From a virus, in IMG/VR virus record IMGVR_UViG_3300030002_000074, positions 1-32,454 of that record: 32,454 nt of DNA; one strand, given 5' to 3'. The notes beneath the pieces were generated by a model. The model was not told the origin of the DNA. It saw only the letters and a program-made list of their open reading frames with translations, and did not search any database. Position 1 is the first letter of the stretch. Each line of letters starts with the position of its first letter. This document shows, in pieces, positions 1 through 32,454 of this stretch. The position numbers and the translations under genes were made by a program.

Positions 1-148
1 TTGTGTTGCGTATGACATTTCGTTTTTTCACCCTTTCTTGACGTTGTTTTTTTACGACATCAGGTTCAAGAATCATTCGATGTGTGATGTCATCCCTTGT
101 GATGGCACGGCGTTTCGGTTGTGATTTATCTTGCTGTGTGTTACCCAT
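1..148 (-). CDS. 52-aa late ORF, partial copy at the window edge
   Basis: This is the first 49 codons of the small ORF found whole at 32238-32396, running off the left edge of the window. It begins with residues MGNTQQDKSQPKRR. Residue 7 is Asp here (GAT) and Glu (GAG) in the other copy, the only difference between the two. On the circular map this is one gene, so it should not be counted twice. It begins just after a terminator and has a -10-like TACAAT exactly six bases before ATG, with no ribosome binding site. Confidence 0.6.
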   Translation of the reverse strand, partial: MGNTQQDKSQPKRRAITRDDITHRMILEPDVVKKQRQERVKKRNVIRNT

Positions 149-154
149 GCCACT

Positions 155-160
155 ATTGTA
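155..160 (-). promoter_or_regulatory. Candidate leaderless -10 element (TACAAT)
   Basis: On the minus strand TACAAT is followed by six bases and then the ATG of the 52-aa ORF at 148. A transcript starting 7 bases after the hexamer would begin at the ATG. No Shine-Dalgarno sequence is present. No good -35 is visible. The position, directly after the terminator at 174-207, suits a new transcription unit. The same arrangement occurs in the right copy at 32403-32408. Confidence 0.5.
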
Positions 161-173
161 CTACAAAACCATA

Positions 174-207
174 AACAAAAAGAGGTTGATTGCTCAACCC
201 CTCTTTG
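174..207 (-). terminator. Rho-independent terminator after the tail-tube gene
   Basis: Read on the minus strand, GGTTGA and TCAACC form a stem closed by a GCAA tetraloop. The stem is extended by AAAGAG/CTCTTT pairing across a two-base bulge and followed by a run of five T. It lies 16 bases after the stop of the gene ending at 223. It separates the head operon from the connector/tail operon. Confidence 0.85.
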
Positions 208-222
208 CTGTGGCATTCGATA

Positions 223-744
223 CTAGGAAATAGTATCGGGTCCGATTTGACCAAGACGTGCGCCATCTGGTTTGGTTTCGTCAACCAAAGCACGGAATGT
301 GGTTTCGATGACACGTTGTTCATCAATTTTGTAACCAATTTCGACTTTTTCGACGGAAACTGCAAGCCAAATATTGACATCTTCAGATAGGTCGGTTGCG
401 CCCTTGTTGCGTGGATGTAAGCGCAAAGCCTTTGCATCCTGTCGCAATAGATAGCCCGAATCCGTACCAAGTCCAAGTTTGTCGTCAAGTGAACCAAGTG
501 CGTATTTGCCCTCTGGCACTACAACATTCAAGTTGTCATTCGTGATTTCAGCAAGATATGCTTTAATCATCAAATTCTGACCTTTCAGTGCAATGTCAAC
601 TGGCATACTGCCATACTTATCAACTGTTAAGTCTTCAAATTCACGTTCAAAGGTGAATTCGACGCCCCCTTTGGTGTGACCAAGTGCCACACCGCCGAAG
701 AAAACATCACAGTCGCCTATTCGTACATTTGCGATATTCGACAT
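223..744 (-). CDS. Probable major tail (tail tube) protein
   Basis: The 173-aa product is a soluble beta-rich structural protein. The pattern LGHTKGGVEFTFE (about residues 21-33) followed by VDKYG.MPVD (about 41-50) is what I associate with siphovirus tail-tube proteins. That is a family-level judgement from memory, not a match I can verify. Start ATG at 744 has a good site (AAGAAAGGAAAAC). It follows the major capsid gene by 37 bases and ends at a terminator. This would put the two highest-copy virion proteins in adjacent positions at the end of one operon. Supporting this, there is no other tail-tube candidate between the tail terminator-like gene (30568-30966) and the tail chaperones, where this gene normally sits. 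An alternative is a head decoration protein. Confidence 0.65.
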   Translation of the reverse strand: MSNIANVRIGDCDVFFGGVALGHTKGGVEFTFEREFEDLTVDKYGSMPVDIALKGQNLMIKAYLAEITNDNLNVVVPEGKYALGSLDDKLGLGTDSGYLLRQDAKALRLHPRNKGATDLSEDVNIWLAVSVEKVEIGYKIDEQRVIETTFRALVDETKPDGARLGQIGPDTIS

Positions 745-781
745 GATATTGTTTTCCTTTCTTAATCGTTAGCTTTTAATA

Positions 782-2032
782 TTAGGAAACAGTACCAGTG
801 CCAATCACACAGAATGCTTCAGGGAACTTGACAAGCGCAACCATGCGTGTGACCGCACGAAGTGCTGACATATCCTGTTCAGCCAAGTTGACTTCGCCCT
901 CGTCGGCGTCGGTGACTGTACCCTCTTTCAGTTCAGTCAAGACAAGTCCACGTTTGACGTACAATTTGACACGCTTCAGGTCGCCAAATACGGTATAACC
1001 GTTGTTTGCGCCGCCTTGTGCTGTTGATGGTAGAACATCAACAAGTTTCACTGGTGTACCCCATGGCGTCTGCATACCCATTGTAATCGGAACCATGTAT
1101 TCACCTGATGTTGTTGCCTTATTCTGGCGAAGAACATTCCAAACTGTTCGGTGCATGTAGTGCTTGGCATTTGCTGCGGCTGCGGTTGGAATTTTTGCTT
1201 CAGCGTTCAATAGGTCATCCCATGTGATGCTTGTGATTGCTGAACCAACTGTTTCAGTTGCAACACCAGCGGTTTCAAGAATACCAGTACCAACACCACT
1301 TTGGTTGTAAAGTGTGCCGCCATCGTCTGTGAATACTAATTCATCAGCGATTCTTGCACGTTCCTCTGCAAATCCAGCGGAAACTTCAGCCCAAAAGTCA
1401 ATTGCGGAATCTTCAACTAGTTCGTCAGTTGCGATTGCAATGGCTGCAAACTTGCGAAGTTCAACAAGAATTTGCGTGATAGTGAGTTTCGTGCCTTTTT
1501 TCTTTGCGCCCTGACCAGTTTCGTACATAGTGACGTTGCTGCCACGTTTGTTGGTCTTGACACTGTTTGCATTGATTGTGCGAACATCTGCATCTGTGAA
1601 TGCAACACCATATTGATTTGCAAGCTTTTCAACTTCCGCTTCAAACTCTGGGTCGGCAACGATGTATTTGCCATCGGCATTGACATCACCGTTTGCATAT
1701 CCTGCTTTTGTTCGTGATTCCATTGCATGTGCGTTCAATGATTTCAGTGTTGAAATGTCACCATTGGTCAATGCAATTGCTGAACGCATCAAACGCTGTG
1801 CTGGTGAAAGCTTGGCGATTTTCTCTGCTTCAGTTTCTTGCTTGTCTGCATCTTCGTCTTCAGCGTCACCAGTAGCGACGTTCTTTTTGACGATTGGTTG
1901 TGCTGGCATAGCGGCTTTCACTGCTGCGTCAACGGTTGATTTGATGGTTTCGCCCATCCCTGCTGCTACTTGGTCGGCAATCGCTTTCACGGCTGCTTCG
2001 TCAAGAACGGTTTCTTCTATTTTTTCACTCAT
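782..2032 (-). CDS. Major capsid protein, HK97 fold
   Basis: The 416-aa protein has an N-terminal Glu/Lys/Ala-rich helical segment (about residues 1-90) that fits the scaffolding delta domain removed by the prohead protease. A HK97-type capsid body follows, with a long segment around residues 165-220 rich in helix-forming residues and the FAEERARIADELVF region typical of phage capsid proteins of the HK97 class (Pfam phage_capsid). The start at 2032 is preceded by AAAAGGGGAATAATTCT. It lies directly downstream of the protease gene (4-base gap), the standard portal-protease-capsid order. Role: icosahedral shell subunit. Confidence 0.9.
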   Translation of the reverse strand: MSEKIEETVLDEAAVKAIADQVAAGMGETIKSTVDAAVKAAMPAQPIVKKNVATGDAEDEDADKQETEAEKIAKLSPAQRLMRSAIALTNGDISTLKSLNAHAMESRTKAGYANGDVNADGKYIVADPEFEAEVEKLANQYGVAFTDADVRTINANSVKTNKRGSNVTMYETGQGAKKKGTKLTITQILVELRKFAAIAIATDELVEDSAIDFWAEVSAGFAEERARIADELVFTDDGGTLYNQSGVGTGILETAGVATETVGSAITSITWDDLLNAEAKIPTAAAANAKHYMHRTVWNVLRQNKATTSGEYMVPITMGMQTPWGTPVKLVDVLPSTAQGGANNGYTVFGDLKRVKLYVKRGLVLTELKEGTVTDADEGEVNLAEQDMSALRAVTRMVALVKFPEAFCVIGTGTVS

Positions 2033-2036
2033 AGAA

Positions 2037-2909
2037 TTATTCCCCTTTTAATTTATTGTTGATACTTGCGATAAGCAATTCGCTTGTCTTATCGACTAAC
2101 TTTGCGCTGCTGCGCACAAGCACGAGTTTGCGCACCCTCTTGACCTTTTCTTGGTCTTTGGCTGCATCATCGTCGTCTTCTTCAGTGTCCATGGATGCGG
2201 CATATGCCGTTTCCAGTGCTGAAGTAAGTGCTTTCAATGATGCAATGTGCGATTTGATTTCATCATGCGGCATCAAGTTGATTTTGTCAACTGCTGCATC
2301 ACGTTGGAAATCTGCAAACGACTTGCGCAAAGCGGCTGATTTGTCTTTTCCAAGACTGCGTTGCGTGATAAGTGCATCACGATGTGCGCCGACTGGTACG
2401 ACTGAAACTTCATACAATTCAAGTTTTTCAATTGTCGTGTAGTCATCCGACCACTGCTTCACCTGTCCACCAAGTGACACGGCATTGATTGCGCCATCAA
2501 GAATCAGGTCATAGATTTGTTTTGCGAAGTCGTATTTCTCAACTGATAATTTGATGCGTGCCATCAAGTTGCCATTGTCGACCCAAATCTTTGTGATTTT
2601 GCCGATTGGTAGCCCCTCATAATCATGACCCCATAGAACAGTTGGATTGCGTTTGATTTGCTTCAGGTCGATTCCCTCAACAAGAATCTTTTCAAGGTAT
2701 CTGTCTTCACCGCTATTTGACACGACAGTTTCGAATTCGCCATATGCCAAAGTTGCGCCAGTTGCACGTTCGATGGCAACACGTTCAGTTTTGCCGTCTT
2801 TCTCGATGTCTTTGGTTGCTGTTTCAATAGTTGCACCACAACGAATCATTTCGTCGGCTGTTTTTTCTATTCCGTACCCTGCGAATACTGCTGCGATTGC
2901 GTTTGACAT
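2037..2909 (-). CDS. Prohead maturation protease (S78/U35 type)
   Basis: The 290-aa product carries the HK97-type prohead protease pattern. This includes NPTVLWGHDYEGLPIGKI with candidate catalytic His95, INAVSLGG with candidate nucleophile Ser145, and KLELYEVSVVPVGAHRDA with Glu167. It would cleave capsid scaffold domains during head maturation. I place the start at ATG 2909 because AAAGGGAAAGGG precedes it. A longer open frame to 2960 has no such site. The C-terminal third is charged (EEDDDDAAKDQ) and probably helical. It sits between the Com-like gene and the capsid gene. Confidence 0.88.
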   Translation of the reverse strand: MSNAIAAVFAGYGIEKTADEMIRCGATIETATKDIEKDGKTERVAIERATGATLAYGEFETVVSNSGEDRYLEKILVEGIDLKQIKRNPTVLWGHDYEGLPIGKITKIWVDNGNLMARIKLSVEKYDFAKQIYDLILDGAINAVSLGGQVKQWSDDYTTIEKLELYEVSVVPVGAHRDALITQRSLGKDKSAALRKSFADFQRDAAVDKINLMPHDEIKSHIASLKALTSALETAYAASMDTEEDDDDAAKDQEKVKRVRKLVLVRSSAKLVDKTSELLIASINNKLKGE

Positions 2910-2969
2910 TTTGTTTTTTTCCCTTTCCCTTTGATATAAAATAACCCGACAATGAAACAAAATTGGCTG

Positions 2970-3191
2970 CTATGCCGAATCTGTTCCACAATCGGGTTCG
3001 ATGACCTCGCTTGATTGCTTTACAACTGCTATCATATCGCTTGAATCATCCGCTGTCAACATCAAAGCTGAAGCGGTATACACTTTCATGCGAACCAGTT
3101 CACCGCACTTGCATTTGATTTCAATATCGGCGAAATAACCTTTGAACAAAAGTCGTTGGCAATTCGGGCAATGAAATCGTCGCATTTCCAT
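2970..3191 (-). CDS. Com-like zinc-binding regulator
   Basis: About 73 aa. Near the N terminus it has RFHCPNCQRLLFKGYFADIE followed by IKCKCGE. This is the arrangement of the small Com zinc-finger family, whose Mu member activates translation of the DNA-modification gene mom. The second metal pair is C-x-C rather than the usual C-x-x-C, so the site may be atypical. The open frame extends upstream to 3293 inside the portal gene. I chose ATG 3191 because it falls just after the portal stop, with a weak GGAT site, and puts the Cys pair near the N terminus; ATG 3185 is also possible. No mom-like gene is visible here, so the target is unknown. Confidence 0.65.
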   Translation of the reverse strand: MEMRRFHCPNCQRLLFKGYFADIEIKCKCGELVRMKVYTASALMLTADDSSDMIAVVKQSSEVIEPDCGTDSA

Positions 3192-3198
3192 TCGTTTA

Positions 3199-5229
3199 TC
3201 AATCCGCTGGGAATATCCAGCAATTACAGTTTGAATGTGCGTGTGCATTTTCAACGGCGTCATAATCTTGAACAACTTCGCCACCATCTGCACCAGTCAT
3301 TGTGCCGCCCTTTGGTACGAATGGCGCACGAACTTCGGTGATTGTTCCATCCATAGCACGACAGTATTGACATGGGTTCGAACCAAGTGCTTTCCAAATC
3401 TTTCGCTTGACACCAGCCTGTTGATAGCCCAATTCAATGCCTTTGTTGATTGTCTTGTGTGGTTCGCTGTCGGCAAGTCGCTGCGTGCGGAATCCCAAAG
3501 CCTTGTCATATACTGCATTCACACGAACGGTCAATTCAGCAAGCGATTCGCCTGCTTGAACGCCTGCCGCAATTTCAGTTTTCAATTTGTCGACTGTTTG
3601 TTGCGTGAATTCTTTCACCACACGTCGTGCGGCACTCTCTGCGGCTGTTTTGGCTGCGGTGCTGAATACGAAATCATCAGGCACGTTCATCAACGCAAGC
3701 GCAACGTCTGCGCCCTGTGACATGGCAAGCAATATCAATGGCAACATCCATTCAAGCGATTTGTTGGCTTCGTCTGTGTCGTTCGGCATAACTTCTTCAT
3801 ATGCTTTGGTGACATTGCCGCCAGCCTGTACAGATGCGGCGTATGCTTTCAACCCATCAACGACTTTTTGTTTCTGACTTTCCAAATCTTTTTTGAATGA
3901 AGATTTGTATTTTTTCAAGGTGTTAGCCTTGATGGTGTCTAGTTGGTGAAAAAAAGTGTCTTCGGTAGTGTCCTTTTTCACTACCGTCAAACGACGAATT
4001 GTCTTCGTCGGTGTGCTGTTATCGCTTCCAGCTTGGTCAATTGGTGTCATATTGAAGCCAACATATAGTTGGTCGCCACCGTTTACTTTTGGCAATCCTT
4101 TTCGAACTCTGATTTCATTAACTGTCATCACACGGTTCACAAGTTTGTCATCTTCATTCAATTGGCGGTCAACGTCATCGGGAATCTGTGAAACGTGCGA
4201 AACAACAAGTGCCGTGTCTTTGTAGTTGCGACGAATAATGTTTTGAACGCCATCGTCGATTCGTGTTTGCTTTGGGTCGATGTTTCGTTTTGCGAATACA
4301 TAGTCAGCCGTTTCAGCATTGCCACGCCCCAAACCTGATTGGTCTGTGTCACCAAGAATGATTTTTGGCATACGGAACATCTTCAAAATCTTGTCTTCAG
4401 TGATTGATTTCAGCTTTTCCATGTCCAAGTCACCAAGTGACAAACCAATCTTTGTGAATGAAGCATCAGCACCACGAATGAACAAAGTCTTGCCGACATT
4501 GGCAAGCCCCTCTGTTTTCTCTTTCCATGCTGCTTTGACTTTCAAGAATTGTTCTTTTTCAATCTTGCCATTGATGGTCAAAATACCACTTGGCGATGCT
4601 TGGTTCTTGATGAAGTTGCGTTGGAAAATCGAACTGTCTTCTTCAGTTTCAATGTATATGATGCCTGCTTCAACTGTACCCAATCCATAGTATTCATTTT
4701 CAGGGTTGAATGTTTTGAAGTGCTGAACTTCGTCAACGTCAAGTGGCAATTCAGTTCCATTGTCATTGCGGAACGTATAGCCAATGATGTCGCCAGTCTT
4801 TGGGTCGATAGCAACTTTCACACGGTCTGGTCGCATCAAGTATATTTCAACTACTTTGCGGCTTGATTGTTCAACTGATAGATACCAATATGCGTTGCCG
4901 ACTAATTCCAAGAATGATTGTGTTGCAACGAATAGGTCAAATTTTGATGTCAAGCGTGGGTTTGGTCGTTCAAGCACATCAGTGAATGGATGTTGAACAA
5001 TTGTCAGTTTGCCAGTGCGATTGTCTTTCTTGTTGAACACTGGTTCATATTTGGCAACGTCTTCGGCAATTGCTGCGATACAAGTCATCACAATGCCACG
5101 GTATGCGTGCAAGAATTTGCGACGTGAAGTGTACTGCGAATATGTTTGAACCCATGTTGCGAAAGTTTCGCCAGTTGATGCAAATGCCCTTTGTATTCCG
5201 TGTGTTATTGCGTTTGTGATTTTTCCCAT
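3199..5229 (-). CDS. Portal protein fused to a MuF-type head morphogenesis domain
   Basis: The 676-aa protein is longer than usual for a portal (about 400-500 aa). Residues about 30-400 read as an HK97-family portal, with features such as YWYLSVEQ, a conserved EVQHFK segment, the EEDSSIFQRNFIKN helix and SGLGRGNAETADYVF. Residues about 420-676 form a helical domain ending in NPCQYCRAMDGT (from 618) and AHAHSNCNCW. These Cys/His signatures are typical of the C terminus of SPP1 gp7/MuF minor head proteins. The dodecameric portal is the packaging and tail-attachment vertex. Fusion puts MuF at fixed stoichiometry. The start has GGGTGAAAGACGGAT upstream. It lies 44 bases after terL. Confidence 0.9.
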   Translation of the reverse strand: MGKITNAITHGIQRAFASTGETFATWVQTYSQYTSRRKFLHAYRGIVMTCIAAIAEDVAKYEPVFNKKDNRTGKLTIVQHPFTDVLERPNPRLTSKFDLFVATQSFLELVGNAYWYLSVEQSSRKVVEIYLMRPDRVKVAIDPKTGDIIGYTFRNDNGTELPLDVDEVQHFKTFNPENEYYGLGTVEAGIIYIETEEDSSIFQRNFIKNQASPSGILTINGKIEKEQFLKVKAAWKEKTEGLANVGKTLFIRGADASFTKIGLSLGDLDMEKLKSITEDKILKMFRMPKIILGDTDQSGLGRGNAETADYVFAKRNIDPKQTRIDDGVQNIIRRNYKDTALVVSHVSQIPDDVDRQLNEDDKLVNRVMTVNEIRVRKGLPKVNGGDQLYVGFNMTPIDQAGSDNSTPTKTIRRLTVVKKDTTEDTFFHQLDTIKANTLKKYKSSFKKDLESQKQKVVDGLKAYAASVQAGGNVTKAYEEVMPNDTDEANKSLEWMLPLILLAMSQGADVALALMNVPDDFVFSTAAKTAAESAARRVVKEFTQQTVDKLKTEIAAGVQAGESLAELTVRVNAVYDKALGFRTQRLADSEPHKTINKGIELGYQQAGVKRKIWKALGSNPCQYCRAMDGTITEVRAPFVPKGGTMTGADGGEVVQDYDAVENAHAHSNCNCWIFPAD

Positions 5230-5273
5230 ATCCGTCTTTCACCCTTGACTTTCTTGTTATGTTTATAATACCA

Positions 5274-6800
5274 TCATACGACTTCAAAATCATCATCATC
5301 AATCATTTCTGTGTTGTCAGCAAATGTCAAGACACCTGCATCGGCAACGTCTGGTGATGTGACAGTCAAGCCCAATTCTTTCAAACGACGCTTCAAATCT
5401 TCTTTTGGTTCGATTTGGAAACGTGACGAACTGTCTGACTTATAGTATACAACAGCCAATTCTTGCCACTCTGGTGAATCAACTATTTTGCCGCCATTTT
5501 CAAGCCACTGTTTGAATAAGAAATACATTTCGGCACGTTTGTTCTTGTATTTGCTGCGGTCTGATGAACCGCCGCCAAACATGACTTTGTTCACATAGAT
5601 GTCAAGTTCATACAATCGGTCACTGATACCTTGTCCAAGTCCACCATAGTCATTGCCAATATTTGATGATGGAACTTCATATTCGACTTGATATTGTTGC
5701 GTTGTGACAACCTGTTGCATCGTGTCGTCATTCTGGTTCGTTTCCAATAGCTTCATGACCTGTGGTGTGCGGAACACATACGATGAACGGTCTGAACCGC
5801 CACCAGCGAAGTCATTTCCAAGTCGGCGTTCACCTTTCAGCACACGTCTTCCCGAATCCAATGTGATTGCTTGTTCATCATCAGCCAACATTGCTTCATA
5901 TTCTTCTTCAGAAATCATGGCATCGGCAATCATTTGGTCGGTGAATAGTCGGCGATAGCCACCAGTCACAACATCGTCATCTGGTGGGAACTTCACTTCG
6001 TACAAAATATCAAAGAATGGTTCGCCCCTCATTTCTTCAATGAATGACATGTCGTATCGACCCTCTGCAACTGCTTGATGATAGTCGATATGAATGTGGT
6101 GATAGTGCGGACTTTTTGACGTTCGATAGAAATGGTTGCGATAGAATGGGTTGCCAATCTTCAGCAAGAACGAATCTTTGTGACCGCCCAACATACGCAT
6201 GACCATTGCTTGCAAGTCATCGGGTATCAATGACGCTTCATCTTCAATGATGTTGCGTGCGCCTTGCCCTGTCAGTGATTCTTTCACACGCTTGCGGTTG
6301 CGTGCATCAGCGGTCAATGAACGAATTTCACCGCCGTCACGCCATGTGATGCGGTCTTGGCTTTTCTGGTGCTTCAGTTTTTCCAGTTTCGGCATTCCAG
6401 CCATTTCGATTTGTTCAACCAATGACGGATGGTCAAATATGTGGTTGACTGCCTTTCCCATGATGATGTCGCTTTTGGTTTGGTCGCCAGCAAGCACAGT
6501 CCACTTTTCATGGTATGTGATTGAACGCAACACCATCGCCATTGAAATCGTTTCTGATTTGCCATATTGTGTGGTTGTTTCAACTTGGTTTCGTCGATAA
6601 CGCTTCAGCATGATGACATTCCAAATGTCTGCTTGACCGTCTGTCAGTACGAATGGATTGTCATCATCGTCTTTGAAGAACATCGCACAAAGTTGCTTGG
6701 CAATTTCACGTTCAGATTGCAACTGCGCTTCAGGCGACGCATAGATGGCAATGCCAAGATTATTGACTGCCTGTTCAGTTTCTTGATTGACTTGCTGCAT
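5274..6800 (-). CDS. terL: Terminase large subunit
   Basis: The 508-aa protein has the packaging ATPase and nuclease modules. The Walker A-like TTQYGKSET is at residues 76-84. Walker B NIIEDEAS is at 183-190 with catalytic Asp/Glu. A C-terminal RNase H-like nuclease is marked by NDFAGGGSDRS (Asp330), IGNDYGG (Asp384) and SPDVADAG (Asp484/487). It cuts concatemers and drives DNA into the prohead through the portal. The start overlaps the end of terS by 26 bases and has AGAAAGC upstream. A very acidic C-terminal tail (DDDDFEVV) follows the nuclease. Confidence 0.93.
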   Translation of the reverse strand: MQQVNQETEQAVNNLGIAIYASPEAQLQSEREIAKQLCAMFFKDDDDNPFVLTDGQADIWNVIMLKRYRRNQVETTTQYGKSETISMAMVLRSITYHEKWTVLAGDQTKSDIIMGKAVNHIFDHPSLVEQIEMAGMPKLEKLKHQKSQDRITWRDGGEIRSLTADARNRKRVKESLTGQGARNIIEDEASLIPDDLQAMVMRMLGGHKDSFLLKIGNPFYRNHFYRTSKSPHYHHIHIDYHQAVAEGRYDMSFIEEMRGEPFFDILYEVKFPPDDDVVTGGYRRLFTDQMIADAMISEEEYEAMLADDEQAITLDSGRRVLKGERRLGNDFAGGGSDRSSYVFRTPQVMKLLETNQNDDTMQQVVTTQQYQVEYEVPSSNIGNDYGGLGQGISDRLYELDIYVNKVMFGGGSSDRSKYKNKRAEMYFLFKQWLENGGKIVDSPEWQELAVVYYKSDSSSRFQIEPKEDLKRRLKELGLTVTSPDVADAGVLTFADNTEMIDDDDFEVV

Positions 6801-7326
6801 CGGTTGCCGCTGCTTTCTGGTTCAACGTGTCCAGTATGCCACGCACACCGTTCAATGTTTCAACCGATACATTGCCATTGATGCTTGATTCTTCAACATA
6901 GCCGTCAACTGCTTGCAACCACAGTTTGATTCGTGCGGCATCTTTGTCTTTTTGGATTCCCTCAAATAATAGTGCAACAACAGAGGTCGTCAACTGTTTC
7001 GCCCACATGCGCCAGTCGATGGCTTCAAACTCTGGTGGAACTGGTTTGTTTTTCCATGCCGTCAATGTGTCTTGGTCAATTCGGAATTTTTCACTGAACT
7101 GTGACATGGTTCGGCAATCAGAAAGTGCCAACAAATCTTCGTCGTCAATTCCTGCTGTTGCCAGATATGGTCGCCCACCATTTTTGATTTCCATTGGCAA
7201 CGAACGCCATATCAAGAACAAGCGATATTCTTGCCCTTTGTATGGATTGAAAACAGGTTCAGAATCCGATTTCTTCGGAATTCGCCTTGTGATGTCCATT
7301 GATAGTGTTTTCGTTGCTGTCTTCAT
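6775..7326 (-). CDS. terS: Terminase small subunit
   Basis: The 183-aa protein precedes and overlaps terL. Residues about 72-94 (RTMSQFSEKFRIDQDTLTAWKN) read as a helix-turn-helix that would recognise the packaging site. The rest is helical and consistent with an oligomeric small terminase. Assignment rests on position plus the helix-turn-helix. It is the first gene of the packaging and head operon. Its ATG lacks a ribosome binding site and has TATACT exactly six bases upstream, suggesting a leaderless transcript. Confidence 0.75.
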   Translation of the reverse strand: MKTATKTLSMDITRRIPKKSDSEPVFNPYKGQEYRLFLIWRSLPMEIKNGGRPYLATAGIDDEDLLALSDCRTMSQFSEKFRIDQDTLTAWKNKPVPPEFEAIDWRMWAKQLTTSVVALLFEGIQKDKDAARIKLWLQAVDGYVEESSINGNVSVETLNGVRGILDTLNQKAAATDAASQSRN

Positions 7327-7332
7327 AATTCT

Positions 7333-7338
7333 AGTATA
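7333..7338 (-). promoter_or_regulatory. Candidate leaderless -10 element (TATACT) for terS
   Basis: The minus strand reads TATACT, six bases, ATG. No Shine-Dalgarno sequence precedes this ATG, unlike almost every other gene here. The best -35 at 17 bp spacing is TTCGTG, which is weak. It is positioned to start the packaging/head operon. Confidence 0.5.
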
Positions 7339-7347
7339 CCGCTTTTG

Positions 7348-7695
7348 TTATTTCTCACGAACAATCAGGTTCAACACGCCCAATTCACAATCTTGTATGT
7401 CATCGATTGCAATGTCTGGTGTGATGTCTGGTTGAAATACATGGTGCTTGCCATCCATGGTTGATGCCACTTGGTTTTTGCTGGCATAATCATCAACATA
7501 CTTATCGATTGCCAATGCCCTTGCAACTTGCCTTGCATATAGTTCACCGCCACCCGACCAAACGATGATGCGTGTGTTCTTGAACCCTGCCAATGCAACT
7601 AATAATGACCGAACACGTTCATTTGCCACCATATCTTGCTTGGTGTTATTCAACAATGTGCCGTCACAGTCGAATGCAATTGTGATTGTTTTCAT
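7348..7695 (-). CDS. HAD-family phosphatase
   Basis: The compact 115-aa protein carries the haloacid dehalogenase motifs. Motif I is FDCDGTLL with nucleophile Asp9 and acid/base Asp11. Motif II is IIVWSGGG with Ser47. The acidic motif IV is PDIAIDD with Asp98/Asp99. It probably removes phosphate from a small metabolite. Substrate cannot be read from sequence. The location at the end of a glycosyltransferase operon makes a sugar or nucleotide-sugar phosphate a reasonable guess, but polynucleotide end repair is also possible. ATGA overlap with the preceding gene indicates translational coupling. Confidence 0.8.
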   Translation of the reverse strand: MKTITIAFDCDGTLLNNTKQDMVANERVRSLLVALAGFKNTRIIVWSGGGELYARQVARALAIDKYVDDYASKNQVASTMDGKHHVFQPDITPDIAIDDIQDCELGVLNLIVREK

Positions 7696-7925
7696 CGCTG
7701 CACCCTGCCAAATGCCAATACATATTTGCGTGTTTTCCTGTCTAACCTCATGACACGATAGCTGTGACCATCACGCCATGCACTGTGAATCAATGCTTGC
7801 TTTGGATTCCAGTCGAAGATTTCTTGCGTATCAGTGAACTTGCCTTGCCAAAAAGCATTGTCAACAAATGCGCCACCATGATGATGAACGTATTTGATTT
7901 CGACTGTGCGCCCTGTTGGTTTCAT
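7692..7925 (-). CDS. Small protein of unknown function
   Basis: A 77-aa basic protein with KYVHHHGGAFVDNAFW near the N terminus and SYRVMRLDRKTRKYVLAFG near the C terminus. I do not recognise the family. It is coupled to both neighbours: its ATG shares bases with the stop of the 47-aa gene upstream (TAATG), and its stop overlaps the start of the HAD gene (ATGA). Aromatic and His-rich character suggests a small folded domain rather than a membrane protein. Confidence 0.65.
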   Translation of the reverse strand: MKPTGRTVEIKYVHHHGGAFVDNAFWQGKFTDTQEIFDWNPKQALIHSAWRDGHSYRVMRLDRKTRKYVLAFGRVQR

Positions 7926-8068
7926 TACTCGATACTCACTTCAATTTCGGTTCGCATAACGAATGAAGCCAGTTGAATCAACTTTGTGCCAATCCAAAAA
8001 CGAATCTTCATCAACTTTTCGCCACCTTTGATGTTTGCTTTGATGTCAATGATGATTGTGTCTTTCAT
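7925..8068 (-). CDS. Conserved-looking 47-aa small protein
   Basis: The product begins MKDTIIIDIKANIKGG and contains MKIRFWIGTKLIQLASFVM. It has a strong site, AGAAAGGGCAAATATC, directly before ATG 8068. It overlaps the glycosyltransferase stop by four bases and the next ATG by one. A short hydrophobic amphipathic segment (about residues 23-38) could contact a membrane or a partner protein. Function unknown. Confidence 0.65.
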   Translation of the reverse strand: MKDTIIIDIKANIKGGEKLMKIRFWIGTKLIQLASFVMRTEIEVSIE

Positions 8069-8940
8069 GATATTTGCCCTTTCTGGTATGGTTGCAACTG
8101 CCAATTGCCGTCGTCAAGCTTCTTGTATGCTGCAATGGTGCAATTTTCGTTCGGCACAAGCACTTTGCCGTGTTGGTCTGCATGTCCAGCCACTACCGAC
8201 CAATCAATGACGTTGGTGAAGCCTTTTTTGCGAAGTTCGATGCCGTATGTGACATCAACGCTGATACATTCAGCCGACCAATAGAATGTGTGGTCAAGAA
8301 AGTGTTGCATTGGTGTCAGGAAACAATACAAACCGCCGCCATCAATCTTTTCAAATAATGTGGTGCTGTTGTATGGAATCGTTTCAATGGTGGTTGGGTT
8401 GTTGATGTCATCCCATCGCCATGCGCCAATCATGCGGATGCCGTGCCTGCCGACCTGTGCGCCCTCTATGAATCCAACTTTGACGCCTGCTTTGTCTAGT
8501 TCACGATAATCAGCCACAAGCCGTTGCAATGCGCCTGCTTCAATCTGTGTGTCGTCTTCAATCATGAACAACATGTTGCATTGGTCGAATTCTTTGGTTT
8601 TGATGATGGTCTTTTGCAAATCGGTCAACATATCACGGATTCGGTCACGCCTTGTGAACACACGCACTTCTTGCGGTGCGAATCGCTTGGTGTGATGAAT
8701 CTTGTATGGAATAGTCAATTCGTACTTGTTGAATGCGTCAATGACCTGTGATGCGTTGAATTCGTCTGTGTCGATATTGACCAGCAATTGCACATTCAAA
8801 CTGTCACGGTTCAACTTCGCCAACTGCTTTGCCTGCATGTCGATTGACCATCGGCGTGTCAGTGGCAAGACAATCAAAATATCTAGCCGTTGATTATCTG
8901 TTGGAATATCTCTGTGTATAGTGGTTTCAGTGTTTCCCAT
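8065..8940 (-). CDS. Glycosyltransferase, GT-A like
   Basis: The 291-aa protein starts with an RLDILIVLPLTRRW strand near residue 18. It has a DxD-like metal/nucleotide-sugar motif, MLFMIEDDTQIEAG, with acidic residues at 128-130. Later segments KIDGGGLYCFL and FYWSAECISVDVTYGIELRKKGF resemble the acceptor side and the closing acidic motif of GT2-like enzymes. It would transfer a sugar from a nucleotide donor. Start 8940 has AGGAAAGGC upstream despite a 58-base overlap with the preceding gene. Acceptor unknown: host surface glycan, virion protein or teichoic-acid-like polymer. Confidence 0.75.
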   Translation of the reverse strand: MGNTETTIHRDIPTDNQRLDILIVLPLTRRWSIDMQAKQLAKLNRDSLNVQLLVNIDTDEFNASQVIDAFNKYELTIPYKIHHTKRFAPQEVRVFTRRDRIRDMLTDLQKTIIKTKEFDQCNMLFMIEDDTQIEAGALQRLVADYRELDKAGVKVGFIEGAQVGRHGIRMIGAWRWDDINNPTTIETIPYNSTTLFEKIDGGGLYCFLTPMQHFLDHTFYWSAECISVDVTYGIELRKKGFTNVIDWSVVAGHADQHGKVLVPNENCTIAAYKKLDDGNWQLQPYQKGQIS

Positions 8941-9932
8941 TTCAATGCCTTTCCTATTTGTTCAGCTTCTTTGTTCGACCATGCCATGAATTCAGGGTTT
9001 GCAAATTCGCACATCTTCATCGCAAGCCAATTCGGGTCGGTTTCGTGAATATCAATCATTGTGCGTGTCATGAACTCACCTGCTTTGCGTGCGCCGACAA
9101 GCCATTGTTTCGGCAATAGCACGTTGTTTGGTGATACGTCTGGCATCACGACAGGAATTCCAGCCGTCAATGCTTCTTGCACTGGCAAGCACAATCCACC
9201 ATATTTGCGTGGCATGACTAGCACATCACCAGTTTTGTACATGTCGGCATAGTTTTCGATATTATAGATGACTTCCAAATCAATGCTTTTCTGTGCGTTG
9301 ACAATGATGCGGTCTGTTTCGCCGTCGATGCCCTGCGCATAGATTTTGTATTTGAAACGATTGCCACACTTCAATGCTGCTTGAACAAACGTCTTTGTGC
9401 CGTTTCTGTCATGAATTGCTTGCCTACCAGCCACATGAAATATTGTGCGACATTCGCTTATTTCTCTTGACTTGATGTTCGATGCGTCTGTTGGCACTGG
9501 CAAATCAATGACTGGTGCGATATTCAGTGCTTTGACGTCTTCTGTGTGCCATGATGACGGTGCTGCAAGCACGGATGGTGCTTCAATGTCGGTTCGGTTC
9601 AAATAATCAAGAAATTCATAGTTGTATTGCAACACGACTGGCACGCCTTTGCGCTTCGCCTTTTCCATGATGCAATAATTCAATGGCGTTTCGCAAATGA
9701 ACACAATATCAACGTCGTCGGTCAACCATTCCATGTATGAACAATCGGGAATGCCTTTCGCAATCATCACTTCGCCGTCACCGCCATTGAATCGTTCGTG
9801 ATGTGTTTCAACGTGATTCAGTGGCGACAAATCAACCAGCAATGTTTTGTGTGGGTTCATATGGTTGAAAAAGTTTTGCGTCTGAATGCCAAGTCCAGTT
9901 TGCGTTGAATATGCCAACAATCCAATTTTCAT
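8883..9932 (-). CDS. Glycosyltransferase, GT-B fold (GT4-like)
   Basis: The 349-aa protein begins MKIGLLAYSTQTGLGIQTQ, a typical GT-B N-terminal strand-loop. It has the C-terminal donor-site signature DVLVMPRKYGGLCLPVQEALTAGIPVVMPD (around residues 240-270). This corresponds to the E-x7-E region of retaining GT4 enzymes, with Gly-Gly in place of the first Glu and Glu retained in QEAL. That substitution could alter donor choice or mechanism. The second Rossmann domain starts near TIFHVAGRQAIHDRNGTK. It overlaps the Fic gene by four bases. Confidence 0.82.
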   Translation of the reverse strand: MKIGLLAYSTQTGLGIQTQNFFNHMNPHKTLLVDLSPLNHVETHHERFNGGDGEVMIAKGIPDCSYMEWLTDDVDIVFICETPLNYCIMEKAKRKGVPVVLQYNYEFLDYLNRTDIEAPSVLAAPSSWHTEDVKALNIAPVIDLPVPTDASNIKSREISECRTIFHVAGRQAIHDRNGTKTFVQAALKCGNRFKYKIYAQGIDGETDRIIVNAQKSIDLEVIYNIENYADMYKTGDVLVMPRKYGGLCLPVQEALTAGIPVVMPDVSPNNVLLPKQWLVGARKAGEFMTRTMIDIHETDPNWLAMKMCEFANPEFMAWSNKEAEQIGKALKWETLKPLYTEIFQQIING

Positions 9933-10513
9933 GATTCTTCACCGTCGCTTTCTGGTTGGTCAAAAATCCAACCTGCATTTGATAGTTTCACAACACGGTC
10001 ATTTTCAAATAGTCGATAATACGCTTCACGGTCTTTTTGCGTGTCGGCGTTGTACCTGAATGGCTTCACACCACGTTTCTTGCATATGAACCAGTAAATC
10101 ATGCGCCCTGTGCGCCCATTGCCGTCAACGAATGGATGAATGCTTTCAAAGCGGATGTGTGCGACCAATGGCGTCATTTTCGGCACGTCAAGCAACCAAT
10201 TGCGCATCAAGTCTTCAACTAGCGAATAATCTGGTGCGATTCTGCCGCCAACCTGCACGTTTGTGATGTTTCCAGCCATGCCACGATACCAGCCACGTTG
10301 ATTTGGCTGCAAGTTGTCTTGGTGTAGCGTGATAATCTTTTGAACACGCATGATGTCCGTGTGGCGCAATACTGTCAGTTGTTCAAGATACGCCCACGCC
10401 AAAAGCGATTGTTCAATTTCTTCGTCATCGTATATGCCCTCAATGGCATTGCTTGATTTGATATACTTGCGAATATCGAAATCATTGTCACGTCGTTGTT
10501 GTCTGTTCACCAT
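9929..10513 (-). CDS. Fic-domain protein (probable AMP transferase)
   Basis: The 194-aa protein contains the complete Fic motif HPFVDGNGRTGR with catalytic His126. It also has an N-terminal inhibitory-helix signature, SSNAIEGI (residues 20-27), with Glu25 positioned to block ATP as in class II Fic proteins. Members usually transfer AMP to Ser, Thr or Tyr. The target is unknown. I place the start at ATG 10513, which has GAAAGAGGTATTGAA upstream; the open frame continues to 10558 without a site. It lies between a methyltransferase and a glycosyltransferase, with ATGA coupling to the latter. Confidence 0.9.
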   Translation of the reverse strand: MVNRQQRRDNDFDIRKYIKSSNAIEGIYDDEEIEQSLLAWAYLEQLTVLRHTDIMRVQKIITLHQDNLQPNQRGWYRGMAGNITNVQVGGRIAPDYSLVEDLMRNWLLDVPKMTPLVAHIRFESIHPFVDGNGRTGRMIYWFICKKRGVKPFRYNADTQKDREAYYRLFENDRVVKLSNAGWIFDQPESDGEES

Positions 10514-10514
10514 T

Positions 10515-11204
10515 TCAATACCTCTTTCCGAATAACATGCCGCCGTTTGCACCGACATACTTGATTTGATGTGTCTTGCTCAATTTCTCAACTATTGCAC
10601 CAAGGTCGGTGGCGTGTTGGTCATATTCAAGCGTGATGTATCGGCAAAGATTCAACGTGCTTTCTTGTGCGCCAAGAATGACATCACCCTCTAGCCCCTC
10701 AATGTCAACTTTCAGCACGTCGATGAATTCCAAATTGTGTTCTTTGAATAAATCATCAAGTGTGGTGTATTCGACTTGTTGCAAATCTTTGCGGTCACTG
10801 CTTCGTGCATCACCGTCACAAAGCAATCTTGAATCACCGTGTTCATTGGTCATGTATGCGTGTAATGGCTGATATGTATGTTTGCCGACAACTGCACGTT
10901 CATCAACGATGAATTCACAATCTGGCACGTTCTTTTGATTGTCGGCGACGTTTTTGCGCAATAATTCCACGTTGTGTGGTTCAGGTTCAACGGCAATCAC
11001 TTTCTTTGCGCCCAATTTGGCTGCGTATAGCGTGAATGCGCCGATATTCGCACCAATATCAATGACAATGCCTGTATCGGTCAAATCGCCGTCAAAGACT
11101 TCATATACGTTTTCACACCAGATTTCACGCACTACGACGGCATCTGATTGTGAACCATCACGACCATTCAGAATGAATCGTGGGTCATGTGCAAATATTT
11201 TCAT
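10515..11204 (-). CDS. FkbM-family methyltransferase
   Basis: The 229-aa protein has the SAM-binding glycine loop VIDIGANIGAFTLYAAK (residues 47-63). The ribose-binding acidic residue follows in VIAVEPEP (Glu73). The FkbM-family C-terminal signature is DVLKVDIEGLEGDVILGA. FkbM enzymes O-methylate sugars and related acceptors. It is coupled to the upstream glycosyltransferase (four-base overlap) and has AAAGGGGAAATC before its ATG. Capping a glycan by methylation is the likely job in this context. Confidence 0.88.
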   Translation of the reverse strand: MKIFAHDPRFILNGRDGSQSDAVVVREIWCENVYEVFDGDLTDTGIVIDIGANIGAFTLYAAKLGAKKVIAVEPEPHNVELLRKNVADNQKNVPDCEFIVDERAVVGKHTYQPLHAYMTNEHGDSRLLCDGDARSSDRKDLQQVEYTTLDDLFKEHNLEFIDVLKVDIEGLEGDVILGAQESTLNLCRYITLEYDQHATDLGAIVEKLSKTHQIKYVGANGGMLFGKRY

Positions 11205-12148
11205 GATTTCCCCTTTACTGTTTCAATTATTGTTTGCAACCGATTTGTGTATGTGTGGTCACGCTTCGTGCGTTCGTGTCCAGCCATTTGAATTTGCTTG
11301 CGTGCCGTCGAATTTGCCAATGCGGTATCAATGATTTTTTTCAGATGTTCAAAATTTCCGTATTGATAGAACATCACTTCATTGACTTCGCTGAATTGTG
11401 TTTCGATTCCTGTGATGTATGGGTGAACCATGAAGCCGCCACGACCAGTGGTTTCATAGATGCGGTCTGACCAATAATGTGGGTACTTGAAATCAAGACA
11501 AAGCGTATCACCGACAACAACTTTGGCGGTAGCATATAAGTCATTCAATTGCTTGCCACGAATCGCCATGATGCCATCGTTGCCGAAGTGACCGAACCTG
11601 CGACCATATGTCTGTTCAAGCCATGCAATCAACTGTGGTCGGTATTGCCATTCATTGTGGTATCGTCGTGAACCAACAAAAACCACGTCGAAATCAAATC
11701 GTGGGTCGTATTCGCCAATATAGCATTCATCTTCAAACACACCTGCTGGCAAATAGTGACCGATGGTCGATGTGTTTTCGTTCAACCAATCAGCCATCAG
11801 CTTGTCAACGGTGAAGAAATGTTTGACTTTGAAATATGCGCTGTCTTCGTATTCAGTCCAGCGGCGCAATCCCATGTATAAATCAAGATGATATGCAACC
11901 GTCGGAATGTTGGCACGGTCAAGCCTGCGCAATACCTCTTGCATCGTGCGGTTGCCGTTCAAATCCCAACCATGTGTGTGAACCCAAAAGAACATGTCGC
12001 ACTGCATAGCGATGCGGTACACGTCGTCTGTGGTCACTCTTGGTTCTTGCATACGAATGACTTGATGACCAAGTTTTTCAAACGTCTTGGCATAATGTGA
12101 TTCACTGGTGAAGTCAACTTGGAAATTCCCCAAAAATGCAATTTTCAT
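11201..12148 (-). CDS. Glycosyltransferase, CgeB-like (GT-B)
   Basis: The 315-aa protein begins MKIAFLGNFQVDFTSESHYAK. It has an N-terminal half with FFWVHTHGWD and a C-terminal donor-binding signature, SDRIYETTGRGGFMVHPYITGIE (around residues 225-248). This is characteristic of the CgeB/Glyco_trans_1_2 group found in spore-coat and phage clusters. The E in YETTGRGG is the usual donor-contact Glu. It is the first enzyme of the modification operon, right after two small membrane proteins. The start has GAAAGGGTATTCCA upstream. Confidence 0.82.
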   Translation of the reverse strand: MKIAFLGNFQVDFTSESHYAKTFEKLGHQVIRMQEPRVTTDDVYRIAMQCDMFFWVHTHGWDLNGNRTMQEVLRRLDRANIPTVAYHLDLYMGLRRWTEYEDSAYFKVKHFFTVDKLMADWLNENTSTIGHYLPAGVFEDECYIGEYDPRFDFDVVFVGSRRYHNEWQYRPQLIAWLEQTYGRRFGHFGNDGIMAIRGKQLNDLYATAKVVVGDTLCLDFKYPHYWSDRIYETTGRGGFMVHPYITGIETQFSEVNEVMFYQYGNFEHLKKIIDTALANSTARKQIQMAGHERTKRDHTYTNRLQTIIETVKGKS

Positions 12149-12288
12149 TGGAATACCCTTTCAGTCATTTCGATGAACTTGACGAATGTATCAGTCCACA
12201 TGATGAAATACATGTACAACATACCAATGCCGAACGCACTTGCCAATGCTAGTGCCACCGTAATTGCTTTCAAATATCGACGCTTCAT
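12145..12288 (-). CDS. 47-aa small membrane protein
   Basis: The product begins MKRRYLKAITVALALAS and has one hydrophobic segment (about residues 8-30) after a basic N terminus, suggesting a single-pass membrane protein with N-in orientation. It shares ATGA overlaps with both the preceding and following genes, which supports translation. Function unknown. Pairing with the next small membrane protein suggests a small membrane complex or a membrane recruiter for the glycosyltransferases. Confidence 0.65.
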   Translation of the reverse strand: MKRRYLKAITVALALASAFGIGMLYMYFIMWTDTFVKFIEMTERVFQ

Positions 12289-12527
12289 TGCCTGATTCCC
12301 CAAAGTGCAACGCCTGCGATGAATAATGTCAATGCAATCAATACGACTGATGACCAGAATTCTTTGTCTTCAAATATGTCAAAGAATCGTTCGCCTGCGG
12401 TGATTTGTCTGCCATAATACTGTTTGATTTTCAATCTGCCATCTGGCACATCCAGCAATTCAATTGCTGATATTTTGTCATTGAAGAACCGTATGGCTTG
12501 CAATGTCTTTGTTTTTGATTGGCTCAT
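12285..12527 (-). CDS. 80-aa tail-anchored membrane protein
   Basis: The protein has a soluble N-terminal part of about 55 residues (SKTKTLQAIRFFNDKI, YYGRQITAGERFFD) and one C-terminal membrane segment, SSVVLIALTLFIAGVALWG, at about 59-77. It is the first gene after promoter E, with GCGAGGGTATAAATA before ATG. I do not recognise the family. The leader upstream contains the GACGATATG motif followed directly by TAG, a start-stop pair. Confidence 0.75.
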   Translation of the reverse strand: MSQSKTKTLQAIRFFNDKISAIELLDVPDGRLKIKQYYGRQITAGERFFDIFEDKEFWSSVVLIALTLFIAGVALWGIRQ

Positions 12528-12534
12528 TATTTAT

Positions 12535-12557
12535 ACCCTCGCTTTCTACATATCGTC
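12535..12557 (-). promoter_or_regulatory. Leader element complementary to the upstream terminator loop
   Basis: The minus-strand leader reads GACGATATG, seven bases, CGAGGGT. The reverse complement of exactly this pattern, with the same 7-base spacing, lies in the terminator loop at 12618-12640. The element includes the ribosome binding site of the 80-aa gene (CGAGGG) and an ATG-TAG minimal ORF. Pairing between the two RNAs, or within a read-through RNA, would mask the ribosome binding site. Confidence 0.5.
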
Positions 12558-12569
12558 TATGTTGATACT

Positions 12570-12598
12570 ATTCTATACTTTCAAACCATTTATGGCAA
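12570..12598 (-). promoter_or_regulatory. Promoter E (TTGCCA-17-TAGAAT)
   Basis: The minus strand has -35 TTGCCA at 12593-12598, a 17-bp spacer and -10 TAGAAT at 12570-12575, placing the start near 12563. The -10 lies within a variant of the AAAGTAT-AGA-AAAGTAT box found upstream of promoters A-D. It would drive the membrane/glycosyltransferase/Fic operon down to the HAD gene. Confidence 0.7.
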
Positions 12599-12599
12599 C

Positions 12600-12661
12600 A
12601 AAAAAGCCTGTCCGAATGACGATATGCAATTCACGAGGGTGAAAGGTCGGACAGGCATTTT
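12600..12661 (-). terminator. Terminator with a 31-nt regulatory-looking loop
   Basis: A perfect 10-bp stem (GCCTGTCCGA/TCGGACAGGC; 12647-12656 and 12606-12615) is followed on the minus strand by a T run. It ends the early operon 33 bases after the transglycosylase stop. The loop, 12616-12646, is unusually long. It contains the reverse complement of the start-codon motif ATGACGATATGC and of the GAGGGTGAAAGG-type ribosome binding site. Confidence 0.9.
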
Positions 12662-12670
12662 TATCGTCAT
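12616..12670 (-). ncRNA. Candidate pseudoknot/antiterminator or antisense element
   Basis: In the minus-strand RNA the nine bases ATGACGATA (12662-12670), just 5' of the terminator stem, are perfectly complementary to TATCGTCAT in its loop (12616-12624). The two pairings interleave, so they form either a pseudoknot or an alternative fold that could affect termination. The same loop could pair with starts of several early and late genes. This is read from sequence only; function is inferred. Confidence 0.45.
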
Positions 12671-12693
12671 ACGTTCATTTTATCTGTTTATGG

Positions 12694-13257
12694 TTAAGAA
12701 CACCAGATGCCATTGTATTTTGGCACAAGATTCGGTGTACATACTGCATACCATGCTGAAAAGTTTGGTTTCGTTCCACGGCGTGGATGAATGAATTTCT
12801 GATACCCTGCGGCAATATTTGCTTCGGGGTCGAATACTTGCATTCCGTTTAGTTGCATCAATCCATAGTCGTTGGTATCTGAAATCTTATCATGCACACA
12901 ACTTGATTCGTGCAATATCGTCGTCAACGCTGCGTCTGTGGCATCACCAAAGTATTTTTGCACTAATGGTCGCCATGATTCACAGTTGCCATCAATACCA
13001 GCCAAAACGACTGGTGCTGGCGTTGGTGCTGGCGTCACTGGTACTGGTTCAACAACTGGCGTGTCAACCTTTGGTGTTTCAGTCGATGGTTTTGTTTCGA
13101 CCTTTTGCGCACTCAATGCTGAAGCATTCTGAAAAAGAACGCTGTGTGACTTTTCGTCTTTCGTGATTGTTCCACCCTTGAAAATCATTCCGACGGGTAT
13201 TGCGACAACCAGTGCGATGATGAAAATCATGATGCTGTTCTTGTATTGAATATTCAT
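12694..13257 (-). CDS. Membrane-anchored lytic transglycosylase/lysozyme-like protein
   Basis: The 187-aa protein has an N-terminal membrane anchor (about residues 8-27). A Pro/Thr/Val-rich spacer follows (about 55-85, with PAPTPAP), then a C-terminal SLT/lysozyme-like domain with ILHESSCVHDK (catalytic Glu117) and YGLMQLNGMQVFDPEANIAAGYQKF. Four Cys (92, 120, 173, 186) could form disulfides outside the membrane. It would cut cell-wall glycan from the outer face of the membrane. It is separate from the lysis genes, at the end of the recombination operon. That suggests an early wall-remodelling or exclusion role. GAGGGCATCAATTC precedes the ATG. Confidence 0.82.
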   Translation of the reverse strand: MNIQYKNSIMIFIIALVVAIPVGMIFKGGTITKDEKSHSVLFQNASALSAQKVETKPSTETPKVDTPVVEPVPVTPAPTPAPVVLAGIDGNCESWRPLVQKYFGDATDAALTTILHESSCVHDKISDTNDYGLMQLNGMQVFDPEANIAAGYQKFIHPRRGTKPNFSAWYAVCTPNLVPKYNGIWCS

Positions 13258-13439
13258 GAATTGATGCCCTCAACAATCAAATATGATTGCGATGGATGTT
13301 CTTCATTATACACGATAAGCACGGCACTATCGCCAACAATGCCACCATGCGGCACTTGCGAAAGCCATCGTCGCATCTGATAATCTTGCAAATCGGTTTG
13401 TTTTTTCTGTGGTTTGACATCCCGCCATGTCTTTGCCAT
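13254..13439 (-). CDS. 61-aa early protein, unknown
   Basis: A soluble basic protein beginning MAKTWRDVKPQKKQTD, with a beta-like C terminus (SAVLIVYNEEHPSQSYLIVEG). It has a clear site (AGGAAAGGGCGAACCGATA). It is coupled by overlap to the genes on both sides, including the transglycosylase. I do not recognise a family. Confidence 0.65.
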   Translation of the reverse strand: MAKTWRDVKPQKKQTDLQDYQMRRWLSQVPHGGIVGDSAVLIVYNEEHPSQSYLIVEGINS

Positions 13440-13918
13440 TATCGGTTCGCCCTTTCCTGCGCTGCATTTTCAGCCATGCGCATATCAGCCATCTTCTTGA
13501 CTGCCATATATAAATTGTCATATGCGCCGAAGTGGAATTCAGCCATGCGGTATTCTGCTTCAGATTGAATTTCGGCGATTTCGGCGGCTTCAACTTCACG
13601 ACTATTTTGTGCGAATGCTTTGCGGTCTGCTTCGGATGTCAAACCCTCTGAACCTTTCAATGCGTTTGCTTTCATCATAGCGATGGCGAATGCTTTCTTG
13701 GTGTTGCGCTTGGAATCTTTGAAGTCGATGAATTTCAACACGACTTTTTGCGATGCCTGAAACATCACCACTGGCAAGCGTTTCAGCAGTCGTTTCAATT
13801 CTTCGTCACTGTATGCCATTTCGTTGTCAACGTCGATGTCTTGTTCAAGTTGAATTTTCAGCAACTCGACATTCTTTCGTGCGGTTTCCAACTGATTGTC
13901 GATGATTGGTTTTTTCAT
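13439..13918 (-). CDS. Early helical protein of unknown function next to the resolvase-like gene
   Basis: The 159-aa protein is almost entirely helical and charged. Its C-terminal half (ADRKAFAQNSREVEAAEIAEIQSEAEYRMAEF) has heptad-like spacing. It has AAAGGTGAAAAGATA before ATG. I recall similar uncharacterised proteins beside phage recombination genes, but this is a weak memory-based link. Position between the nuclease and small early genes suggests a DNA-metabolism accessory role. Confidence 0.72.
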   Translation of the reverse strand: MKKPIIDNQLETARKNVELLKIQLEQDIDVDNEMAYSDEELKRLLKRLPVVMFQASQKVVLKFIDFKDSKRNTKKAFAIAMMKANALKGSEGLTSEADRKAFAQNSREVEAAEIAEIQSEAEYRMAEFHFGAYDNLYMAVKKMADMRMAENAAQERANR

Positions 13919-14481
13919 TATCTTTTCACCTTTGGTGGTTTATATGTTCGATTATATTTGCAACCCTTTTGCATACAATAGCCATATGAATCAACGATGT
14001 GACCGTTCTTGCAAAATTTCACGGTTGATGTGACTTTCTTTGTGTCGATTGCCTTTTGTGATAGTGCCACGGCTTCGTGTCGCACGATTTCAGCGGCTTT
14101 GGCTGGTTTGACTACTATTGATTCAACTGGCGCACGCAAGTCACTGATTTCGGCTTGCTGGTCGGTAATTTGAATGAATAGATTCAACAAATCTTCAAAG
14201 TTCAATGCTGCATAGTCTTTTTCGTCGATGCGGAATGCAACGACTGCGGTTTCATGAAAGTTCGATGCTGCTTCGGCTTGTTCCATCCAGTCTTTGATGC
14301 GCACGTTTTCGTGGTGCTTGCATTCAATATGAATCGGCAAATCCGTGAATACGTCTGAACGGCGTGCGCCATCTTTGACGTGGCTTGACCTGTTGCGCAT
14401 CGAACCTTTGTCGGCTTTCCTGCGCACTAATTTGGCAATGTGCTGTTCGTACATCTTGCCTTTGTCGTATGCTTCGCCCAT
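13918..14481 (-). CDS. PD-(D/E)XK nuclease, Holliday-junction-resolvase-like, with C-terminal Cys cluster
   Basis: The 187-aa protein has a nuclease core near the N terminus. This comprises GSMRNRSSHVKDGARRSDVF with Asp43, then LPIHIECKHHENV with Glu53 and Lys55, the D-xn-E-x-K pattern of PD-(D/E)XK enzymes. A small Cys/His cluster, CKNGHIVDSYGYCMQKGCKYNR, sits at the C terminus and probably binds zinc. It could resolve branched intermediates made by RecT and the exonuclease; other structure-specific or restriction-like activities are possible. I chose ATG 14481, 10 bases after AAAGG, over a TTG three codons upstream. Confidence 0.72.
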   Translation of the reverse strand: MGEAYDKGKMYEQHIAKLVRRKADKGSMRNRSSHVKDGARRSDVFTDLPIHIECKHHENVRIKDWMEQAEAASNFHETAVVAFRIDEKDYAALNFEDLLNLFIQITDQQAEISDLRAPVESIVVKPAKAAEIVRHEAVALSQKAIDTKKVTSTVKFCKNGHIVDSYGYCMQKGCKYNRTYKPPKVKR

Positions 14482-14482
14482 G

Positions 14483-14614
14483 TCAATCAATCCTTTCAGT
14501 CGCCCATATAGTGAATCGCTTGCCGACGATGCGCATCAATCTGCGTTTCTTCATCAGTCGTGCAAATCTGCGTTCAAGTATGAACAACATTATTCGCCCC
14601 AATATGTCGGTCAT
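14483..14614 (-). CDS. 43-aa basic protein
   Basis: The product begins MTDILGRIMLFILERRFARLMKKRR, rich in Arg/Lys and with an amphipathic helical pattern. It exactly fills the gap between two real genes (3 bases after the upstream stop, one base before the next ATG), and GGGAAATAACAC precedes its ATG. The tight tiling is the main support. It might bind nucleic acid or a membrane surface. Confidence 0.55.
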   Translation of the reverse strand: MTDILGRIMLFILERRFARLMKKRRLMRIVGKRFTIWATERID

Positions 14615-14617
14615 GTG

Positions 14618-14869
14618 TTATTTCCCGACTACTTTTTGAACTGTCTTGTTGAAACTTTCAACCGTACGATGAAATTGCATCACGGCTTTGTCGAATGGTG
14701 TGCCGAATTCATCAGCCCACATGCGATATATAAGCGTGTTGTCAATCAAAGCGTCGTCAAGTTGCTGTTCGATGCGTGCTGATTCCTTGGCGTTTTCAAT
14801 CATTGCAACGATGCCAAATGGCGTGATGTTTTTGATTGCCTTGCGAATCATAAGTTTGTATCGGTACAT
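14618..14869 (-). CDS. 83-aa early protein, unknown
   Basis: A basic then helical protein beginning MYRYKLMIRKAIKN, with a later QLDDALIDNTLIYRMWADEFG segment. I place the start at ATG 14869 because GGGGG lies five bases upstream. A longer version begins four codons earlier without a site. A perfect 9-bp hairpin covers the region just before the ribosome binding site, so translation may depend on the gene upstream. Confidence 0.62.
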   Translation of the reverse strand: MYRYKLMIRKAIKNITPFGIVAMIENAKESARIEQQLDDALIDNTLIYRMWADEFGTPFDKAVMQFHRTVESFNKTVQKVVGK

Positions 14870-14881
14870 ATTGACCCCCAT

Positions 14882-14905
14882 GATTGCCGCTATTTTGCGG
14901 CAATC
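14882..14905 (-). promoter_or_regulatory. Intercistronic hairpin over a stop codon
   Basis: GATTGCCGC and GCGGCAATC pair perfectly (9 bp) around a six-base loop that holds the stop codon of the upstream gene. No T run follows, so it is not a terminator. It sits directly before the GGGGG ribosome binding site of the next gene. Likely roles are mRNA stability or translation coupling. Confidence 0.6.
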
Positions 14906-15504
14906 TGCTTTTCTTCAACTACTTCGACACCATCGACCAATGTGCCGTTCATGACATCTGTGCGAACTGCTGATTTGATAGCATCAAGCACTTTTTCGTC
15001 ATTCAAGTATTTTGCTGGTATTTTTGTAACATCAACGATTTTGACGACACGAACCATGCGGAAATTGATTGAACCTTTGTTGCCCTCGACAGATGAACCC
15101 ATAGTTTCGATGTCATCCATTTTGCGCATTGCGGTATCAGTTCGCATTGTGCCTTTTTCAACTCGTGCTTCAAGTTTGGCGGCTGCTTCAGCGGCTTTGC
15201 GGTCAACCTCGTTTGAATATGAAATCATTTCTGATTTGATATACTTTTCGGCTTTTTCCAAGTCCGTTGATAGTGGCTTGTATTCAGCATTGATGTCTTT
15301 GACTTCTTTGTTCAATGGGTCAACACGCAATTTGCGTTGCTTTTCCATTGCCTTGCTGATGTCTTTGATGATTGATAGTGTGTCGGTTGCGACCACCATT
15401 GTGTCATTGTCGGTGATTTTGAAACCCTCGACTTGCTTTTGTACAGTGGTGATTTTGCGCTTGAATGGAACAATCGACACTGTGTTGTTTTCTTGTTCTT
15501 TCAT
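14890..15504 (-). CDS. Coiled-coil recombination-associated phage protein
   Basis: The 204-aa protein has a long coiled-coil middle (about residues 45-115, including DISKAMEKQRKLRVDPLNKEVKDINAEY). Its C-terminal domain reads VRVVKIVDVTKIPAKYLNDEKVLDAIKSAV then GVEVVEEKQIA. That C-terminal layout (V.D...IP..YL.DE) is what I recall from uncharacterised phage proteins encoded next to RecT and exonuclease genes. It is the first gene after promoter A and carries the GAAAGG-GACGAT-ATG start context. A partner or regulator of the recombination enzymes is an inference. Confidence 0.72.
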   Translation of the reverse strand: MKEQENNTVSIVPFKRKITTVQKQVEGFKITDNDTMVVATDTLSIIKDISKAMEKQRKLRVDPLNKEVKDINAEYKPLSTDLEKAEKYIKSEMISYSNEVDRKAAEAAAKLEARVEKGTMRTDTAMRKMDDIETMGSSVEGNKGSINFRMVRVVKIVDVTKIPAKYLNDEKVLDAIKSAVRTDVMNGTLVDGVEVVEEKQIAAK

Positions 15505-15521
15505 ATCGTCATAATCCTTTC
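15502..15521 (-). promoter_or_regulatory. Conserved start context GAAAGG-ATTAT-GACGAT-ATG
   Basis: Ribosome binding site and start codon of the coiled-coil protein. GACGAT immediately before ATG is shared by six genes in this genome. Confidence 0.7.
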
Positions 15522-15536
15522 ATTGATTATATATTC

Positions 15537-15581
15537 AGTATAGCAAAGCATGTTTCAATTGTCAATACTTTTCTATACTTT
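15537..15581 (-). promoter_or_regulatory. Promoter A with tandem AAAGTAT box
   Basis: The minus strand has -35 TTGACA at 15560-15565, a 17-bp spacer and -10 TATACT at 15537-15542, a near-perfect sigma70-type promoter. Directly upstream and overlapping lies AAAGTAT-AGA-AAAGTAT (ending at 15581). It drives the recombination/early operon down to the terminator at 12.6 kb. Confidence 0.9.
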
Positions 15582-15861
15582 AAGATGATAGACGTATCAA
15601 TTCGGCTTCAACTATACGATGCAAATCACCAGCCGTGTGATAGTTTCCACGCCAATTTCGCTTGATAACATGCACACGACCATTCGTCGGGTATACATCA
15701 ACGACACGTTCAATTCGATATTGATATGGTGTCATTTGTTTGAATTCCCAATCCATGGTTGCGCACAATTCTTTGATGTCGGCGGTTCGATTCCCACGCC
15801 ACCATTCTTTGGCTTCAGCACCGTGAAGCCCACTTGCTGAATTGCGCTTGACGTTACCCAC
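15580..15861 (-). CDS. 93-aa conserved-looking early protein
   Basis: The soluble protein begins MGNVKRNSASGLHGAEAKEWW and has MDWEFKQMTPYQYRIERVVDVYPTNGR. This pattern of Q-(Y/F)-R-I and DVYPTNGR is familiar from small uncharacterised phage proteins. The start is GTG at 15861, with AGGG upstream and an 8-base overlap with the exonuclease stop. Its stop codon abuts promoter A. No function assigned. Confidence 0.65.
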   Translation of the reverse strand: MGNVKRNSASGLHGAEAKEWWRGNRTADIKELCATMDWEFKQMTPYQYRIERVVDVYPTNGRVHVIKRNWRGNYHTAGDLHRIVEAELIRLSS

Positions 15862-16474
15862 GCCACAACCCTGCCAATTTCATGCCAATAGATAACACTT
15901 CGCAACGGTCATGCGCCCATTTCTTGATTGCTGCGATGTCCATCAAGCCAACTGCTTTTTCATATTTTTCGTACCCGACAATTTCGGTATAGTCGGCGTT
16001 CCAAATCTCAACGAAATACACATACTTTTTGATGCGTATATTGTGAACGCCAAGTTGGAATGAATAGAACGGCAATTGCTTTGAACTTGCATATCGCCTT
16101 GCACCGCCTGCGCCTTTCACCATCGTTTTGTAATCAATCACAATGGCTTCGGGTACATTCACGCCATCTGGTCGGCTATGAATAACAATGTTTTTGAATA
16201 GTTCGGTGGCGAACTCTTTTTCAGCGTGTGTGATTTGCAAATCTTTGTATTCGGGAAATGCTTCACGAAATACGATTGGCAACATGCCAGTTTCTTCGGA
16301 TTCTTTTTGCCACATATTGTGTCGGGTTTCGCCGAACGTCAAAATGTCATTCTTGAATCGTTCTTTTTCGCCCAACTGTTCTTTGATGATGTTTTCAACC
16401 TGCTTCGGTGTGGCACGCATCAAATCTGTGAAGCGTGTGTGAAGCTTCCCATCGTTTTTGATATTGTATTGCAT
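15854..16474 (-). CDS. RecB/Cas4-like PD-(D/E)XK exonuclease
   Basis: The 206-aa protein has the ordered motifs of RecB-family nucleases: FGETRHNMW (His52), Glu87 region, SRPDGV (Asp103), IVIDYKT (Asp114, Lys116), then the diagnostic QLPFY (Gln133-x3-Tyr137). It would resect DNA ends so that the RecT protein next to it can load on single strands. ATG 16474 carries the GACGAT context, and the 15 bases at 16468-16482 are perfectly complementary to the terminator loop RNA at 12.6 kb. It lies five bases after recT. Confidence 0.85.
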   Translation of the reverse strand: MQYNIKNDGKLHTRFTDLMRATPKQVENIIKEQLGEKERFKNDILTFGETRHNMWQKESEETGMLPIVFREAFPEYKDLQITHAEKEFATELFKNIVIHSRPDGVNVPEAIVIDYKTMVKGAGGARRYASSKQLPFYSFQLGVHNIRIKKYVYFVEIWNADYTEIVGYEKYEKAVGLMDIAAIKKWAHDRCEVLSIGMKLAGLWRG

Positions 16475-16488
16475 ATCGTCATGCTTTC
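16472..16488 (-). promoter_or_regulatory. Conserved start context GAAAGC-AT-GACGAT-ATG
   Basis: Start region of the exonuclease. The GAAAGC-GACGAT distance is the shortest of the six examples. This start region has the longest perfect match (15 bases) to the reverse complement of the terminator loop. Confidence 0.65.
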
Positions 16489-17165
16489 TTTGCTTTTATG
16501 GTTTCAATACTAGATTCGCCCTTTTTGCGATTCTTGGCAAGTGCCTTTTTGATGTTCGATTCCATTTCCGTTGGTGTTTTGGCGGCTGCTTTCTTTTTGA
16601 ACTTGCCGTCAACTTCTTCAGGAATATACAAACCAGCACATGTGGTGAATGATGCACGAATGACGTGCGCCAATCCGACTTTCTTCAACATTGACATTTT
16701 CTTGCCACCGTCTTTGGCATCAGCCCATAAGCCATCACCAGTGTCGTATTCATCCATGAAGACGATTTGTTCAGGCGTCAAGACGTGTTCGCCAATGACC
16801 TTGTAAACACCGACACGAACCGAAACGGCTTTCTTTGAATCATCGTATTGATATTCAACTTTTGATGTGCCACCGTATTGACCAGTTTGGTCGGCGATTG
16901 CGACAAGTCCATCAATGTTGATGATGACGTTGCCATCTTTGATATATAGCAAACCGCCACGAATGTCGATGTGTGCCAATTTTGCCATGGTTAGCGCACG
17001 AAATAGAATGTCGTCGTCTGGTTTTTCTTCTTTGGCGAAAAGTGCTGAAACCCACTGATTGTATATAAACTCTGGGTCAGTTCCGTCAGGTATGAATTCA
17101 CCGAACTTTGATTTCAATTCCGTCTTGCGTGCTTTTGCTTGCGTTGCTGCTGTTGTATCAGCCAT
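16479..17165 (-). CDS. recT: RecT/Bet-family single-strand annealing protein
   Basis: The 228-aa protein has features of the RecT/Bet family. The middle segment GNVIINIDGLVAIADQTGQYGG corresponds to the conserved start of the annealing domain. KMSMLKKVGLAHVIRASFTTCAGLYIPEE matches the Bet-type region where aligned helices precede AG(L/I)Y. The C terminus is Lys/Ala-rich and probably disordered. It anneals single strands during recombination and perhaps replication. I chose ATG 17165 with AAAGGGGTATTTG upstream over the preceding TTG. Confidence 0.87.
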   Translation of the reverse strand: MADTTAATQAKARKTELKSKFGEFIPDGTDPEFIYNQWVSALFAKEEKPDDDILFRALTMAKLAHIDIRGGLLYIKDGNVIINIDGLVAIADQTGQYGGTSKVEYQYDDSKKAVSVRVGVYKVIGEHVLTPEQIVFMDEYDTGDGLWADAKDGGKKMSMLKKVGLAHVIRASFTTCAGLYIPEEVDGKFKKKAAAKTPTEMESNIKKALAKNRKKGESSIETIKAKKA

Positions 17166-17188
17166 CAAATACCCCTTTCATGAGTATG

Positions 17189-17217
17189 AAGCAAAGCCGT
17201 CGTGATGACGGCTGCTT
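17189..17217 (-). promoter_or_regulatory. Hairpin in the recT leader
   Basis: Minus-strand GCCGTC-ATCAC-GACGGC forms a 6-bp GC-rich stem. AAGCA/TGCTT extends it across a two-base bulge. The tail TTTGCTTC is a poor T run. It lies between the small membrane-protein gene and recT, so a weak terminator or attenuator is possible. Confidence 0.5.
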
Positions 17218-17219
17218 CG

Positions 17220-17456
17220 TTAGTTTTTGAAAGCCTTGTGGAATACTGCGACGAACATTCCTGCTGCGGTGATAAGCATGTAATATGCAACCACTACCGC
17301 CACAATGTGCGTGAAGTTATTCAATAAGAGGTATGCTGTCAAGAAACGTGCTACTACCTCAACCAGTGAAACAATCGTTTTGATTATTGCTGGCACTTGC
17401 TTTTTTTGTGATGCAACTGGTGCATCTTCTTTTTGTGTTTTGTTGTTGTTTGCCAT
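17220..17456 (-). CDS. 78-aa membrane protein
   Basis: After a hydrophilic N terminus rich in Asn, Gln and Lys, two hydrophobic segments (about residues 33-51 and 53-71, LTAYLLLNNFTHIVAVVVAYYMLITAAGMF) form a hairpin-type membrane protein. It is the first gene of the promoter B unit, upstream of recT, and carries the GACGAT-ATG start context. Function unknown. Confidence 0.75.
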   Translation of the reverse strand: MANNNKTQKEDAPVASQKKQVPAIIKTIVSLVEVVARFLTAYLLLNNFTHIVAVVVAYYMLITAAGMFVAVFHKAFKN

Positions 17457-17474
17457 ATCGTCATTTATCCTTTC
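17454..17474 (-). promoter_or_regulatory. Conserved start context GAAAGG-ATAAAT-GACGAT-ATG
   Basis: Start region of the 78-aa membrane protein, matching the six-gene motif. Confidence 0.7.
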
Positions 17475-17497
17475 GTGATATTTTTTATGGTACTTTT

Positions 17498-17542
17498 AGT
17501 GTAGCAAAGATTGTTTCAATTGTCAATACTTTTCTATACTTT
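17498..17542 (-). promoter_or_regulatory. Promoter B with tandem AAAGTAT box
   Basis: The minus strand has -35 TTGACA at 17521-17526, 17 bp, -10 TACACT at 17498-17503. The box AAAGTAT-AGA-AAAGTAT is at 17526-17542, overlapping the -35. It drives the membrane protein, recT and exonuclease genes. Confidence 0.88.
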
Positions 17543-17588
17543 CATTTGTGCAACAGTAGTGACCGACCACACCGCTGCTGTCACAATT

Positions 17589-17744
17589 TTACCATCTATC
17601 ATTGTATTCGTATGAATTGCCACGACTAAATTCAAACCATCCACGAATGAATGCAAGCATGAATCTGAACTTGCTGTTGGTGAAGATGCGAATCGTCACA
17701 GGGTTGCCAATTTTGGTTCGTAATAGTTTGGAATAGCGAATCAT
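17589..17744 (-). CDS. 51-aa basic early protein
   Basis: The product begins MIRYSKLLRTKIGNPVTIRIF and ends with RGWFEFSRGNSYEYNDRW. The ATG at 17744 overlaps the upstream stop (ATGA), which selects it over an upstream ATG in the same frame. Basic and aromatic-rich, with no recognised domain. It is the last gene before promoter B. Confidence 0.6.
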   Translation of the reverse strand: MIRYSKLLRTKIGNPVTIRIFTNSKFRFMLAFIRGWFEFSRGNSYEYNDRW

Positions 17745-18061
17745 TGTGACTTCGCTTCCCACCAAATGAATTTGGCTGATTCTTTGATACAAACTTTTTC
17801 ACCAATTTTTTCGTATGTGCTGAAATATTCTGTGCCATCTTCAAGTGTCAATTTGTATTTGCTGTCACCTGTCCAATAATCACCAGCCAATTCAACTTTC
17901 TTCACGATGTTTGATGACTCACATTGATACCCAATGTGTGGGTATGCCATCATCCAAAACAACCAATATATGGCGATAATCACTGGCAATGCAATTGCTG
18001 AAAATATCAGTGCGGTCAATGTCACGCCGACTATTGGTATGATTTCGATTCTGCTTTTCAT
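17741..18061 (-). CDS. 106-aa protein with N-terminal membrane segment(s)
   Basis: Residues about 8-42 are strongly hydrophobic (VGVTLTALIFSAIALPVIIAIYWLFWMMA), one long or two short membrane segments. The rest is polar with two Cys (CESS, VCIKE) and a beta-like LELEDGTEYF-type repeat, probably outside the membrane. ATGA overlaps link it to both neighbours. Function unknown. Confidence 0.7.
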   Translation of the reverse strand: MKSRIEIIPIVGVTLTALIFSAIALPVIIAIYWLFWMMAYPHIGYQCESSNIVKKVELAGDYWTGDSKYKLTLEDGTEYFSTYEKIGEKVCIKESAKFIWWEAKSQ

Positions 18062-18141
18062 GATTCATCACCAGTCTGGCAAGTCAATTCCCATTCACAA
18101 GTCAACTTTGCTGATTCTTCGATTGTCAGATTATTGTTCAT
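18058..18141 (-). CDS. 27-aa small ORF
   Basis: Product MNNNLTIEESAKLTCEWELT plus seven residues. GAAAGG lies 13 bases upstream of the ATG, it overlaps the end of the preceding winged-helix gene by 11 bases, and its stop shares ATGA with the next start. The overlap pattern is the evidence for translation. It might act mainly to couple the two neighbours. Confidence 0.5.
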   Translation of the reverse strand: MNNNLTIEESAKLTCEWELTCQTGDES

Positions 18142-18355
18142 GGCTGGTGCGATACCTTTCAATCTCTTTAGCTGAAACAAGCCAATATGGTCGATATTCA
18201 GATTTTGAATAGTTGCGTGCTTTAAGATTGCCACGCTTGATTTCTTCAAGAATCCAATCATAGTTTGCTGATTCCTTGTCACTGTTCAATGAATTTGTAA
18301 TCCATCGGTTGCGTGCAATTTCTCGTGGTCGATACCATTCTTTGTCGTATGTCAT
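18131..18355 (-). CDS. Small MerR/excisionase-like winged-helix protein
   Basis: The 74-aa protein has the plan of small MerR/Xis-type DNA-binding proteins: WYRPREIARNRWI as the first helix-turn-helix, ILEEIKRGNLKARN in the turn and wing, and RPYWLVSAKEIERYR at the end. Such proteins recognise sites as early regulators, excisionases or TerS-like factors. No integrase is present, so a transcription role is more likely. The tandem AAAGTAT boxes are natural candidate targets, but nothing in the sequence proves it. GAAAGGAAATCAACAAA precedes the ATG. Confidence 0.62.
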   Translation of the reverse strand: MTYDKEWYRPREIARNRWITNSLNSDKESANYDWILEEIKRGNLKARNYSKSEYRPYWLVSAKEIERYRTSHEQ

Positions 18356-18594
18356 TTTGTTGATTTCCTTTCAATGAATTCAAGTGCAACTGATAATGTG
18401 AATGCGTATATTGCTAGTATACCGCCGATGACCAGCAATGAAGCCCACCATCCGCATGAAAAGAACAACTGAAGCGCAAAATATATGCCGACTATGCAAA
18501 GCACGATTGCCAATGTGATGAACAATCCAGTGAATGCCGCAAACGTCAACGTGATGCCAATGATATGCAACAACGTGCTATATTTGCGATTCAT
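18352..18594 (-). CDS. 80-aa two-pass membrane protein
   Basis: Two long hydrophobic stretches (about residues 9-36 and 43-68) flank a short turn containing SCGWW. Basic ends (MNRKY and FIERKSTK) suggest both termini are cytoplasmic. I place the start at ATG 18594 after GAAAGGAAATATCAACG; a frame extension upstream has no site. Family not recognised. Confidence 0.7.
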   Translation of the reverse strand: MNRKYSTLLHIIGITLTFAAFTGLFITLAIVLCIVGIYFALQLFFSCGWWASLLVIGGILAIYAFTLSVALEFIERKSTK

Positions 18595-18850
18595 CGTTGA
18601 TATTTCCTTTCGCATCGTCAATTTCTTTTGGTTTATCGTTCAAAAACTTGATTGCACCGTCGATTGCTTTGCGCATGTTCTTCAACTGCTGCACTGCATC
18701 AGCATCAATTGATTTGATACTGACTTCGACGTTGCCGCCCATGTTTCTGATTGACCAAATTGGTTTGTGTTCGTATGAACGCATTGCGAATATTTGAAGC
18801 CGTTGTGTGCCTAAATCGACATATTCTGCGAAGTTTTCGTCTGGTTTCAT
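18578..18850 (-). CDS. 90-aa early protein, unknown
   Basis: The soluble protein has a beta-like N-terminal half (LGTQRLQIFAMRSYEHKPIWSIRNMGGNVEVSI). A helical, charged C-terminal half follows (DADAVQQLKNMRKAIDGAIKFL). AGAAAGGTCAAATATA precedes the ATG. The layout resembles small phage DNA-metabolism proteins, but I cannot assign it. Confidence 0.68.
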   Translation of the reverse strand: MKPDENFAEYVDLGTQRLQIFAMRSYEHKPIWSIRNMGGNVEVSIKSIDADAVQQLKNMRKAIDGAIKFLNDKPKEIDDAKGNINDESQI

Positions 18851-19272
18851 TATATTTGACCTTTCTGGCTGTTTTCAGCCGTTTCTAGCGTTGTTTGATT
18901 CAAAGTTGGGTCAATAGTCATCTTTGGTGCGTTTCGTTGCTTCTTCAAGCTGCGTAATTCGAAAACTTGACCCCAATGTGGGTTTCGGTCAAGAATCATG
19001 CGTGCATAGCGTGAACAAAAGTTGTTGTTCAACTTGAAATCGTTTCCGATGGTGTGGCGTCGTGCTTCCCACCTGAATATTTCAACACATGCTTGAATGC
19101 CGATTTTCTTGCGCCCACTGCGCAACATTTCCCATGCTATCTTTTCAAGTTCGACAACCACCCATGGATTCGCACGATGAAATGCAATGAATGCCGTGTC
19201 GGTTGCCATTTTGGAAATGTTTTCAACCTTGGTGATTTTGTAACTATCGAAAAGACGTTGCTGTTCACTCAT
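18850..19272 (-). CDS. Conserved phage protein of unknown function
   Basis: The 140-aa protein contains FHRANPWVVVELEKIAWEMLRSGRKKIGI, then FRWEARRHTIGNDFKLNNNFCSRYARMIL and a C-terminal FELRSLKKQR. I recall the pattern (A)NP-W/H-V, IGI, (M/F)RWE and F-K-L-N-N-N-Y/F-x-S-R-Y-A-R from uncharacterised early genes in many siphoviruses. The YKLNNNx2YYAR-like segment is its hallmark. I chose ATG 19272, nine bases after AAAGGG. Early gene between promoter C and recT. Confidence 0.72.
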   Translation of the reverse strand: MSEQQRLFDSYKITKVENISKMATDTAFIAFHRANPWVVVELEKIAWEMLRSGRKKIGIQACVEIFRWEARRHTIGNDFKLNNNFCSRYARMILDRNPHWGQVFELRSLKKQRNAPKMTIDPTLNQTTLETAENSQKGQI

Positions 19273-19519
19273 TTGCATGTTCCCTTTCATCCAGCAATTT
19301 CAACTGTGGGTCGTCGAAATCAAGTGTGCCGACAAATTCTGCGATTGCATCATTGTCTTCAAATGATAATGGGTCAAGCCGTTCGGCGACGTGCTTGATG
19401 GTGATGACGTTTTTCCAAGTTTCGGTCAAACCGTCTTGCTTGATTGGGTCGCTTTTCACTGTGACCACTGTGTCTTTGCTGATAGTATATTTCTTTGTGA
19501 TTGTTTCGGTTGTCTTCAT
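19265..19519 (-). CDS. 84-aa early protein, unknown
   Basis: The N-terminal half is beta-like and Lys/Thr-rich (ETITKKYTISKDTVVTVKSD). The C-terminal half is acidic (LSFEDNDAIAEFVGTLDFDDPQL). GAAAGGGGTGTC precedes the ATG and the stop overlaps the next gene. An acidic small early protein could be a host-factor binder, but there is no direct evidence. Confidence 0.68.
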   Translation of the reverse strand: MKTTETITKKYTISKDTVVTVKSDPIKQDGLTETWKNVITIKHVAERLDPLSFEDNDAIAEFVGTLDFDDPQLKLLDEREHANE

Positions 19520-19540
19520 GACACCCCTTTCTATTATTGA

Positions 19541-19867
19541 TTATTGTTCATCACGATGATTGTCTGCATCCATGTCGGCTTTCGCTTCGACTGCATCAGC
19601 CGTTGGGTCGCCGTCAACTTGACATTCACAATCGTCGCAAACATATATTGAAGATTCGGTCTGGTAGTGACCTTGTTCGCCCAAATGGTCTTCAGTGACC
19701 GATTCGACGTGCGTGTGTTCGTGTTCGTGGCTATCTGAAGCCCCTGTGATGGGGCATTCCCATATTCCAGCGTATTGATGCCCGAACGTGTACAAAGTGG
19801 CTGTGTGTTCGCTTCGTGGATGTTCAGGGCATTGTATTTGCTTTGTGTTCGGTTCGTTGGTTTGCAT
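19541..19867 (-). CDS. Cys/His-rich early protein, possible zinc binder
   Basis: The 108-aa protein has CPEH near residue 13, WECP near 37 and a His-rich middle (SHEHEHTHVESVTEDH). YVCDDCECQVDGDP with a C-x2-C-x-C cluster follows, then an acidic tail. Metal binding is likely. It is the first gene after promoter C, so it should be expressed very early, and carries the GACGAT-ATG start context. A second frame is open over the same DNA; I prefer this one because of its ribosome binding site and Cys pairs. Confidence 0.65.
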   Translation of the reverse strand: MQTNEPNTKQIQCPEHPRSEHTATLYTFGHQYAGIWECPITGASDSHEHEHTHVESVTEDHLGEQGHYQTESSIYVCDDCECQVDGDPTADAVEAKADMDADNHRDEQ

Positions 19868-19886
19868 ATCGTCAAATATACCTTTC
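19865..19886 (-). promoter_or_regulatory. Conserved start context GAAAGG-TATATTT-GACGAT-ATG
   Basis: Start region of the Cys/His-rich early protein. TGACGATATGCAA (13 bases) matches the reverse complement of the terminator loop at 12.6 kb. Confidence 0.7.
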
Positions 19887-19901
19887 GTTTGTTATACATC
19901 T

Positions 19902-19946
19902 ATAATATCAAGCCGTGCATTGATTGTCAATACTTTTCTATACTTT
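19902..19946 (-). promoter_or_regulatory. Promoter C with tandem AAAGTAT box
   Basis: The minus strand has -35 TTGACA at 19925-19930, 17 bp, -10 TATTAT at 19902-19907. The AAAGTAT-AGA-AAAGTAT box extends to 19946 and starts five bases after the terminator T run. It opens the early operon. Confidence 0.88.
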
Positions 19947-19950
19947 ACGA

Positions 19951-19982
19951 CAAAGAAAGAACCGCCCTTTGATAGACGGTTC
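19951..19982 (-). terminator. Terminator of the small isolated unit
   Basis: Minus-strand GAACCGTC and GGCGGTTC form an 8-bp stem (one G-T pair) with an eight-base loop, followed by TTTCTTTG. It ends the unit started by promoter D and insulates promoter C. Confidence 0.85.
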
Positions 19983-20078
19983 AAACATTTTTCGACAAAT
20001 CTTCTTCAGATACGCAATTGCTTGTCGGCAACCATTCTCTGAATGTGGAATCAATACGCATAATTCATTCTTGATTCT
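19952..20078 (-). ncRNA. Candidate small RNA (about 126 nt) from promoter D
   Basis: From the expected start of promoter D (about 20078) to the terminator end (about 19952) lies only a 26-codon ORF with a weak ribosome binding site. The RNA may act as a small regulatory RNA, a small mRNA, or both. Boundaries are inferred from promoter and terminator positions. Confidence 0.5.
19981..20061 (-). CDS. 26-aa ORF in the isolated transcription unit
   Basis: Product MRIDSTFREWLPTSNCVSEE plus six residues. The ATG has only a weak AGAATG-like site six bases upstream, and the stop codon runs into the terminator stem. It is the only ORF between promoter D and its terminator. Short, mixed-charge, one Cys; no family recognised. 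It could be a very early inhibitor peptide or not translated at all. Confidence 0.4.
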   Translation of the reverse strand: MRIDSTFREWLPTSNCVSEEDLSKNV

Positions 20079-20084
20079 GTATAC

Positions 20085-20129
20085 AGTATAGCACTATATG
20101 TCATATTTGTCAATACTTTTCTGTACTTT
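20085..20129 (-). promoter_or_regulatory. Promoter D with tandem AAAGTA(T/C) box
   Basis: The minus strand has -35 TTGACA at 20108-20113, 17 bp, -10 TATACT at 20085-20090. The upstream box differs from the others at one base (AAAGTAC). It drives only the 26-codon/small RNA unit. Confidence 0.88.
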
Positions 20130-20136
20130 CCCCTTT

Positions 20137-20177
20137 AATACACAAAAGACGGCTGAACTTGTGCCGTCTTTTGTATT
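20137..20177 (-). terminator. Late operon terminator after the holin gene
   Basis: AAAAGACGGC and GCCGTCTTTT form a perfect 10-bp stem around a nine-base loop, extended by ATAC/GTAT across a two-base bulge. The T tract works on the minus strand. It closes the tail/lysis operon about 100 bases after the holin stop. Confidence 0.88.
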
Positions 20178-20198
20178 CAATAAATCTCTCACAATCTT

Positions 20199-20263
20199 GA
20201 ATGTTCATTCTGCCGTCACCTGCATTGCTGCCGTTGGTGTTGGTGACGCACCACTGAACATTC
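20199..20263 (-). promoter_or_regulatory. Long two-part stem-loop in the holin 3' region
   Basis: GAATGTTCA pairs with TGAACATTC (9 bp) and, inside it, CGTCACC pairs with GGTGACG (7 bp), around a 21-base loop. It lies between the holin stop and the terminator. The stretch 20178-20271 contains no gene I can support. The structure may protect the 3' end of the late mRNA or bind a protein. Confidence 0.6.
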
Positions 20264-20271
20264 GTATTGTA

Positions 20272-20598
20272 TCAGGCTTGTGGCTTGTTTCGCAATACGT
20301 TGTTGTAAATCAGCACCGCAATGATGAAGATTGCAACCGCCGTGGATGCGATACCAAGTGGCGTGGCAATCATAGCCGTGCAAACGGCTGATGTGACGCT
20401 ACATTGCGCATATGTGGCAACCAATGCGCCGACAAGCGACAAAACGCCTGTGGTGATGCGTGGGTACTTATTCGCAAGCTGTGACGGTATGAAGTTTGAT
20501 TTCAAAAACTGCACAACTGTCATGACTAGCGTTCCACCAATCAAACCACTTTCGATGATGGTTTTGACGAATGAAATTGTTGTTTCTAACTCTGACAT
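20272..20598 (-). CDS. Holin-like membrane protein
   Basis: The 108-aa protein has three hydrophobic segments (about residues 18-30, 48-66 and 80-101). It has a short acidic N terminus and a basic C terminus (NNVLRNKPQA), fitting a three-pass holin. It directly follows the endolysin (15-base gap) and ends the late operon. It would permeabilise the membrane to release endolysin at lysis time. GAAAGGGAAAACGAAA precedes the ATG. Confidence 0.75.
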   Translation of the reverse strand: MSELETTISFVKTIIESGLIGGTLVMTVVQFLKSNFIPSQLANKYPRITTGVLSLVGALVATYAQCSVTSAVCTAMIATPLGIASTAVAIFIIAVLIYNNVLRNKPQA

Positions 20599-20613
20599 TT
20601 TCGTTTTCCCTTT

Positions 20614-21786
20614 CTAGTTGATTCTTATTTGTTGACCGACGAATATCAAGTTCGGGTTGCTGATTCCGTTGCGTTGCGCAAGTATCTGGTATGTCGTGCC
20701 ATATTTGGCGGCAATACCTGAAAGCGTTTCGCCCCTTGATACCGTGTGAATTGTGCCACCGCTGGTTGTGGTGGTTGCTGTGCCTTGGACTGTTATCACC
20801 TGACCGACCTGAATCAGATTCGGGTTCGTGATGCCGTTGATTTGTGCAAGCACCTGATAGGTTGTGCCAAACTTTGCGGCGATTCCTGACAATGTGTCGC
20901 CTGATACGACTGTGTATGTCTTGGCGTTCGATGCTGGTGCTGGCGTTGGTGCTGGTGTCGAACCGCTGGTTGGTACTTTGATGACCTGACCGACATTGAT
21001 GACGTTCGGGTTTGCAATTCCGTTCGATGCGGCAAGTGCTTGATATGATGTGCCGAACTTGGCTGCGATGCCCGAAAGTGTATCGCCTGCGACAACTACA
21101 TATTCACCAGTGATTGCGCTTGGTGCGTTTGTCTGTGGTGCTGATGGTTGAACTGTTACCGCTTGACCGCCACCGTATGCGACGAATGCTGATTGGTCGC
21201 CATAGAATAGATTCATGTCAACGGTGTTTTCTGTGACGCCTGCGACGTTCGCACGGCTTGTGTATTGCCACATAATGATTGAAAGCGTTGCAATGCTTGG
21301 TGGATTTCCTGCGCTTGCTACATCACCGCCATTCATGCCATATTTGGCAACCCATGCGCCGATGTTGCGGTCTTTGATTGGCTGAAGATTACCAACAAAG
21401 CGTGCTTGGTTTGAATAGATGATGATTGTGCGCCCTGTACGTTCCTTGATACGGTCTGCGAATGCGCAAACGAATGACACGTTGACCACGGCTTCGTTTT
21501 CGTCGTCAAGCACCAATGCTTCACCATCACGCAAATCGCCAATGGCTGACAAGAATGCGTCGGCTTGCTGTGCTGCCGTTCCTGATGCGCCTTTGTACCA
21601 ATAGAACCAAATCGGCACACCACATCGGCGTGCTTCGTTTTTGTTTTGTGTACACTTTGGGTCATAGTAGATGCCTGCATCTGCACCACCTGCTTTGATG
21701 ACTACCCCTTGAATTGCTGTTTTGAAAGCATCCCAATTGATTGTGCCTTGCCATCGGCTAATATCGGCAACGGTTATTTGTGACAT
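20614..21786 (-). CDS. Endolysin: GH25 muramidase with three LysM domains
   Basis: The 390-aa protein has an N-terminal GH25 domain (residues 3-205) with [11 protein letters not shown] (Asp8), LVLDDENE (Asp94, Asp95, Glu96 region), [14 protein letters not shown] and a final VDMNLFYG. Three LysM repeats follow at about 228-271, 290-333 and 346-389, separated by Pro/Thr/Ser linkers including [12 protein letters not shown]25 enzymes cut between MurNAc and GlcNAc; LysM binds peptidoglycan glycan. No signal peptide, so export depends on a holin. Start carries GAAAGGGGAAAGACGAT-ATG. Confidence 0.95.
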
Positions 21787-21803
21787 ATCGTCTTTCCCCT
21801 TTC
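21784..21803 (-). promoter_or_regulatory. Conserved start context GAAAGG-GGAAA-GACGAT-ATG
   Basis: Start region of the endolysin, the only lysis gene with the six-gene motif. Confidence 0.65.
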
Positions 21804-21830
21804 GTTTATTACATAATCATTATAACATCA

Positions 21831-22535
21831 TCAGTCGGCTTCGTTTTCACACCCCAACTTGACGAATAGAATATCAATCGAACATTTTTCTTCAACATTG
21901 ACAGGTGGTGAACTGATGTTTGTCGTGTTGTTTGTGGTTGTGTTGTTTATTGTTTCATCAGTTCCACCACCATCAGATGAATTTGTTTCGGCATTCTTTT
22001 GTGTCGCTTCGGTTTCAATAGCTTCACGTTTTTCTTTGGTCGTGATAGAAAAGTTTTGCGTGTAATACTGATATTCTTCTTTGCGAATGCCGAATGGTGT
22101 TTGGATGTTATAGACGTTAGTGAACTGAATCACACAGTTTGCGCCGACTGGCACATCTGCTGGCAACACACCGATGTCGATTGTCGTGCCGTTCAACTTG
22201 CGTGCTTTGCTTTGCCAACCAAGAAAGTTGCCATCGACAGTGGCATTGTCTGGTGGCGTGATGATTCCATGATAATTTGCGCAAAATACTTCACGCAAGA
22301 TGCGAACTTCGCCGTTGTAGAATATTTCACCAAAAAAGATGCCACCGACTTCTTGCGATGGGTAGTATGAAGATTTGTCTGTTGCGACTGGCACTTTGAT
22401 GTCGGCAAATTTCATCGGTATCGTGTAATAAAATAATAGCGAAACCAGTGCGATGATTCCGATGATAATTCCTGAAATGGTTATGGCGTCGAATATTTGT
22501 CGGCGTGTCGTTTTGATTTTACCTAGTTTGTACAT
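21831..22535 (-). CDS. Membrane-anchored surface protein, unknown
   Basis: The 234-aa protein has a basic N terminus (MYKLGKIKTTRRQ) and one membrane segment (about residues 17-39), then a likely external beta domain with Cys pairs (about 40-170). An Asn/Thr-rich low-complexity stretch (about 190-215) precedes a C-terminal CSIDILFVKLGCENEAD. It lies between the small membrane proteins and endolysin. A role in lysis control or surface exclusion is plausible; no family recognised. GAAAAGGAAATTGCACC precedes the ATG. Confidence 0.7.
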   Translation of the reverse strand: MYKLGKIKTTRRQIFDAITISGIIIGIIALVSLLFYYTIPMKFADIKVPVATDKSSYYPSQEVGGIFFGEIFYNGEVRILREVFCANYHGIITPPDNATVDGNFLGWQSKARKLNGTTIDIGVLPADVPVGANCVIQFTNVYNIQTPFGIRKEEYQYYTQNFSITTKEKREAIETEATQKNAETNSSDGGGTDETINNTTTNNTTNISSPPVNVEEKCSIDILFVKLGCENEAD

Positions 22536-22707
22536 GGTGCAATTTCCTTTTCGCTATGTTTTGACGTTTTACGGCGTCGTCAATCATGCTGAAGTGTTCT
22601 GCACCGCTGAATTTCTTCTTGGTGTATAACCTTGCACCACCGCTAACCAGAATTATAACGATAATGGTTATTGCTGTAAACATACTAGCTACCGTTTCCC
22701 ATGCCAT
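22519..22707 (-). CDS. 62-aa single-pass membrane protein
   Basis: The product begins MAWETVASMFTAITIIVIILVSGGARLYTKKKF: one membrane segment at about 5-24 followed by a basic cytoplasmic tail rich in Lys/Arg/His. GAGGGGTGCAACAAA precedes ATG 22707, which I prefer to an upstream start. It overlaps both neighbours. Candidate small holin or antiholin. Confidence 0.65.
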   Translation of the reverse strand: MAWETVASMFTAITIIVIILVSGGARLYTKKKFSGAEHFSMIDDAVKRQNIAKRKLHHVQTR

Positions 22708-22972
22708 TTTGTTGCACCCCTCTGGTCGATAATACACTTTTGACATCATTCATGATGTGCGAATTTTCACCAAGTGCGGTATTGTTCAATTTCATTTGTT
22801 CAGTTGAATCACGAATGGCATCAGTTCCAGCATCTATGGCAAGCACAGATTTGATGGCAATGTCTTTCAAATCTTGCTTATGTTCTTTGGCTTGGCTGAC
22901 ATACATCCAAATGAAGAAGACTGCAAGTGCGATTGGCAACCCTAGTGTTTGAACTAATGTTGGCAAGTCCAT
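22685..22972 (-). CDS. 95-aa single-pass membrane protein, holin-like
   Basis: One N-terminal membrane segment (LPTLVQTLGLPIALAVFFIWMYV, about residues 3-25) is followed by a charged helical tail (KEHKQDLKDIAIKSVLAIDAGTDAIRDSTEQM). This layout matches small phage proteins often found in lysis cassettes and annotated as holin-like. It could be a second holin or lysis timer. Its stop overlaps the 62-aa gene. Confidence 0.62.
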   Translation of the reverse strand: MDLPTLVQTLGLPIALAVFFIWMYVSQAKEHKQDLKDIAIKSVLAIDAGTDAIRDSTEQMKLNNTALGENSHIMNDVKSVLSTRGVQQNGMGNGS

Positions 22973-22981
22973 GTGTCGCCC

Positions 22982-23494
22982 CTATGCTTCCGCCCTAAAG
23001 TGAACACCATCTAATGATTGATAGCCGTTTGTTCCACCGTCAAACTTGACTACACCCGTGCTGTCAATACTTACGATTCCTAATCCACCAGCTGATACCG
23101 CTGGTATATAACACACGGCTAGTGGTCTGTAGCCCACTGGTAGTGTAAATGCTGCTGCGCCCATAGTACCGTTTTTTATCATACCGTGCATATGCACAAC
23201 GCCTAAACTGTCTTTGAAATAACCTGCGGCGTTAAAACCAGATGCGTAATTTACCCAACTATTGGTCAATGTTGGCGCAACCCATGCCTGTTGTGCTTCA
23301 ATTTTTGCTGCTGTCACACCATTGGCGGCAAGTGCTGCCGTTCCAACACTCAATGCTGCATAATGACGTGCAATCAATGCACCTGTATCAATGTTTGTGC
23401 CGTCTTTGAATCCAGCATCATTTGCACCTAATTGATTCCACTTTGCGGCGGTTGGTTGTTCGCCGAATACGACTGACCATGCTGTGTATGCCAT
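22982..23494 (-). CDS. Tail fibre/receptor-binding tip protein
   Basis: The 170-aa protein begins MAYTAWSVVFGEQPTAAKWNQ and contains a heptad-like Ala/Gly/Thr region (about 35-70), probably a trimeric stalk. Its C-terminal domain from about residue 85 has GYFKDSLGVVHMHGMIKNG and FTLPVGYRPL, motifs of phage fibre knobs. From about residue 80 the codon choice changes: CTA, TTA, ATA, AGA and AGG appear, which the surrounding genes use little. Acquired receptor-binding domain is the simplest explanation. Confidence 0.7.
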   Translation of the reverse strand: MAYTAWSVVFGEQPTAAKWNQLGANDAGFKDGTNIDTGALIARHYAALSVGTAALAANGVTAAKIEAQQAWVAPTLTNSWVNYASGFNAAGYFKDSLGVVHMHGMIKNGTMGAAAFTLPVGYRPLAVCYIPAVSAGGLGIVSIDSTGVVKFDGGTNGYQSLDGVHFRAEA

Positions 23495-23499
23495 ATTTT

Positions 23500-24018
23500 T
23501 TATTTCCTCACCTCTCTAATTATGAAACCATCAACTTCACGTTCACCATTTATTGTAGCGTACTTTGGTGGGTTTTTCTGCAATCGTTCAGCCATGGCAT
23601 ACAAATCATCTTTGCTTGGCTGTTGACCATTGGCGTGCAAGATGCCTGCTTCGTTTGGTGCGATGCGACTATCAGTGCCACACCAACTTTCAAAGCCCCA
23701 TTCGCCATCTGTGCGCTTGCGTGACGAACGAAGAAACGTGATGCCGTCTTCAGTTGTGGTCGGTATGATTTGGTTTTGGTTGGTGATATATGCAATCACA
23801 CGACCTTTGACGCCCTCTTGAATAAGACGTTTTTCAATGACTGTTTTGGTTTTGCCTTTTTTGTCGGTGACTTCCACTTCGACATCTTCAAAGACATCTT
23901 GGCTGTTGCAAATGACTTCGTGTGTGATTTCATCAGTCAGAATGCCCGACATGATGCGCTGTTGGTCTTGCGGTAGATTCCGCAACATGTGATTGACTAA
24001 TTCATCCGATACGTTCAT
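23500..24018 (-). CDS. Late structural-region protein, unknown
   Basis: The 172-aa soluble protein has IMSGILTDEITHEVICNSQDVFEDVEVEVTDKKGKTK near the N terminus. A central IAYITNQNQIIPTTTEDGITF and a C-terminal YATINGEREVDGFIIREVRK follow. I chose ATG 24018 after AGAAAGGCACAAGCAAA; a longer frame has no site. It sits just before the fibre gene and may be a baseplate or chaperone component. Confidence 0.65.
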   Translation of the reverse strand: MNVSDELVNHMLRNLPQDQQRIMSGILTDEITHEVICNSQDVFEDVEVEVTDKKGKTKTVIEKRLIQEGVKGRVIAYITNQNQIIPTTTEDGITFLRSSRKRTDGEWGFESWCGTDSRIAPNEAGILHANGQQPSKDDLYAMAERLQKNPPKYATINGEREVDGFIIREVRK

Positions 24019-24062
24019 TTTGCTTGTGCCTTTCTTTTGATTCTTATTGTACAACATAACCA

Positions 24063-24389
24063 TTAAAATATCACAGTCTTGCGTTCTTCAAATTCATGTT
24101 TGATTTCGTCATCAGTGTGATTGCCACAGTTTTGGCATTCATTTTGGCTGAACGCAACCATGCCGCAATATTGGCAATTGTGACAAAATTGACATGTAAT
24201 TTGATAATGTTCAAATTTATTCATGCACCAAATGCACTGATTCGTTGCAAATACCTTTGGGAAATTTGGAATCATAATCAGTTGCGGTGCGATTTCATCA
24301 ACCTGTTCAATTCGTTTCCGCTGTGAAGCGGTTGAAATCTTTCGGCTTATCGTATTCCCGTTGTAGTATACAGGCAATCCATCTTGCAT
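24063..24389 (-). CDS. Multi-Cys zinc-ribbon protein in the tail region
   Basis: The 108-aa protein has a C-terminal cluster CIWCMNKFEHYQITCQFCHNCQYCGM followed by NECQNCGNH, giving five overlapping C-x2-C pairs. Two or more zinc sites are likely. Its ATG 24389 uses a run of seven G as ribosome binding site and overlaps the preceding gene by 43 bases in the -1 frame. A -1 shift at that G run would join the two reading frames. Confidence 0.7.
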   Translation of the reverse strand: MQDGLPVYYNGNTISRKISTASQRKRIEQVDEIAPQLIMIPNFPKVFATNQCIWCMNKFEHYQITCQFCHNCQYCGMVAFSQNECQNCGNHTDDEIKHEFEERKTVIF

Positions 24390-24841
24390 AGTATCAAATC
24401 CCCCCCGCCTGTTGGCGTTTCAATATAAACATACGTCTGGTCTGTCGTTGCTGGGTCTGTGTAGAAATCACGAGTTCGCACATTGTCTTTCTTCAACAAT
24501 GCCGATAAATCAATGCGTGTATCAATGATTCGTGTTGTTGGGTCGGCTGATAGATTCACATTATATGTGCGAAGTCGATTCGGTGCAAATCTTGATGTGA
24601 ATGTTGGTCGTTCGTTTGCAATGCCAATCTTTCTGATTATTCTGTCACCTGATGCGACACCAACATTGAATTTCACTATCAAATGCAAGTATAGATTTTC
24701 GATTGTGATTGCATTATCTGGTGGCACTGGAAAAGCATAGAATACATCATTGCACATGTAACCATTTGGCATGTTCTTCGGCGCAATAGCCGTTGTGCGC
24801 AATGAATATTTGTATTGTTGAAGTTTGGTTGTTTCACTCAT
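24347..24841 (-). CDS. Tail-tip-region structural protein, unknown
   Basis: The 164-aa protein is beta-rich with strands such as AITIENLYLHLIVKFNVGV and YVYIETPTGGGDLILC. Its layout recalls the two upstream proteins, and like one of them it starts MSET. It may be a small baseplate or fibre-attachment protein. The codons near residue 147 contain a run of seven G (24400-24406). Confidence 0.65.
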   Translation of the reverse strand: MSETTKLQQYKYSLRTTAIAPKNMPNGYMCNDVFYAFPVPPDNAITIENLYLHLIVKFNVGVASGDRIIRKIGIANERPTFTSRFAPNRLRTYNVNLSADPTTRIIDTRIDLSALLKKDNVRTRDFYTDPATTDQTYVYIETPTGGGDLILCKMDCLYTTTGIR

Positions 24842-25371
24842 ATACGTTCATCCATATCATGTTTCACTACGGTCAACATATCGGGGTTCAAGTCTGCGCC
24901 GTTTGCTTGGTTCATGTAAAGTGGTGAATCCCAAACTATATGCACATATATTCGACCTTGCCATGCTGGGTCATTCGGTTGTGGCAAATCCTTGGCTTGC
25001 ACGAATATGTCATATGCTGGGTATGCTGCTTGATTGAACATTCGCCCCTTTGCTTTGACTTCGGCATCAGTCATCACGCCTGTTGCTGAAAATGCAAGCC
25101 ACCATGGTCGGCGTGCGCCAAAACTGTGTGGACACAACCCGTTGTCGCCTGCATCGGTGACAATATCAATTTCGTTGTTGTTTGTCAGTAATAGCGAACG
25201 ATTGAACACGATGAATTTTGGCACTCTGATTGGGTAGACGTATTGTGTCACGCCTAATGGAAAATAACATGCACCAGCACCCGAACCGCCACAGTATGAA
25301 AACCAAAATGCGGTTGCTGCATCAACCTTTGATTTTGGGTATGCCAAATCTTCACGACTTGTTTCACTCAT
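24838..25371 (-). CDS. Tail-tip-region structural protein, unknown
   Basis: The 177-aa protein begins MSETSREDLAYPKSKVDA. It contains FWFSYCGGSGAGACYFPLG, a long central YPIRVPKFIVFNRSLLL, and a C-terminal YDIFVQAKDL and GRIYVHIVWD. I use ATG 25371, which overlaps the upstream stop as ATGA. Beta-rich with no helical domain; a baseplate or fibre-adaptor protein is likely from position. Confidence 0.65.
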   Translation of the reverse strand: MSETSREDLAYPKSKVDAATAFWFSYCGGSGAGACYFPLGVTQYVYPIRVPKFIVFNRSLLLTNNNEIDIVTDAGDNGLCPHSFGARRPWWLAFSATGVMTDAEVKAKGRMFNQAAYPAYDIFVQAKDLPQPNDPAWQGRIYVHIVWDSPLYMNQANGADLNPDMLTVVKHDMDERI

Positions 25372-25901
25372 AGCAACCCCATTTGCATTGCGCATGATAG
25401 TTCAAATCGACGTACTGAATCGCTTGTCGTCAAATCACGGCTGAATTGCACAATCAAAATGATTCCGTCGGCATTGTAGTTTGTTTCACCTTTCTTTGGT
25501 ATCTGTGAAACAACATTCAAACCGTCGATGATGAATGTCGTGCCACTTGATGAAATTGGTGATGTTGTGCCTGTTATTTTCAAATGGCTTGCATCAATTT
25601 CGACTTGTGTCGGCGTCACGGCTGTCACGCCATCGGTATCGAATCGCCCGACTGCCACTTTTGCTGTTATAGCTGAACCGACGGTCATGAATAGATTCAA
25701 ATATGCTTGTGTTAGATTGCCACGTTCAGGTTTCGACAAACGCATCACACGAAGTGCGACGACGGCTATTGATGCGCCTGCTGTATCAACTGGTTGCACT
25801 GTGTCATCATAATTTGGCAAACCAAGATTCACACTGAATGAAGTTGCCACAAATGGCACTGATGTTTGGCGTGTAGTTTTGTCTGATTGAATGGTCGTCA
25901 T
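25368..25901 (-). CDS. Tail-tip-region structural protein, unknown
   Basis: The 177-aa protein begins MTTIQSDKTTRQTSVPFVATS and is built of beta-like segments, including DGIILIVQFSRDL near the end. It has no clear ribosome binding site but is coupled by ATGA overlap to the baseplate-like protein upstream. Predicted baseplate or fibre component. Confidence 0.65.
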   Translation of the reverse strand: MTTIQSDKTTRQTSVPFVATSFSVNLGLPNYDDTVQPVDTAGASIAVVALRVMRLSKPERGNLTQAYLNLFMTVGSAITAKVAVGRFDTDGVTAVTPTQVEIDASHLKITGTTSPISSSGTTFIIDGLNVVSQIPKKGETNYNADGIILIVQFSRDLTTSDSVRRFELSCAMQMGLL

Positions 25902-27436
25902 GGTGCTATCACATCCGTACCGCCGATTGTTGAAATTCCAACGGTGAAATATGATTTGAACACACGCTTGCGCACGGTCAATATCTGTGTGAATTTCCCA
26001 TCAGCCCATCGGTTGATTATTTTATTGATGATGTATGTGCCACTGAAACCCCAAACATTAACACTGACGGCATCACCAATCTGCAATGCTGGGTTGCCTT
26101 TGACGGTCAAAACATACTGACCCATGTATGTTGCATAATCATCAAGAATCATTTTCGCCTTTGAAAATGCGTCACCCTCATTGTTGATGTAGTCGTTTTC
26201 GATATTCACAATGCGTTCATCGTATTTTGCGACACTGGCATCATCTTGTTGTCGTGTATATATTTGCTTCACGACAACTGCTGGTGTGGCATAGAGTTCA
26301 AGCGATGTGATATACACCGAATATGCGTTGCTATTCGATACGGTCATTTTGTAGCTTTTGGCAAATAATGTGTTGCTGAAACTGATTCCGCTTGCAACTT
26401 GGTCGCCGCTTCCGTCTTTGACGGTGTTCGTCGTATAAAGTGACGTTGTTGCTGATGTGATATACGCTGGCGCATCCACTGATGTCACAGGGTCATTGAA
26501 ATCAGCCCAAATGTCAACACTTGCGCCTGCTGGCACTTCAATGGCTGATTGCAATTCCCAATATTTCTGTTTGGCTTGCACTTCACGCACATTTGCTTTG
26601 ACGGTCACGACGTTGATGATGTCATCTTGTGTGCTGGTTGAAATGTCAACAATGTTACTGGTATTGAAAAACCATTGCGGTGATGATGTGTAGTTTTGGC
26701 GGTTCTTGAATCTGATGATGCCTTGTTCATCCATGAAAAAACGACCCATTTCGGCTTCCATCAATTCTTTGACTACATCGCCAAACTTTGAACCCTTGTC
26801 GAAGAATGCAAATGTGACGATATTGAATCCAGTATCGAAGTTGTATTGTGTTGGCGTGATTCCAAATGCAACCAATAATGCCGCCAATATTTCATCAGTT
26901 CGTTTGCTTTGGTACATCACGGCGTTGTCAAGTGGTCGATTGAATAGTGAATACATGAAATCAATGCAATGGAATGATGCCGTTTTGTTTTTTTCGTCGA
27001 TAGATGGCATCTTTTCAGTCAATCCAGTGAACTGCGGAATCGCTTCACTGCCGAACCCACCGAACAATTTGACTGGTCGATATGGCAATATAAAGTTTTG
27101 AATTGTTGAACCACGGTTCGGTGTGAAATAGTTGTCGTGGTTTTCAAGAACGATGTCAGCTTGCGCAAGCGTGGTTGAATTCAACTGTTCTTCGGTGCGT
27201 GTGACTTCGATGCTTTTGATGCGGTATGAATAATCATCATATTGATATTTATCCCATTCAGCCACGACATTGCCATCACCTTTGATGATGTCTGCACCGC
27301 CAATGGTTGAAACGCCAATGGTGAAGAATGTGACGCTTGAATTGTATGACCGTGGAAACGACATCAAAGCACGGTGCGTCAATTTGCGCATCGTTTTGTT
27401 TGCCCTTGTGATGAAGTCTGAAGTGACCGTCTGCAT
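25898..27436 (-). CDS. Tail tip/baseplate hub-like protein
   Basis: The 512-aa protein comes after the distal-tail-like gene, where siphoviruses encode tail-associated hub proteins. It includes YSYRIKSIEVTRTEEQLNSTTLAQADIVLENHDNYFTPN, FTGLTEKMPSIDEKNKTASFHCIDFMYSLF and a long beta-rich C-terminal half. The motif (Y/F)FT(I/V)G(V/I)STIGG(A/T)D(I/V)I occurs twice, at about residues 37-51 and 496-510, that is near both ends. GGGGGCGCATC precedes the ATG. Confidence 0.75.
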   Translation of the reverse strand: MQTVTSDFITRANKTMRKLTHRALMSFPRSYNSSVTFFTIGVSTIGGADIIKGDGNVVAEWDKYQYDDYSYRIKSIEVTRTEEQLNSTTLAQADIVLENHDNYFTPNRGSTIQNFILPYRPVKLFGGFGSEAIPQFTGLTEKMPSIDEKNKTASFHCIDFMYSLFNRPLDNAVMYQSKRTDEILAALLVAFGITPTQYNFDTGFNIVTFAFFDKGSKFGDVVKELMEAEMGRFFMDEQGIIRFKNRQNYTSSPQWFFNTSNIVDISTSTQDDIINVVTVKANVREVQAKQKYWELQSAIEVPAGASVDIWADFNDPVTSVDAPAYITSATTSLYTTNTVKDGSGDQVASGISFSNTLFAKSYKMTVSNSNAYSVYITSLELYATPAVVVKQIYTRQQDDASVAKYDERIVNIENDYINNEGDAFSKAKMILDDYATYMGQYVLTVKGNPALQIGDAVSVNVWGFSGTYIINKIINRWADGKFTQILTVRKRVFKSYFTVGISTIGGTDVIAP

Positions 27437-27446
27437 GATGCGCCCC

Positions 27447-27815
27447 CTAGCTTATAGCATACTGTTCTTTGAATGTTACCGTTACGCCCTCAATGATTTC
27501 GCCATTCATGCGAATGTTTCGGTCACTGATGTTCATTTTCATTGGTGCGACAATGCCATATTCGACCAATTGCACAACTGGCACGGCTTCAGTCGTGTAT
27601 TGTGCATTGTATAGCGCACGAATGATGTCATAGTCGGCTGCTTTCAATTTATCCCATCCAGCAACCCAACCACGGCGGTTGTTGATATAGTCCGTGTACA
27701 AAGTGCCATCCAACGTCACATTTTCGCTTTCAATCGGTGTTAATTTCTCTAATAACGTGGAATATAACGGCAAAACCGTTCCATTCACAATGATTCGCAT
27801 GTCTTTTGTTGCCAT
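27447..27815 (-). CDS. Distal-tail-like protein
   Basis: The 122-aa beta-rich protein directly follows the tape measure gene, in the Dit position. It includes MRIIVNGTVLPLYSTLLEKL and ENVTLDGTLYTDYINNRRGWVAGWDKL near the N terminus and GVTVTFKEQYAIS at the end. The assignment is by order and beta content. The start overlaps the tape measure stop (TAATG) with GAAAGG 15 bases upstream. Confidence 0.6.
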   Translation of the reverse strand: MATKDMRIIVNGTVLPLYSTLLEKLTPIESENVTLDGTLYTDYINNRRGWVAGWDKLKAADYDIIRALYNAQYTTEAVPVVQLVEYGIVAPMKMNISDRNIRMNGEIIEGVTVTFKEQYAIS

Positions 27816-29860
27816 TATATTGTACTCATTCCTTTCACGTTTCCGCCCCCTATTTCATCATAACCCCTTGCACGCAAATCTTCATTCACGGCTTCAAGTC
27901 CATCAGCGATAATGTCACGGAATTCGCTTCGTGAACGTGCCACAATGCCACTTTGTTCAAGCGTGATGTTGATTGGTGCTTGTGCAATTGCGCCACCATT
28001 GGTTGCGGTTGCCGCTGCTGCGCCGTTTATTGCTGAAACAGTGCCGTCGATTGTGCCTGCTTGCACTGCATTCATTGCATTCAGTTGACCATACATACCA
28101 GAATATACGCCCACGACGCTTTGTGCGCCGTCTGACACGTTTTGCAAGCTGTTTGACATGCCTGTGCTTATTTTATCGGCAATCGTTGTGGCGGCGTTCA
28201 CAACAGCCCCACCAGCACGTTCAATGCCGTCTTGCATACCTTGCATCATGTAATCGCCCATTGAAGCCATCACACGACTTGGTGAATGAATCCCGAAGAA
28301 GTTTTTGACCGCATCCAATGCACCCGAACAGATTTCTTTGATTTTATTGACGACTGCATCTTTGGCGTTGCTGATACCTTTGGCAATACCATCAATCAGG
28401 TTCTTGCCTGCATCGACTGCACTATTGATGAAGTTGGCGATGCTATTGATTGCACCTTGAATAGCGTTTGAAATGGCGTCTTTGATATTATTGAAAGCCG
28501 TCACGACATTATTCCAAAACTTTGCGATGGCATTCCATGCGCCGACAACTGCACCCGATATGGTTGACACTAGCCAAATCAATACTTGAATGACGATGTT
28601 GATGACATTGATGACAAGCCAAACGGCTGCGACCACAATGGCGATTGCTGCGCCAAGAACCACCAGCAAAATGACGCCCAACACTTTCAAGATTGGAATC
28701 AGTATCGGTGCGATGACATTCCATAACTGAATAAGCGATTGCCACAATGATTGAATCGACGCCCATATTGAATCAAGTGCTGGTTTCAAATACTGGTTGA
28801 ATAGATTCACGATTGTATTCCAGTTGTCACGAAGTGCCATGACGATTGCAATGACGGCGATGATGACTGCACCGATAATCAACAACGCTGGTGCGGTGAT
28901 TCCTGCGATGACTGCGCCAATTGCTGCAAATAATGGTGCAAGGTTCATGATTGCGCCGACAAGCGCACCCACGATGCCAAGAAATGCCACGAGTGCCAAA
29001 CCAAGTGTCACAATGACCGCAACCATTGCAACCATCTGTGGATTCTGATTCGCAAAGTCGGTGAATTTCTTCACTAATGGTGATAATACGTTCATGATTT
29101 TTGTCAATATCGGTTGAAGTGCCGTACCCAATGCGACGTTCAGTTTTGTGGTATCTGTTGCCAATTTCGCTTGCGCACCACCGAATGATTCGGCAAGTTT
29201 GGCGGCGTCGCCTGTTTGGTTCTTGGTTTCTTTGATAATGCCGTTGAATAATGCCATGCGAACGCCTGCGTCTTGGCTTGCCTTTGACAAGTCTTGTGCG
29301 CTGAATCCAGCATCAACCAATATGTTCGACAGGTTCTTTGTCACACCTGCGTTGTCAACAAGAATGCTGTTGCCGTTTTTGATACCCTCTGTTGCGCTTG
29401 AAATGGCTTGACCGAATTCCAATGAACCTTGGCGACCAAATGCCGCCGAATCCTTGAATGCTTCCATCAATTTGATTGCTTGTGGCAAACTGAATCCCGA
29501 TGCAAGCAAGTTTTTCAAACCAGTTGCCGCATCACCGATTGGCATCAAGCCATCAGCCGTCAAGTCTTTGGCTGCCTGTGTTGCTGCGTCGATGCTGTTG
29601 CCTGTACCTCTGGCAACTGATGAAAGCCCCATCAGTGCGTTTTGTTGGCGAACGGCTGCATCAACTGCTTTGTCAAGATATGACACGACCCTATCAAGTG
29701 CAATGGCTGCGGTTGCGCCCAATGCGGCAAGTTCCAATGAAGCGTTTCCAAGTTTTTTGCCAAACGTATCGGCATCAGCACCAGCCGCTTTTGATTTCTG
29801 CGTGTACTTGGAATCATCCAAGTCTAGGTCATAGTATATTGTGCCGACTTTTTCTGCCAT
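27815..29860 (-). CDS. Tape measure protein
   Basis: The 681-aa protein has N-terminal helical, Ala-rich segments and two long hydrophobic blocks (about residues 270-345 and 385-445). The tape-measure signature FFGIHSPSRVMASMGDYMMQGMQDGIE follows near 540-565. It sets tail length and probably inserts in the membrane during DNA delivery. It is short for the class. At about 1.5 angstrom per residue that would imply a tail near 100 nm (inference from the usual rule). It follows the two chaperones. Confidence 0.93.
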   Translation of the reverse strand: MAEKVGTIYYDLDLDDSKYTQKSKAAGADADTFGKKLGNASLELAALGATAAIALDRVVSYLDKAVDAAVRQQNALMGLSSVARGTGNSIDAATQAAKDLTADGLMPIGDAATGLKNLLASGFSLPQAIKLMEAFKDSAAFGRQGSLEFGQAISSATEGIKNGNSILVDNAGVTKNLSNILVDAGFSAQDLSKASQDAGVRMALFNGIIKETKNQTGDAAKLAESFGGAQAKLATDTTKLNVALGTALQPILTKIMNVLSPLVKKFTDFANQNPQMVAMVAVIVTLGLALVAFLGIVGALVGAIMNLAPLFAAIGAVIAGITAPALLIIGAVIIAVIAIVMALRDNWNTIVNLFNQYLKPALDSIWASIQSLWQSLIQLWNVIAPILIPILKVLGVILLVVLGAAIAIVVAAVWLVINVINIVIQVLIWLVSTISGAVVGAWNAIAKFWNNVVTAFNNIKDAISNAIQGAINSIANFINSAVDAGKNLIDGIAKGISNAKDAVVNKIKEICSGALDAVKNFFGIHSPSRVMASMGDYMMQGMQDGIERAGGAVVNAATTIADKISTGMSNSLQNVSDGAQSVVGVYSGMYGQLNAMNAVQAGTIDGTVSAINGAAAATATNGGAIAQAPINITLEQSGIVARSRSEFRDIIADGLEAVNEDLRARGYDEIGGGNVKGMSTI

Positions 29861-29870
29861 ATTTGTTTGC

Positions 29871-30550
29871 TCACATTTCCTTTTTCAACTGCTCAATTCC
29901 GCTGTTATCATTGAAATCTTTCAATATTTCTAGTATATCACGACTGCCGTCAACATAAGCACGACGCAATTCATTTGCCTGTTGCTGTTTCATGTGTGGG
30001 TATGCTGCGACGCCCAACAGTTTCAAATGTTCTTCAGAATCCAGTTTGAAAGCCTGATTCAACATAGAAAAGAACCAGTGCGCTGGTTCTTTCATCAGTG
30101 TTGTCATTGTATAACCTTGATAGAATCGCAAGAAATATGCGACCATTTTAATCAAGCGGACACTGTTTTTTTTTGGTCGTTGTCAAGCGCAATACCACGC
30201 TTTTGCAATTCTTTGCTGTCGGCTGGTTGTGCTGAATCAACAAGCAAGTCAATCAATGCAAGCAATTGTTGCATGTTCAACTTGTATTGTTTCAACTCTG
30301 GCACGACGTTCGCCAATCCGTCTTTCAGTTTGTCCATCAGCATCGACATGTCATCGACGTTGTTGGCATCCAAACCGCCTTGCTGATATTTCTGTACTTG
30401 ACCGCCTAATTTGGCAAGCTCAATCAAATCTTCAAGTGATGGTGGTGAAAACTCAACAATGTTGCCTTGAATCTTCACACGCTTTTTTTGTTGCGACAGT
30501 GTGTCCAAGTCCAAGTCAAATGTCGGGTCAATTGTTTGTGGTTGTGTCAT
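29871..30550 (-). CDS. Tail assembly chaperone, frameshifted GT form
   Basis: The product reads the upstream chaperone to codons 127-128 (AAA AAA) and then shifts back one base. It continues as NSVRLIKMVAYFLRF to the end of the downstream frame at 29871, giving about 226 aa. The slip site is a run of nine A on the minus strand (30166-30174), in phase A-AAA-AAA. Lambda G/GT-type chaperones use the same arrangement just before the tape measure gene. The downstream frame has no good start of its own: its first codon would be TTG overlapping the stop. Confidence 0.8.
30152..30550 (-). CDS. Tail assembly chaperone (G form)
   Basis: The 132-aa protein is helical, with DLIELAKLGGQVQKYQQGG and a central MLMDKLKDGLANVVPELKQYKLNMQQLLALIDLLVD. 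Position before the tape measure plus the slippery A run near its end define it. It coats the tape measure during tail assembly. Start carries the GACGAT-ATG context. Confidence 0.8.
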   Translation of the reverse strand: MTQPQTIDPTFDLDLDTLSQQKKRVKIQGNIVEFSPPSLEDLIELAKLGGQVQKYQQGGLDANNVDDMSMLMDKLKDGLANVVPELKQYKLNMQQLLALIDLLVDSAQPADSKELQKRGIALDNDQKKTVSA

Positions 30551-30568
30551 ATCGTCATGATACCTTTC
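30548..30568 (-). promoter_or_regulatory. Conserved start context GAAAGG-TATCAT-GACGAT-ATG
   Basis: Start region of the tail chaperone, the only structural-gene example of the six-gene motif. Confidence 0.65.
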
Positions 30569-30966
30569 TATGATATTGCTGTTGTACTATTTAATATATA
30601 ACGAACTGATAGCTTTAGCAACTTGGCATTTTCAGAATCTTTGTCCATGTCTTCAATTTGTGATTCGCAATGGCTGAAATGAATGAAATAGTGGTCGGTG
30701 CTGTAATGGTGGCGACGGTCAAAGAAGTTGTATATTTCAGTCAGATGCGTGAACGCCTTTTCGGTGTCGTCGTTTCTAGCCCAAAATTCAATCGACTGAT
30801 AGATGATACCTGTTTCTTTGTCTGGTGCTTCGGATGGTGCGGCAATAGCGAACACGCCATTCACACCACGTTTCAATTCGCCTGCATACAGGTCGGTTTT
30901 CAACGTCAATGAACTGTAATCACTCAAGAATTTGCATATGTCTTTGACGATTGGTGTGTTTATCAT
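30568..30966 (-). CDS. Tail terminator/minor capsid-like protein
   Basis: The 132-aa protein contains MINTPIVKDICKFLSDYSSL, GIIYQSIEFWARN, EIYNFFDRRHHYSTDHYFIHFSHCESQIEDMD and KLLKLSVRYIL. This pattern fits the phage minor capsid protein family that occupies the tail-terminator position after neck proteins. It caps the tail tube and joins it to the head. Position right before the chaperones supports this. Confidence 0.75.
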   Translation of the reverse strand: MINTPIVKDICKFLSDYSSLTLKTDLYAGELKRGVNGVFAIAAPSEAPDKETGIIYQSIEFWARNDDTEKAFTHLTEIYNFFDRRHHYSTDHYFIHFSHCESQIEDMDKDSENAKLLKLSVRYILNSTTAIS

Positions 30967-30970
30967 GTTT

Positions 30971-31348
30971 TTATACCCTCACGCTTTCTGCTGCACGTTT
31001 GAAATACCCTGCAACCTTTGTCACGATTATAGCACCCGATTCGCCCAAATAGTTTTTTTGCGTGCCTGATGTGGTGTAATTGCGAACAACGTGTGAACCG
31101 TCTTTGCGCATACCTCTGTGCTGATAGCCTGCGTATGCTTCCGCACCTGTTTCACCATATTGAACACGGTGATGAAGCCTGCCAACTTGTAATTGTTGAC
31201 CGCTTGATTTCAGTTCGCCACCCTCATACGGCACTTTGAATTGTGACAACACAAAAATATCATTGCGCATTCTTGCAAGTGCGCTTTCCATTGCCTTTTC
31301 GTTGGCACGGCTGAATGAACCCATATTGTTCACGACACGAGTTGCCAT
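30971..31348 (-). CDS. Head-tail joining protein (gp10-like/minor capsid)
   Basis: The 125-aa protein has FSRANEKAMESALARMRNDIF, a VPYEGGELKSSG turn and GAEAYAGYQHRGMRKDGSH. These are recognisable in HK97 gp10-like and related minor capsid proteins of the neck. It lies second after the connector. GGGGGTTTCATAAT precedes the ATG. Confidence 0.72.
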   Translation of the reverse strand: MATRVVNNMGSFSRANEKAMESALARMRNDIFVLSQFKVPYEGGELKSSGQQLQVGRLHHRVQYGETGAEAYAGYQHRGMRKDGSHVVRNYTTSGTQKNYLGESGAIIVTKVAGYFKRAAESVRV

Positions 31349-31349
31349 A

Positions 31350-31676
31350 TTATGAAACCCCCAATGATGTCACTTTCAATTCACACTTGATGAACTGCAC
31401 CGTTGTTTCGCCAAGTCTTTTGGCGAATGTGATGCGTTCAACTTGGAAATATTCGCCATCATGCTTGACTACTGAACCACGCACGATTGGTGCGGTTGGT
31501 GCGAAGTGAACCAGCACGTTTGAATCGTTGGTGTCCATGTGACTGCCACGGCGAACCATAGTGATGTCACGCCATCGGCAAGCAAGCGTCTGTGTGACGC
31601 CCTCAATTTCGTCACCATAATCGTTGCGTTGTGTGGTGACAAGTTCGCATGAATCAACGAAATAGCCGTCAAGCAT
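31350..31676 (-). CDS. Head closure/head-tail adaptor protein
   Basis: The 108-aa beta-rich protein has LACRWRDITMVRRGSHMDTNDSNVLVHFAP and VVKHDGEYFQVERITFAKR, typical of stopper/adaptor proteins between connector and tail terminator. It overlaps the connector gene by one base and is one base from the next gene. GAGGTGCTTATATA precedes the ATG. Confidence 0.72.
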   Translation of the reverse strand: MLDGYFVDSCELVTTQRNDYGDEIEGVTQTLACRWRDITMVRRGSHMDTNDSNVLVHFAPTAPIVRGSVVKHDGEYFQVERITFAKRLGETTVQFIKCELKVTSLGVS

Positions 31677-32266
31677 TATATAAGCACCTCATGATATTTG
31701 TCGAACGTGGCTTGAATGACACTGTTTGAAGCGGTGGCATCGGCGAATGTTCGGCTGTACCCCTCAATTGATTCTGATTTCAATGATAATGATGTTGTTT
31801 GACCAAGTGCGTTGGCTGCAAGCCATGATGCTGCGTATGCAATGTCTGCTGGTACTGCGCCACCGCCAAAGAATGCGGTCAATGCGATGTTTGCCACTCT
31901 GTGCGTGCATCCTGTACCCCATGGCGTGCTTCGGCGTTGGAAATACGTCTTCACTACATCATTGCGTGGTCGGGCTTCATAATCGCCTGTATTGACGACC
32001 TCAATGACGTTTTCAAGTTCATCAACGTATGCAAGCACGAATGCGTGTGTGCTGTCTGATATGAAAGGGTCAACATCAAGCAACTTGCTGTGTTCGACAT
32101 CATAATATCTGGTTGATTGCGTTGTCGGTGTTTCAAACTTGCGACGTGTCAGTGATTCAATATATGCGTCAACAGATGCCAATAATGCTGGCAATGCTGT
32201 GACTTCGGCGGCGGTCAATGGTCGCCCCAAAACCCCCTCAACTGATGCTTGTGTTGCGTATGACAT
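31676..32266 (-). CDS. Head-tail connector, gp6-like
   Basis: The 196-aa helical protein has the connector plan. VEGVLGRPLTAAEVTALPALLASVDAYIESLTRR at the N terminus is followed by a beta segment (RYYDVEHSKLLDVDPFI). A C-terminal helical pair follows (PADIAYAASWLAANALGQ; LKSESIEGYSRTFA). It docks under the portal and receives the stopper. It overlaps the 52-aa ORF upstream by 29 bases. AGAAAGGGTGAAAAAACGAA precedes the ATG. Confidence 0.82.
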   Translation of the reverse strand: MSYATQASVEGVLGRPLTAAEVTALPALLASVDAYIESLTRRKFETPTTQSTRYYDVEHSKLLDVDPFISDSTHAFVLAYVDELENVIEVVNTGDYEARPRNDVVKTYFQRRSTPWGTGCTHRVANIALTAFFGGGAVPADIAYAASWLAANALGQTTSLSLKSESIEGYSRTFADATASNSVIQATFDKYHEVLI

Positions 32267-32396
32267 TTCGTTTTTTCACCCTTTCTTGACGTTGTTTTTT
32301 TACGACATCAGGTTCAAGAATCATTCGATGTGTGATGTCATCCCTTGTGATGGCACGGCGTTTCGGTTGTGATTTCTCTTGCTGTGTGTTACCCAT
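32238..32396 (-). CDS. 52-aa basic leader ORF of the connector/tail operon
   Basis: The product begins MGNTQQEKSQPKRRAITRDD and is strongly basic (VKKQRQERVKKRN), probably disordered or nucleic-acid binding. It starts at ATG 32396 without a ribosome binding site. A TACAAT hexamer lies six bases upstream, suggesting a leaderless transcript. Its end overlaps the connector start by 29 bases. Function unknown; an assembly or tail-tube partner is possible. Confidence 0.6.
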   Translation of the reverse strand: MGNTQQEKSQPKRRAITRDDITHRMILEPDVVKKQRQERVKKRNVIRNTSIS

Positions 32397-32454
32397 GCCA
32401 CTATTGTACTACAAAACCATAAACAAAAAGAGGTTGATTGCTCAACCCCTCTTT
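32249..32454. repeat. Terminal redundancy, right copy
   Basis: Second copy of positions 1-206, differing only at 32376. It includes the terminator hairpin (32422-32454) and the leaderless -10 candidate (32403-32408) as duplicates, not separate elements. Confidence 0.93.

Follow-up and report, generated by a model that had tools for sequence, protein, structure and literature searches.

Phage-borne antisense RNAs are among the closest described parallels to the locus reported here. The c4 RNA of P1 and P7 and the sar RNA of P22 hinder ribosome binding at the start regions of phage mRNAs (PMC12197685). In P4, the CI RNA sits in a seqA-CI-seqC arrangement that has been compared with the IsrK RNA (PMC4825925). 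The phage antisense RNAs covered by the reviews consulted mostly target one phage gene or host genes. The best reading of the present locus is that its predicted RNA would work like c4, sar or the P4 CI RNA, and what would be new is a target motif carried by many genes.

The window, meaning the whole stretch of DNA that was analysed, is a complete-looking phage record of 32,454 bp with its genes on the minus strand. It has a 206-bp direct terminal repeat (1-206 and 32249-32454), and since terminal repeats are also present in two related phages, G001 and G004, all three are probably complete genomes. No close GenBank relative of the window was found by DNA, its terminase is about 25% identical to those of known phages, and a search for terminase relatives in bacterial genomes returned none. 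The terminator of interest lies between a lytic transglycosylase-like gene (13257-12694) and a function-unassigned gene starting at 12527. The late side of the window also has a cluster (8065-12148) of glycosyltransferases, an FkbM methyltransferase and a Fic-domain protein. The locus was compared between the window and four IMG/VR phages: G003 (L002), G002 (L004/L005), G001 (L006) and G004 (L027). Aligned DNA of G001, G002 and G004 is about 67-84% identical to the window, and that of G003 is 85-97% identical in the main aligned pieces.

A preliminary description of this DNA had reported a 10-bp stem closing a 31-nt loop, with the sequence ATGACGATA just 5' of the stem, and both are there. The stem arms, GCCUGUCCGA (12656-12647) and UCGGACAGGC (12615-12606) on the minus strand, are followed by a U6 run and enclose the loop CCUUUCACCCUCGUGAAUUGCAUAUCGUCAU. 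The 3' half of this loop is UUGCAUAUCGUCAU, the exact antisense of AUGACGAUAUGCAA, and is referred to below as the seed. Two parts of the element were absent from the earlier account: an inner hairpin, UUCAC/GUGAA, and a -10-like box that would make the element a separate small-RNA gene, with a poor -35. The same hairpin, with its inner hairpin and single-stranded seed, is predicted in every homologue (shuffle z-scores of -4.4 to -6.1). Opening the seed has a computed cost of 0.8 kcal/mol, and the net energy of its pairing with seven sense sites in the window is predicted at -8.4 to -15.0 kcal/mol, the best being those of the exonuclease and gene 19867. The element thus has two marks of phage base-pairing small RNAs, namely a conserved structured RNA with an intrinsic terminator and a conserved unpaired seed of at least 8 nt complementary to ribosome-binding or start regions. 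A search of the whole window against Rfam, which includes c4, IsrK and other phage RNAs, gave no match at the gathering threshold; the best match below it was STnc370 (24.1 versus 54 bits, E 0.43). A coding role was considered and rejected, as the 26-codon open reading frame from ATGACGATA and a plus-strand frame are both disrupted by loop indels in the relatives. No other conserved long-loop terminator of this kind was found in the window or the relatives' genomes. The features are listed in Table 1.

Table 1. Positions of the terminator element, the next operon's control region and the start-codon motifs (window coordinates unless a contig is named)
Feature	Position	Strand	Remark
Leader GACGATATG-N7-CGAGGGT of gene 12527-12285	12535..12557	(-)	pairing site plus Shine-Dalgarno
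Next-operon promoter TTGCCA-17-TAGAAT	12570..12598	(-)	-35 directly after terminator U-run
Predicted small RNA, ~71 nt, from AUGACGAUA to U-run end	12600..12670	(-)	conservation and fold
Terminator hairpin, 10-bp stem and 31-nt loop	12606..12656	(-)	16-bp stem in G001/G004
Seed UUGCAUAUCGUCAU	12616..12629	(-)	unpaired in fold and identical in five phages; antisense of AUGACGAUAUGCAA
Inner hairpin UUCAC-CCUC-GUGAA within loop	12630..12643	(-)	apical loop variable except CUC
Sense copy AUGACGAUA (DNA ATGACGATA)	12662..12670	(-)	5' of stem; invariant in five phages
-10-like box TAAAAT, predicted small-RNA promoter	12677..12682	(-)	6 nt before AUGACGAUA
ATGACGAT-ATG, start of gene 15504-14890 (Gp157/Gam-like)	15502..15512	(-)	
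ATGACGATATGCAAT, start of PD-(D/E)XK exonuclease-like gene 16474-15854	16468..16482	(-)	15 nt complementary to loop
ATGACGAT-ATG, start of gene 17456-17220	17454..17464	(-)	
TGACGATATGCAA, start of gene 19867-19541	19862..19874	(-)	13 nt complementary to loop
GACGAT-ATG, start of GH25/LysM lysin gene 21786-20614	21784..21792	(-)	
ATGACGAT-ATG, start of gene 30550-30152	30548..30558	(-)	
GAAAGTATAGAAAAGTATTGACA box copies	12560-12583, 15560-15583, 17521-17544, 19925-19948, 20108-20131	minus strand sequence	
Shared start cassettes	L027 1627; L040/L041 (G004); L052 9766; L021 (G001) 15942		

The element has one architecture in all five phages, TANAAT-N6-AUGACGAUA-stem-CGACC-UUCAC-loop-GUGAA-UUGCAUAUCGUCAU-stem-U-run-GUUGCCA, after which comes the next promoter. 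All 14 seed positions and all 9 positions of the 5' copy are invariant, in contrast to the neighbouring spacer (42-65% identical to the window) and the first codons of the next gene (49%). The stem behaves differently: four of its pairs are altered on both sides, and still 132 of 132 cells are paired across the five phages, a percentage reached by none of 500 shuffles and by no slid control. In G001 and G004 the stem is longer and of different sequence, yet fully paired. What is conserved is thus the structure of the stem and the sequence of the loop. The box TANAAT stands exactly 6 nt before AUGACGAUA in every phage, with five of six positions invariant (the third varies), and the 6 nt following it have no position in common. 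The inner hairpin's apical loop differs between phages in both length and sequence (CCUC, UCUC, UUCUC, CACUC, CCACUC) with a constant CUC end. Because the seed never varies, the five phages hold no compensatory seed-target changes. Scans by pattern and by protein for more distant relatives in which the seed has changed returned only the same phages at this locus, and the pattern scans were incomplete, since they missed G004 despite its exact pattern. A genome scan with a 19-mer gave matches (Kosakonia, Phytobacter and others) that appear to be coding sequence matched by chance.

The 5' copy has two possible partners, which bears on the preliminary suggestion that ATGACGATA pairs with TATCGTCAT in the loop in an interleaved fashion, as a pseudoknot or antiterminator. 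Such a switch, in which AUGACGAUA would pair with the loop during transcription and keep the terminator from closing, draws on a perfect 9-bp complement whose two copies are invariant in all five phages. That same invariance leaves no covariation to be seen, and the pairing forced alone reaches -14.0 kcal/mol versus -22.7 kcal/mol. The full pseudoknot would be sterically hard to form, with linkers of 4-5 and 0 nt. In addition, the 5' copy has another conserved partner: through CGAUA it can pair with the tail UGUUG, and this outer helix has one compensatory change, AU to GC (columns 70-145), which is among the four double-sided changes counted above. We therefore regard the switch as very unlikely.

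The other partner of the loop is a motif at gene starts. The core GACGAU-AUG spans the start codons of six window genes and recurs in the downstream leader; its copy at the element's 5' edge is AUGACGAUA. In DNA, GACGATATG has eight exact copies in the window. Six of these fall on start codons and share one register, GACGAT standing directly before the ATG, mostly after a GAAAGG Shine-Dalgarno. The matches of 15 nt at the exonuclease start and 13 nt at gene 19867, as first described, are both correct. Whether shuffled loops would do as well depends on the measure. A perfect complement to the loop of at least 9 nt is found at 8 window start regions, more than in any of 3000 shuffled loops (mean 0.40, maximum 7), while a lax whole-loop energy score (duplexfold, internal loops allowed) is equalled by about 11-26% of shuffled loops. 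As the contiguous test separates and the lax score does not, the signal is a contiguous motif and not overall stickiness.

Across six contigs, 25 start sites have the motif A(19)T(22)GACGAT-ATG. It is followed by C at 9 of the 25, nearly always as CAA, which is the extent of the unpaired seed. Most orthologous genes retain the motif although they have diverged. Orthologs with the motif were found for gene 30550 (G001, G004, L026), gene 17456 (G001, G002, G004, L052), the exonuclease (G001, G002) and gene 15504 (G002). The 15504 orthologs of G001 and G004 retain only ACGAUAUG, and the G004 exonuclease is without the motif. The preliminary description had pointed to relatives that might keep the stem and lose the loop or the start motifs; in the four relatives it is instead the stem sequence that changes, with the loop and the start motifs retained. 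Complementarity of the loop to several start regions and to the next leader is therefore well supported as a conserved sequence logic of antisense pairing.

Motif-bearing starts do not always stay with one gene. In the window, G001 and G004, the proteins encoded after the 19867-type start are different, and the exonuclease start is borne at the same place by non-homologous genes of 52 aa in G004 and 83 aa in L052 (17-nt match). Whole start cassettes, made up of the Shine-Dalgarno, the spacer, GACGAT-ATG and the first codons, are common to non-homologous genes, as if swapped apart from the gene body. A strong hairpin, GATTGCCGC/GCGGCAATC, lies at 14882-14905 directly before gene 14881, and in G004 the gene that follows it, of 94 aa, carries the full ATGACGATATGCAAT start. 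Shared cassettes would also fit a motif that is a recombination boundary (a shared gene-start linker), or a preferred start context that spread as modules were exchanged, of which the loop gained an inverted copy; conserved boundary sequences are discussed in the literature on mosaic phages. This leaves unexplained both the invariant inverted copy inside a compensating stem and the conserved leader copy, which is not a gene start, and we hold it to be improbable.

Another explanation is that the motif is the operator of a translational repressor, a phage RNA-binding protein like RegA of T4. The 5' AUGACGAUA and leader copies would then be its sites, and the loop complement a decoy or means of auto-control. 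The sites do overlap the AUG, as those of T4 RegA do (PMC3014915), and the register of the motif is fixed relative to the start codon. However, a protein reading the sense strand would have no need of an antisense copy, 14 nt long, exact and invariant, presented in a terminator loop, and no RegA homologue was found among the scanned subset of proteins. A protein reader is thus unlikely, if slightly less so than a recombination boundary.

The control region of the next operon holds the remaining sense copy. The early claim that the loop is the reverse complement of the leader GACGATATG-N7-CGAGGGT is borne out, as this arrangement occurs exactly twice in the window, in the leader (12557-12535, minus strand) and, as its reverse complement, in the loop (12618-12640, plus strand); the shuffle expectation is 0.08 matches even with three mismatches allowed. 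Among the five phages, 22 of 23 aligned window positions of the leader are invariant, with an extra 1-nt insertion in G002, giving AUAGACGAUAUGYAGAAA(A)GCGAGGGU. As for the proposed ACCCTCG:CGAGGGT pairing, its core CUCG:CGAG is kept in all five, whereas the ACC lies in the variable apical loop, and the pairing over its full length is weakly supported. In the window (12551-12546), the leader GACGATATG runs directly into TAG, a start-stop; the relatives have ATG CAG. Short upstream frames in the leader, of 1-17 codons, are not conserved. The leader copy is thus conserved though it is no gene start, so the motif is more than start-codon context. In G004 the promoter before the leader is changed, and its distance to the leader appears to be kept. 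A 22-24-nt box, GAAAGTATAGAAAAGTATTGACA, contains AGTAT twice, 10 bp apart. It overlaps the -35 of four strong promoters, and at the leader promoter 12570 it is shifted and forms the -10; it is possibly a shared operator.

The leader also allows another role for the loop, acting in cis only. The loop would matter only in the read-through transcript, where its pairing with the leader (GACGAUAUG and CGAG) would conceal the Shine-Dalgarno of gene 12527. The mRNAs from promoter 12570 would be without the loop and translated, and the other start-codon copies would be coincidental or have another role. The complement between leader and loop is colinear in the window (9 + 7 bp with the same spacing), and their pairing is the minimum free energy fold of the read-through RNA in the window and G001, where by this model it can hide the leader Shine-Dalgarno. 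There is also a known precedent in gene e of T4, whose read-through RNA hides a Shine-Dalgarno (PMC3014915). Against this, the terminator fold remains the minimum free energy fold in G003, G002 and G004, and a role in cis does not account for the 25 start codons on six contigs that carry the loop complement, one third of them over the whole seed. We consider a purely cis role rather unlikely, although it is the strongest of the alternatives.

The reading we favour, and think probable from conservation and predicted pairing, is that an antisense RNA of about 70 nt pairs with start regions, represses translation and insulates the downstream operon. The terminator between an early/lysis operon and a late operon would double as a regulatory RNA, made either from the promoter ending at 12677 or as the leftover 3' end of the upstream operon. 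We infer that this RNA is made and stable, and its fold would comprise the terminator stem, the inner hairpin and, as a single-stranded seed, the 14 nt UUGCAUAUCGUCAU. In trans, this seed would pair with (AU)GACGAUAUG(CAA), which spans the start codon in at least six phage genes, and with the copy of the motif that the next operon's mRNA carries at its 5' end. Such pairing would block 30S binding and repress translation. Where transcription continues past the terminator, the loop could also pair with the leader of its own transcript and mask the Shine-Dalgarno there. The timing would presumably be a shift from early to late expression; the targets are early genes plus the lysin, so a single timing logic is not obvious.

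A broader and more speculative possibility, which we find somewhat less than evenly likely, is a phage-wide RNA regulon. An antisense RNA carried by a terminator and flanked by sense copies, as in P4 CI, would read an 11-14-nt start-codon tag, and genes would join or leave by gain or loss of the tag, giving temporal control by RNA only. If true, one phage RNA acting on a conserved tag at many phage genes would be an RNA analogue of the RegA system of T4, and coordinated shut-off would be explained with no protein involved. The locus supplies exact sites at which this can be tested: one seed, six start codons and one leader. In other uncultured phages, a comparison of terminator loops with start regions would be worthwhile.

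Compared to known systems, the locus resembles in layout the P4 CI RNA (seqA-seqB-seqC) and the Gifsy-1 IsrK RNA, both phage-borne, in which an antisense segment lies between upstream and downstream sense copies on one transcript, and a short terminated RNA is accompanied by a read-through mRNA with a hidden ribosome-binding site (PMC4825925). The corresponding order here, AUGACGAUA, loop and GACGAUAUG, is present in all five phages. It differs in that an intrinsic-terminator loop forms the antisense segment and that six start codons far from it also bear the sense motif; there is no sign of an immunity role, and no sequence kinship was found. Like the 3' UTR-derived small RNAs such as SdhX, it has a conserved seed near an operon's 3'-end terminator that could pair with the mRNAs of other operons (PMC9438474), but here the seed is phage-borne, lies within the terminator loop itself and has its targets in the same phage. 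The c4 RNA of P1 and P7 is likewise an antisense RNA with loop complements that cover the ribosome-binding and start region of a phage mRNA (PMC12197685). Its target is one mRNA (ant), whereas here an 11-14-nt target is repeated on many genes. The P22 sar and lambda OOP RNAs are also small antisense RNAs acting on phage mRNA, with sar blocking translation initiation, and they are described with single targets (ant and cII; PMC12197685) in place of the several dispersed ones predicted here. As in the T4 RegA regulon, a set of phage mRNAs is marked by a site overlapping the AUG, through which the T4 set is shut off together (PMC3014915). The T4 regulator is a protein whose sites are loosely conserved, while the site described here is the exact complement of a predicted phage RNA.
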